Made by a program: the position numbers and the translations under genes
Notes under the pieces: model-generated
Told to the model about the DNA's origin: nothing
Seen by the model: only the letters and a program-made list of their open reading frames with translations
Database searches by the model: none
Source: Bugula neritina
Taxonomy: Eukaryota; Bryozoa; Gymnolaemata; Cheilostomatida; Bugulidae
Length of the DNA stretch: 64,000 bases
NCBI GenBank assembly: GCA_964035545.1
Contig: OZ037769.1
Span: 8,307,929-8,371,928 of the forward strand
Direction of reading: 5' to 3'
Part shown: positions 1-64,000 of the stretch, piece after piece
How positions within the stretch are numbered: position 1 is the first letter of the stretch
Layout of the letters: the number at the start of each line of letters is the position of its first letter

Positions 1-37
1 ATATATATAATATATGATCTTATATATGATCTTATAT

Positions 38-1680
38 ATATTGGTGATGTTAGGGAAAGCATCCCTGTAGTAATAATTGCTCCTGCGTCTCATCTGAAAG
101 ATTAGTTTTTAGTTTGAGTTTACAAAAAAACTGTTCCATCAAGGATTTTCTAACAAAAATGGTGACCACGGTGAGTTTGAGTTTTATTTAATCCTTTATT
201 TGGGTGAGAAGAAGCAATTAATTAAACTCGTTGTATGGTAGTGTTCTGCAATATTTATATAATGCATATTATGTGCCAATACCACACTAACAATCTGCAG
301 CACGTGTAAATACTACAATATACAGGATTCTTCAACTCCACTCAACACAGTTTTACAGTATTATAATAGTGCTTAATATAAATGAGCTCGTGAAAAAAAT
401 TTAGATTTAGGGGTTGCCTCCCTTGTTTAATTTCCTCAATGATGTGTTGTCCTAAAGATAAAAATACAATTAATAATTTAAAAAACAACAATGCCCCTGC
501 ATTTTATAAACACATTACTGTAGCGTGAAAAGCTTCTTTATCAAATCATCTCAAAAAAAAATATTTAAAATAAAGAACACTCAGGAGTTCACATGTTTGA
601 ATATATCACTCAACCGTATATTTCCGGTGACTAGTTAGAAAAAAAACCAAATTTACTTTAAGAGATATAATTATTTGGGTTGTTGAATGCATACATGCAT
701 TCAACTCAAATAGAAATTCATGCACGGGCTTTCCATGTACCGATCTCAGGGAGATCGATCTGAGAAATGTGCTCAGATCGATCGGTTTTCCATGAGAGTG
801 TCAGATCGATCTCGCTGAGTTACCTCCTCTTGAGTGAAGGATGCTTTAAAAGTATAATTTGTTCACCTATTTGAGTGATTAAAGCTACTACTGTTGAAAA
901 CAAAATTTTCGTAGTCTAAAATTTAATCCCAGCTATAAACTATACGCAGCAAAGCTTTCAGTGTATGGTAATTTGGCCAATTTAAAATGATTCATTTTAA
1001 TTTTTTAGCTTGACAGCTTATATAAGATTATTGGCTGTCTTGCAGATTATTAATAAACTTACAGGACTGTTAGGCTTAAAATTACAAAGAAAATAGCTAA
1101 TGAAACTAAGTTTTAGTTGTCATTTGAATTCAATTTAAATTCTCCCATTTTTTTACCTTCTACTGCATATAATTGAGTTTTCTTGATCATTGTACTGAAA
1201 GTCAAAGTTTTGGCATCTGAAAAGGTGGCTATTATAATTATTTAATACTTTGTTTAGTAGTTATCAATAAATTATCATTTTTATTAGCAGACAACATTGT
1301 AGCGCGCAGTCTTTTTCTACTTCTCAGATCGATCTAGCGTCTTTCCATGGTCTTATTGACACGAGATCGATCTCGAGCTTCACAGACCGACCAGCTCAGA
1401 TCGACGGAGATCGATCTTTAGCGTCTTTCCATGGATCGATCTCGCTAAGATCGATCTGAGATCGGTACATGGAAAGCCGGTGATAGAAAGCTGGTGATGA
1501 TGTAATGAGTGTACAAAAGGTTATGGGTACCAGAGGATTACATGGAAAACTGTGTCAACCTTACTTCTTACATACCATTTGTGAAAAAAAATTATTTTCA
1601 TCAACTTCCTTATGGCTTTCAACCTAGTTTTGTTGTCAACTTTGTTTATATGTCAGGGAGTCCCACATGCTTCAAAGTGT
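38..1680. repeat. Interspersed repeat R1, first copy, interrupted by a MITE
   Basis: The stretches 38-715 and 1490-1680 align with 6861-7525 and 11155-11310. Shared landmarks are GTATGGTAGTGTTCTGCAAT (near 234), TGCCAATACCACACTAACAA (near 273) and GGCTTTCAACC (near 1613). Its 5' part also matches the body of the tRNA-headed SINE at 24725-24945 (GGTGATGTTAGG...AGCATCC). This copy is split by the TIR element at 727-1478. Confidence 0.65.
727..1478. mobile_element. MITE with GGCTTTCCATG termini and GATCGATC-rich ends
   Basis: The ends are a perfect 22-bp inverted repeat beginning GGCTTTCCATGTACCGATCT (727-748 and 1457-1478). About 90 bases at the left end and 165 at the right end are packed with AGATCGATCT palindromes and TTTCCATG repeats; the middle is AT-rich and non-coding. 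No clean target duplication is visible. I cannot assign a superfamily. Confidence 0.65.
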
Positions 1681-3727
1681 CAATTGATATAGTTGCATAA
1701 CTATAGATATTATAAAAATGTGCAGTAAATTCACTGTTAAGATGGGCTGCAAAGCAATTATAGTGACTTTGAATAATAAAAACTATAATATACTTTCTGT
1801 ATAGCTACTCAAAGAATTTTCTGTTATTAATGTTGTAGTTTTCAGGAATATATTTACTCTTTGACGCTACTACTAGAAGTGCAGCATGTTTTAAATAAGC
1901 TTGTATGGTTAGTTAAGATGCAATAATTTACTGTATTCTCTGTTTACTTAAGTTGTCTCCTCTTTAATAAACTGTGAACTGCAGAAATGTAATATAAGTA
2001 TAATATATAACTTACTGAAATGGCAGTCGGTTTATTTTTACATCTGGTATAATGATTTTGATGATTCTTCACTATATATTTTTAGCTTTGCTGGTAATTT
2101 TTTATAAGAAAGCTACCGTACGGTATGCGCTGTGTATACAGGCATCATGTTACATTTAGTTGGCACATTTCCAATTATCTTACTGTATATTTATATCACC
2201 TGACTACATTTTTTATCTTTTACCAAATATCTGTGCATTTTTTCAGAACGCATTTGTCTAGCCTGTGTTAATACAACTCTATTCATGCATATAATTACTA
2301 TAATAACATGATGATCTACACATATTTTTCTTGTACAATAAACTATCACCATTTTATATTTATTCTGATCATAATGTAGACATTGCTCATTAATGGTAAG
2401 AAATTACTTATACCTTGTGTTCCTACATTTTGAGCTCTCTGAGGAAGAGACGTGGCAGGAAATATGTGAACATAGAGTGAGTTGTCCGCTATGTGTGTTT
2501 GGGTGTCCAGCTTCAACTAGTCACTGTAAAAGGGGGGGAGTTGTTGAAAGAAGGGGGTAATCATATAGACCAGTTAGAATATAATTTCTGGCATAAAAAC
2601 AGTAAATGGATAATCCATTAGGATATGGTGTTGGAAGTGGGATACAAGAATAAAGCAATTACTCAGCTTCATTTATGTTGACACCTAAGTGTAGTTGACC
2701 TCTGTAGTTGACAGTGATTGCAGGTTGGTGATGTGTTGCTTATAGGTATAATGGATACACATACTGAAATAATTATGATAAATATAGTTGTCATCTGTAA
2801 ATAATGTACTTGAAAATAACGAAAGGAGATGTAAGTATATTACATAACCTACTCAGTGTTCTATGAATATAATCAATATCAGTAGAAGCATCATGTTATG
2901 GTCTGACATCTTGTGTAATTAGTTACTTATAAAAACAAAACAACAAAACAGATTCGAATGAATGAAATACAAATATTAAAATAAATGGTTGGACCTACCT
3001 AAGCCTATGCTGATAAGAAATCTTATAGTCTATTATTTACAACACTGATTAATGATTTAATACCATCATGTGCAAACATTATGCTTTGAGACTTTAACAT
3101 AAATTGCACAAACCTGCCACATTTAGCTTTGAAACTTTAATGCAATGCAACTTTTGTGTATTATAACTTTAATAAATAAGATTTTGTAGATAAAATTTAA
3201 TTGCTTTTTGTATTCTATTTAAATAAATTGCACTTCATTTATGTGAATGTGCACAATATTTTAAAAACTGTAGTCTCGGATAGTCAATTGCTGTATTAAT
3301 TAAAATAAGCGTAAAAAATGCATATTCTTCTATTTCAAATAATTCGACATAGCTCTGACGTTCTTCCTAATTTTGTTCATGCCTACTTATAAAGTATAAT
3401 AGCCCATAATTACAATGAATTTCACAATGTGTTTTCATGTCGATGATATGTATTAGATAAATAATTTATTAAATATATAAATAAAAATCAATCAATCAAT
3501 AAATACACAAAGAAATTATTAAATAAATAACTTATTGAATAAATAAATAAATCAAACCCAAAAAACCTTTGTGTTAAAACTTTAGTTGAAGTATTTTTTG
3601 GAGTTGTCATGCATATGATGTACTATAGACGTGCAAGGAGTGGTTATGTGTGAATGATTTTTCAACCTGAGCCAAGTGTTGACTGAGTTTGACTTGCCTT
3701 TAATGTGTTCCCTTTATTTGTGGATAG
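1681..3727. other. AT-rich non-coding stretch
   Basis: No gene, TIR element or recognised repeat is visible. It includes a (AAAT)n-like A-rich patch near 3460-3560. A G-run lies at 2530. Confidence 0.5.
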
Positions 3728-4451
3728 TTTGGCTGGGCTGCAGCTTCATTTCTGTATCTACAAGGAGGAGAGTTATATCACTTGCCTCCTGAACGCGTTG
3801 TACTTGCTACCAATGCTCCTGTAGATAACATGGTATCAGAAAGTGTGTTGGGATATGCCGATTTTCTATTTCGAAGAAGTATAATGTTACCACTGATGCA
3901 TATAATGCTGCTAAAATAGGTTATGCTAATAACCAAACGTCTGATTGGGTTGAGAAAATTACCGATTCAAATCTTTACGGCATAATTGGTAAATCAAAAA
4001 GCGTTTTAGAAAAGTCTAGAATAAATGGCAGGGATGTTCAACAGGAAATATGTAACAGATTGCTAGAGAAATTGCAGAAACAAAGGCAGCAAAAGCAGCG
4101 AGCTCTATGTTCTGCAATCAAACAGTTGATTCAAGATCCTGACCATTTCTCTGCTGGTATCCTTGCCCACGATTCACAAATATCTCCAGATCTCATTGAA
4201 ACTGCTTCCGGTATTGTAAATTCACCAAACAGTCTCCTTGGTAAAGAGTTTATTTTGAAACAAAATAATGGTAACACATTTTTTCGCCATAGAGTAATAG
4301 AGCGCAGGGATAATGGCAACTGTGTGAAATACATGTCTGTGGTTTTTTGAAATTGAAAAGGATGTTGATAAAGCGCAGGATTTTATTTTCTCTTTGCACA
4401 ATTTTGTTGCGTCATTTTTGTTAGAAGAAGCATATTTTGAGTGACCCTGGT
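3728..4451 (+). pseudogene. Frameshifted repeat-associated ORF of unknown family
   Basis: Two reading frames make one protein-like sequence. The first runs from 3728 with GWAAASFLYLQGG, LPPERVVLATNA and DNMVSESVLGYADFLFRR. The second takes over near 3877 (NVTTDAYNAAKIGYANN, TSDWVEKITDSNLYG) and stays open through a Lys/Gln-rich helix (EKLQKQRQQKQRAL) and IQDPDHFSAGILAH to a TGA at 4348-4350, followed by more protein-like sequence out of frame. The style matches uncharacterised proteins that recur in many copies in aquatic invertebrate genomes, apparently tied to mobile elements. I know no function. At least one frameshift and an in-frame TAG in the first frame make it a relic. Confidence 0.5.
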
Positions 4452-5240
4452 ATAGAAATTATCTTGAAATCCAAAATCTTACGTGTCTGTCTAGCATCCA
4501 CATTTATTAGACTCAAATTTTGTTTAGACCTCATGCTACGCCCTTTTTAGGACTCGGATATATTCTAAAGCGAGCATTCAGTTTTATTTACAGACTTGTA
4601 GTAACTTAACCCAGCTGTTTAAATTGTCTCAAGATTTTTGGGTAGGCGTTTTAGTAATAACTGTATAATGAGGAATTTTATGGCCAGTTTATTATATGCA
4701 TATGTAGTTAGTAAAGCAACTTTTCAACAATGTTCCACAGCTGTTTAAAGCAATTGTTGATTGTATTACAAATTGTATAGTAGGATATGTAGTAGCCAAG
4801 AGAACTTATTATATTATATTGTGTGCTGCAATTATAACTCAAGTGTTAACTTCAAGTATTCTAGTGTGTATTATTATCAGGTGTGGGTAACAAATAATTA
4901 GGTGTGCTTTACATATATCTAATAATTTTGTTTGTGTTTCAAATGCATTACTTTTCACTAGAACTAACTTGTTGTAAAATATAATTTTATAATAGAGTTT
5001 TATGAAAGCTAATAAATACAGTATATTTTGTATATAATGTATACCATCCTCTACTATTGTAATTCACAGTATAGCTCCCAAGTGTAATTTATAACAGTTG
5101 CTTGCGTGCAAGTGGCACGGCTGCAGTCCAATTCCCAAAGTGGGCAAACAATTCCACATATATTTTGTTTCTATAACAATGAAATGATTATGCATAACAA
5201 ATAAAGTTTATCTGCAAATTATTGTAGTGTTGAGTTACCA
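4452..5240. other. AT-rich stretch without recognised content
   Basis: I see no coding region, inverted-repeat element or tRNA-like sequence between the broken ORF and the tRNA-like repeat that begins at 5244. Confidence 0.5.
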
Positions 5241-5243
5241 AGT

Positions 5244-5310
5244 GGCCCCGTGGTGTAATGGTAGTACACTTGCTTGCAAGCCAGAGGACTCTAGATTCCC
5301 AGTAAGGGCA
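5244..5310 (+). repeat. tRNA-derived repeat, copy 1
   Basis: It has an A-box-like GTGGTGTAATGGTAG and the arm ACTTGCTTGCAAGCCAGAGG, shared with 25773-25843 and 60286-60356. The B box is damaged (CTAGATTCCC). The flanks are also shared: GTGTTGAGTTA upstream and a T-rich ATTATTTT downstream. That suggests a SINE or retro-copied tRNA and not an active tRNA gene. Confidence 0.55.
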
Positions 5311-5604
5311 AAATTATTTTTTAATTATGATCATAATAATTATTTAATAAGGATTATGATAAATATGGGCTTTTTATTAGGATTAAGAAAAGCAGTTACT
5401 GCTGTGTAAATTGAAATGATTTTTTTGACAATGCAATATGCAACAAGCATAATTTAAAGAACAAAAAATGTTGGAAACAACAAAAATGGCCACTTGTATT
5501 CTTTAATGTAGTTCTGGTAAGACTCTCACCACTTCCTCAAGCATCATGCAAATGGATTGTTTGCTCCATGTCTAAGGACGGTTGCAATAGGTGGTACTGG
5601 TCAT

Positions 5605-5721
5605 GCATATATGTATATATGTATATATGTATATGTGTATATGTGTATATGTGTATATGTGTATGTGTGTATGTGTGTATGTGTGTATGTGTGTGTCTAT
5701 GTGTGTGTGTGTGTCTATGTG

Positions 5722-5769
<48 letters not shown>

Positions 5770-5789
5770 TGTGTGTGTGTGTGTGTGCT
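5605..5789. repeat. Compound microsatellite (GTATAT / GTGTAT / GTGCGT)
   Basis: Runs pass gradually from GTATAT to TGTGTA to TGTG to TGCG and back to TGTG. Long Cys/Val or Tyr/Ile reading frames here are artefacts of the repeat. It abuts the hammerhead-like motif at 5789. Confidence 0.9.
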
Positions 5790-5828
5790 ACTCTGAAGAT
5801 GGGTACAGTGGTACCCGAAATATCAGTA
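5789..5828 (+). ncRNA. Hammerhead-like motif of a Penelope-type repeat end
   Basis: The order is TACT, CTGAAGA, hairpin GGGTAC-AGTG-GTACCC, GAAA, TATC, AGTA. CTGAAGA fits the hammerhead CUGANGA core, the hairpin is stem II, and TACT/AGTA could form stem I, but stem III is almost absent. The next 50 bases (ATTACTTTACCTAATAA) match the Penelope remnant's 3' end at 36989-37029, read on the minus strand. It is probably the end of a Penelope-like element; catalytic activity is doubtful. Confidence 0.45.
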
Positions 5829-5893
5829 TAATTACTTTACCTAATAATGTGATAAATCAACAACGTTTCTCGTATACTTATTTATATATATAT

Positions 5894-6757
<864 letters not shown>

Positions 6758-6763
6758 TCTGTG

Positions 6764-6765
<2 letters not shown>

Positions 6766-6860
<95 letters not shown>
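6766..6860. repeat. (TA)n microsatellite
   Basis: About 95 bases of TA between the retrozyme-like unit and the second copy of repeat R1. Confidence 0.95.
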
Positions 6861-6861
<1 letters not shown>

Positions 6862-7525
6862 CCTTCTGTGCCTCATCTGCATAATTAGTCTTTAGCCCGA
6901 TTTAACAAAAAGAAACTTTTCAATCAAGAGTTTTCTCACAGGGATGATGACTGTAAACTTGTGTGAGTGAGTGTGAGTGAGTTTTAGTTAATCCTTTATT
7001 TGGGTGAGGAGAAACAATTAATTATTATCATTGTATGGTAGTGTTCTGCAATATATTTATATAATGCATATTATATGCCAATGCCACACTAACAATCTGT
7101 AGCACGTGTAAATACTACAATATACAGTAATCCTCAACTCTACTCAAAACAGTTTTACAGTATTAAAATAGTGCGCAATATAAATGACCTCATCAAAAAA
7201 ATTTAAGTTTGGTAGTTGTCTCCCACGTCTAATTAACTCAAATATTTGTTATTCTAAAGACAAAAATACTAATATTGGTATAAAAATCACACTATACGTT
7301 GCAGTTTATAAACACAATTTTCCTATATAAAAATTTCTTGCAAGAAAATTAAACAAAAATAACAGTTTTGAGTGAATAACACTTGGCAGTTCATAAATTT
7401 AAACATATTAGAAATCAGTCTATTTCAGGCTTGAGACATTTGGAGAGAGAGAAATTTAGGGATAACTCCTATTTCTGTTATTATTTGTGCAGTTGATTGC
7501 ATTTGAGCATTCAACTCATATATGC
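6861..7525. repeat. Interspersed repeat R1, second copy (left part)
   Basis: It matches 38-715 from CTCATCTG... through GCACGTGTAAATACTACAAT and AAACACA to CATTCAACTCA. R1 resumes at 11155 after the transposon, so that insertion splits this copy too. Confidence 0.65.
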
Positions 7526-8410
7526 CAATTTATCACTTAGGTTTGCAATCCCTGATAAAGTTTTTTACTCTCCTGATTATTCAAATATAGGGTCTAAGTA
7601 AACGTTTGCAGGTAGATGTGGACTTCTTATCCTTGAGCATTTTGAGAATATGAAGATGGCTGCCAGGCACCAAACGAGTTTTTATAATTCAAATGTACTT
7701 ACCCATTGGGGCTAAATTTAGGGTTCCACTGCTTTGAAATCTTTAGAAATTAATATAATACAGATGCATGTGCCTTTATCATGTGCATTATTGAGTAATA
7801 GGCAAATGATAACCAAGGGTAACTAAGCTAAGCCTTAATCATTTATTTTTTCCAGTTTAACCTAGCCTTGCCGTGTTTATAATTTCCTTGCATCCTTGCA
7901 TCAGTTTGTTCTAACTTCATGAAAATTTACTGTATGGTGTGATTTTATATGCTGTTTACAAATATGTCCACCAAATAAAGCTGAAAGGAGTTCTGCAAAT
8001 TTAAAATGCAACGTCATTGCCATATGAGCTAAATAGCAATTTATTTCAAACTAGCATGCTTATCAAAAAGGTTTGTTGAGCTGCCAACTTAATAGTTATT
8101 TTCAGTTTTAAAACTTTAGTTATGTTTTTTAAAGTTATAAAAAGGGGTCAAAAAACCTTAATAACACAACACCATGGTTTCTTAACATAATTTAATTGCT
8201 TTATTATTGACACATCATTTATCTAAATATTGACATTTTTGCTTTCGAAAACTATATCTACAATCAGCACATTTGAATTTTCCTCTAAAAGCATTTGTCA
8301 ACAGTTTTTTATGATGGGGCAAGTAATATATCTATTAGAACAGTGGTTCCCTACCTTTTTCATACCAATCTCCTTTCATTAACGTTTACTATTAATTTCT
8401 CCGCCTTTTA

Positions 8411-9025
8411 ATGACTTATGTTGAGTGCACTGGCACACTAATGGCTGAAATTGATTTGGTAGAAGTAGTTAATTCTACTTTTGGTGGTTTCTCCAAAATG
8501 CTAAATAGAAAAGTTTTTCCAGAATGTACGATGTCTGATAATATTGGTGGGAGAGCTGTTAAAGCCAGTCTTCATGAAAGTGTAATCACTAGCATGAAGG
8601 ACTTTGAAAAGATGTTGATTAGAATTGTAGAGAGCTCAAGAACAGCAAAACTGTGGGCCATGTGCTTTATTGGACCAATTTTTACCATCAACACCCACAC
8701 CATAGTTGTTAAAGAGGGAGACTGGGCCTTACACCTAACAATGGAAGAGGAAATGCACTATCTGCATAGCATGGAGGTCATGACACAAGATGTAAGGATT
8801 GGATCCGCGGCTGGTAACCACACAATGCATCATAAACGCGGCCAGCTTGACGGCATCTGGCCAGACATGACCATTGAGGTGACCTTCGTGAGATTTGGTC
8901 ACAGCGAGGGGAAATCATTGGCATCACTACTAAATCTGAAACTCTCAAGGTGTGGGTGTACAGCACTTTTGCATGCAACAAGATACAGTAAGGCCTCAGT
9001 GACATCAGAGATGAGTCTGAAATAA
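8411..9025 (+). pseudogene. Transposon-associated ORF in T1, long copy
   Basis: A 204-residue open frame with SSRTAKLWAMCF (about residues 75-86), GDWALHLTMEEEMHYL, then HKRGQLDGIWPDMTIE and HSEGKSLASLLNLKLSRCG. This order (SRTAKLW, GDW.LHL, D..W..D..IE) resembles uncharacterised, highly repeated proteins of marine invertebrates that I believe belong to mobile elements. It is shorter than such proteins, and the second transposon copy breaks the same frame, so it is probably a fragment. I do not know its activity. Confidence 0.5.
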
Positions 9026-9159
9026 ATGCTTTCACTACTCATAAGGATGAGATGCAATCAAGAATCCACTCTGATTCAAAAGCAGGGAGTCTGTCAAATG
9101 GAAAATTGAACTCTGCAATGACCCACTCAAAGAATGATGCCACCCAGTTGCTCTTGTCA

Positions 9160-9460
9160 ATATTGAAGCAGATAAGTGCAACTGAGATGAGGATGCTTCA
9201 ACACATTTACAATAGAAATTGGGAAGACCATGTAACAAATGATAATATAAAGGAGGAGGTGAAAATAGAAGCCATTGCAATAGACATGAGGAGGAGACCT
9301 CTTCAATGGTATGTACATGTGAGCAGAAGAGATAGGGAGGGAGATATTATAATGGTGGCTGAGATGAAGATACAGAGAAAAAAGAAGGGGGCCAAAGAAA
9401 AGGTTAATGGATACAGTGAAGGATGGCATACTAAAATGTGGTCCTTCAGATAAAGATGTT
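9160..9460 (+). pseudogene. LINE reverse-transcriptase C-terminal fragment inside T1
   Basis: The frame reads TEMRMLQHIYNRNWEDHV, then LQWYVHVSRRDREGDI and a basic stretch (MKIQRKKKGAKEK). In many non-LTR retrotransposons the end of the RT ORF has E.RMLRW, LRWYGHV.RRD and GR.KRGRPK.RW in this order. Only the C-terminal 95 or so residues are present. The same fragment is at 17975-18290 in the other copy. Confidence 0.65.
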
Positions 9461-11153
9461 GATGACAGAATCAGATGACACTCTCTGATAGCACTTGTTG
9501 CCCTGCAAAACCGCTACTCATCCTGAACCACAGTGTACTAGGTGAGAAATTCCGAGACAAAGCCCTATAATAAACAATTTGCTGCCTTCCCATGGCCTCT
9601 CAGGGTGTCATACAGTGGCAACAATGTAAAATATTGGAAAGGAAGTCAAACTAAATGTCTTCGTAGAAGGAAAGTGTGATTTGGTGACACTAGTGCTTCT
9701 TTTCAGGATGACTATTCATACAAGCTACCAAGTTTATGCTATTTTACTACAATTATGCAAAGTGCTCCTCCATGACATCTACAAGACAAAAGGCTTGGGA
9801 AACCAAGGTCAACAATGCTGTTTGCGATGTGCCTTTAACTTATGTACTTTGCCTCCTACAGATGAAGCTATTGGACAATGTCACCAGAAGACACCTCCAG
9901 GTAGCCATATGAAACTGCGACATTAAACCCACTAAAAAATTGGTAGGTAAAAGGAGATCTAATAGAATCTCTTTTCTCAAAAGGAATAGGAAATGATGTT
10001 TCGCTTACAGCAGACAGTATGAAGTGGATCATTTTACTTAATTTGGTGTACACTCGATGACTCTAGCTTTTGGCGATTTTTTACAATTTAGCTGCTATTG
10101 TATAAATATTTTTGTCTCAAACTATTAAAGTTTTAACAAATAAAACTGAGTAATTAAACCTTTTCCAATTATGCATGATTTTCTATGTCTTCCTAATTTA
10201 TTAGTACATTGAGATATAATACAGGCCGTGATGATTCACAAATATATATTTAGCTCGTATGACAATGACGCCGCGCTTAAATGTTGCAGGACTTCTTCCC
10301 ATTCATTTTTGTTATGCATAGATAGAATCAGCAAATTCTATTACCCCATATAGTAAGTTTTCATAAATTTTGAGCAAACTTTAAAATGTTTGATCATAAT
10401 CTGCTGATGTCTACTAAATAAAATAAAAATGGCCCAAATTCATTAAATGCTCCTGTGGAAGCCAACAATCATGCAAAACAACAAGATATGGCTTTTCTAG
10501 TACATCAATCCCATGCACAGAGTTCTGCCCTTGTGAAGCAGTAACAGGAGTGTGCTGCAATGAACTGACATTTCTAACAAATGCTAATGGTAGAAAAAAT
10601 GAAAGGGATGTTTAATATGAACATGAGTGTAAGTTTGTAGCATTTGTACGATTATATATATGTTCCATTTTAACTTTAGCTAAACAATATGCTGCCTCTG
10701 TATCTTTTTTCACTTTCTATTCGCTGGCAATAAGAATTTTTTTCATTATATATCTGTCCAGTGTCCAAACAGTTATTCAAAAACCTTGTACCTATCCTTT
10801 CTCTGCACCATATGTGATGTTTTATTGAAACAATTCCGATTTTTGAGCTGAGAAACATGTCTCTTGGTTCTTTACTTTGATTCATTTTTTGCTGGCAAGG
10901 CACATATTCATTCCAAAAATGCGCATCTATTTCAATCATCAAAAAGATTTTGTTTTTGCAATATAATATAGACTTTATGCCTACTAGATTACGATTTTTT
11001 CATAATTGGCGGCCATTTTGGATTTCTCAAAATGCTCAAGGGTGGCAGGTCCACACCCACCTGAAAACATCCACCTGGACCCTCAAGATAAATAATCAAA
11101 AGAGAAAAAAACTTTATCCGAGATTGCGAACCTAAACCCCAGTTCTGCCAGAC

Positions 11154-11310
11154 TATAACATGATGTAATGAGTTGACAAAAGGTTAAGGGTAGCAAAGGA
11201 TTTCAAGGAAAACTGTTTCAACCTTCCTTCTTACATACCAACTGTGAAAAAGAATTAATTCTCATCAACTTGCTTATGGCTTTCAACCAAGCTGCTGACT
11301 TTGTTTACAT
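11154..11310. repeat. Interspersed repeat R1, second copy (right part)
   Basis: It starts at the TA after the transposon end. ATGATGTAATGAG, ACAAAAGGTTA and CTTATGGCTTTCAACC match 1495-1630, the right part of the first R1 copy. Confidence 0.6.
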
Positions 11311-12198
11311 CAATCATTTTGTTAAGCACATACCACTCGATATATAAATTATTTCTATGTTATTTCAATTTACAAAACTGTTGGGATGATAAATACATAA
11401 TATATCTACAACATAAAAGACAAGACAAAGTTTCGAAAAAAAACTCTCTTTCTTTTGCAAGTAGAAACTTGGCCAATCATCAAATTACTCTATATATATA
11501 ATTGTTATCAATATGATTATTGAATAATTTATTATGAATAACTTCCACTTTAAGCTTATTTTGTAAGACCCGAAGTACAACGCCTCCAGGTGAGCCTTAC
11601 ACCAAAATCTCTAATATATTGTGGGCAACAGTTGTATGTAATACAAATTGGAAATATATAAATATTGAAAAAGCAATTTTTTTAAAATAAATTGAATTTT
11701 GATATTTGTCTTCCTTGAATTTTTCAAAATAATTTTCTGTTCTTGAAATCCAAAAATACAAATATTGAGCACTTAAAGCTGTTGAACAACGTAACGTTTT
11801 ACTATTGTTGTATAACTGAAGTTTTAACTATCAAGTCAGGTCAACATTATTCAAATGAAATTGCCACTCCGAAAATAAACAACTTGAAAGTCAAATACTG
11901 ATTTTTGAAACAGTGTTTCAATGCATTAAATTCTTCACCTAAAATAGTCATATGTTTTTGATTGAACAGCTGTTGCATCGTGCAAGCAGCTTACCTATGT
12001 ATGTGCCACCACCAGCAAAACAGTTTTCTCTAAAGGTAATTACTTTGAGCTTCTGTTGGTTCCGCTACTTTGCAAACTCTATATGACACTGTAGCTACTC
12101 TCACTGCTTTCCCACACATAATTCCTATAGTCTGATGATTCAAATGGCTGTAGATGAACATATGAACATATGCAGTCAGTGTTTACCTCTGTTGTATT

Positions 12199-12200
<2 letters not shown>
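11311..12200. other. AT-rich non-coding stretch
   Basis: I see no gene or recognised repeat before the long TA array. Confidence 0.5.
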
Positions 12201-14520
<2,320 letters not shown>

Positions 14521-14779
14521 TATAAACTATTAAAGCAAGTATAGGTCACTAAATATATATAGAAACAAACTTTATTGACATCCTCTTAAATATTAGTAAA
14601 TAATTAATAATTGCTTCTTTTGGCATTTCTGATAGAAACATAATTAACTACTCTTTCTAAATATTTACCAATACTTTGCTATTAGTTAGAAAGGTTTTTA
14701 ATTCAAGTTGTATTAGTTGATTAACATCAATACTTTGAAAAATGTACTGCCTACCTTCAGTAGGGTTTAATTCTCAAAC

Positions 14780-16158
14780 ATGGAGCTACCTTTGGTAATT
14801 TACAGGATGCTGACTTTACAATTTGCACCAGCTTTGACGTTAACTAATGTGACTCAACAAACATATTGCGTGAAGGATATCTTAAGCCACATTGGTTCAG
14901 AATCTTACATTTTGGAATCTATTCAAGGTAGACACTTTGTTACTGCATTTTAGCTGTGGCACTTGCAAAAGAATATGCGACAGAAATGCTTTCTATGCAT
15001 TAGTTTTAGCCTCGTTAAAAGTCTGAAAATTTTACAGGCATCAAGATAGGTTTCTTTATTTTTTAAGATTTAAGATAACATGTTATTTCAATATGAAGCA
15101 TTTTCTTCCCATGGCTATTTAAAGCAAAATGCTGCTTGAGTAAAGGCCTGGCCTTACGATCGTGAGAATCACAAGAAATCGTCTATTTGACACGAAAACA
15201 CATTTGTACAAAAAAATTTGAGGGAATTTAAACGAAATTGTCACACGATTTCGTGTGATCCTCACAATCGCGAGACCAGACCTTATGACCAGCCACACAC
15301 TCGGTAGACGAAACACATAATAAATAGTCCGTGAATGAGTCTAACACAAAATACAAACACAGAAAATTGCTAAACAGAGAAACGTAGTAGAAATGAAGTA
15401 ATTACTGTTGCTAAAATTATATTGACCAATCAAATGATGCTTATAGTTATTTGGATTTTTCGTCTATTGTTTTCGTTGGGTGCACCCATTGAAGACAATT
15501 TCGTTTGAGTTCCCTCAAATTTGATCGAACATTTTCGTTTTTGTGACAAATAGACGATTTCGTGTGATTCTCACGAGTATGTGGCCAGGCCTTAAGTTTA
15601 TTAAGTTACTAACTGTTTTACAACAATTTAATGCAATATACACTCAAATTAGGTGTAGGTACATATATAATGTTGGAATTATATCATAGAATATATCATT
15701 ACCTACAATATTTTTTAAGTAAAAACAACCATCTGAAATTATGAAAAGATTTTTTTATTTTGACACACTTCTAATCTGTAGCTTGACTTCTGATTATTTG
15801 AATTACTTTGTTTAAGACTATAAAAATATTGTAGCTATATAAAGCCACAGTTGAGTGCTGGAATGTATGGAACTGCTTATAACTATATTCATTTGAATAA
15901 AAAAGATATATTATTATTACATATTTAATATATAATCTGGCAACTTTTATGAAACTAGAGAAATGAGATGTAACTTGGTTGTAGCACGGAATATGGTTGA
16001 ATGCATGACTCAATGCAGTTTTCACAACACCGAGTGTCAGTCTGGTACCTTTGAATCATCAGACCAAGTTTGTCAGCTTTATGACAGCATTCTGGATCAG
16101 CTAGAGGATGGAGAGAATAAGGAAGCAATCTATTTTATGAAGTTATCTCCTATGATCA
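14780..16158 (+). pseudogene. Truncated paralogue of the PAN/fucolectin gene (exons 1-2 only)
   Basis: Exon 1 (14780-14927, 49 codons plus one base) encodes a signal peptide starting MELPLVIYRM and the sequence around CVKDILSHIGSESYIL. Exon 2 (15985-16158) encodes the same PAN half-module as the intact gene, with CQSGTFESSDQVCQLYDSIL identical in both copies. Both boundaries are AG/GT in phase 1, as in the intact copy. About 280 bases upstream of exon 1 are also alignable with the intact gene's upstream region. Exon 2's donor is followed within 140 bases by the TA-inserting transposon at 16295, and I find no exons 3-6 downstream. The intron carries a 449-bp MITE. It is therefore a partial duplicate, probably non-functional, although both exons are open and the splice sites look intact. 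Confidence 0.7.
15144..15592. mobile_element. PIF/Harbinger-like MITE in intron 1 of the truncated lectin gene
   Basis: Inverted termini AGGCCTGGCC (15144) and GGCCAGGCCT (ending 15592), with matching subterminal GTGAGAATCACA, GAAATCGTCTATTTG and TTTGAGGGAA blocks in opposite orientation. TAA flanks it on both sides (15141-15143 and 15593-15595), a 3-bp target duplication typical of PIF/Harbinger. No ORF. Confidence 0.75.
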
Positions 16159-17229
16159 GTAAATATATCATCAAATAATACTCTATTTTGTATAGAGGCT
16201 TTTCACTCATATAAGTATGTTTTATCTATGAGAATACGATAACTATTCATGGTGAGGAGACACTATAGCTAAATAGAACAAAACAACAAGTATAGTCTGG
16301 CAAAAAAAGGGGAATTTTTGACTTATAGGTTCGCAATCCCGGATAAATGTTTTTTCTCTCCTGATTATTCAAATATAAGGTCCAGGTAAATGTTTCAAGG
16401 TGGGTGTGGACTTGTTACCCTAGCTTGAGCATTTTGAAAAATTAAAGATGGTCGCCAGGCACCAAATGATTTTTTCTAATTCAAATGTACCTATACCCAT
16501 TGGGGCTAAGTATAAGGTTCCAATCTTTGAAATCTTTAGAAATTAATATAATAAAGATGCATGTGCCTTTATCATGTGCATTATTGAGTAATAAGCAAAT
16601 GATACCCAAGGGTAACTAAGCTAAGCCTTAATCATTCATTTTTTCAAGTTTAACCTAGCCTTGCCGTGTTTATAATTTCCTTGCATCTCTGCATTAGTTT
16701 GTTCTAACTTCATGAGAATTTACTATAATATGGTGTGATTTTATATGCTGATTACAAATATGTCATCCAAATAAAGCTGAAAGGGGTTTTGCAAACTTAA
16801 AATGCAACGTCATTGCCATATGAGCTAAATAGCAATTTATTTCAAACTAGCATGCCTATCAAACAGGTTTGTTGAGCTGCCAACTTAATAGTTATTTTCA
16901 GTTTTGAAACTTTAGTTATGTTTTTTAAAGTTATAAAAAAGGGTCAACAACCTTAATAACACAGCACCATGGCTTCTTAACATAATTTAAGTGCTTTATT
17001 ATTGACACATCATTTATCTAAATAATGACATTTTTGCTTTCGAAAGCTATTTCTGCAATCAGCACATTTGACTTTCCCTCTGAAAGCATTAATTTTGTAA
17101 ACAGTTTTTTATGAATGAAAATGTATTTCATGCTGGGGGAAGTAATACATCTATTAGAACAGTAGTTCCCTACCTTTTTCATACCAATCCCCTTTCATTA
17201 ATGTTTACTATTAATTTCTCCGCCTTTAA

Positions 17230-17846
17230 TGACTTATGTTGGGTGCACTGGAACACTAATAGCTGAAAGTGATTTAATAGAAGTAGTTAATTCTACTTTT
17301 GGTGGTTTCTCCAAAGTGCTAAATAGAAGAAGTTTCCCCAGAATTTACGAGGTCTGAGAATATTGGTGGGAGATCTGTTAAAGCTAGTCTAGAAGAAAGG
17401 GTAATCACTAGCATGAAGGACTTTGAAAAGATGTTGACTGAGATTGCAGAGATTGAGCTCAAGAACAGCAACTGTGGGCCATGTGCTTTATTGGACCAAT
17501 TTTTACCATCAATACCCACATCATAGCTGTTAGAGAAGGAGACTGGGCTTTACACCTAGCAATGGAATAGGAAATGCACTATCTGCATAGCATGGAGGTC
17601 ATGCCACAAGATGTAAGGATTGAATTCGCGGCTGGTAACCACACAATGCATCATAAACGCTGCCAGCTCGACGGCATCTGGTCAGACATGGCCATCGAGG
17701 TGATCTTCGTGAAATTTGGTCACAGCGAGGGGAAATCATTGGCATCACTACTAAATCTGAAACTCTCAAGGTGTGGGTGTACAGCACTTTTGCATGCAAC
17801 AAGATACAGTAAGGCCTCAGTGACATCAAACATAAATCTGAAATAA
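17230..17846 (+). pseudogene. Broken T1 ORF, short copy
   Basis: It is homologous to 8411-9025. The last 90 codons (from 17574) stay open with QDVRIEFAAGNHTMHHKR and LDGIWSDMAIEVIFVKFGHS. The part around 17330-17570 has frameshifts and an in-frame stop. Confidence 0.55.
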
Positions 17847-17974
17847 ATGCTTTCACTACTCATAAGGATGAGATGCAATCAAGAATCTAATCTTATTCAA
17901 AGGGCGGGAAGTCTGTCAAACGGAAGATTGAACTCTGCAACGACCCACTCATAGAATAATGCTACCCAGTTGCT

Positions 17975-18290
17975 CCTGTCAATATTGAAGCAGATAAGTG
18001 CAACTGAGATGAGGATGCTTTGACACATTTACAATATAAATTGGGAAGACCATATAACAAATGATAATATAAAGGAGGATGCCAAAATAGAAGCCATCGC
18101 AACAGACATAAGGAGGAGACCTCTTCAATGGTATGGACATGTGCGCAGAAGAGATAGGCAGGAAGATATTATAATGGTGGCTGAGATGAAGATACAGAGA
18201 AAAAGAAAGAGAAAGAGAGAGGGGCCAAAGAAAAGGTTAAGGGATACAGTGAAGGATGGCATACTGAAATGTGGCCTCTCTGATTAAGAT
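17975..18290 (+). pseudogene. LINE RT tail inside T1, short copy
   Basis: The motif is better kept here than in the long copy: LQWYGHVRRRDRQEDIIM, then a basic run and GPKKRLRDTVKDGILKCGL. These match the LRWYGHV.RRD and GRPK.RW..CV.D signatures near the C-terminus of many LINE RT proteins. Upstream stops break the frame. Confidence 0.65.
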
Positions 18291-18803
18291 CTTGACGACA
18301 GAATCAAATGACACTCTCTGATAGCACCTCGTGCCCTGCAAAATTGCCACCCATCCTGGATCACAGCGTATTAGGTGAGAAAGTCTGAGACAAAGCCCTA
18401 TAATAAACAATTTGCTTTCTTCTTGATACGGTGGCAACAATGTAAAATATTAGAAAGGAAGTCATACTAAATGTCTTGGTAGAAGGCAGGTGTGATTTAG
18501 TGACACCAGTGCTTCTTTTCAGGATGACTATTCATACAAGCTACCAAGTTTATGCTATGTTGCTACGGTTATGCAAAGTGCTCCTCCATGACATTTTCAA
18601 GACAAAAGGCTTGGGAAACCAAGGTCAACAATGCTATTTGCGATGTGCCTTTAACTTATGTACTTTGCCTCCTATAACAGATGAAGCTATTGAACAATGT
18701 CACCAGAGCACACCTCCAGGTACAGCCATATGAAACTTTATCCGAGATTGCAAACCTAACCCCAAGTTCTGCCAGACTAGTATATCTAGTTATTATTAGA
18801 ACT

Positions 18804-18807
<4 letters not shown>

Positions 18808-18890
<83 letters not shown>
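18808..18890. repeat. (TA)n microsatellite
   Basis: About 80 bases of TA, 30 bases beyond the right end of the short T1 copy. Confidence 0.95.
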
Positions 18891-18891
<1 letters not shown>

Positions 18892-19017
18892 ATATAACTA
18901 TTGCATTTATTGCTAAATGGCTAAACTGCTAATATATAGCTATAAAAGCTAACATGACTGATATCTGAAATAATATTCTAATCTTGTAGATTATTGCGGC
19001 AAAAAACAGTAATATAT

Positions 19018-19366
19018 TGTTGTAATTTGCACAATTACTGTTGCGTCGATTTTGCTTGTGTATTCAGTGCTGGCTCTAACTAGTAATTACTAGGGTAGCT
19101 GTCGAGTAATAACCTTTATTATCCACAATAAAGCACAATACAAACATTACATCAATTTACAGTTAATATTAGTCATTCATTAATACGTGTTTACACTTCG
19201 AGTCCTCGCTCACAACAACGTGATAATTGCTAATTAACCCGGGAATTGTCACTGGACGGGAAGCTCGCCTACCGGTTATTCCTATTGGACGGTACAGTAT
19301 GGTCTTTAGTATTCCCCAAAAGGAGAGGAGATGATCCCATATTGTTTTACTGCGTAACCCATTACA
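19018..19366 (-). repeat. 3' LTR of LTR element 1
   Basis: 349 bases running TGTTGTAATT to CCCATTACA on the plus strand. GGGTAGCTGTCGAGTAAT, CACAATAAAG and GGAATTGTCACTGGAC are shared with the other LTRs. A purine-rich tract (GGTAGGGGAGG on the minus strand) abuts it at 19367, as expected next to a 3' LTR. Confidence 0.8.
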
Positions 19367-19717
19367 CCTCCCCTACCAGCAGAAAGCCCTACTTTCTGAT
19401 TAAAAAACAAGTATAATAATATATAAAATTTAACATAAGTAAACCCACAAAGAGAAAGAAGAGAAATCAAGTATACAAGCGTATATACATAAGGTACAAT
19501 AAAATGGTCAACACACAGTTGGTCAGCTACAGAGAGAGAGCAGTCGTCGATTGTCACGCAGACCAATAACCAGCTGAACGTGGTACTTAGTCAGCTACAG
19601 AGAGGGAGTGGTCACGAATTGTCACAGAGACCAATAGCCAGCTGAACGTAGCATTTACATGATCACAATGTGGTACCCTGAAGATATCCGGGAAGAGCAT
19701 CATCCGTAAACCAGTCC

Positions 19718-20318
19718 TTATTCCTGTAGTGATTGAGATCTGTGTCGTGCCTGACGTGCACGTAGTCTCCGTTTCAGTCGCCCCACGGAGTCTTTTAGTT
19801 GATACAAGCCTGTCGTCGTACTGAGCAGGTCCCGGGCCAATTGTGTGAATTCTGCCTGTAACCTCAGAAGCCGTTCTTCTGCTGTTGCCAGTCGGCTAGG
19901 TCCAGGCGGGGGTGGAGTCTTCTCCTTCGTGGGAATTATCGTCGTACCGTCTTCTGTTGGAGTGTCGTGAGAAGTGATGGGGGTGGATGGTGGAGTCTTT
20001 ACCATAGGGGATCGTTGGCGGGTGGCAGTCAGTAACGTCTGGAATCCCGAAGTCAATGCAGCCAAGGTCAGGGCCTTCTTAATTACAGGCCAGATAGCTT
20101 CTGGATTTTGAGGGAAACAATCTTCATCTACCACGTGGCCTTCTCCCGCGTAGCAGGTCATCTTGTCTACGATGACGGGGTATGGGTATACATCGTGAAA
20201 CCCACACGGGCAGAAATGTAGGAGGAAGTGCGCATCTACATGCAGCCGTAGTGAGTGGTGTGAGGGACGCTCCTCTTGGCAGACCTGGCAGGTCTTGCGG
20301 GGCCACTTGGGTCCTCAC
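19718..20318 (-). CDS. ORF3 of LTR element 1 (zinc-finger-like, C-terminal helix)
   Basis: On the minus strand the frame runs from about 20305: TCQVCQEERPSHHSLRLHVD, then HFCPCGFHDVYPYPVIV, then MTCYAGEGHVVDEDCFPQ (from 20161), a Pro/Thr-rich linker and a basic helix (RLKRRLRARQARHRSQ) to a stop at 19718. The Cys/His spacing near the start looks like a zinc finger. The block from CPCGFHDVYPYP to VIKKALTLAAL is also in LTR element 2, and I associate it with the 3' ORF of some marine-invertebrate Gypsy elements. Function unknown. Confidence 0.55.
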
Positions 20319-20902
20319 GCTTCCTCAACATTTCGCTCTATCGCCCGCGACACCCATCTGTGTCGTTGGCAGAGCACCAAGGGCAGTCCATGGTCCTTTT
20401 CCGGTTTGTCGTCCATAGGTAGTGGGGTTGGCTGGTCCTGTGGCTGGGAGATAGCCATTCAAGTGTGATCTGAAAGAGTTCAACAGTGTAAATGGTTATA
20501 CACTAAAGTACCGCCGGCGTATACAGCCTGGCAGGTGTTCTGTTCAGTTAGACACTCGTGAGATTCAGGCTAATGAATAGTTGATCAAGAGCACACACCG
20601 CTATGGTAGACCACTAGGGTCTCTAAGTCAATGTGTACTCCCACCACTATTTTCATTATCGAATCTCCAGCTCGTTAACTGGTACAGTTAGAGCTGACTG
20701 ATGTAGTTTAGTTCTCGTACCAAAACAAAACTAACTCACCCCTCGAGCCAGAATAGTAAGACATTTTGAGTGAGAGTGGTAATGATTACTGTTTCTAAGT
20801 ACGTCTACTCTTGACTGCATCAGCATAAGAAAAGAATGAACAGCGTGGTTGTAAAACAAAGCTAGGACTTTTTGTTTCCGGCGCATGAATCTCGTGCGTG
20901 AT

Positions 20903-21514
20903 TCAGCCGAGGCAAAAGTTGATATTTCCGTGGTGTTCATAACTCCCACGTCTTTTTGCCCGTCTCCCTGTGCGGTACCTAGTAAGGTCTTTGTACCTGC
21001 CGCAGATGGTGCGGTCACGTACTAAGTCCTTTCGGTATGCTGGGGGTTGCCTAGTGTACTGTCCTGGAGGTGTGGTCACTGTTGGAGGCGGTGTGCTCAC
21101 TCGTGGATGGTTACGCCTCGCGAGTTGTACTTCCGGCCTGTCTGTGACAGTTGTGGTTTCTCTAGTGTCTCTATACGAAGCCCCTCCCGCGGGGGGTTTT
21201 TGCACTTCCGGATCTGTAAATGATCCTGGAAGTGGTGGCGGCAGCCTTGGTGCTGGAGGCGGTAGGCGCGCTTCCAAAGATGGAAGTGGCCTTTCCTGCC
21301 TCGCCACAACTCCTTGGGGTGTCATGGACATGATTTCGACTAGGTCGACAGCCTCCGCCTGCCAAGGCCCGTCTGCATTTTGCGTCTGCCGTCCCGCATC
21401 ACTAGGGGGACGGCCATGCTTGTTGGCCTGGCAGGTTTCGCACTGTCTCACTCGGCGTCGTACATCACGCTCCATGTTGGGCCAGTACCACCGGAGTTGT
21501 AACTTGGTGAGCAC
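20903..21514 (-). pseudogene. Integrase zinc-binding region fused to proline-rich tail, element 1
   Basis: The 203-residue frame starts LQLRWYWPNMERDVRRRVRQ then CETCQANKHG, the H2C2-type zinc-binding end of retroviral-type integrase. PWQAEAVDLVEIMSMTPQG begins the core, but the frame jumps at once to a Pro-rich tail (PPPAPRLPPPLP) and a basic end (VTTPPGQYTRQPPAYRKDLV). The DDE catalytic core is therefore missing. A His upstream (IRDTHQLAHAGV, about 21540) completes the zinc site in another frame. Confidence 0.7.
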
Positions 21515-22297
21515 ACTCTGGACTCCTGCGTGAGCCAGTTGGTGGGTGTCCCGTATCTACTCTCGGCGGTTGGCAGTTGGGCAGACCACCCTCTCCTTTG
21601 CTGGTTGTCCGTGGTTGGCGGCCAAAGACATGGTCAGCAGACCATCCGGCCCGATCCGCAGTAAGTTCCAACGTTGACAGTTCAGCCGTAACTCGGCGCA
21701 TCCCTGCCTCTGTTGTTTGTCACTGGGTTGTTGCCTTTCCTGTTTGGCTCGGTACACATCGGCTACCACCCCCGGAAAGTTTTCCTGGAGATGTCATTGC
21801 TCCCTGACGCCACCGGTCCAGAGAGGTTTGGCGCGGAGGTTGTGTACTATCTCCGGGGGCATGCCAGCCCTCTGTTGGAGTTGACTCTGGTTCCAGTCAT
21901 ACTCAGTTTCTAGAGAGTTCTGTTTGTCCGGCTTGGACGGCGGGGAACCCCTGCCCTTTCTCCTAATGGCTCTTCGAGTAGGGGCAGTCTCCGCAACCAG
22001 TGGTGCTTCATGGCGCACAGCCCTATTTAGGCTGTAAACATGGTCTCCCTGGTGGTGCTTGTGTAGAAACTTGGCTTTACTCTGGCGCTCTCCGTTGCCT
22101 ACACAGCCATCCGAATATCCGCCACGCGTCCCAGAGTGGTATGGGGCGTGGTGCGGGGCGGTCCTCCGCCCTTCAGATGAGTGCTGCCGATGACTCTCCG
22201 TCGTGGTTTCCCGCTGTCTTCTTCTTGAACAGAATGGAAGCGGCCCAGTGTAGAGCCGGACGCTAAGTTTACCGACTCCGGGAAGGGGTTGATACAC
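21465..22297 (-). pseudogene. Pre-RT and post-RNase H segments joined, element 1
   Basis: On the minus strand, LNRAVRHEAPLVAETAPTRR (the usual lead-in to a Gypsy RT) is followed directly by QLQQRAGMPPEIVHNLRA and VVADVYRAKQ...CAELRLNCQRWNLLRIGPDG, which normally follow RNase H. Several frames are used. The whole RT and RNase H are missing at this join (near 21940). Confidence 0.65.
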
Positions 22298-22326
22298 TGC
22301 ACCCAGATCTTTCCTCGTTTTGTCAG

Positions 22327-23100
22327 CTAGTTAAGACTGCGGGCGAGTTGGATTCTAGCGTGCGCACTTTTAACAACTCCCAACCTAAAGAGATAGCCAC
22401 CGTCCACTTTACAGTGAATGGTGGCCCGGAAGTGGCCGGGTATAGTAAAGCTCCGTACTACCAGTACCTCTCCCGCTAGGGAACGGCCAAAGTTATCAAC
22501 ACAGGTGAGCTCCCTATCCCCCATTAGCATCGCAGATTTACTGAAATCGATGCGACACCCGTGTCGTTGTAAGAATGGCATCCCAAGGATAACATCCTCG
22601 TTGAGCTGTCTGGCAATGAACGTCTCCTGGATGGTCTGGTCGCAGATGCGTCCATTAACCTCAGAAATATCATAGAAGGGAATGCACGACCTGTCTGCTC
22701 GGGTGCCATAATCCCCTTCGTATGGTTCCAGCCCCCTCCTGATCGTAGCGCCGAGTGTGTCAAAGAATTGACGGCTCAGGAGAATGGTGGTGCAGCCTGA
22801 GTCAAGTAGGAAGTTGGCAGGCTTGCCAGCTATCTTTCCTGGTAGGAAATAGCTGCTTCCATGGGGCTGCATCCGTACCTGCCGTGGCTGCACCTCCCTC
22901 ATCACAGGTCCAGGAATTGGTGATTGGTGACGACCGTGAACCAGCTGCGGGGGGTAAAACGACACGCCTCGGGGCGTCCGTGTTGCTTTCCTCGCAGGCT
23001 CTACAATCCGCAGTCTGTCAAATCTGTTGTGGAGCGGCACAGAGAACACAGGTGGCGAGTGGCTGGAACTGCCCACTTGCCATGTTGGTGGCAGTTCCAT
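22327..23100 (-). CDS. Retropepsin-like protease region, element 1
   Basis: A 257-residue minus-strand frame. GSSYFLPGKIAGKPANFLLD with LLDSGCTT (Asp-Ser-Gly active-site motif, about residue 115) and DVILGMPFLQRHGC (about residue 187, the hydrophobic-hydrophobic-Gly flap region) define a retropepsin. The protein normally cuts the Gag-Pol polyprotein. The frame is separate from the gag remnant. Confidence 0.75.
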   Translation of the reverse strand: MELPPTWQVGSSSHSPPVFSVPLHNRFDRLRIVEPARKATRTPRGVSFYPPQLVHGRHQSPIPGPVMREVQPRQVRMQPHGSSYFLPGKIAGKPANFLLDSGCTTILLSRQFFDTLGATIRRGLEPYEGDYGTRADRSCIPFYDISEVNGRICDQTIQETFIARQLNEDVILGMPFLQRHGCRIDFSKSAMLMGDRELTCVDNFGRSLAGEVLVVRSFTIPGHFRATIHCKVDGGYLFRLGVVKSAHARIQLARSLN

Positions 23101-23213
23101 GAGGTTGCTGAGTGGTGCCCAGCGTGGCGGCCACTACTTTGTTCTCCCTTGGGAATTCACCGGCGGCCCGCAGGAGGTGGAGCATCTGCGCGCCACGGTA
23201 ATTTAACCCCGGC

Positions 23214-23440
23214 TGAGGTTGAAGACAGCTCTTCTGGAAGTGTCCAGGCCTTCCGCATTCTCAGCAGAAAGGGTGCCCCGTACCTGGTGACTGTGCCGGC
23301 GGCCCGCTAGGCTCACGGGCGATGTCTACCTGGTTTGGGGGGGCTAACGTAGAGACCAGTTTGGCTAGCATGTCGATCATTTGAGCGACCTTCAATGCTA
23401 CCGTCATCTGTGTCACGTTAGCCACCGCTGGAGTAGTGAG
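23214..23440 (-). pseudogene. Gag C-terminal remnant with zinc knuckle, element 1
   Basis: On the minus strand the sequence aligns with the end of the gag frame of element 2 (ANVTQMTV, MIDMLAKLVSTL-like) and reaches the zinc knuckle C-x2-C-x4-H-x4-C: C-stop-E-C-GRPG-H-FQKS-C. The stop codon TGA is at 23261-23263, between the first two Cys. Most of gag upstream is missing beyond the TIR insertion at 23447. Confidence 0.65.
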
Positions 23441-23446
23441 TAGCTA

Positions 23447-24202
23447 CACAGGATAGTTAAGGGCATCCTCACTAAGAATATCATAAATTTCTCTCAAAAT
23501 GTAGTTCAGGTTCTTGAATAATATTGCTCTGCGGGTGGCATGCGTGTTGCCTACTTGTAATTGTTTAGCCTAAGATTAAACTACAGCCAATGAGCAGCAA
23601 CCTTCATTAGGGCTGCGTTATCTATCAACATTACATTATGGGTGCTACATAAACAAAGTACAAAGCGAGCTATTCATAATAGCCTGCCAGCTAGCAAGCC
23701 TATAATTAGCATGTACGCGCCAATATCTTCTCATCCCTACGTGCTCATTGAAGCGTGAAGCACTGCGCGCTGCTAGTTTCTTATGAAAAAATATGGCATT
23801 TTCAGTGTATAAATCACCAATTTATGGGCAATCTAGCAGAGTTATTGGAAAATGAAAAAAAGTTGCACTGGAGAAATATCTCAGGATTCTAGCAATGTAA
23901 TTTTTATTCAGATATCATGTTTTGCTGCTGAGATATTTTACTGGTACTGAAAAGTCAGCTTTTCAGGCAAAATTGGCCAAAATCGGGCAGTTTTTTGTCT
24001 ATAACTTTGCAAAAAAAATGAAAATTGAAATTTCCAAAAAAGTTGCACTGGGGAAAAACAAGATCTACAACATAGTTTTTAAATTTTGACTCTAGCACAA
24101 TTAGGTGAGATTTTATTTTACTGGTACTGAATTCTTATATGATTACAATGCAAACCTCAGCAAGGCAGTTGCAGCTAAAAAGTTGCCCTTAACTATCCTG
24201 TG
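23447..24202. mobile_element. CACAGG-terminated TIR element (756 bp) in LTR element 1
   Basis: Ends are CACAGGATAGTTAAGGGCA and its exact complement TGCCCTTAACTATCCTGTG, flanked by TA on both sides (23445-23446 and 24203-24204). No ORF. Inside, AAAAGTTGCACTGG and TATTTTACTGGTACTGAA each occur twice. The termini resemble those of the element at 52729-55291. Confidence 0.8.
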
Positions 24203-24287
24203 TAAGTGAGTATAAGGGTGAATGGTGATGAATTGTCCTGTGCCACTGTATGCAAAAGTGTGTAATAAAAAAATGATCAAAACGCTA

Positions 24288-24525
24288 CATTTATTATCCA
24301 CAATAAAGTGCAATACAAACATTACATCAATTTACAGTTAACATTAGTCATTCACTTCGAGTCCTCGCTCAGAACAACGTGATAATTGCTAATTAACCCG
24401 GGAATTGTCACTGGACAGGAAGCTCGCCTACCGGTTCTTTCTATTGGACGGTACAGTATGGTCTTTAGTATTCCCCAAAAGGAGAGGAGATGATCCCATA
24501 TTATTATACTGGGTAACCCATTACA
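24288..24525 (-). repeat. 5' LTR of LTR element 1, truncated
   Basis: It matches 19120-19366 from TTTATTATCCACAATAAAG to CCCATTACA, but the first about 100 bases of the LTR on the plus strand are absent, replaced by TGTGTAATAAAAAAATGATC. A 16-base gap in the middle (AATACGTGTTTA region) also distinguishes it. Confidence 0.75.
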
Positions 24526-24598
24526 ATAATATTAATAACAAAAATTATCTTTAATTAATGAATATACTCAAACACAAAATATATAACAAACCCCAAAG

Positions 24599-24942
<344 letters not shown>

Positions 24943-24979
<37 letters not shown>
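24943..24979. repeat. Short (TA)n microsatellite
   Basis: About 35 bases of TA adjoining the 5' end of the SINE. Confidence 0.9.
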
Positions 24980-24980
<1 letters not shown>

Positions 24981-24999
24981 TTAAGTGCACTGTTTAAGA

Positions 25000-26300
25000 T
25001 ACAGAACAGCGGATCGTGTATTGTTTACACACCAATCCATATTAGATAATAATTAACATTTAATTCGCATCAATATAATCATCTATTATATATAACAGTT
25101 TTGTACATGTTGAAAGAACATATAAATATTATATACTATAGTTTTATACATAAAATTATCACAAGTAAATTAGACAACAATGTTTTATAAAATAGCATCC
25201 AATTGAGGTTACTTAAATTGTTCTTCAACAATAGTTTGATATTCATATGTTCGTATTGTTAGAATAAAAATTGTTGACAATTATATTAGTTTAACATTTG
25301 AATTGTTACTAGAAAATTTGTTTATTTGATGTAAAAAAGTCATTTTGCAGTTACTCAATGTAAGATAAGATACCGCAGCTACATTCACCGGTTTACCTCT
25401 AACTATCAGCAGGGAGTGTGTAGATAGTAAAATTTGACAGCTGTCAGAGCTGCTAATTTCTAGCATTGTGATAGTATATTGAGGTATGTATACAACTGTT
25501 TGATTACTCTATATGCGAGTAAAATATGTCAATACATAATTTTCACAAAGATATTTACACATTAGTTTTTCCTTTACTTTAATGCATCTTTAGAGTTGCT
25601 CTGCTGCTCGAAGAAGCCTAAACTGGTTATATACTAGGACAGGCTAGATATTAGTTTTTGTCCTAATTTCTTTAGACCCAATAGTTTTTACTTTCTGGTG
25701 TTTGATACGTTGAGCTGACTAGGTGAGGGACTGAAAATAGAAAAGCTTTTGTAGTGTTGAGTTTACCCAGTGGCCTCCATGATGTAATGGTAGCACACTT
25801 GCTTGCAAGCCAGAGGTCTCGGGTTTGACTCCCAGTGGTGGCAATTATTTTACAGCTTTTTAATGCACATAATTATTTTTCAGTCTTTTTTTTTAAAACA
25901 GAAAAAATAATATTATAGGTTTAGCTGCTGCAATCCTGTTCCAAGGCATATACATTTTCTCCATGTTATTCACAATTTCTTTCAAGTTTTTTAAATAATT
26001 TTTCTATATAAGTTTGTATTTTAAAGACATGTAAAGCCAGTCAACTAATGAAAGACATGCTATTCATCAAATCCAACAAAATACCCAGAATAAATGATAT
26101 AATAGTTTTAAAGTCGGATTGAGTAGCACCCTTCTGACTCAGTGTTATAACTGCATTGCTGCGTTGGTATCATTTTCACCAGTTCAATATTTTATCATTT
26201 TCATCTTATAACTGCTTTTTTTAACAACACCCTTTAGCTAATATTCCTTTTTCTCCCATAGTTGGTTACTCTTTTACGAAGCTACTTTCTTGTGAAATTT
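25000..26300. repeat. Old segmental repeat R2, copy 1
   Basis: Blocks here recur in order at 27345-28280: CAGAACAGC, TTGTACATGTTGAAAG, TTTATAAAATAGCAT, CTTCAACAATAG, TTGCAGTTA, GATAAGATACCGCAG, ACTATCAGCAG, GACAGCTGTCAGAG, then ACAATTTCTTTCAA and TATCATTTTCACCAG. No coding potential is visible. Copy 1 contains the tRNA-like repeat at 25773. Confidence 0.6.
25773..25843 (+). repeat. tRNA-like repeat, copy 2 (best preserved)
   Basis: A 71-base tRNA-like fold: acceptor GCCTCCA against TGGTGGC with one mismatch, A box GATGTAATGGTAGCAC, T arm with GGGTTTGACTCCC (B box). The anticodon arm CTTGC-TTGCAA-GCCAG has a 6-base loop and one mismatch, so the anticodon is ambiguous (GCA or TGC register). 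Flanks are shared with the other two copies, so a SINE or retro-copy is likelier than a functional tRNA gene. Confidence 0.55.
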
Positions 26301-27344
26301 ATCATTTTTGTTGTATACTGGTCCATCCATATACAACAAAAATTAGTGCTAATACTCAGGGCTCTTTTAGTCCAGTCTAGAAAATACATTAAAGGAAGTC
26401 CAACTTGACTTTAAAAAGCAAAGCCTTTTTCTCTGTTATTATTCAGTATTAGTAGCAAAAGTGGATCAATTCGTGGTAACTCGCCAGGTGTTTGAAGTAT
26501 GACCAAGTTTCAAACACATTCATTTTTAGAAGTTATAGTAAAAACACTTATTAAAGCAAAACAGTTAAAAAACGTGTCAATTTTTATTGGATAAATTTTT
26601 GAAAAATTTTAACTATCAACGGTCACTTTGAGTGTCAAAAGTCTGACATTCATTGGAGCAGGAGAAGGCTGGGTGTTTCCATTTTGAGTTGATGTTACAT
26701 TTGTTTAAGTATTTGATCCTGAGCCAGTATTATATTTGTTTGAGTCTTTTTATTCACAGTTGATCTTGAAACCGTTTAGGTTTGGGTTTCTCTAAACTTT
26801 ATATTGTTAAGATTATAATAGTCTGTTGTGAGATGATGTCCTAAATACAATATGCTTTATTCAATCTCCTATAATAGATGTACATATTCATAGATAATAG
26901 TACTTAAAAATAACTTATAGACACTTGAAGGGCTGACTTTGGTTTTTCCAACACAAAAATATTTGTCTAAATTTTTCAACAAAAGCGCTAGTTATAGTAA
27001 AAGCGGAAACTTTTAAGTTCCCACAAACAGTAAACATTCTGCATGATTATATTATAGTTAGCTGGAGTAATGACAAAAATTTGTATTTTTGTGCAAGATA
27101 AATATCTTACTAAAAATTATAAATTTTTTAGATGTTATATATAAATAATATAATGAAATTATATTTGGCAGTTTAGACTAGTGAATTATTACTATTCTGC
27201 ACCTACAATATTGTTATTACTAGTATAAGTGTTCACTGTTGTTGCTATTTCTTGAAATGATATTATTTACTAGTAGTTATAATAGTTATACTGTTGAACT
27301 AATGAATGTGATACAATAACCATATGCTTAACCAGGTCTTTTAG

Positions 27345-28280
27345 GTTAAATATGCTGTTCAGAATACAGAACAGCCGAGTGTATAATAATTAACAATCCA
27401 TATCGAACAATAATTATAATGTCATAATGTCATTATATATAGCAACATTGTACATGTTAAAAGAGAATTTACCAGATGCTGCATACATGAAATTAACAAA
27501 AGTGAAGCTGTAAGCAAGAATAGTTTATAAAATAGCATTGGGTTGAAGTCATTTCAGTTATCCTTCAACAATGGCTTAATACTCATATGCTTGTATTGTT
27601 GCAGTAGAAATGTTGATAATAATATTAGTTAGATATTTGAACTGTTATTAAAAAACAACTTTATTTAAAGTAAAATAAATAATTTTGCAGTTAAATAACG
27701 TGAGATAAGATACTGCAGTCACATTCACCTATTTACCTTTGAATTGTCTTCTGATGATTTAACTATCAGCAGCAGAGTATGTGGATAATAGAAGGTGACA
27801 GCTGCCAGAGTTGGTGTATGTGGCCATGTGCAAACTTTAAGCATAAGGATAATATATAAAGGTATACATGAAAGGATGCTTAATTATGTGTTTAAAAGTA
27901 AAATATATCAATACCCAAAAAAAACATAGTCTAATCTTAGCTGTTAAAACTGTGTTCCTGAGCATATTCATTTTTTTCAGTTTTTTTCACAACTTCTTTC
28001 AATGTTTTGAAATGATTTTTTTATATAAACAATAAGTGGCAAACATTTGCTATGCTCTTAAGTCTGTTTTTAAAACAACTTATTAAAGGCAAGTGTTTCA
28101 TCAGCACCATATTCTGACTCGGTGTCACAACTGGCTTGCTGTGTGTGTATCATTTTCACCAGGTCAGCCGCAATATTTTTTTCAATCTACCACTCTTTTT
28201 ATAGCAATTTACCCTATATAGCTTTTTGCTACATTTAATATCTCTTCTACTCCAATATAGTTGGCTAATTTTTCATTAAA
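27345..28280. repeat. Old segmental repeat R2, copy 2
   Basis: Direct repeat of 25000-26300, with the same blocks in the same order and many small differences. It lacks the tRNA-like insertion. Confidence 0.6.
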
Positions 28281-28284
28281 ATTT

Positions 28285-29912
28285 TTTCTGTCGCGATTTA
28301 ATTTAATAAAGACGTTTATAAAAATAAGTTTTAGCTGGGAGCTTTGTTTCAAATCCCACTGCCTTTTTGATAAAGATATCTTTGCCATGTCAAATGTGTC
28401 TTGTGACTAATATTCTTCAACTACTAAACTCAATCTATGTCATTCTTAAAGTATCTTCATGTTATGATTTTATATACAGTATTTAACTAAAACCACACAA
28501 ATAGCTAAATATAATAATTATGTATGCATTGGTTTATTACGTAACAATTCCCTTTCAAGCTATAATATAAAAACTAATAATTAAAAATGCCTTATTTTTC
28601 TTATGTGGTTTGAGCACTTAGCCAAAAGGATGTTCTGTAAGTATATAACCCTTTAATTGACCAAACCAATCTTTGAAAGCTCACTTTTAAATACAACATG
28701 TAAAAATTTCATTTATCGAGTGAATGAATTCTACAGCTTTATTTTCTGAAATGTTACAAGTTAGAAGCTCTGTACATGTTTTGCTGATAAACAGTGGTAT
28801 TTTTAATTTTGGATCACATATACTACTTTAAAGGATGCCCCATTTCTGTACCTCATATCCGCTTTTAATGTGCTAATAACTTCTATTTCTATCTTTTCTT
28901 GGTCTCCTGAAATAGTGTCAGGTTTGTTGAGGTTAACATGCTTTAGCCATGCTTCAGCACAGCTCATCACAGTGTTTTCTGCACCACTTGCTACCTTGAA
29001 TAGTGTGTCATGGCCATTTACAAAAGATTCTGCTGTTCAGGAGTCAACTAGACCTATTTTTAGTTTGCCAGTAAGCTGGAGATCATCCTATTGATTTTTT
29101 ATTTCACTGACAACTTTAGACCCACCGCCTTTACAATATTGGTCCTTTTCATGATATTTGTGCCACACTGCCTTTTAGCTGCATGCACAGTCGCCTTTCG
29201 AATGCCCATTTTTCCCAGTTCTGTTTTACTAGAGGTACTAGCATGGAGCAGACTTTCATTTTTCTCCAATTTGCTTTATTGACTTATAGTGTCTTTTGGG
29301 ATAATCTTTCCTTCCAGAGAAATTTTTTTAATTTATTTGTACTGACAGTCACTACGTTTATATATGCGACTGTGAAAAGGCACTATAGCTCACTTTTTAC
29401 TAGATATTAAGTTTGTTTACTAAACACAGTTTTTCTTTGATTAGCTGGCAGTTTTGATAATGTACTGCATCAACATTTTTCTATAACCTTGTCTACTGAC
29501 TTTACCACTGTAGAAGTGACCTCACTGCTTCTACCGATTTAAAATAAGTGCTCAAAGCTCAAGGTGTTATAACCTTGTGATATTATTTTTTTTTACTTTT
29601 TGCATTATCCCATATCAACCCAAGACGATTCTGTGTCTAAGTATCTCATTTAATGGAGCTGTTGCGTCAGCATTACCCCTTCGGTAGTTAAATTTTTATT
29701 TGGCAGTTAATGACTTCAATTCTGCATAAAAGGTATTTAAAGTCACTTCTGTGAGTTGATCCTCGTATTGTGCTTGTACCTATCATGCACCACATTATTC
29801 TCTCTAATGCAGTGCTGGTCCAAAGTATTAGTATGAACTCAAGTCTTTGAGCTCCCTCATACTTTGCAGACGAGTCTACAATTCTAGCTGCACCATCACC
29901 TACTGTTTATAG
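28285..29912. other. Non-coding or heavily decayed stretch
   Basis: No intact gene is seen. Short frames on the minus strand (for example FERRLCMQLKG near 29190, and GDQEKIEIEV near 28890) give an impression of a decayed coding region, but I cannot join or identify them. Confidence 0.3.
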
Positions 29913-30429
29913 CAGGGTTGAGGCAATTGTAATTGTAATTGGTTGTAATTAATTGTAATTTTTCAAGTAATTTAATGTAATTTGTAATTGATGTTAATTG
30001 TAACTGTAATTAATTGCATAGCCAATGTAATTGATTTTTCCAACTACTTAATAATTACATAACAAAGACTTCAAATTTTCAAATCTTATACAATTCCTAC
30101 CATGCATGCCTACTAGTTATTAAAAAGTTCATACCAATAATATGTAGTTTTGTATCATCCTACTAATCACTGTGGAGAACAAAGGAGGTTTACCATTGTC
30201 AGAACTGCCCTAAGTAGTTGGACCTCAGAAGTGACATCATATAACTTTTATTTGTCTCCTGTGAAAACAAAAGTAATTGTAATTGTAATTAATTACATTG
30301 CCGTGTAATTGTAATTAAAAATATTTAGATTAATTTTAACTGTAATTATAATTGCAATTGCAATTGACAAATTTTCATTTAATTTTAATAGTAATTAATT
30401 ACTACCATATGTAATTGACCCCAACCCTG
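29913..30429. mobile_element. hAT-like MITE rich in TTGTAATTG
   Basis: Ends CAGGGTTGAGGCAATT (29913) and the inverted AATTGACCCCAACCCTG (ending 30429). Flanking 8-mers GTTTATAG and GTTTTTAG differ by one base, matching the 8-bp target duplication of hAT elements, whose ends often start CAGGG. Both subterminal regions are built of TTGTAATTG/TAATTAATTG repeats. No ORF. Confidence 0.8.
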
Positions 30430-30460
30430 GTTTTTAGTAGCAATGCTTTCTGGGCACCTA

Positions 30461-32041
30461 ATGACTATACTTAGGTGCCTAGATAAATTTTCTCATGACT
30501 TCAATGTACTTTTGAGTTCTTGAAAATTCACCTCTGTATCTGAATCAAGGCATGGAAGCTAAATCTTGGGTATATTCTCAAACACTAAAACTGCCCTAGG
30601 AGCTGTTTATCTGTTTTCTGCACCCATTCTTTTTAAACTACTGCGGCTGCCAAGTATGATATTTTATATTGTGAAAAGAAAAATTGAAATAAATAATTAT
30701 TTATAATGATATAAGATATTTTTTCCTTGTTTTACTTTTGATATTTTTAATTGTGATGCCATTGTTATCGTGGCTAAATATATCATAATACATTCAGGAA
30801 TTTCGATGATTTCAATAACAATTTAAAAATCAGAGCATAAGACAATGCCATGGTTTCTAATAAAAGTTAAAAATTTTGCTGACCAGCAGAGGTTAGCAAT
30901 AAAAAAGAAAACTCGCTTTCACAGTTGAGCATATATAGATATTAAAATAGATACTGAAATTTTTGAATAGACATTAAAATACCATAATTCTTTCAATGTA
31001 AGATTTTAAAGACACTGGACATGGACACGGACAGTATTTTTTAGGTGAACAAAGTAAAGCAAATTTTTAACATGAGCCACACTAAAGTGATATATGTTAG
31101 TTTTTATCCACAGTTAATTATCTTGTTGATTCCTCACTTTTACCTAGAAAAAAGAAGTCAAATTTCAATTTATTTGAGTTTGTTTATGGGGTCAACATAT
31201 AATATATATCTAGTTTTTCTAATATTATATATAGATATATAACCCATTTTTTTAAATTATCTTTTGAGTGGGAGCAAAAACTATTTTCATCAATATAAAA
31301 GTATATTGTATTATAGATCACTGAAGCAAATAGCCCGCTAAATACATAGCTGCATATTACAGAAACTAACTTTTATTAACACACTGTTTATTATTACTGA
31401 ATAATTAATAGGCTTCTTTCGGTAATTTTCAAAGAAACATAAATAACTCTTCTTGTTGAATAAATAAACCAAAACTTTGCTAATTGAATTAGAAAGTCGT
31501 TTAATACAAGTTGCATAAGCTTATTAAAATTAAAACTTTTAAGCTGCTGTGCTCTTCTGAGACAGTTGTTTTCCTCAAACATGGAGTTACCACTGGTTTA
31601 CACACCGCTGACTTTACTACTTGCGCCAGCTTTGGCTTCAACTAATGTGACTCAGCAAATGTATTGTGTGAAGAATATCTCAAGGAACGTTGGTTCAGAA
31701 TCTTACATTTTGGAGTCTCGACAAGGTATAAACTTTGTTACTACATTTTAGCTGTAGCACTTGCAAAAGAATATGTGACAAAAAACATTCTATGCATTAG
31801 TATTAGCTTCAAATGTTTAATGTCTCTTCATAGAAATTAAAATATATAATTTTTATAGTCTGAGCTTTAAAAGACATTTCAATGAATAATAGTTCTCCCA
31901 TGGCAATTTGAAGTAATAATTAGCTGTTCAGGTAAGGTAATTAATTTACCTTTTTTGGAATCTTATAACATTAGTACATTAGTACTTTAGTACATTCAAA
32001 TCTGATGAATGTGTTATTTCGGAACTTTGTGACACTGTATC
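30461..32041 (+). repeat. 5' region and exon 1 of the lectin gene, plus-strand copy of an inverted duplication
   Basis: From AATGACTATACTTAGGTGCC to CGGAACTTTGTGACACTGTA this stretch is repeated in reverse orientation at 61085-64000. By eye the match is well above 90 percent in most blocks. It covers 1.1 kb upstream of the ATG, exon 1 and 300 bases of intron 1. Any promoter of the gene should lie here; I see no clear TATA box. Confidence 0.8.
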
Positions 32042-34517
32042 ATTATCTAAAATTTTATCTTATATAAAAACAGTTTTCTGACATTAAGTAAAGACTTGTT
32101 GCTTTAACACACCTCTAAGCTTTCATTTGTTTAATTGGTCAATTTGCAAACAAAACATCTCAAAACACAGTTGAGTGTCTGACGAATTGTAAGGGACTTT
32201 ATTTGCATTTATATATACTACAATAAAAAATTATTAATAATTAGCTTGATGAGCCCTAATAACTTTAATCAAAAAATATGGTAAGTATAATTATATTTAT
32301 TACACAATATGGTAACTTCTATGAAACTAAAAAATGATAGGTTAATTGGTTGTAGCACGGAGTATGCTTCAGTGCATGACTCAATGCAGTTTCCACAACA
32401 CCGAGTGTCAATCTGGTACCTTTGAATCATCAGACCAAGTTTGTCAGCTTTATGACAGCATTCTGAATCAGCTAGAGAATGGAGAGAATAAGGAAACAAT
32501 ATACTTTATGAAGTTATTTTCTATAATGATTGGTAAATATTTCATATAAAATACTCTACTCTATAAGACTTTGTTAATATATAGAAAGAAAAAATTGATT
32601 GTTTAACTGAATAATAAACAGGTGTGAATATTAACTAATACTATAAGAACTTACCCGAAACAATGTTGGATCCATGCCAAGTTTTTCAATTACAAAATAG
32701 TTAAATGTATACTGACATAATTACTTTTAGATCAGACATCTGCAGATGTGATCACTTATTACAATAGAATTATTTCTTCTACATATGAGTCCTGCCTGTC
32801 TCTTTGTTCTTGTGACCAATCTTGTGTTGCCATGTCATATGACAAGAGCTCTTCAACCTGTTTCCTGTCTGATAAACCAAATTTGCTGAACACCACACAG
32901 GAAGCAGGTAGATTCTGTTCCATGAAGGAGATTTACTCTGAAGACTTGGTAATCTATGGCTTCTCATCCAATCTTGCTAAAGGTGAAACAGCTTTCTTGT
33001 TGAAACTCTTTTGAATTACAACTTTTCTAGACAAGCGCATGAAAGATATTTGATGAGCTAATTTCGGAAATACAACTATTATAATAAATAGCAACATATT
33101 TTCAAATTTTTCATGTTAGGAACATTTTTGAATTATGGTTAATATTTTTGAAATGATTTTATCACATGTATTACATCTATTTATTCACCAAACAGTATAC
33201 TCAATCATATGACATGCATTATTCAACCAGCAAACATTACAGTTTTCTTACATTTTGTCCACCTGATTTTAGACAAAGTAGTTAACATAAGCAGCATATA
33301 CCATGCAAGGTATTCAGGCTACAAGGCTACTGATGGTATTTACCTCCCTTCTGACTCTGGTCTGGGAGAGCTTGACAGTTTAACACACACTTCACCAGAG
33401 CTGTCTCCATGGATACAAGTGGATTTAGCCATCAACTACTATGTCGATGGAGTCAAAATCTGGGACAGATCTGAAAGCCATAGTTCCGGTGGGTCAATAC
33501 AGTAATTGTTGAGATTTACAAGTTATTTGTTATAACAATGTTTCAATGTACTAACTTTTTTAAAAAAAAAATGAATAACATTTTTATAAGCTGTTTATAC
33601 TAGCTAACACGTGATAAAATTTAAAATATATTGTTAAACTAGCTTTGGCTAAAGCAAATGATTAACCTGGTGTAAACATTAGAATAAAATAACCAGCATT
33701 GAAAAGCATAGAAAACTATATCAGCTCAAACTAAAGGCTTTTATGGCTTTGTATTTACTATTGGCTGTTTACAATTTTAATTGCAAATAGAAATATTATT
33801 TATGTACATGTAGATAAATGTATGTAGTAGTCGAGCAATGAATAGTAAAATTATGACTACATGTCCAGTTTAAAATGATTACATTCCAAGTTCATAGTTT
33901 ATACCATCCTCATCTTTTAGCTAGCAATGACAGACTGGCCAATGTCAGAGTAACAGTTGGTAAAACTGATACTAAATTTGATGATCCACAAGAAGAAGAG
34001 ATCTGCGACTATCTTCCTGGACAACCACCAGCAGATATATTTCTGGTTACATGCCGTACTAGAATGTATGGTAGATATGTGAGAGTAACAGCTGTTGAAG
34101 TAAATAAAGCACTCAATATTTATGAGCTTGAGATTCATGGACTGGAAGCTTTTGGTAAGCCTTAGCAAACAAGATACATCAATATAGAGCATTTAAAAAA
34201 TTGCATAACTATAATAAAGTTTTTTTATTCAAATATAATATAACAATAGATAAAACTAGCAAAATAGATCTGCTGTATCAAATCAACATGCTATATTGAA
34301 AATAAGCAGAAATTTTGGAATGAACAAAATAGAAGAACCTTTGATAAGCACAGAGGATATAAAGTAATATATTACAAATCTAATAACCTTTTCACCCAAC
34401 TATAATGTACCTATGCTTGTTTTTTTTTATTTATTTTTAGACTATTTAGTCAAAAATCTCTGTGTAAATATTTACCTAAACAAATTTAGGCCTGAATGTT
34501 TTGTTGGACTAGTTTAA
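31581..34517 (+). CDS. Secreted PAN/apple plus fucolectin-type lectin domain protein (6 exons)
   Basis: I assemble this gene from exons 31581-31725, 32356-32532, 32731-32982, 33273-33488, 33921-34154 and 34441-34517. Every exon joins AG/GT in phase 1 and the frame stays open to TAA at 34515-34517, giving about 366 residues. Residues 1-20 (MELPLVYTPLTLLLAPALAS) are a signal peptide, so the product should be secreted. Exons 1-2 form a first PAN/apple-like module (Cys in QCSFHNTECQSG and QVCQLYDS). Exon 3 forms a second (CLSLCSCDQSCVAMSYD, then STCFL). Exons 4-5 form a fucolectin/F5-8C-type lectin domain (KATDGIY, SPWIQVDLA, YEVEIHG-like YELEIHG end, paired Cys). Such proteins bind glycans or take part in adhesion and defence; the ligand here is unknown. 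The last short exon is the least certain part: its acceptor follows a strong T-rich tract, but a downstream exon cannot be excluded. AATAAA follows at 34642 and 34672. Confidence 0.8.
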
Positions 34518-34641
34518 GCCAAATTGATATTTTCTCTGTTGTGTATGGTAGATAGTTGTTGTTGTAAATGCCGATGCATGATTAGAATCATTCTCTCTCT
34601 TATTATTTACTGCTTATAAACTAAAACCTTGTATTATCAGA

Positions 34642-34677
34642 AATAAAAATGTGTACCCAAATTACTGTCTTAATAAA
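34642..34677 (+). promoter_or_regulatory. Polyadenylation signals of the lectin gene
   Basis: Two AATAAA hexamers (34642-34647 and 34672-34677) lie 125-160 bases after the proposed stop codon of the PAN/fucolectin gene, just before the (TA)n and retrozyme block. Position fits a 3' UTR end; transcript data would decide. Confidence 0.45.
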
Positions 34678-34689
34678 AATGTTCATGGC

Positions 34690-34709
34690 AATATAGATAT
34701 ATATATGTA

Positions 34710-34744
<35 letters not shown>
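34690..34744. repeat. (TA)n at the left of the retrozyme array
   Basis: TA repeats with two interruptions, running directly into the first 272-bp unit. Confidence 0.9.
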
Positions 34745-34748
<4 letters not shown>

Positions 34749-34750
34749 CA

Positions 34751-34799
34751 ATCTGTGGACAGCAGCTGTTTCGGGGTTTGTCCCCTCATCAGCACAGAA
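34751..34799 (-). ncRNA. Type I hammerhead ribozyme, unit 1
   Basis: Read on the minus strand: stem I 5' strand TCTGTG, core CTGATGA, stem II GGGG-ACAAA-CCCC, GAA, stem III ACAG-CTG-CTGT, cleavage triplet GTC, stem I 3' strand CACAGA. All conserved hammerhead core bases are present and stem I pairs over 6 bp. Cleavage is predicted after the C of GTC (near 34758). Confidence 0.88.
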
Positions 34800-35022
34800 C
34801 AGAGTACCATGGCCCACACCTTCGCAATAGTAGAAACTTATGTTTCTACTAAAGCATATTTAAAAGGTGTGTAAACTCAAGCCAGAGAGCTCAAGTGACT
34901 CTAGGGGTCACCTAGGAGTCACGAGCCTTGCAAAATGCTAGCAGCTTGAGTTTGTGACCATGGTGAGAGAGCTCAATCACTGAATGTCATTGCTGAGCAT
35001 TAGGTGAGAGCATAATACCTCA

Positions 35023-35071
35023 ATCTGTGGACAGCAGCTGTTTCGGGGTTTGTCTCCTCATCAGCACAGAA
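35023..35071 (-). ncRNA. Type I hammerhead ribozyme, unit 2
   Basis: The same structure as unit 1, shifted by 272 bases. One change in stem II (GGAG against CCCC) leaves one mismatched pair; the core and stems I and III are intact. Confidence 0.85.
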
Positions 35072-35294
35072 CAGAGTACCATGGCCCACACCTTCGCAAT
35101 AGTAGAAACTTATGTTTCTACTAAAGCATATTTAAAAGGTGTGTAAACTCAAGCCAGAGAGCTCAAGTGACTCTAGGGGTCACCTAGGAGTCACGAGCCT
35201 TGCAAAATGCTAGCAGCTTGAGTTTGTGACCATGGTGAGAGAGCTCAATCACTGAATGTCATTGCTGAGCATTAGGTGAGAGCATAATACCTCA

Positions 35295-35343
35295 ATCTGT
35301 GGACAGCAGCTGTTTCGGGGTTTGTCCCCTCATCAGCACAGAA
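35295..35343 (-). ncRNA. Type I hammerhead ribozyme, unit 3
   Basis: Identical in core and all three stems to unit 1. Confidence 0.88.
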
Positions 35344-35553
35344 CAGAGTACCATGGCCCACACCTTCGCAATAGTAGAAACTTATGTTTCTACTAAAGCA
35401 TATTTAAAAGGTGTGTAAACTCAAGCCAGAGAGCTCAAGTGACTCTAGGGGTCACCTAGGAGTCACGAGCCTTGCAAAATGCTAGCAGCTTGAGTTTGTG
35501 ACCATGGTGAGAGAGCTCAATCACTGAATGTCATTGCTGAGCATTAGGTGAGA

Positions 35554-35556
<3 letters not shown>

Positions 35557-35585
<29 letters not shown>
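35557..35585. repeat. (TA)n at the right of the retrozyme array
   Basis: About 28 bases of TA starting inside the last base pairs of unit 3 (GAGCATATATAT). Confidence 0.9.
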
Positions 35586-35589
<4 letters not shown>

Positions 35590-36865
35590 TATTGGATTTT
35601 TGGTATATAGCTCAAAGTAATTTTTTAACTTAGAAAAAAACGTTTTATTTTATAATTTATGACTGTACATCGGAAGCAAATAATCTGACCATTGTCTCTT
35701 TTAAAATGATTAATGCTATTTAAAATGTGCTGAGCAGTTTCACAAGTCAGGCTTCATTAACAAGCTTGATTTTGGCTACTTAGTTAATCTATAATAAGTA
35801 CACTACGTGATATTAGAGTTCGGCCTTCAGAAAAGAAATCTTTGAAGTGTTAAAATGATAATACAGAAGCCTTTATATTCAACATTAATAAATTGCAATA
35901 CACTAACATTTCTAAACTACAGTTGATAGATCAATATTGTGTAACTTTATACTACATTTTGTTTTGTTTAAAGTTATAACTGATTAAGGTTTTTAGTAAA
36001 TGAAATATTATGCAAAAAAGCAACTATAATATTTATGCACATATATTGATTATATAAATCCTAACCAAAAAAATATAATCTACTTGTCTTTCATTTATAA
36101 TTTAACAGTAATATACATACTAATCAATTTTTCTTTTTATGTCTCAAGAAAAATAAGATAAGGCTTATATAGTGCATTTGTTTTATAATAGAAGCCATGG
36201 GTGACCCTTTATTGGAATTTAAAGTGTATATGCAAAACCTATAAGTTTATGAGTAACTTCACCATTATTGCTCAACAACAACATTTTGCATTTTAGTAGG
36301 CCACTGAGAACTAACTGTTTCTAAATTAAAATGTTGTGATGATTGCAAAATTAAATTTCTACAATTGTATCTCTACCCAAATTCAAGCAATTAGGAAAAA
36401 TGGATATCCAGCATCTTGAATGAATAATTCAAGTAAAAGTATTAATTGCACAGAATAGTATCCAATATTAACTAGCTGTCTATAAACAAATTTATTTGAT
36501 GAGATACCAAATTTGATTGTTTTTTTAAGTCTGCGCTTTTTCTGAATTTGTAATTTATGAAATACTATTTTAATTCAAAACCAAGTTTTCAATAGAAGCA
36601 TATGAAATGAAGGAAACAAGCAATGTAATATTAACTGCTTTTTATGCTGATAGGTAAAATATTTAAATTGAAAAAAACATATAGCATGGGAGCTTGTTGA
36701 AATCTCTTGAGCATCCGCTTAGTGAGTCTTTTATTAGTTTAGTCCCAGGTAGACGCTTCCCAGTTACACGCTAAGCTAAATTTTCCACTTGAACGTTTCC
36801 CACTTAGACGCTTCTCAGTTAGACACTATTTCTTATTTTGGTACCATATAATATAGCAATATACC
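35586..36865. other. AT-rich non-coding stretch
   Basis: No gene or known element. Near 36745-36830 a motif is repeated three times with variation (AGACGCTTCCCAGTTA, GAACGTTTCCCACTTA, AGACGCTTCTCAGTTA), a short decayed tandem repeat. Confidence 0.5.
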
Positions 36866-36868
36866 TAA

Positions 36869-36906
<38 letters not shown>

Positions 36907-36921
36907 AAATTATTCATAATC

Positions 36922-36957
<36 letters not shown>

Positions 36958-36970
36958 GATTATGAATAAT
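36866..36970. repeat. (TA)n with palindromic Penelope-element end
   Basis: AAATTATTCATAATCAAGGT at 36907 is repeated inverted as ACCTTGATTATGAATAATTT at 36953, separated by a (TA)n spacer. The result is a large perfect hairpin in which a Penelope terminus faces itself across TA repeats. Confidence 0.75.
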
Positions 36971-37500
36971 TTATTAGGCAAAGTAATTAACTTATATTTC
37001 GGACACCACTTTGCCCATCTTCAGAGTTACAATGAATAATCAAATTTCAAAAGTTATTACGTTATGTTGGACACTATGCATGACACAAAGAATAGAAAGT
37101 GGCAGTTATTGCAAATTATTCAAACTGAAGGAAATAATGTTGCTTTTTATATTACACAAGTCAAAATTATGCTGACTTCTTTGCATAAAAAATAAATTAG
37201 AGTTGACAAAATTTAGATATCCGAGTATAAAAACAACATGAATTAGTGAAAAGTGTGTCAGAGTTGAGTAGTGTAAAGCTTATTGGTATAGTTTTATTAA
37301 TGGTATGGAGTAATTTTGCTTGTTAACTTGCAGTTTTATTGTTTAATGTAGAGAGCTTCAGCTAATTTGCGGTGGTGGATTCCTTTAAATGACTGATTTA
37401 GAACTGGTACATTGTCTATTGAAATGCTTCCGTGGTTAGTGGTGGAGATATGTTGATAAATTTTTGAATTAATGTCATGATAGTATTCTCTCAAAACAAC
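36953..37500 (-). mobile_element. Penelope-like element 3' end with endonuclease C-terminus
   Basis: On the minus strand (37490 down to 37335) two frames read EYYHDINSKIYQHIS and then ISIDNVPVLNQSFKGIHHRK followed by LAEALYIKQ. This resembles the end of the GIY-YIG endonuclease ORF of Penelope-like elements, where a conserved R.LAEAL.I-type helix is near the C-terminus. It is followed by about 350 bases of 3' UTR with the hammerhead-like motif and then (TA)n. Frameshifted, so inactive. Confidence 0.6.
36989..37029 (-). ncRNA. Hammerhead-like motif in the Penelope remnant
   Basis: Minus strand: GTAACT, CTGAAGA, an imperfect stem II GGGCAAAGTGGTGTCC, GAAA, TATA, AGTTAATT. CTGAAGA fits CUGANGA, and AACT/AGTT could be stem I. 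Stem III is nearly absent and stem II is imperfect. Penelope-like elements are known to carry hammerheads in their terminal regions; this copy is probably decayed. Confidence 0.45.
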
Positions 37501-37985
37501 ACAAATTTATTCATTGCAAACATGAGCAAAAGATTAAACAACTTCGAAACAACATTCAAGACCCTAAAGCTCAAGAATTGAACACTGTGAAGAGCCTACA
37601 CAGTTTCTTTTCAGTTCAACTTACAAATCAACAACAAGCTATTGCCAGAGAATTAGATGTACACACTCTTACAAGAACTAACAAAATTCATATTGCATCA
37701 CAACTTGAATCTTTCTACCAACAAACTTCCTCAAATCAACATCAAGTATCTAAAGTTGAACTTGAAGTAATTAAAGGTAAACTCTTAGATATACGTATGA
37801 TCTAACTTTATAAAGATTAAAACACCAAAATATTTTGATGACTCTCCAAAAAAAATTGAAAAATAAAAAAGTGATCACATTAAACAAAACAAAGGAAAGG
37901 GTATACTTTTGTCATGAATAAAAAGGATTACATTACCAAATGTTAAGAAATACTGAAAACAGTAAAATTTTCAACATGTTTCATC
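37500..37985 (+). pseudogene. Penelope-like RT, N-terminal part, truncated
   Basis: The frame from about 37530 reads HEQKIKQLRNNIQDPKAQEL, TVKSLHSFFSVQLTNQQQAI and HIASQLESFYQQTSSNQHQV until 37805. After frameshifts, KGKGYTFVMNKKDYITKC (near 37900-37955) matches the DKG.G.V.M...Y..K start of the RT of Penelope-like elements. The remainder is missing. It lies back to back with the minus-strand endonuclease fragment, the inverted arrangement often seen in Penelope insertions. Confidence 0.65.
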
Positions 37986-38092
37986 CTTTAATTTCAAAAA
38001 TTAGTTGAATACAACAAAGTTTTATTTCCTGTTATTGCAGTGTTATCTCAAACCAATGGTTTGCTTCAGCAAGTATGAAACACTATTAAGCC

Positions 38093-38098
38093 TTTATT
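38093..38098 (-). promoter_or_regulatory. Polyadenylation signal of the CTHRC1-like gene
   Basis: AATAAA on the minus strand (TTTATT on plus), 70 bases past the stop codon at 38168. It fits a short 3' UTR that ends just before the Penelope remnant. Confidence 0.45.
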
Positions 38099-38167
38099 CT
38101 CAGCATGTTGATGTTCACATAACTTTACGATTAACATAATATCATAAACTGAATAAAGTACAACTAT

Positions 38168-41100
38168 TTAAGCATCACAGTTGACAGGTATAGATGAGCA
38201 AGTCTTTACAAGATCTACTCTCAGTTCTTCAACAAAGATGTGGAATGCAGATTGCCAGCCGGTGTAGGCATCAGTGTCACCGTACCCAGAGCATTGACCA
38301 ACAGCATAGGTGATGTTGTGACTTCCCAGAGATATCCCGTGACATATTCCACTCACTGAAATATTTAACAAAAATCTGTATGAAGCTTGTTTCAGTTCTT
38401 CTTATAATTATTTGCAAATACCTATTACCAATAATAAAACATTACATGATATGGTTGTGTAGATATTTGATGTGTGAGTCTAAAAAGAATAAAGAGCTCA
38501 GAAATGAAAAAGTTGAAGCCTGTTCAGAATGAGCATACAGTTCATGTTTTGTATAAGCAACGTATAATTTGTGCCGTCTAAAACCATTTACCTTGCATTG
38601 GATGGTGCATAGTTGTCTCAAAATTGAAGAAGTATATTCCTTCTATCCTCCCTGGCGAAGTGCATTCAGCATTGTCAATTTTAAAAAACCTGTAATAAAT
38701 ACATATATTGGGTTAACATGTACAGTTTTATTACAATAACTAAAATTCCTTATCATTGAACTATTATTTTCATAATCTTACCATCTCCCACATAACGAGT
38801 ACCCATTACCCGATTTAATCTGATGATCTCCACTAGCTGTCAGTCTGAGTCCAGTGTCTGCATATTCCTTCACATAAGTTATGGTGTACAGATCTGCCAC
38901 ATCTTCATCTTTATTACTTGCCCAGTAGTGAAATCTCTCTAGATTTCCGCTGTGACTTCGATACATCTGATGGTTACGGTATGTCACTAAAATATGCAAT
39001 TCTTTCAGGTAAACATCAAAAGAAAGCCTGTGATATTAATTTGATTCAGTACATTGGGTTATAGATTTGAGACAGCAATTAATGTAATATGCTGACTGCT
39101 TTCTGCACAATAAATTTACTTCAAATATACAAATTTTTCATTGTGGCAACAGGAAAGCTTGCCTTGTTAATTTCGAATTAAATAAAGTTTTTGGAAACTT
39201 TCACGTTCTTAGCAGCTTAAAATTTTATACTTGCAGAGCAAATTTTAAACAATTTGTTTTGTTGACTATATGCATGCAGTTTAACTGAAACTATTTTTCA
39301 TTCAAAAATGCTTCTCAATTATAGTAACAAGTTATATTTATTTAAAGTCGAAGCCTATAAACTTAGTTAAATGATGCATTCAGTAACAGAAACATACTTT
39401 AAATAGAAAAAATCATATTGTTGATTAGGAAAAGCAAATACTTCTTCAGAGATATATTAGAAAGTTGTATTCAAATATGTTTGGTAAGACAACTATATTA
39501 TGTGACTTCTAACAAGAATTGATTTCCACTGCATTGACTTCGTGCATGATCTCTTCTCACTTTTTAATATGTATACTTAGAGCCTTGAATGCACTATATA
39601 TAACACCAATTGGAGCTCATTCAGAGCACTTGCATGAACAATTTTACTTTGTTATCCGTATTATATAGGAACTAAAATCTTAAAATTATACTTATATACA
39701 TATTAACTATATGCTCATTAGGAAGTCTATTAGCACCTCCATCAACTGCAAGACCTCTCCTCACTTCTTCAATGTGCAGACGTGAAGGAGAGTTAAATCC
39801 ACCAGTAATAGTTCTTGTGGGTTGACTAAAACTATCAATGCATCTCCCAACGTATATTCTAATGGTGTGTGTTCCTTTAGGCAATACGTTGTCACATATT
39901 CCTTCCACTGAAGCAAAAAGTTATGCAAAATGCATATTTATACTTACAGTTTTATAAAATGCTGGTAAAAAATAGTTGATTATTAGTGCTTGTCATACAG
40001 GGGACCAGCTACCAAAAATGAAATTTTGTTTAGGCTTTTATAATTGAAATATTTTAAATGACTTGCATATGGGTCTGATTTTGACTCATTAAATGCTTTT
40101 TTAAATCAAACAGTTGCAACAAAAGAATGACATATTCACAACCATTATACAGAAATTTAGTGAAAAGCATAATCCATAATCCATTTTTTAAAAATTTTTT
40201 TATGAAACACGGTACATATAATTGCATTAAAATTTGTATTTGTGTTGCCTATCAAAAAATATTCCCAATAGCTAACATAGCACCTTATGTGACTAGAATA
40301 AATTAATCTCCAGTAACAGCTTAAATTAGTAATCAACTAACTAGTCGTTCACTCAAACATATAGCTTATGTAGTTGCTATACGAGACATAGCTTGATTAC
40401 TGAGTATGCATACAATGTCTCCCATGGCTGATCCGGTACTGTAAACAAGCACTGATGATAAAAACTTAGGAAGTATTACTATATAAACTACGGATTCAAA
40501 GCCACAGCAACACCCCCTATACCATCAAAGATCTTGCCAGGTTTAAAAGCAAAGTTAGATTCATGGTTTAAAATATCAAATTTACAAAAGTACGCTGCTA
40601 GTTTCATAAAACGATAAAACAAGACCTAGCCCAGACGACCGGTAGTCTACTAATTATAGTTTTATTATATACGTGAACTGGCAAAAAAAGATGTTTACCA
40701 TATGAAAATTTCCGAAGAAGAGCTTATACTGCACAACAACATTGCTAGGGATTACAAAAAAAGATCAAAGGAGACCTCAAGAAATAAACTTAAAAGCTAA
40801 ACATCGGTGCTTTGAAAAAAAATTATGTAATATTTACAAGTTCCGCTTTTCCTATGATGCCTCCAATATACATAGTTATTAGGTGAAGTGTGAGGTATTA
40901 CATAATCAAGTTGGGGAGAGCACTCACTGTCTTCTATCTTCACAAACCTGTAAAAATGTGAGCAGTATCTAAGAATATGCTAAAACCACCAACACACATA
41001 GAAATTGAAAAGTGTTGAAATACAGCTATAAGTTTTTAAAGTCAAACTGCTAAATTTTTAAAACGACAATTGAAGCTCAAAATGGTGCTTGTTAAATGGT

Positions 41101-44100
41101 AATTGGCCAAAATAAACAAACTTTCACCAGCTACATTTTACACTCGCCATGCATGCAACATTCTTTGGTCGCAGTCCGTGCAGCAAATCAGCATTGTGTG
41201 ATTTTAAAGTACTTTCATTACAAAATATAAATGGCTTATATAGTGTTAAATTCTCAAAAACCTCAGTTAATCACCTTGACAATTGAAATTGTTTTTTAAT
41301 CTAGACACAATATAGATATAAATGTTGTACCAAAAAGAATTCAATATAGTAGTTTGTTTTTTTTATTCAAGAAAAAAAAGCCATTTATTAACTTTTTAAA
41401 AAATGTGATAGACCAAACCTGTTATACTGTTTAAAATTTTGTGTGATCTAAAGCCTGAAACATGTATGAAATTGAGGTTGCTTTAACGATATAATGCACT
41501 GGCGAAAAACTGCCAATAATGATCTATGATCATGACAATCATATATGCATATTTTTGAGTGATTTCCTAAAAAAAAGTTCCTTTAAGATTGTAAGATTAC
41601 TATAATGAGAAGGAGGTTACTTGAAATTTTCCTAAAAAAGTCTTAAAACTTAATAAATTAAAAGTGTATATAGCAGCTCAACAAGTTGTAAAAATGAAGC
41701 ATTGTAAAATAACTAAGAAATACAAACATAATTTATATAAATAATATAAGTAATAAATTATGCTAGTAAAAATACCTAAAAGTGTCGCCTAAACTTTCTT
41801 ATTACTTTATTATCAGTCTAAAAGTCACTGTTTAAAAATTATTACTTAATGCATGGAACTTACCACCTGGCGCAGTAAGGTGGTGCTTTTGTATCAAGCA
41901 CTACAGATGCCAATGCGCTGTACTTTATTCTAAGACTTGTGTCGTCTGAAACTTTGTCGTATGTCACTTCCTGTGTAAGAAAATGCTAGCTTAACAAATA
42001 GATTATGCCGCTTGTAACTATATATTTTTGTTTGAATATAGGATATTTAATTTTTATTCGGAGTTTATTAATCCGAAAATATATTATAATGCATGCTTCG
42101 AACACTGTGTAAATACTCCAATAATAAAAATATTTTATTATAACACCGCTGTTGTAAAAGTCTGATAAAAAAGTAAGTCATGTTTCTTTCTTATCTTGGA
42201 GAGCCTTGCAATGCTAGTAGCTAAAGTGCTGGGCTAGTAAACACAGGGTGGTAGGTTCAGATCTTGGTAAAGATAATTGGTGCTGCCAGAAAAGGCATTT
42301 AACGTCATAATTTTCTATGTGTCACAGTAAAAGCAAGCCTTTAATCTCTCAGGAGTGTTTTCATTGGTGATGACTTTAGAAATAAGTGCGAGGATGAATA
42401 CAAAATTATTTAAAACAACAAATATTTAATTAAACTCTTTTTAGTTGCTTATAGTTGAGATAATTTTAGCGCTATGGCTTGCCTTTAATAACGCAATCTA
42501 AGGTTTCAAAAAGATTGAAAAGAAATTGTGACATTTGAAAATAAATTTGCCAAGATTCAATTGTTAGAATAGCTGCTACAGCAAAAAACAAAATATATTG
42601 TTGGGTACAAAGTCACACGTCCTTTAACAACTTTTTATAATTTTATAGTTTAATTTTTACTATCAAGTTTGATTTAAAAGCTGAAACTAGAAAAATGGTT
42701 TTATTCAGCCAGAGCTCATATTTTTGTGTGGTACGTTAGCTTAAGTGAATAAAGGTTTATGCATGCAGGAATATGTATAGATCATATAGTACCTTAATGA
42801 GGATTTCAACAGCATGAAGATCAACCGTCTGATCAACTTCTTCATTCCAAGTCTCATACATGTAGTTGAACCCGTTGTGGAGAGGGCAGAAAAGAAGGTT
42901 TTCTTCTAAAACATATTGGTGAAGGATATTTATCTACAATACCCGATTTTCATCAAGCTGATAAATACGACTACTTAATATTCATTATAAAGTTGCTAAA
43001 GCAGCTGGCTAGTCAGCCAAATGAACTCGTAAATTAACTTGATTGCTAACATATTCCTAAGATTTATCATTTGCCGGCAATACTATAAGAAAAGTTGTGT
43101 GACATATATTTTATTTGTTTTAGCTAATAGACTTAGCAATTTATGAATAATTAATCTGCTGCTTGAGCTTGAAATCAATAACAATATCAAATTAATTTTT
43201 TTAAGATATTTGCAGCGTTCCAAGTGAGTTTTACCACAATGTATATACACTGAACAGTTAATGGTACAAAGAACAAAGAAACACAAGTTTCTGTCGCTGA
43301 TAATCATAGAGCTCAAACTCACTACATCTGTCATGGTAATGTTGGGAACTTGATGTATTATTGTTATTTATGATAATTTCCCAACGTAATTATAATTGAT
43401 TTTGATTTTGCTAAAGTTAAATTACAAATTTTTTGTAAAGTACTTTTAAGAACTGTGATGCTAAAAGCTAGAAAAAAAGTTTTAATTTGCTTTATCTCAA
43501 CACTTTAGAGACTAATTAGAGCTAAATCAAAGAATTCTTTGTCTTCACAGCGTTATATCTAATTCAGAAAGCTGCTGCATACCTAGAGTTACTTGTGGTG
43601 GCACCATCTCCATAATCAACATCGTTCTTGCAGAGTTCCATCCAGAGTTAGCATCACTGGATCCATAACCATCACATGGGCCGACTACTAACTCTACTAA
43701 TCTGTCACCAGCCTCCAGTCCATAGCATGTGCCATCAACTAAATATTAATTGATTTAAGTGACGCTAACATTACCTACTGCAACAAATTTGCAGAAATCA
43801 ACACCAATTCTAGTTAGTCTCTGTTTTTATAAGTAATGCTCTTTGGTTTATAAAATTACATTGTATCTGGCATCTTAAAAATAAAAGTAGACATTTAAAG
43901 TTTTCAAAAACTTATTATCTTGTTACATAGCCTTTTAACAGTGGTTTGTTTCATGAACAGCATATTATATTGCATTTCACTAAATAGTTCTTCTAGGAAA
44001 ACAATCAATATTTAAAATAGTGTTGTTATACTAAACCTACTGTCTATTGCTCGGTGTAATTCTCCTGTAGTAGCACTGTAATCTAACACCTCAATAGTGT

Positions 44101-47100
44101 CTGGGTTAGAGCACTTGTTACCATCAAATGTCAAGTACCAGTGGTGACAAAAGTCAGCTCTATTATTATGTCCTCTGACAGCCATGTGGATAATAACTCT
44201 CAGTCCTGATTCAGCCCTAGACTTTGGATATGTGGCTATCTGAAAATATTATTAACATAATCTGACTAACAGCTTCTTAAATCTTATAAGTCAACACAAA
44301 CCTAGTTTTGTATAAATAAAGAAATATATAATATATTATATATTGACACAATTGCTGTAAATATAAATTTATTTCAGTTACTTTTTAAAAACAACAACTG
44401 GATGTTTTCAACAGAATTGTGCATTAAACCTAATACAGTTGCTCAGTACAAACTATTGCTATAGTATATTTTTACAATTGTACATCTTACCATTATGATG
44501 CCTTCATCTTTGATATCTTGAAGATCTGTAGACCAATAATGTCTGATGTTTGTGTATTCATTTTTCAACCCACATTCAGTTGATTCCTCACCTGCTGTAG
44601 AATTATTCTCAAGTATAATTACTAGAATCAAGATGGTTGTAAAATAGACCTAATGTTATCTTACATAAATGCAATCTAACTTAGTGATTGTGCTTTTTTC
44701 AAACATAGAAATTTAACTATAACTATAATCTATAATTATTGCTATATGAAACGGGAATATATATACACTGTTGTTTTAATATTGTTACTTCGGTTTTGTG
44801 TACAGGCATAGCTAGACTGCTATGATATGTAAGATCTTGAATCACAGTGAATTTTACCATTGCAAAAAGAGTGAGAGATTAAAAAGCCTTAATTATTTTC
44901 AGGAGAACATATTTCTACTTTATTCATAAAATAGTGTGAGTTAATTGAATGCATCGATGCTTTGTTAAAGCACAATTATTTCATAGGTCCCTGTAATATT
45001 GTATTGTGGTTAAACATGAGAATTCACCTACCTAAGCAAATCGGGTTTTCCAAGACAGTCTCTCCACATCCAACCATACAGATTTCTAAATTTGAACAAT
45101 TTCTACCACTGCAGTTTGTCAGCTATCAAACAGAAAAATAGACAAATATTTATGTACATCACAATTGACAAATATATTCAATCAGTATATTAAATCAGTA
45201 AACTAAAAATATACTTTGTGTTTAATATTTCTAAATATAACAATTATTTATAATTTATATTTGCATGCATGTTAGCAGTAGCCCACAATAAAGGACTGAA
45301 TATAGAAAAAAGTATTACAAAATATGTTTAATTACTGGCATACAGTCTTTAAATCATACAAACAAGATAAAATAATAAATTTATAAAAATACTTTTAATA
45401 TGTTTTATTATGCTGGTTTGATTTTAATTAATGTTTAAAAACTGCATAAATCAACAAGCTAAAAGATTATTTGAAATGTAGTCTGTATACTCACTACACT
45501 ACAGTTGTTCCCAATAAATTAGTAGTATAGCAGTATTTTACCCCGAAAAAGGTACCAAATAATTTTAATAAAACGAAATACAATCTAATATAAAAGTTTA
45601 AAGGCACCATCACCTCTGGAATTATTGAGGGAAATTTAGCTTATTTAAATTTGAGTGGGGTTTAAAGCTTACCTCCCCTGTTGCCATTAGCTCCATGAAA
45701 TATCCGTCAACGGAACCATTTTTAGAAGATAAATTCAAAGTAGAAGTTGACCCATTCAATTCATAACACATTCCTAAAACAGCTATGATGTGTCATAATT
45801 ATAGATATGAAATCACCAAACAAATATTTTAGGTGCATCATAAAGATGCATAATTAACCTGATTTCTTAATTGCTAGTGAAAAAGAAATTGAAATAAAAG
45901 TATCGCATTAGCATTATTCTCATTTGTTTATTTACTATAATTATTTTAAGCTACACTTTAAAATATTTTGTTAAGTGCTACATATTTTATTAAATGAATC
46001 CATTGGACCCTAATATTAAAATTTCTTAGTTCACAATTTACACATTTCACACAAATTGCTACTTAAGTAACCGCTAACATAATATGCTACATTTATGTAA
46101 TATAATAAATAATACATATATTACGTAATATATTAAAATAATATTTATTGTATGATGAATTTGTAGAAAATTCTGAAAACAAAGTTCTAGGCAGCTGGCA
46201 ACATACTTTTGTGCCATTTCATGTTAAACTATAAATCATTGAGTGACGAAGACTTTTTGCATTTGCAAATATAAATATTTAAATATTATTATGAACTTTG
46301 CTGATGAAAATATGTGTGTGATTTAATAAAAGTAAGCTTATAAAAAGGTCTACAAAAGGCAAAACATGTTCTTCTCAAATCACAATGCAAATTTAGTTTT
46401 TTTATAGAACTCATTATATATAGTCACAATGTATGCAACAATTCAACGCACATAATATTTTATTACATGCTTATATAATAACAAACACTGTTGTTATATA
46501 TGTAGTTATTGACTTGATATAAATAATTGATGATTATTTTATATAATATGAAAACAAAATTGCTTTTTAATGCAACCTTAGACATCAAACAATATTTTAT
46601 TAATGCAGTTAATGTAGAGAAAAGTGATTATATGACAAAGAAATTAAAACTAAAATAATGATCCATTAAGCATAAATTAGATGTCAATTGTTGTCAAACT
46701 TAATTGCAAAGACAAAGACAGCAAAGCATATATTTGAATTATTGATTTGTTCAAAAGTTTAAGCATTTGTTATAGTATCATGTAACAATTAAAAATAGCT
46801 ATAGGCGATTTGACTTACATGCAGACGCAAACAATCCACTACCACGTGTGTCTATATACACACGCGGTAGGGGGTTGCTTGAGTCTGTAAGTCAAAATTC
46901 CTAGCTTTTCTTAATTGTTGCATGATATTATTATAACAAATACTTGAAATATTAGCAATTGTATCAGTAGCTATAATATGCGCTACGCTAATTTACTGGT
47001 TGGAAAATAATATTTTGAACTTCCTAGCTTATAGAAGAAAATAATTTTATTTCTATTACATAGCATGATTTTTCATTAACATATAGCTTCTATAATAAGC

Positions 47101-47835
47101 AAGTTAATATAACTGCTATCTTTCACCTGCATTGCTTCTAAAAATAGCATTACATTGCAAAGGGAAATTTCTCCAGCAGTTGACTAAACACTCTGTAAGA
47201 CTTCTGGTTGATGATTTTCTGGTTATAAGAGAGCTCTTAGGGTTGAAGTACTGGTCTTTTGATACACTGACAGAGTTTCCACAGTCTGGTAAATCTACAA
47301 AATATCATGTGCAGGATACCAGGCTTAGCATTATCACAGTTTTATTTGATAGGATTTTATTATTTTTAGAACATACAATGTATTATACTGATAGGTGCAA
47401 TCAATCTACCTGAAAATAATATGATTTTCTAGATTCAGCAGAATAACTATACAATAGGTTGCCACATAATACATTCAATGCTTAAACATTTTTAACAGCA
47501 ACTGCAGTATTACTTGGAGTGAGTTAGAAAGTTATGTTGATTCATATGTTACTGAATCTAATCTTGTAGGAAATAATTATTTAATTATGCAAGTGAATTC
47601 TGTAGTCTGGATGGCACAAAAAATACCAGTAAATCTAACTTTTTAGACTGTTTAAAATTTACAATGAAAACAAAACCTAAATTTTAAAACTCATATTGAG
47701 CTGCTTTTCCCATTGATAACTTTATAAGTGATCTATAATGACAGAAACACACTGACCTAATATACCCGTCATAGCTAAATGAAACGATGATGAACATAAC
47801 CAACTGATGAACAGTGTCGTACTGTTCAACTTCAT
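38168..47835 (-). CDS. Secreted protein with three tandem CTHRC1-like domains (13 exons)
   Basis: Coding exons on the minus strand, 5' to 3': 47835-47757, 45773-45673, 45122-45032, 44621-44491, 44239-44041, 43738-43583, 42905-42793, 41970-41864, 40947-40838, 39907-39692, 38986-38782, 38689-38592, 38355-38168. All junctions are AG/GT with matching phases and the lengths sum to 1794 nt, 597 residues plus stop. Exon 1 is a signal peptide (MKLNSTTLFISWLC...). Residues about 27-100 are Cys-rich (NCSGRNCSNLEICMVGCGE). Then come three domains like the C-terminal domain of CTHRC1 (about 103-250, 253-420, 435-590). Each has a Trp-aromatic core (HHWYLTFDGNKC, CARWFVKIEDSEC, CGRWFFKIDNAEC), a GxC turn (DGTCYG, EGICDN, SGICHG), VGPC/VGRC/VGQC, and, in domains 1 and 3, GW.SA. 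CTHRC1 is a secreted matrix protein; no collagen repeat is present here. Its function here is unknown. Confidence 0.85.
42208..42310 (+). repeat. tRNA-derived SINE remnant in an intron
   Basis: GAGAGCCTTGCAATGCTAGT, then GCTAAAGTGCTGGGCTAGTA, then GGTAGGTTCAGATCTTGG (B-box-like) and GCTGCCAGAAAAGGCATTTA. This resembles the head and start of body of invertebrate tRNA-derived SINEs. It is in the intron between exons 7 and 8 of the CTHRC1-like gene, on the strand opposite to the gene. Confidence 0.5.
46761..46945. repeat. Long near-perfect palindrome in intron 1 of the CTHRC1-like gene
   Basis: Two arms of about 90 bases (AAGCATTTGTTATAGTATCA on the left; the reverse of TATTATAACAAATACTT on the right) meet at TCTATATA near 46854. 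Matching inner blocks are GACTTACA, CAGACGCAA and CCGCGTGTG-like. It could be a fold-back MITE. No ORF. Confidence 0.7.
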
Positions 47836-47999
47836 CCTAAAATGCATGAGTCAACTATTTTAGGTTATGTTATTCAATATAAAAGTTTACATATATTATG
47901 TTGATAATTGCTTATAGTGCTATAATTCTTTTTTGTATAATATTTTAGTAATAACATATATGAACATTTTAACATAGCTAGAATTTTGAATAAATTTAT

Positions 48000-48422
48000 A
48001 TATAGATGTTAATAACTCATTTTCTTTTTAGGATAACTTGGAGCAATTGAGCATAGTTTAATTTGTTTGGTTATGCATAATTTATCTATTTATATTTTTT
48101 TAAATATAATAGTGGTTTTGGAACATGAGAAAAAACATTAGAATTTAAATTTGTTACAATAATTATGATATTTATATCATAACAATTTATGTTATAATTA
48201 TTTTCTAAACTAGCTACTATAAAATTGATTGAATTATTACAGTATCAATATAAGGTTTGAAATTTAACAATAAAATGACAATGATAGAAATTTTCAAATT
48301 TACTTTACAGAAATTTTTTGCAATATATTGAATATTTCAATGCATAAATTAAACGAAAGCTGACCTTTATCCAACAAACCTCTCAACTTTAATTTATTTG
48401 TTATAACTGATATGTGCTAGTT
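48000..48422. other. AT-rich stretch upstream of the CTHRC1-like gene
   Basis: It should hold the promoter or a 5' non-coding exon of the minus-strand gene whose ATG is at 47835, but I see no convincing element. Confidence 0.3.
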
Positions 48423-48423
48423 C

Positions 48424-48509
<86 letters not shown>
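48424..48509. repeat. (TA)n microsatellite
   Basis: About 85 bases of TA with one TATG interruption. Confidence 0.95.
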
Positions 48510-48515
<6 letters not shown>

Positions 48516-50355
48516 GTGTCTAATAATGCAACAGTATATAATTGACAGAAAATTGCCTAATAGTTTTTTTTCAATCATATTAAACAATAAATTCATCTTA
48601 ATGTACTATGCAAAAATAAAAGGCTTTAATAAAAATTGTTCAATCTGGTAATTTTTCTATATTTTGAAAAATTCAATGTTTTACAAAATATATGACTCTA
48701 TGATATATCAACAAGAATGTGAAGAAATAATGCGCTTGTTGCTTACTTATGTATAATGAAAAGATACAAACACAAAAATTAGGTATAAATAAGACACCTA
48801 AATATTAAACTAAGCAATGGATAATAAAAGAAATTGTTTATAAAACAGTTTAAAGAAGTTTATAGATTGTAAACGCATAGTGAAATACCTGACTCGACAA
48901 ACAAGAGAAGGCAGATAAAGAGCTGGTTTAATGTGTGTAGACCAACTGCAAGCACCTTCACCAAGAAACTGTGACAGGAATATTGATTTCTATCTGCTGT
49001 CGTAATTTCATTATCTATTGATTGTTTGCATATTTTATAACAACGTTACTCAGCAGTATAATATTGCAATAGCATAATATTTATATATACATACATACCA
49101 TATTCTTTCATGTTTCTGTATTCTGAACAATTAATATTGATGTGTAATATTTTGCTAGTAAATGATTTTCTTTTGAAGATTTGCAGTTATTATAATGACT
49201 GTATTTGATGTCTTATACTCACTAACCACTAACACTGTGATTAACTGTGATAAACCGTGCGGCTAAAAATGTTACTCTCAACAAACCCAACACTACCTCA
49301 CAAGACGGAAGAGGTAGAGAAAATATATGTCATTGACACATTTAAAGTTAATATGAGATGTTTCGGGGGGGGGGGGGGAGTATTTGTGATCCAAAATTAA
49401 AAGATATAACTGCTGATGAGAACAGCATGTGCGCAGCTGAAACTTTTAACTTGCACAAATTTCAGAAAAAAAACTGTTGAAACTATTGATTCAAAAATGT
49501 CTCTGAATGTTTCATTTAAAAATAATCAAGTTTTCAAAGATGAGTTAGGTCTATTAAAAAATTAAACTTGCATACACCAGCTTTCCATAGATCACTCTCA
49601 GACCTTGCATAATATCCTTACCGTCTAAAGCCTAAACCACATGATAAAATAGTGTATTTTTGATTAATAAAACTCTTCATAGCTTGTAAAAGGAATGTCA
49701 TATAATCAACCGTTGTTATATGTAATTACATTTGCTGATTATTAAAACTGCATAGTAATTTTTAAATGATTTATAGCCTTCGCTAATCAAAGTTCTATAA
49801 CCTGTGAACATTGCATTGCATGAACTCTGAGCATGTAGATTTTTTTAGGACTGACATAAACAGTTCTAAACATTGGGTTCAGCCATCAAAGAAAAAAACT
49901 GACAAAACAAACTTAACACAGAGCTGAATGCTGACTATATGATCTCACAGAAAACTAGTACGTGGAATGAAACAAAGAGTACAAATGATCTTATAGCGGC
50001 TTTTTACCTAATTCTTTACTAAAGCATATCTTATAAGAAAGAAGCTCCATATGTTAAAAGTAGTCTGCACCTAGAGGAGAAAAGACAACATTATATGTAG
50101 CAGCTAAATTGGTTTTTATACCAATTTTTTGATGAGATAACTTACAGCAAAATATTATAGCAATGATAAGCAAACTGTCCTTAGTCCTATAAAGATGAGA
50201 AAATAGTAACGTCTTTATCTAAACCACATTATAATTTACTTTTTTAATAAATTTTCCAAACATATTTCATAGATTTAAAAAAGAACAAAATGCTATCGAA
50301 ATTCCCAAATGTTTTGTGTTGGAATTTGAAAAAACCAACTGTTCTTTATGCATGG
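48510..50355. other. AT-rich stretch without recognised genes
   Basis: No coding region or TIR pair is recognised. A run of 14 G at 49366-49379 is a likely assembly-error hotspot. Confidence 0.45.
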
Positions 50356-50357
50356 TA

Positions 50358-51690
50358 GGGGTAACGGGGGGGGGGGGGCACAACGGGCTGAATTTTGCAT
50401 TTGTTGCTCTCATTCGTCTGTTTTTCAAGTTACTAGTTCAATAATTTCTAGTCCTAATGCTGCATCTGTTTTCCATTACAGGTATCAGTTTGTTGTTTCT
50501 ATCTCTTTCACAACTTTCAGAATAATGAAATTTTCATGACGAAAAAATTGGCCCTTTGTGCCCCGATACCGGGGTTCAATGGGCCACTGGGTGGGATGCA
50601 ACAAATATATTGAAATTTTGCGTATTATGTTACATCTGATCTTTATTTATTTATTATTACAAATAAATAAAGATACTCTTTCAGATCTACAGCAAAATTC
50701 ATGTTTTAGCTGTACAGTTTGTGCCACTACGGATAGCAGAGGAAAGCAAAATCAAACGCACATCACTCGGTTCTGCAGTGCCATTATTATTACTGTTTAA
50801 AACTAAAAATGTTGTTTTTTTCACCTAAGAGGAAAGTTTATCAAAAAAAACTTTAGTAACATGCTACAAAATTCCGAGTGGACTTTTTTATATATGAACT
50901 GTAGCTAAGGTGCATGGCTGAGGTTTGTGATTGGAGTACAGAAGAGAGAGGGAGGAGCAAATGAGCAAATCACAATTTATTTTAGTCAAATACATCTATA
51001 TTCCCTCAATGGTGTAATATGTAATGAGTATCATGACTATTTAATAGTAGCAAGTAGCAACAGCAGAGTGTTTTGTATTATGTATAAAATGGCAAAGCTT
51101 TAACTTCACCAGATCTATATATTAGGGGAGCTTCAACTTGTAGTTTTGTAGTCTTACCATGATGCCTTTGATATTTTACAAAAAAATCAGAAATGGCTCT
51201 ATCTATAGATTTTAGTAACATTTCAATGAATTTTTTGGGCAAACAAACTAATAACAGTGATCAGGGTGCAATAATCAGGTGGCCCATTGTGCCCTGGTCA
51301 GCGTGACCCATTGTGCCCCGTGTGGCCAAATTGAAAATAAATGTGCCTCAAGGAAAATCTATTTCAGAGTTTGCTGTTATACTAGTTAAGTAATGTAGAG
51401 ACAAGCAATTGCAACAATATTAGTAAAATATAGGGTTCTTGCCTTTGAGTGTAAAAAGTTATAAAGCTTTAACGACGTCCTAAAAAATTTACAAAAAGTA
51501 GGTAAAGACAGTTTTTTACTCACCTTTTCAACACGTATGCTCCGCAAATGTTGAAACTACAAAGACTGAATAATTATGTCAATATCATTTCATGAAAAAA
51601 AATCACAATTCTAAGTCAATAAGTTCTCTCACAATTTGGCCGGCTTTTTGTACCCCTATGACCGTTGTGCCCCCCCCACCCCGTTACCCC
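50358..51690. mobile_element. GGGGTAAC-terminated TIR element T2, copy 1
   Basis: Ends GGGGTAACGGGG and inverted CCCCGTTACCCC, flanked by TA on both sides (50356-50357 and 51691-51692). 1333 bases, no intact ORF. Repeats of GGCCCATTGTGCCCC-like sequence in both orientations occur at both ends and inside (about 50375, 50550, 51280, 51300, 51660). The second copy (62169-63486) is in opposite orientation. Confidence 0.82.
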
Positions 51691-51692
51691 TA

Positions 51693-52554
51693 TCATATAT
51701 CATAAATCAAGACATATAATAATTTGATTAGCATGCAACTTTAAAAAGTAATGAAAATTATATTAATATTTTGAAAATTCAATTTTAAAAAACTGTAGAA
51801 TTAAACTCAGGAACAGGCAACCCCAAACCTAAAACAAACTACCAACACCTGGACTTATTTACCTTTGTGACATCAACACTGCACCAAATCAATCAAAAAA
51901 TAAGACCAACATATTTATGAAAGCTTTTTATAAAAAAAAGATACAAAGTAAAACAGTTGTAACACAGCTGCCACAGTATGGTACTACTCAGACAGCTGTT
52001 ATGACATATTTTAAAACTACTAATAACACATAATCTGAGCATTTTGTTGAAGTTAAGAGCAAACTTGTTTTTTAATAATTGAATTCTAAAATATTATTTT
52101 TTAGTTTAAAATACTTTAACAGCATAGAAAAGATTTGCCATTTTCTATTTGTATAGAGAAGCTTTTTTAGAAAAGATTGAAATGATAATTTATATGTGTA
52201 ATGTTTGTATTTGTTTACTAAAGCTATGTTTATATTATATCCCATGACTTATACCTGCTAGTAGCTTTATATTGTGGAATGTTATAGCGATACAATTATG
52301 CTGTCAAAGTGATTATGTTGTGGTTTTAAAAGTGCTATGTAACTGTTGTGACATACTGTTTGTTTATCAAGTGGGTCAGTTAGCTTCGAGATTTGAGATA
52401 AAAAAGTGTGGTGACAGTAAGAAAGTCGGTAGTAATTTATTGCAGTACTTATCTATACAACACAACAAGCTATTTCGGCCTTTAGTGAAGTGTAGTTGTA
52501 GTACTCCGAGGGAGTTGAGTGGCCAGGAGAGCCTGATGACTAAAGGAGTAATAG
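51693..52554. other. Stretch before LTR element 2
   Basis: Mostly AT-rich and featureless. The last 290 bases (52272-52559, plus) form an open frame of 95 codons with Cys-rich patches (CNCCDI, VKCSCSTPREL) that runs into the LTR; I do not recognise it and it has no clear support as a gene. Confidence 0.35.
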
Positions 52555-52728
52555 TGTAGTAATTCGTGCAATTACTGTGCGTGAGTTTTCTACTTGCGTA
52601 TTTAATTGGCTATTCTACTAGCAATTACTAGGGTAGCTGTCGAGTAATTTATTTTTATTATTCACAATACAATACAAAACGAACATTACATCAAATTACA
52701 CTATAACATCAGTCACTACTAACACATG

Positions 52729-55291
52729 CACAGTTAGTTTAAGGTCATTACTTTCCACATTCAGGCACTGCTTTATGTTATATATAAACGGTTTCCAGGG
52801 GATAGCTCGAACAGTTTTTGTCTCACATTAACAAATTTTACATGAAAAGATAGCTCTTGCATTCCTCTTTCATATACTTTTTTAATTTTTCAATAAAAAA
52901 TTTTCTGAGAAAGTTGTTGCATAATAAGTAAAATTTTACACCCTCCATGTTCCACTGCTGTAGCACAGGGGATTCATTTTATAAAGTCTAAAAGTTAAAC
53001 TTGACATTCCTTAATATGTTTTCTCTAATATACTTTCTTTGTTTTTTGAAATTCTGTTTATGCTCTTCACAATTTGGTAAAAACATACACCATTTTGCAA
53101 GTTTCACTGCAATTATCTAAATTCTTCATATGGTGGTTCTAGCTACGCTCCTGTGACTAATTATAACATTCCTAGTACGTTTGCCGCTCTGCGCTATCAC
53201 AATAACATATAGTACCCTCTCGCACAAATTGGCAATCTATTGGATTTCTGCCAATATAATGTTCCCTGTTTTACATTAGCACTTAGCTGAATCATCTCAC
53301 TATGTTACAATCTATTGACAATGCCTCAGCACAACATAATTCTTTGTTTGTTTGGCAGAGTTAATTTCGGCTAAATCACTTCACTTTGCAGTCTTGTCAG
53401 TAAAGGTCTGTCTATAGTGCAGCAGTTGTACTTCCAGTTTCTCTAATTCACATATGATTATTTTAAGTACATTGTATTCTATAAGATCAATTTAAAGTTT
53501 AGCCCAGTGTTCAGTAGCTAAGTATTATGCATGTATGTTGTCTTACTGTTGAACAAAAGTTAAAAAAAACTTTACAATTATAGCCATATTTATTATACAT
53601 GCGTAGGATTTGCATAAATTGACAAAAAAAAATGCAGCATAATAGGATTGAACCATGACCAACCAGCTTCTCGCTGACGCCTTTAACCTCTGGACCACGC
53701 AGTCGTCGTTAATAAATTGTCAAATATATGAGTAACTATGAGTACATAAATATTTTGCGCGCAAATGGGTTATAATTATTAGGCTGTCAATTCATGTTGA
53801 TAGCAGTCAACTGTTGCAATAGTCTCGGGTTACTAGCAAAGCTAATGGTTTTGAACAAATAACCCAAAAGTTTAAAAATAAGTAGCTTGCGTATTACTAG
53901 CTACAAAAACAGGTCTGAAATAGACTGGTAAAGCAAGCTCTTATTGTAGAGTTTGCAGATGTGCTCTAAAATAAAACTCAAACTGTATGCTATTACATAA
54001 GTATTTGTATGCGAGAGATATAAATGGACATTACTGAGTTTCTGGAAAACAACATACTTGAAGTTAACTTTGACAATGGTGTTTTCTTTTCATCATAGCT
54101 AGCCTATAGCATAAATCTCTAATCATATGAATCTTTATGAAGCCCACAGCTCATGTAAGGGTGGCAATGTAATTTGAAACGAACAATTATGTTGCTGCAT
54201 TGTGTCTAAGGTATATTAGAGAGCAGAATTTGGTTTTACTAGCCTACCCCAACGGCATTCTACAATGCAGCTTATATGCTGGCAGTTGTAATAAGTACAG
54301 CCGATAGCAAGGTTACTATCACTGCTAGCTCTGTGCAGTATGTAACCTCTTGAATAATTGCACCAATTTTAAACTCTTGGAAGTTGGCCAAGTTATCATA
54401 TCGCAGCCAGCCACCGGAGACAAAGCTTCAGAGCTATTCATATAATATTATACTGATGCACTTGGTAGCAGAGTGGCTAATCTAATATAGTTCATAGTTC
54501 AACACCCTTTACTTTGGGAATACAGCCTCTTTTTTTAGGTTTACCTTACAAAGCATGAACATATCTAAACTGATATTCTGATAATTTAGAGGTACATTTT
54601 GAAAACTAGGTTAATTGCACTTGTTTGCACAACAACAATAATAAAATAGATATTATGCAGTATAATAAAAACACACATAATACTATATAATATATTATAA
54701 TGATAATAATATAATATTATAAGTACCATTACTGCATTTTATAAATCACATGGTTGCCAAAAAAATGTATCACAAATTTTGTAATTATACATCAAAAATA
54801 GAACTATAGCTAGGCAGCAGGTTAGAATAGAGTAAATTTTTAAAACATGAAATCATGATTTGACTATTGTTTTATTTAGGCCAACCAACCTAGGAATACA
54901 AGATTGGGTTTTAGCTGACAGTTTATAACATTTAGCTTTTGAGCCAGCAGCACTGGCACTTGTGAAGTATAGGCAAAGTTAGTGAAGCGAGACTAACAAG
55001 CACTCAAATACAAGGCATATTGAGACACAATAACAAGTCAGGAGCGTATAAATTGAAAAGAATGTGGAAGGGGGACTATGTTTTTCAACAAGCTATAACT
55101 TAAACATGAATTGGCTTTTGAAAAAAATAAAAAAGTATATTGGAGAACATAAGTTTCTTTATCTTTTCATATTTTTTTTGTTCCTGTGACATTCAACCTG
55201 TTCGAGCTATCAGTGGAACATTGTTCATATAGAACATAAAGCACCTGGCAAAGAGCCAGAAAATGAAAAGTGTGACCTTAAACTAACTGTG
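52729..55291. mobile_element. CACAGTTAG-terminated TIR element (2563 bp) nested in the LTR
   Basis: Ends CACAGTTAGTTTAAGGTCA and TGACCTTAAACTAACTGTG are perfect inverted repeats. TG is duplicated (52727-52728 and 55292-55293), and the uninterrupted LTR at 59875-60224 shows the empty site. Inverted similarity continues for roughly 250 bases (GATAGCTCGAACAG, ATGAAAAGATA, TATACTTTTTTA). No intact transposase ORF. CACNG ends with a 2-bp duplication would fit the CMC (EnSpm/Mirage) group, but this is tentative. Confidence 0.82.
53640..53708 (-). repeat. tRNA-like SINE head inside the nested element
   Basis: On the minus strand: GACTGCGTGGTCCAGAGGTT (A-box-like GTGGTCCAGAGG), then GGTTCAATCCT (B-box-like). 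The acceptor ends do not pair well. It resembles the tRNA-derived head at 24872-24945 in style but not in sequence. Confidence 0.45.
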
Positions 55292-55830
55292 TGTTTACAC
55301 TTCAAGCCCTCGCTTACAACAGCGTGATGATTGCTAATTGCCCGGGAACTGTCACATGAGTCGGGAGCATATCTTCCGGTTCTTCTGATTAGGTAATACA
55401 TTGGGGCCTTAGTATTCCCAGAACGGAGAGAGGACGATTTTTATATTAGTACATTGCGTGACCCACTACACCGCCCCCCAGCAGAAAGCCCTACTTTCTG
55501 ATAACACACAAAAAAAACATACAAAAAACAATACAATAATCCAAAAAAATACATACTTAAACCCACAAAAAGAAAGAAGAGAAATATTAATTTATACACA
55601 AGCATATATATAGAAGAAGTAGACGGAGTGGTCGAGTACACACAGCTGGTCAGCTATAGAGAGAGAGGGTGCTATACAGCACGCGGGCCAATGGTCGGGG
55701 AGCTCGTCGCCTCGCGACGATAATACATTCCACCGAAAGGGTGCCTTTCCCAGACATGCTCATTGGGTGAGCTCTGATTCTTGTAGCGAGCGCGATCTGT
55801 GTCGAGCCTGTCAGGCATGTAGCCTCCGCT

Positions 55831-56370
55831 TTAGTTGCCCACTGAGTCCTTCAGCTGGTATAGACCTGTTGTTGTATCCAGCAGGTCGGGAGCAAGTTGT
55901 GTAAACTTGGCTTGTAGTTTTAAAAGCCGCTCTTCTACAGTAGCCAATCGGCTGGGTCCTGGTGAGGTTGTGGCAGTCTCTGGGGTGGGTGGTATCGTGG
56001 TTTCTTCTAAATCGGGGGTATAGCTAAAGTTGGCGGGGGTGGTCGATGGGGGTTTAACCATAGGAGATTTGTGGCGGGCAGACAGTGGTAATACTTGGAA
56101 CCCTGACGCTAACGCAACCAGGGTTATAGCCTTCTTGATGACCGGCTTGACGATGTCCAGATACTGTGGGAAACTGTCCTCGTCTACGATATGGCCCTCT
56201 CCGGCGAAGCAGCTCATTTTATGGACTATCACAGGGTACGGGTATACATCGTGAAACCCGCATGGGCAAAAGTGTAGTAGAAAGTGTGCGTCTACATTCA
56301 GACGCAGGGAGTGGTGTGACAGGCACTCCTCGAAACAGACCTGACAGGTCCGATGGGGTCCACTTGGTCC
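55831..56370 (-). CDS. ORF3 of LTR element 2
   Basis: From about 56350 on the minus strand: CQVCFEECLSHHSLRLNVDA, HFLLHFCPCGFHDVYPYPVI, VHKMSCFAGEGHIVDEDSFP, VIKKAITLVALASGFQ, a Pro/Thr linker and the helix RLATVEERLLKLQAKFTQLA, ending at 55831. The protein is collinear with ORF3 of element 1 with many conservative replacements, so the ORF seems to have been kept under selection while RT was lost. Function unknown; a zinc-binding N-terminal part and a helical C-terminal part are visible. Confidence 0.6.
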   Translation of the reverse strand, partial: GPSGPHRTCQVCFEECLSHHSLRLNVDAHFLLHFCPCGFHDVYPYPVIVHKMSCFAGEGHIVDEDSFPQYLDIVKPVIKKAITLVALASGFQVLPLSARHKSPMVKPPSTTPANFSYTPDLEETTIPPTPETATTSPGPSRLATVEERLLKLQAKFTQLAPDLLDTTTGLYQLKDSVGN

Positions 56371-56573
56371 CCAGGCTTCCTCAATCCTCCTTTCCGTCGC
56401 TGGTTACACCCATCGGTGTCGTCGACGAAGCACCACGGGTAGGCCATTTTCCATCACTGGTTCTTCTTCCATGGGTAAAGGGGTTGGCTGGTCCCGTGAC
56501 CGGGAGGTGGTCACTCGAGTGTTATCCTTCGATCCAGAATAGTAAGACATTTTGGAATGAGAGCGGTAAATGA

Positions 56574-57267
56574 TTAGTGTTTAGTGGCACGTCTACTCTT
56601 GACTGCATCAACGTAGGAAAAGACCGGGCAGCGTGGTTGTGAAGCGTGACTAGGGCTTTTTACTTCCAGCGGAAGAATCTCATTCATGATTCTGCCGAGA
56701 CAAAAGTTGATATTTTCGTTGTGTTCACAATTCCCACGTTTCTTTGCCTGTTTTCCCATATGAGACCTCGCTAGACTTTCATAACTGCCGCTTGTTGCGC
56801 GGTCATGTACGAAGTCTCCGAGGAAAACTGGGGGTTGCCTAGTGTGTGGTCCTGAAGGTGTCGTCACTGTGGGAGGCGGTGTGCTCACCCGTGGATTGTT
56901 ATGTCTCACGGGTGGTTTTTCTAGCCTGTTTGTGACGGTTGTTCCTACATTGGTATCTCCGTACGGAGCCCCTCCCACGGGGGGATTTTTGCACTTCCGG
57001 ACCCGTTTCTGGTTCCGGAAGTGGTGGTGGTGGCAGGCCTGTTGTTGGGGGCGGTGGGCACGCTTCCAAGGACGGAAGTGGCCTTTCCTGCCTTGCCAAG
57101 TCTTCCTGAGGGGTCATGGGCGTGTTTCCGGCCAGGACGACAGTCTCCGCTTGCCAAGACCTTCTAGCACAATGCGTCGGCCACCCCGCTTCACCAGGGA
57201 GACGGCTATGCTTGTTGGTCTGGCAGATTTCGCACTGTCTCACTCTGCGCCGGATGTCCCGCTTCAT
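56574..57267 (-). pseudogene. Integrase zinc-binding region and proline-rich tail, element 2
   Basis: LRWYWPNMKRDIRRRVRQCE with CEICQTNKHS is the H2C2-type zinc-binding module (upstream His in RDTHQQTHAGV at 57340). TPMTPQEDLARQ then goes straight to a Pro-rich tail (PPPPTTGLPPPPLP) and, in another frame, VTTPSGPHTRQPPVFLGDFV. The DDE core is absent, as in element 1. Confidence 0.7.
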
Positions 57268-57279
57268 GTTTGGCCAGTA

Positions 57280-57699
57280 TCACCGGAGTTGTAGCTTGGT
57301 GACTACCCCCTGGACCCCTGCGTGAGTCTGCTGGTGGGTGTCCCGTATCAACTCTGGTTGTCTGCTGTTGGCGGCCAAAGTCATGGTCAGCAGACCATAT
57401 GGCCCGATCCGCAGGGAGTTCCAACGTTGACAGTACAGCCGTAACTCGGCGCATCCCTGTTTCCGTTGTCTACCACTAGGTCGTCGCCCTTCTTGTTTCG
57501 CTCGGTACACGTCGGCTACCACCCCAGAAAGGTTTTTTTGGAGTTCCGGTAGCTCCCTAAAATTACCAGACCATACAGGTGTGGCGCGGAGGCTCTGGAC
57601 GGCCTCCGGGGGCGTGTCAGCCCTCTGTTGGAGTTGGCCCGAGTCCCGTGCTGGCAACGGGGACCGCGGCAGAACTCTGTTCTTCTTCTTCGGGCCCAA
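57280..57699 (-). pseudogene. Joined pre-RT and post-RNase H segment, element 2
   Basis: The 139-residue frame opens with GPKKKNRVLPRSPLPARDSG, then QLQQRADTPPEAVQSLRATP, VVADVYRAKQEGRRPSGRQ and CAELRLYCQRWNSLRIGPYG. The RRLGP that precedes RT is followed at once by residues that normally lie after RNase H. The same join occurs in element 1. Confidence 0.65.
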
Positions 57700-57767
57700 C
57701 CTCCTTGTGGGCTGCGGAGTAGGGGCGGTCTCCGCCGCCCGTGGTACCTCACGACGGGCCGCTCTAT

Positions 57768-58994
57768 TTAGGCGGGTGTCATGGTTTGTGCACCGGTACA
57801 GTGGGGCAACCTGGCCATGACATGGCGCTTTCTATTGCCCGCATAGCCACGCCTCCCTGGAGGATGGGAGGCATGGTTTGGGACGGTCCTCCGCCCTTGA
57901 GACAGGCTCTGTTGAGGACCTTCCGTCGTAGCCGCCAACGACGGCCCAATGTCTTCCTCTTGGACAGGATGGAAGCGGGCCAGCATGGACCTGGATGGTA
58001 GGTCTACCGTCTCTGAGGAGGGGTTGACGCACTGCACCAAGATCTCTCCTTGTCCCGTAAACCGGCTAAAGCTGTGGGCAAGTTGGATTCTTGAGTGCGT
58101 ACTTTCAACAACTCCCAACCTAGAGGTCTGGCCATCGTCTACTTTGCAGCGGACGGTAGCCCGGGAGTGGCCTGGTATCGTACAGCTCCGTACTACCTGC
58201 ACTCCTCCCGCTAGAGGACGACCAAACTTATCGACACAGGCGAGCTCCCTGCTGCCCATGATCATCGCAGATTTACTGAAATTGATGCGACATCCGTGTC
58301 GTTGTAAGAATGGCATCCCGAGGATAGCATCCTCGTTGAGCTGTTTGACAATAAACGTCTCCTTGATGGTCTGGTTGCGGACGCACCCAGTAAGCTCAAT
58401 AATGCCGTAGAAGGGAATGCACGACCTGTCTGCCAGGGTGCCATGATCCCTCTCATACGGTGCCAGCCCGTCCCTGACCTTAGCGCTGAAGGTGTCAAAG
58501 AACTGACGGCTAAAGAGGTTGGTGGTGCAGCCCGAGTCCAGAAGGAAGTTGGCAGGCTTGCCAGCTAGCTTTCCTGGCAGGAAGTAGCTACTCCCGTGTG
58601 GTTGCATTTGTGTGTGCCGTGGTTGCACCTCCCTTGCTGTGGGTCGAGGGGTCCATGGTTGGCAACGACTATTGACCAGCCGCCGAGGTTGGGGCGGTAC
58701 GCCTTGCAGCGCCTGTACCGTTTCCCTCGCAGGCTCTGAGGTCAACTGTCCGTCGGATCTGTGCCGGAGTGGCATAGAGGGCCCAGGTGGCGAGTGGCTT
58801 GGACAGCCTACTTGCCGTAGGGGTCGCCACTCCACAGTATCCTCGCGTGGCGCCCAGCGGGGCGGCAGACGTTTTGTCCTCCCTGGGTGATTTACCGGCG
58901 GCCCGCAGAAGGTGGGAACACCTGCGGGCCGTGGTAGTTTAACCTTTGTTGGAGTTGAGGGCAGTTCTTCTAGAAATGTCCAAGCCTTCCGCAT
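57768..58994 (-). CDS. Retropepsin-like protease ORF, element 2
   Basis: A 408-residue minus-strand frame. LLDSGCTTNLFSRQFF (about residues 157-172) holds the Asp-Ser-Gly active site, and DAILGMPFLQRHGC (about 234) is the downstream Gly-containing strand. The frame differs by one from gag, and the zinc-knuckle coding region overlaps its first codons. The C-terminal 90 residues lead toward RT but the frame ends at 57768 where RT would start. Confidence 0.78.
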   Translation of the reverse strand: MRKAWTFLEELPSTPTKVKLPRPAGVPTFCGPPVNHPGRTKRLPPRWAPREDTVEWRPLRQVGCPSHSPPGPSMPLRHRSDGQLTSEPARETVQALQGVPPQPRRLVNSRCQPWTPRPTAREVQPRHTQMQPHGSSYFLPGKLAGKPANFLLDSGCTTNLFSRQFFDTFSAKVRDGLAPYERDHGTLADRSCIPFYGIIELTGCVRNQTIKETFIVKQLNEDAILGMPFLQRHGCRINFSKSAMIMGSRELACVDKFGRPLAGGVQVVRSCTIPGHSRATVRCKVDDGQTSRLGVVESTHSRIQLAHSFSRFTGQGEILVQCVNPSSETVDLPSRSMLARFHPVQEEDIGPSLAATTEGPQQSLSQGRRTVPNHASHPPGRRGYAGNRKRHVMARLPHCTGAQTMTPA

Positions 58995-58996
58995 CC

Positions 58997-59854
58997 CTAG
59001 CAGAATATATGCCCCGTGCCTGGTGATTGTGCCTGCGGCCCGCGAGGCTCACGGGCAGTATCTACCTGGCTTGGGGGAGCTAACGTGGTGACCAGTTTGG
59101 CTAGCATGTCAGTCATCTGAGCGACTTTCGATGCTACTGTCATCTGGGTCACATTAGCCACCGCGGAGGGTTCCGCATTTGGTTCAGTATGAGTAGTAGT
59201 GTGCTTCGTGGCCACCTGGTGGTAGGCCACGCGGTTGCGGTGCATGTGAGTTGCCAAGAGGTAGGCTTCTCCTACCGCGAGTGCATCCTCGACCGTGGTG
59301 ACTCCCCTCGCTTGGAACTGATGGTGGAGTTCCAAGTCGTTGATGGACTGCCTGAAGGCATCATAAGTATACCTCTCACGGTTCGCTTGAGGCAGATCGC
59401 GGAACGCGATCTGCGCCAGCGTCATCACCGTGGTAGCGTGCTCCTGCAGCGGCGTGTGAGGATCACGCCGCAGCCTTTGTAGGCGGGCCCGCGCATCTAT
59501 GGCAGAGATACCAAAACGGGCCCGCAGAGAAGCGAAAATCCCGTCTATGTCAGGTCCCGCTCCGTATGGCTTAGGCTTGTCCGTCAGCGCCATCCTGAGT
59601 TTGAGCAACGCCACCCTTGGTGGCCACCGTGCAACTTCCATCACATCTTGGAATTCCTGGATAAATTGCTCTACGGCTTCCTCGCCTGTGAAAGTGGGCG
59701 CCTTCAGCCGGTATCTGTCTTCACTGGGCTCTCTAGGAATTCTCACTTCTTCTAACACTACTGGTTCCACAGGTATATCAACATTATCTTCCTCACCTTC
59801 ATTCAGTGGAATGGGTCGCTCCGTACCGTTTTCTGCCATGACTGTTATACGCAA
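58997..59854 (-). CDS. Gag ORF, element 2
   Basis: 285 residues from MRITVMAENG to the zinc knuckle. YRLKAPTFTGEEAVEQFIQE and GIFASLRARFGISAIDARAR with LRRDPHTPLQEHA are typical of Gypsy Gag capsid regions (retrotransposon gag family). The ORF begins 20 bases inside the 5' LTR boundary. It ends TGHIFC then TAG (58997-58999), between the first two Cys of the knuckle C-x2-C-x4-H-x4-C; a second TAG follows eight codons later. Confidence 0.8.
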   Translation of the reverse strand: MRITVMAENGTERPIPLNEGEEDNVDIPVEPVVLEEVRIPREPSEDRYRLKAPTFTGEEAVEQFIQEFQDVMEVARWPPRVALLKLRMALTDKPKPYGAGPDIDGIFASLRARFGISAIDARARLQRLRRDPHTPLQEHATTVMTLAQIAFRDLPQANRERYTYDAFRQSINDLELHHQFQARGVTTVEDALAVGEAYLLATHMHRNRVAYHQVATKHTTTHTEPNAEPSAVANVTQMTVASKVAQMTDMLAKLVTTLAPPSQVDTAREPRGPQAQSPGTGHIFC

Positions 59855-59855
59855 G

Positions 59856-59874
59856 ATCCCACCGCTGCCACCAC
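59856..59874 (-). promoter_or_regulatory. Candidate primer-binding site of element 2
   Basis: The minus-strand sequence directly after the 5' LTR is GTGGTGGCAGCGGTGGGAT. Its place next to the LTR end fits a tRNA primer-binding site. The matching tRNA was not identified. Confidence 0.5.
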
Positions 59875-60224
59875 TGTAGTAATTCGTGTAATTGCTGTGC
59901 GTGAGTTTTCTACTTGCGTATTTAATTGGCTATTCTACTAGCAATCACTAGGGTAGCTGTCGAGTAATTACTTTTATTATTCACAATACAATACAAAACG
60001 AACATAACATCAAATTACACTATAACATCAGTCACTACTAACACATGTTTACACTTCAAGCCCTCGCTTACAACAACGTGATGATGGCTAATTGCCCGGA
60101 AACTGTCACATGAGTCGGAAGCATATCTTCCAGTTCTTCTGATTGGTTACTACATTGGGGCCTTATTATTCCAAGAATGGAGAGAGGACGATTCTTATAT
60201 TATTACATTGCGTGACCCACTACA
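59875..60224 (-). repeat. 5' LTR of element 2
   Basis: 350 bases, TGTAGTAATTCGTG to GACCCACTACA on the plus strand; full length, with only scattered differences from the other LTR, so the insertion is fairly young. Confidence 0.88.
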
Positions 60225-60285
60225 ATAGATAGGCCAGTGGAGTTCAGAGAACTGGGTGGGATGCAGTGTTGTGTTTCCGCCAATA

Positions 60286-60356
60286 GTCTCCGTGGTGTAA
60301 TGGTAGCACACTTGCTTGCAAGCCAGAGGACTTGGATTCGATTTCCAGTGGTCGCA
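60286..60356 (+). repeat. tRNA-like repeat, copy 3
   Basis: GTGGTGTAATGGTAGCACAC, TTGCTTGCAAGCCAGAGG and a good T arm with GGATTCGATTTCC (B box). The acceptor stem pairs poorly (GTCTCCG against TGGTCGC). Flanks resemble the other two copies. Confidence 0.55.
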
Positions 60357-61084
60357 GTTATTTTACAATATGTTTACGGACAGCTACTAAAATAATATGA
60401 CATTTCTTTGAGGAAAATAATATTATAATATGCATTAAAAAGCAAGTACATTTTTAGTCACTTACCCAGTCAGTTCAACGGATCAAACAATAAACAGCAA
60501 GCCTTTCAGTGTCACAAACTAAGATGAGAAAAGCTAATACCCAACCCTTCCTATAGCACCACTAATTTATATGTTTTGTCCAGCAGCAAGACAACTGTTG
60601 CAGTAGCTTTTTGGCAGCTTTCCAAAAACCATTGTGTAACGAAAGCTATTTGTGAAAGCTTTTGCTCGGCGAATTAATGTGGCTCAATTTTCCTCCTGCT
60701 AAAGATGCAGGCAATCTATACTTAATTGTTAAAATAATTGTAAGTATCAAGAATTATATTATCTTTTGTTTTGAACTTCATTAACTAAATGTTTTGTCAG
60801 CTATGTAATTAAGGTTAAGTTGACAATATGTTTGTAATTTTCATGGTTATAGGTTACAGTATGGGTATGAGTCTAAGTATGAATGTGAGCTCAAGTCTAA
60901 GTCTAACTGAGAGGTTATACTGTTGGCAATAGACAAAAATAGAGTTGTGACCTGCTTCTGTGTCCTCCATCCATTCACCTTTTATTAAGTGAATCACAAT
61001 ACATAGGCATCTGTGCCAAACAGCACCCGTGCTGACGCAGCAACAATTATCAGCTGATACAGTAACCATTATCGGCTGTCAAAA
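60357..61084. other. Stretch without recognised genes
   Basis: AT-rich sequence between the tRNA-like repeat and the inverted duplication. A short repeat of AAGTCTAAGTCTAA-like hexamers lies near 60865-60905. Confidence 0.45.
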
Positions 61085-61404
61085 TACAGTGTCACAAAGT
61101 TCCGAAATAACAAATTCATCAGATTTGAATGTACTAAAGTACTAATGTACTAATGTTATAAGATTCCAAAAAAGGTAAATTAATAACCTCACCTAAACAG
61201 CTAATTATTACTTCAAATTGCCATGGGGAGAGCTATTATTTATTGAAATGTCTTTTAAAGCTCAGAATATAAAAATTATATATTTTGATTTCTATGAAGA
61301 GACGTTGAATATTTGAAGCTAATACTAAGGCATAGAATGCTTTTTTGTCACATATTCTTTTGCAAGTGCTATATACAGCTAAAATGTAATACTAAAGTTT
61401 ATAC

Positions 61405-61552
61405 CTTGTCGAGACTCCAAAATGTAAGATTCTGAACCAACGTTCCTTGAGATATTCTTCACACAATACATTTGCTGAGTCATGTTTATAGTTAAAGCCA
61501 AAGCTGGCGCAAGTAGTAAAGTCAGCAGTGTGTAAACCAGTGGCAACGCCAT
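61405..61552 (-). pseudogene. Orphan exon 1 of a third lectin-gene copy
   Basis: On the minus strand this encodes 49 codons plus one base, beginning MALPLVYTLLTLLLAPALAL and ending SESYILESRQ, followed by a GT donor. It is the signal-peptide exon of the PAN/fucolectin gene, near-identical to 31581-31725, and lies inside an inverted duplication of that gene's 5' region. Homology stops in what would be intron 1 (about 61085), and no exon 2 follows. It is probably a relic, but its upstream region is also copied, so it could still start a transcript. Confidence 0.7.
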
Positions 61553-62168
61553 GTTTGAGAAAAACAACTGTCTCAGAGGAGCACAGCAGCTTAAAAGTTT
61601 TAATTTTAATAAGCTGATGCAACTTGTATTAAACGACTTTCTAATTCAATTAGCAAAGTTTTGGTTTATTTATTTAACAAGAAGAGTTATTCATGTTTCT
61701 TTGAAAATTACCGAAAGAAGCCTATTAATTATTCACTAATATTAAACAGTGCGTCAATAAAAGTTAGTTTCTGTAATATGCAGCTATGTATTTAGCGGGT
61801 TATTTGCTTAGGTAACCTATAAGACAATATACTTTTATATTGATGAAAATAGTTTTTGCTCCCACTCAAAATTTAATATAAAAAATGGATTATATATCTA
61901 TATATAATATTAGAAAAACTAGATATATATTATATGTTGAACCTATAAATAAAATCAAATAAATTAAAATTTGACTTCTTTTTTTTAGGTAGAAATGAGA
62001 AATCAACAAGAGAAATAACTGTGGATAAAAACAAAAATATATCACTTTAGTGTGGCTCATGTTAAAAATTTGCTTTACTTTCTTCACCTGTAAAATACTG
62101 TCCAGTGTCTTTGCAATCTTACACGGAATGAATTATGGTATTTTAATGTCTATTTCAAAATTTTAATA

Positions 62169-63486
62169 GGGGTAACGGGGGCCCAACGGTCATAGGGGTA
62201 CAAAAAGCCCGCCAAATTGTGAGAGAACTTATTGACTTGGAGTTTTGATTTTTTTTTCATAAAAAGATATTGACATAATTATTCAGCCTTTGTAGTTTCA
62301 ACACTTGCGGAACAAACGTGTTGAAAAGGCGAGTAAAAAACTGTTTTTACCTACTTTTTGTAAATTTTTTAGGATGTCGTTAAAGCTTTATAACTTTTTA
62401 CACTCAAAGGCGAGAAGCCTATATTTTACTAATATTGTTGCCATTGCTTGTCTCTACATTGCTTAACTAGTATAACAGCAAACTCTGAAATAAATTTTCC
62501 TCGAGGCACATTTATTTTCAATTTGGCCACACGGGGCACAATGGGTCACCCTGACCGGGGCACAACGGGCCACCTGATTATTGCACCCTGATCACTGTTA
62601 TTAGTTTGTTTGCCCAAAAAGTTGGTTGAAATGTTACTAAAATCTATAGACAGAGCTATTTCTGACCTTTTGTAAAATATCAAAGACATCATGGTAAGAG
62701 TACCAAACTAGAAGGTGAAGCTCCTCTAATATTTACATCTGGTGAGGTTAAAGTTTTGCTATTTAATACATAATACAAAACACTCTGCTGTTGCTACTAG
62801 TAAATAGTCATGATATTCATTATACATTATATCATTGAGGGAATATACATGTATCTGACTAAACTAAATTGTGATTTGCTCATTTGCTCTCCCTCCCCTC
62901 TCCCTTTCGTACTCCGGCCACAAACCGAAGCCATGCACCTTAACTACAGTTCATAGAAAAAAGTCCACTCAAAATTTTGTAGCATATGTTACTAAAGTTT
63001 TTTTTCTGATGAAAGTTTCTCTGAAGTGTAAATAAAAAAACATTTTTAGTTCCAAACAGTAATGATAATGGCACCGTAGAACCCAGTGAGGTGCGTTTGA
63101 TTTTGCCTTCCTCTGCTATCCGTGGTGGCACAAACTGTACAGCTAAAAGATAAGTTTTGCTTCAGATCTGAAAAAATGTTTTTATTTATTTGTGATATTA
63201 AATAAATAAAGATCAGATGCAACAAAATCTGCAAAGCTTCAATATATTTGTTGTGACGAAAAAATTGGCCCATTGTACCCCGGTACCGGGGCACAATGGG
63301 CCGATTTTTTCGTCATGAAAATTTCATTATTCTGAAAGTTGTGAGAGAGATAGAAACAACAAACTGGTACCTGTAATAGACAACAGATGCAGCATTAAGG
63401 CTAGAGATTATTGAACTAGTAACTTGAAAAACAGACGAATGAGAGCAAAAAATGCAAAATTCGGCCCGTTGTGCCCCCGTTACCCC
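62169..63486. mobile_element. TIR element T2, copy 2 (opposite orientation)
   Basis: GGGGTAACGGGG start and CCCCGTTACCCC end with TA on both sides (62167-62168 and 63487-63488). The empty site is visible in the homologous segment around 30945 (TA between the flanking blocks), which confirms the boundaries and the TA duplication. The central palindrome CCCCGGTACCGGGG lies near 63280. No intact ORF. Confidence 0.88.
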
Positions 63487-64000
63487 TATCTATTTTAACA
63501 TTTATTTGCTCAATTGTGAAAATGAGTTTTCTTTTTTATTGCTAACCTCTGCTGGTCAGCACAATTTTTAACTTTTATTAGAAACCATGGCATTGTCTTA
63601 TTTTGCTCAATTTAAAGTTATGCTCTGATTTTTAAATTTTTATTGAAATTATTCAAATTCCTGAATGTATTATGATATCTTTAGCCACAATAACAATGAC
63701 ATCACAATTCAAAATACCAAATGTGAAACCAAAAAAAATTTATATCAGTATAAATATTCATTTCAATTTCTCTTTTCACAAAACAAAATATCATACATGG
63801 CAACCGAAGTATGTTCGAAAAAATGAATGCAGAAAACAGATAAACAGCTCTTAGGACAGTTGTAGTGTCCCAGAATATACCCAAGATTCAGCTTCCATGT
63901 AAGGTTATTCTTAATTTAAATACAGAGGTGAATTTTCAAGAACTCAAAAGTACATTGAACTCATGAAAAAATTATATCTAGGCACCTGAGTATAGTCATT

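Follow-up and report, generated by a model that had tools for sequence, protein, structure and literature searches.

A tandem hammerhead repeat in Bugula neritina as a probable animal retrozyme inserted at TA microsatellites

A tandem repeat at positions 34743-35558 of a 64,000-nucleotide stretch of Bugula neritina DNA (contig OZ037769.1, positions 8,307,929 to 8,371,928; hereinafter the window) is best explained as one genomic copy of a non-LTR retrozyme of animals, which probably moved by (TA)n-primed reverse transcription with an enzyme supplied in trans by a Penelope-like element. We give this reading as a whole a probability of about 0.7. The family is of a known kind, the metazoan retrozymes, with an unusually informative insertion record. 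An earlier note made from the sequence of the window had proposed an animal retrozyme here, and this identification is supported by the size of the unit, its type I hammerhead, its tandem arrangement, the absence of a long reading frame, the self-pairing of the RNA, the dispersal of the copies and their recent amplification.

The array and its hammerheads

The array was called by TRF at 34743-35558 with a period of 272, 3.0 copies and 99% matches, and the array scan gives 3.0 units with an identity of 99.9%. The three 272-bp units, on the minus strand, lie at 34743-35014, 35015-35286 and 35287-35558 and belong to the subfamily designated A below. They are near-identical, as had been stated. 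Specifically, units 1 and 3 show no difference, and unit 2 carries a single change at unit position 41 (window 35055). The longest stop-to-stop frame in the tandem has 49 codons, i.e. there is no coding frame.

The minus strand of units 1 and 3 reads TCTGTG-CTGATGA-GGGG-ACAAA-CCCC-GAA-ACAG-CTG-CTGT-C^CACAGA, which provides the hammerhead core together with three stems: stem I of 6 bp, stem II of 4 bp closed by a 5-base loop, and stem III of 4 bp closed by a 3-base loop. The type I hammerhead of unit 1 (34743-34806) is complete in core and helices by motif and pairing, with putative cleavage at 34758/34757 (RNA ..CTGTC^CACAGA..). The hammerhead of unit 3 (35287-35350) is the same, with putative cleavage at 35302/35301. 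In the hammerhead of unit 2 (35015-35078; putative cleavage at 35030/35029), the single change converts stem II from GGGG/CCCC to GGAG/CCCC and leaves one mismatch. All three units carry a minus-strand hammerhead motif of type I, as had been noted, that of unit 2 with a mispaired stem II.

The pattern CTGATGA-N13-GAAA occurs four times in the 64-kb window, compared with 0.04 expected from shuffles; three occurrences are in the array, and the fourth, at 6504-6527, goes unmentioned in the earlier note. A covariance-model check, which the earlier note had recommended, came out negative: no hammerhead reaches the gathering score of Rfam in the whole window, and a permissive scan of 34000-36300 returns only Hammerhead_II, the type II model, at 18.2 bits and E 2.1 in unit 2. 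Because core and helices are complete, this miss does not count against the hammerhead motif; it concerns detection and not a trait by which the published family is defined, but it is a point against the retrozyme explanation. Since Rfam failed as an arbiter, motif, pairing and copy number were used in its place.

The array is bordered by an (AT)n tract on each side. The tract at 34691-34745 (TRF) adjoins the edge that is fixed in 67 of 68 genomic pieces (see below), and it would represent both target and primer; the start of reverse transcription is placed, by inference, at about 34743-34748. The tract at 35556-35585 (TRF, array scan) adjoins the variable edge, corresponding to the 5' end of the RNA, and would be the other side of the target. 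The high identity of the units had been read as a sign of recent amplification. The recency stands; as for the process, one template copied several times per insertion is more likely to account for the identity within the array than local amplification of DNA.

A second retrozyme copy was found by motif and array scan at 6483-6763, on the minus strand. It comprises 1.04 units of subfamily B and is degenerate, with stem I changes in its hammerhead; at 4.26% substitutions relative to its subfamily consensus, it is older than the array. TRF calls (AT)n tracts to its left (6354-6481) and to its right (6766-6859). The 5'-truncated 3' end of a Penelope-like element, of the likely helper family, lies at 5787-5893 on the plus strand and ends in (TA)n; it was located through a pattern place (G000:C5:8313721-8313751, window 5793-5823) and by reading the sequence. 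Between this 3' end and the second retrozyme copy, an inverted-repeat element of ~460 bp (GAAGACCTCAAAAG.../...CCTTTGAGGTCTTC) occupies 5894-6353 between TA runs. A single AT tract here thus seems to have received three insertions.

Other features of the window include two tRNA-like sequences at 25773-25843 and 60286-60356, alike in sequence and scoring ~32 bits with the Rfam tRNA model, which are possibly tRNA-derived SINEs. Two related, GC-rich (51-56%) LTR-type elements lie on the minus strand. The element at 19718-23133 has matches to gag-type aspartic protease and to an integrase zinc-binding domain, and the protease match of the element at 55831-59929 is under the Pfam cut-off.

Copies in the genome and their edges

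A 35-nt hammerhead pattern, with up to two mismatches allowed, matches 539 places in the 215.8 Mb genome, and the reversed pattern matches none. The copy-number check thus excludes a repeat confined to a single locus, which the earlier note had named among the refuting outcomes. A DNA search with one unit gave at least 79 matches (40 scored of 712 candidates), and a scan of viral contigs with the hammerhead pattern gave none.

Copies were taken from two samples. The first comprises 40 regions covering the first 45 of 100 listed hammerhead places and is systematic by position on C1 and C2; the second comprises 20 shorter regions from best matches or multi-copy places and is not systematic. Of the eight loci of the first DNA search, four overlap with others and were left out of the array scan. 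Together with the window and one copy from that search, and minus five same-place duplicates, the regions give 68 array pieces, with the copy at L077 outside the set. Long arrays and young ones are over-represented in this set, which contains hardly any pieces that lack a hammerhead. Length statistics come from the systematic subset, i.e. 43 of the 44 pieces of L009-L048, with one internal fragment at L046 omitted.

Thirteen columns split the pieces into subfamily A (272 nt, 34 pieces), which includes the window array, and subfamily B (271 nt, 31 pieces), which includes the copy at 6.5 kb; three pieces are unassigned. The median number of substitutions from the subfamily majority is 0.52% for A (33 pieces) and 1.0% for B (31 pieces), with L051 excluded because the array scan merged its two arrays. 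No substitution relative to the consensus is present in 10 of 64 pieces. Both A and B have therefore moved recently. Arrays of more than 1.1 units account for 24 of the 68 pieces in this set enriched for long arrays, with a maximum of 5.06 units, and 35 of the 43 pieces in the systematic sample have 1.05 units or fewer. Release of a monomer would be possible for only a minority of insertions, because only 5 of the 43 systematic pieces reach 1.22 units and hold two hammerheads.

The longest array read (L049, G000:C9:3146058-3147417) has five units, and at its end the sequence of the unit junction is repeated in a short, rearranged form. Two arrays of ~1.6 units, separated by a 157-bp spacer, are present at L051 (G000:C8:2722281-2723303); both stop at unit position 161, suggesting that a whole insertion was duplicated. 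Opposed neighbouring retrozymes occur with their fixed edges face to face at L061 and with their variable edges face to face at L060.

The edges of the pieces define the insertion footprint. In plus orientation, 67 of the 68 pieces start at unit position 15 or lower, and 53 of the 68 start exactly at position 1; the one piece that deviates is the fragment at L046. The cleavage site lies between unit positions 15 and 16, which places the start no more than 15 nt downstream of it on the ribozyme strand. Nearly every insertion therefore carries the cleavage junction.

The other edge is variable. Right ends spread across the unit, with lengths of 0.18-3.07 units in the systematic subset and up to 5.06 units overall. 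They fall in the TA-rich zone at the unit junction in 15 of 68 pieces, versus 5.5% expected, and at or near the cleavage run-off position in only 2 of 68. Measured over 35 junctions, the microhomology by which right ends extend the AT run of the flank has a mean of 1.86 nt, versus a null of 0.70.

When ten or more alternating A/T letters no farther than 40 nt away count as an AT flank, 55 of the 68 pieces have (AT)n on the left, 49 on the right and 43 on both sides. The background is 0.4-1.5% (for flank 40-mers of these loci, 12 of 3280; for 40-mers of the window, 23 of 1554). No (AT)n run is found on the left in 13 and on the right in 19 of the 68 pieces, which counts against the best explanation. 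Because the flanks are mostly (AT)n, a target site duplication is indistinguishable from the tract.

In terms of the hammerhead-bearing RNA, the 3' start is constant and lies shortly after the ribozyme, and the 5' end varies. These edges point to target-primed reverse transcription with TA microsatellites as targets, from RNA that would have been intact across the cleavage site. A linear cleaved monomer would be unfit as template, because it has only ~15 nt upstream of the start site. The copies are longer than such a monomer allows, so the template would have been either re-ligated (circular) or uncleaved. A circle would be the simpler of the two, given the intact ribozyme, the circular retrozyme RNAs described elsewhere (PMC7229834) and copies of up to five laps.

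Differences within arrays bear on the same point. By majority, 23 of the 24 arrays of more than 1.1 units are of a single subfamily, the exception being L025, an old array; many last units in this unit-by-unit test are short and have only one or two diagnostic sites. Counting a variant as shared when every unit of the array has it and the consensus does not, there are 6 shared columns compared with 127 private ones, of which the mis-joined L051 contributes 70 and a short deletion in L048 another 11; this preponderance counts against the best explanation. In the remaining 23 arrays, with L051 set aside, substitutions account for 45 differing columns, and 4 of these differences are seen again, letter for letter, in another array (P 0.17 for a null mean of 2.2). 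The within-array variants fit decay mostly after insertion. Across the 24 arrays, neither shared versus private variants nor recurrence separates circle from oligomer.

RNA folding, the candidate helper and rival explanations

The 272-nt circle folds at -101.7 kcal/mol (z -6.7, 60 shuffles). RNA of unit length from the other strand has almost as much structure (z -6.1), which counts against the best explanation. Tested on the fold of subfamily A alone, the 13 differences between A and B include two compensatory pairs (C-G to U-A and G-U to U-A; null 0.13, P 0.004); at a further, third pair both sides have changed and the pairing is gone. Inside the hammerhead, no compensatory (two-sided) change was found among 18 variants. 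Pairing of the hammerhead in the variants is 94.4%, versus 94.7% in column shuffles, with slid controls at 27-51%. The absence of covariation in the hammerhead is a point against the best explanation, yet it is expected, because the copies decay from two close masters.

A lone hammerhead folds at -16.3 kcal/mol, compared with -18.7 kcal/mol for a fold that sequesters the core, so it is not the minimum-energy structure, again a point against the best explanation; the hammerhead of unit 2 folds at -12.6 kcal/mol. Two hammerheads co-fold at -45.7 as a double hammerhead, with both stems III fused into one helix of ten pairs that contains a single mismatch. From these computed energies we infer that arrays may be cut via paired hammerheads and that circles with one hammerhead may be protected.

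A search for Penelope-type reverse transcriptases, with a generic 265-aa motif as the query, gave 66 matches with 45-46% identity over positions 2-265 and a best E of 1.8e-59. The Penelope-like protein matches RVT_1 with E 1.9e-10. Stop-free open frames of 696, 715, 734 and 777 aa are present in four of the 66 matches, the others being shorter or broken. Among the loci read, L074-L076 have open frames of 734, 696 and 715 aa, respectively, and L077 is truncated. The 3' ends of all 12 copies inspected (four loci and eight copies fetched by distance from the reverse transcriptase match) lie in (AT)n. Six of them stop at CTATTTAT, and six stop after 25-31 nt more, before the AT tract. Because 12 of 12 ends lie in (AT)n, the Penelope-like element is the likely donor of the enzyme to the retrozyme.

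The Penelope-like element carries a hammerhead-like sequence, CTGAAGATGGGTACAGTGGTACCCGAAA, that starts ~90 nt ahead of its 3' end and is found at 352 places genome-wide (reversed control, 0); in this region there is no Rfam match and no convincing stem I by eye. The C-terminus of the protein (VYKITC..TYVGETGRRLSHRIHEH) may, as judged by eye, resemble GIY-YIG. Pfam and PDB sequence searches for GIY-YIG on this C-terminus were negative, the Pfam miss being a point against the best explanation, a single-sequence structure model had a pLDDT of 34 and was unusable, and the one GIY-YIG match of Pfam genome-wide lies elsewhere than in the Penelope-like element.

At two places, C3:9905323 and C3:11210709, a retrozyme is found less than 300 bp away from the 3' end of a Penelope-like element. 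At the latter (L077), retrozyme and Penelope-like element sit tail to tail on one AT tract. The two families differ in the orientation of close pairs. Among the first 100 of the 352 places, Penelope-like 3' ends form 26 close pairs, 23 of them with an outward orientation, as two-sided insertion would give, whereas among the first 100 of the 539 retrozyme places 10 of 12 close pairs are on the same strand (tandem units or neighbours), one is outward and one is inward. The two reactions are therefore not identical.

LINEs were considered as helpers and are disfavoured: one copy each of four types, with approximate 3' boundaries, has no (AT)n tract of the retrozyme type downstream. At L073 (1690-2400), a LINE is followed soon after its reading frame by an array of ~43 bp units containing TATATATA; the TA runs of this LINE are only 10 nt and lie inside the tandem repeat.

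The following steps would account for the insertions. Minus-strand transcripts of multi-unit arrays would be cut into 272-nt monomers by their hammerheads, probably paired as double hammerheads. The monomers would be ligated to circles, which have a single hammerhead, could form no double hammerhead in cis and hence would remain closed. Reverse transcription would start where the footprint is seen, at GAUUGAGGUAU, which follows the cleavage site by 10-15 nt on the downstream side; as primer it would use a (TA)n tract whose 3' end pairs with UAU at the start site. Synthesis would cross the re-ligated or uncleaved junction and continue for 0.2 to 5 unit lengths. It could stop anywhere, favouring A/T microhomology, and the other end would rejoin (AT)n. 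The enzyme would come from the Penelope-like element, in trans, as the common target suggests.

Several rival explanations share part of this evidence. The same target-primed insertion may have used uncleaved oligomeric or read-through RNA as template, with a hammerhead that is slow or inactive. We regard this as unlikely, though it deserves serious weight. It would suit the energy of the lone hammerhead, which is not the favoured fold, the oligomers that arrays of up to five units could yield, and the four within-array differences that recur in a second array, a number within chance. In the anole PLE, the ribozyme is dispensable for insertion and, in vitro, cuts only with protein added (Frangieh 2024, PMC11167929). 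It is harder to reconcile with the state of the hammerheads, since 27 of 44 distinct 64-mers keep a core of 11/11 and at least 16 of 17 pairs, and with the scarcity of long oligomer sources (5 of 43 pieces with 1.22 units or more), despite which multi-unit arrays keep arising. That the repeat is ordinary satellite DNA, spread via extrachromosomal circles or AT-tract recombination with an incidental hammerhead, is very improbable. The units are tandem and AT tracts are recombination-prone; yet 67 of 68 pieces share one edge to within a few nt, namely the edge that is 3' on the ribozyme strand, with the other edge free, RNA pairs have changed in a compensatory manner between the subfamilies, and most sampled pieces (35 of 43) do not exceed 1.05 units.

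The enzyme, too, may be different. Another reverse transcriptase that uses (TA)n, for example that of a LINE, could have taken the place of the Penelope-like one; such enzymes are plentiful in the genome (150 scored RVT_1 matches of 2124 candidates), and the LINE control is weak, with one copy for each of four types and inexact 3' boundaries. The four LINE copies lack an (AT)n tract, compared with 12 of 12 Penelope-like ends that have one, and we consider a different enzyme to be a minority prospect. It is improbable that the AT tracts are a product of the insertion, made by slippage at the UAUUAU start site or as a tail, and not its target. Many left tracts are pure and long and the start site is UA-rich, as slippage would have it, but (AT)n also lies at the variable edge in 49 of 68 pieces, beyond the reach of slippage at initiation. 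At L026 (2300-2700), the AT tract that holds a retrozyme has on either side an arm, in inverted orientation, of a repeat that matches dozens of places in the genome. The tract there is continuous with the repeat, dozens of whose matches run into TA repeats, which argues in part for a pre-existing target. A search for an empty site with the joined flanks of L026 found the left arm to be unique and no full empty paralogue, and copies of the right arm enter TA repeats. Target-primed insertion into (AT)n by a Penelope-like enzyme thus remains our preferred explanation.

Relation to known elements

The metazoan non-LTR retrozymes, as described by Cervera and de la Pena (2020, PMC7229834), were found by RNAmotif and have monomers of ~150-450 bp with a GC content below 50% (text) or below 45% (figure legend). 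Their published traits also include linear and circular RNAs in tissue, cleavage of their own RNA in vitro and, in some cases, duplicated target sites. Like them, the B. neritina family is a small, non-coding, dispersed repeat with a type I hammerhead that occurs as dimers to multimers, its RNA is highly self-paired, and Penelope-like elements are present in the same genome. The monomers of A (272 bp) and B (271 bp) are within the size range, and the GC content of the unit, 0.46, is under 50% and slightly over 45%. Unlike the retrozymes as described there, the family inserts in (AT)n and has a defined internal start beside the cleavage site; the main text of that paper contains no occurrence of microsatellite, target site, AT-rich or rolling. 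The B. neritina ribozyme also looks dimer-prone, a property reported in PMC7229834 for amphibians and not for invertebrates. In the open-access literature, of which coverage is incomplete, we found no report of an (AT)n target or of a start beside the healed junction in animal retrozymes. Penelope-like elements have been named as strong candidate helpers of metazoan retrozymes (PMC7229834, PMC7761336), and AT-rich targets of Penelope elements are already published (PMC3846280, PMC11167929).

The insertions are similar to those of Penelope/Poseidon-type elements as these are described in PMC11167929 and PMC3846280, namely in the AT-rich target, the start of reverse transcription inside the RNA downstream of the hammerhead, the 5' truncation, the optional tail of 30-40 nt and the partial tandem and inverted copies. 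The 25-31 nt of extra sequence at Penelope-like ends in B. neritina resembles the optional tail and paired start sites described for the anole element (PMC11167929). Unlike the Penelope/Poseidon elements so described, the retrozyme has no protein, starts ~15 nt from the cleavage site, has one start region instead of two and rarely forms outward pairs.

The carnation small viroid-like RNA bears hammerheads as well. Its DNA copies lie in microsatellite-like sequences, and copies also occur in a pararetrovirus (PMC9695139); it differs from the present family in that it is a plant RNA and that the account in PMC9695139 gives no insertion footprint. Plant LTR retrozymes, as summarised in PMC7229834, are likewise non-coding hammerhead retroelements, with a circular RNA intermediate, but they have a type III hammerhead, a size of 600-800 nt, LTRs and 4-bp target duplications. 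The schistosome W-elements (PMC8490949) are comparable in being both satellite-like and dispersed, some with functional hammerheads; they differ in a presumptive target duplication, and the text of PMC8490949 contains no occurrence of microsatellite.

The 2020 papers (PMC7229834, PMC7761336) settle neither which enzyme mobilises animal retrozymes nor whether it copies the circle. In B. neritina, helper and parasite have an unusual target in common, the start of the cDNA is located next to the cleavage site with a precision of a few bases, and linear cleaved monomers are, by the footprint, disfavoured as template. The double-hammerhead reading offers an answer to a question raised in PMC7229834, namely why abundant circles with an intact ribozyme stay uncut. 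Tentatively, and with the odds somewhat against it, the family may be seen as a fossil record of a Penelope-type enzyme that primes on TA microsatellites by the healed junction and laps a ribozyme-made circle a variable number of times, with a ribozyme that works best when paired. If so, transcripts of arrays would be cut while circles with one ribozyme would be immune, and AT microsatellites would be the common niche of helper and parasite.
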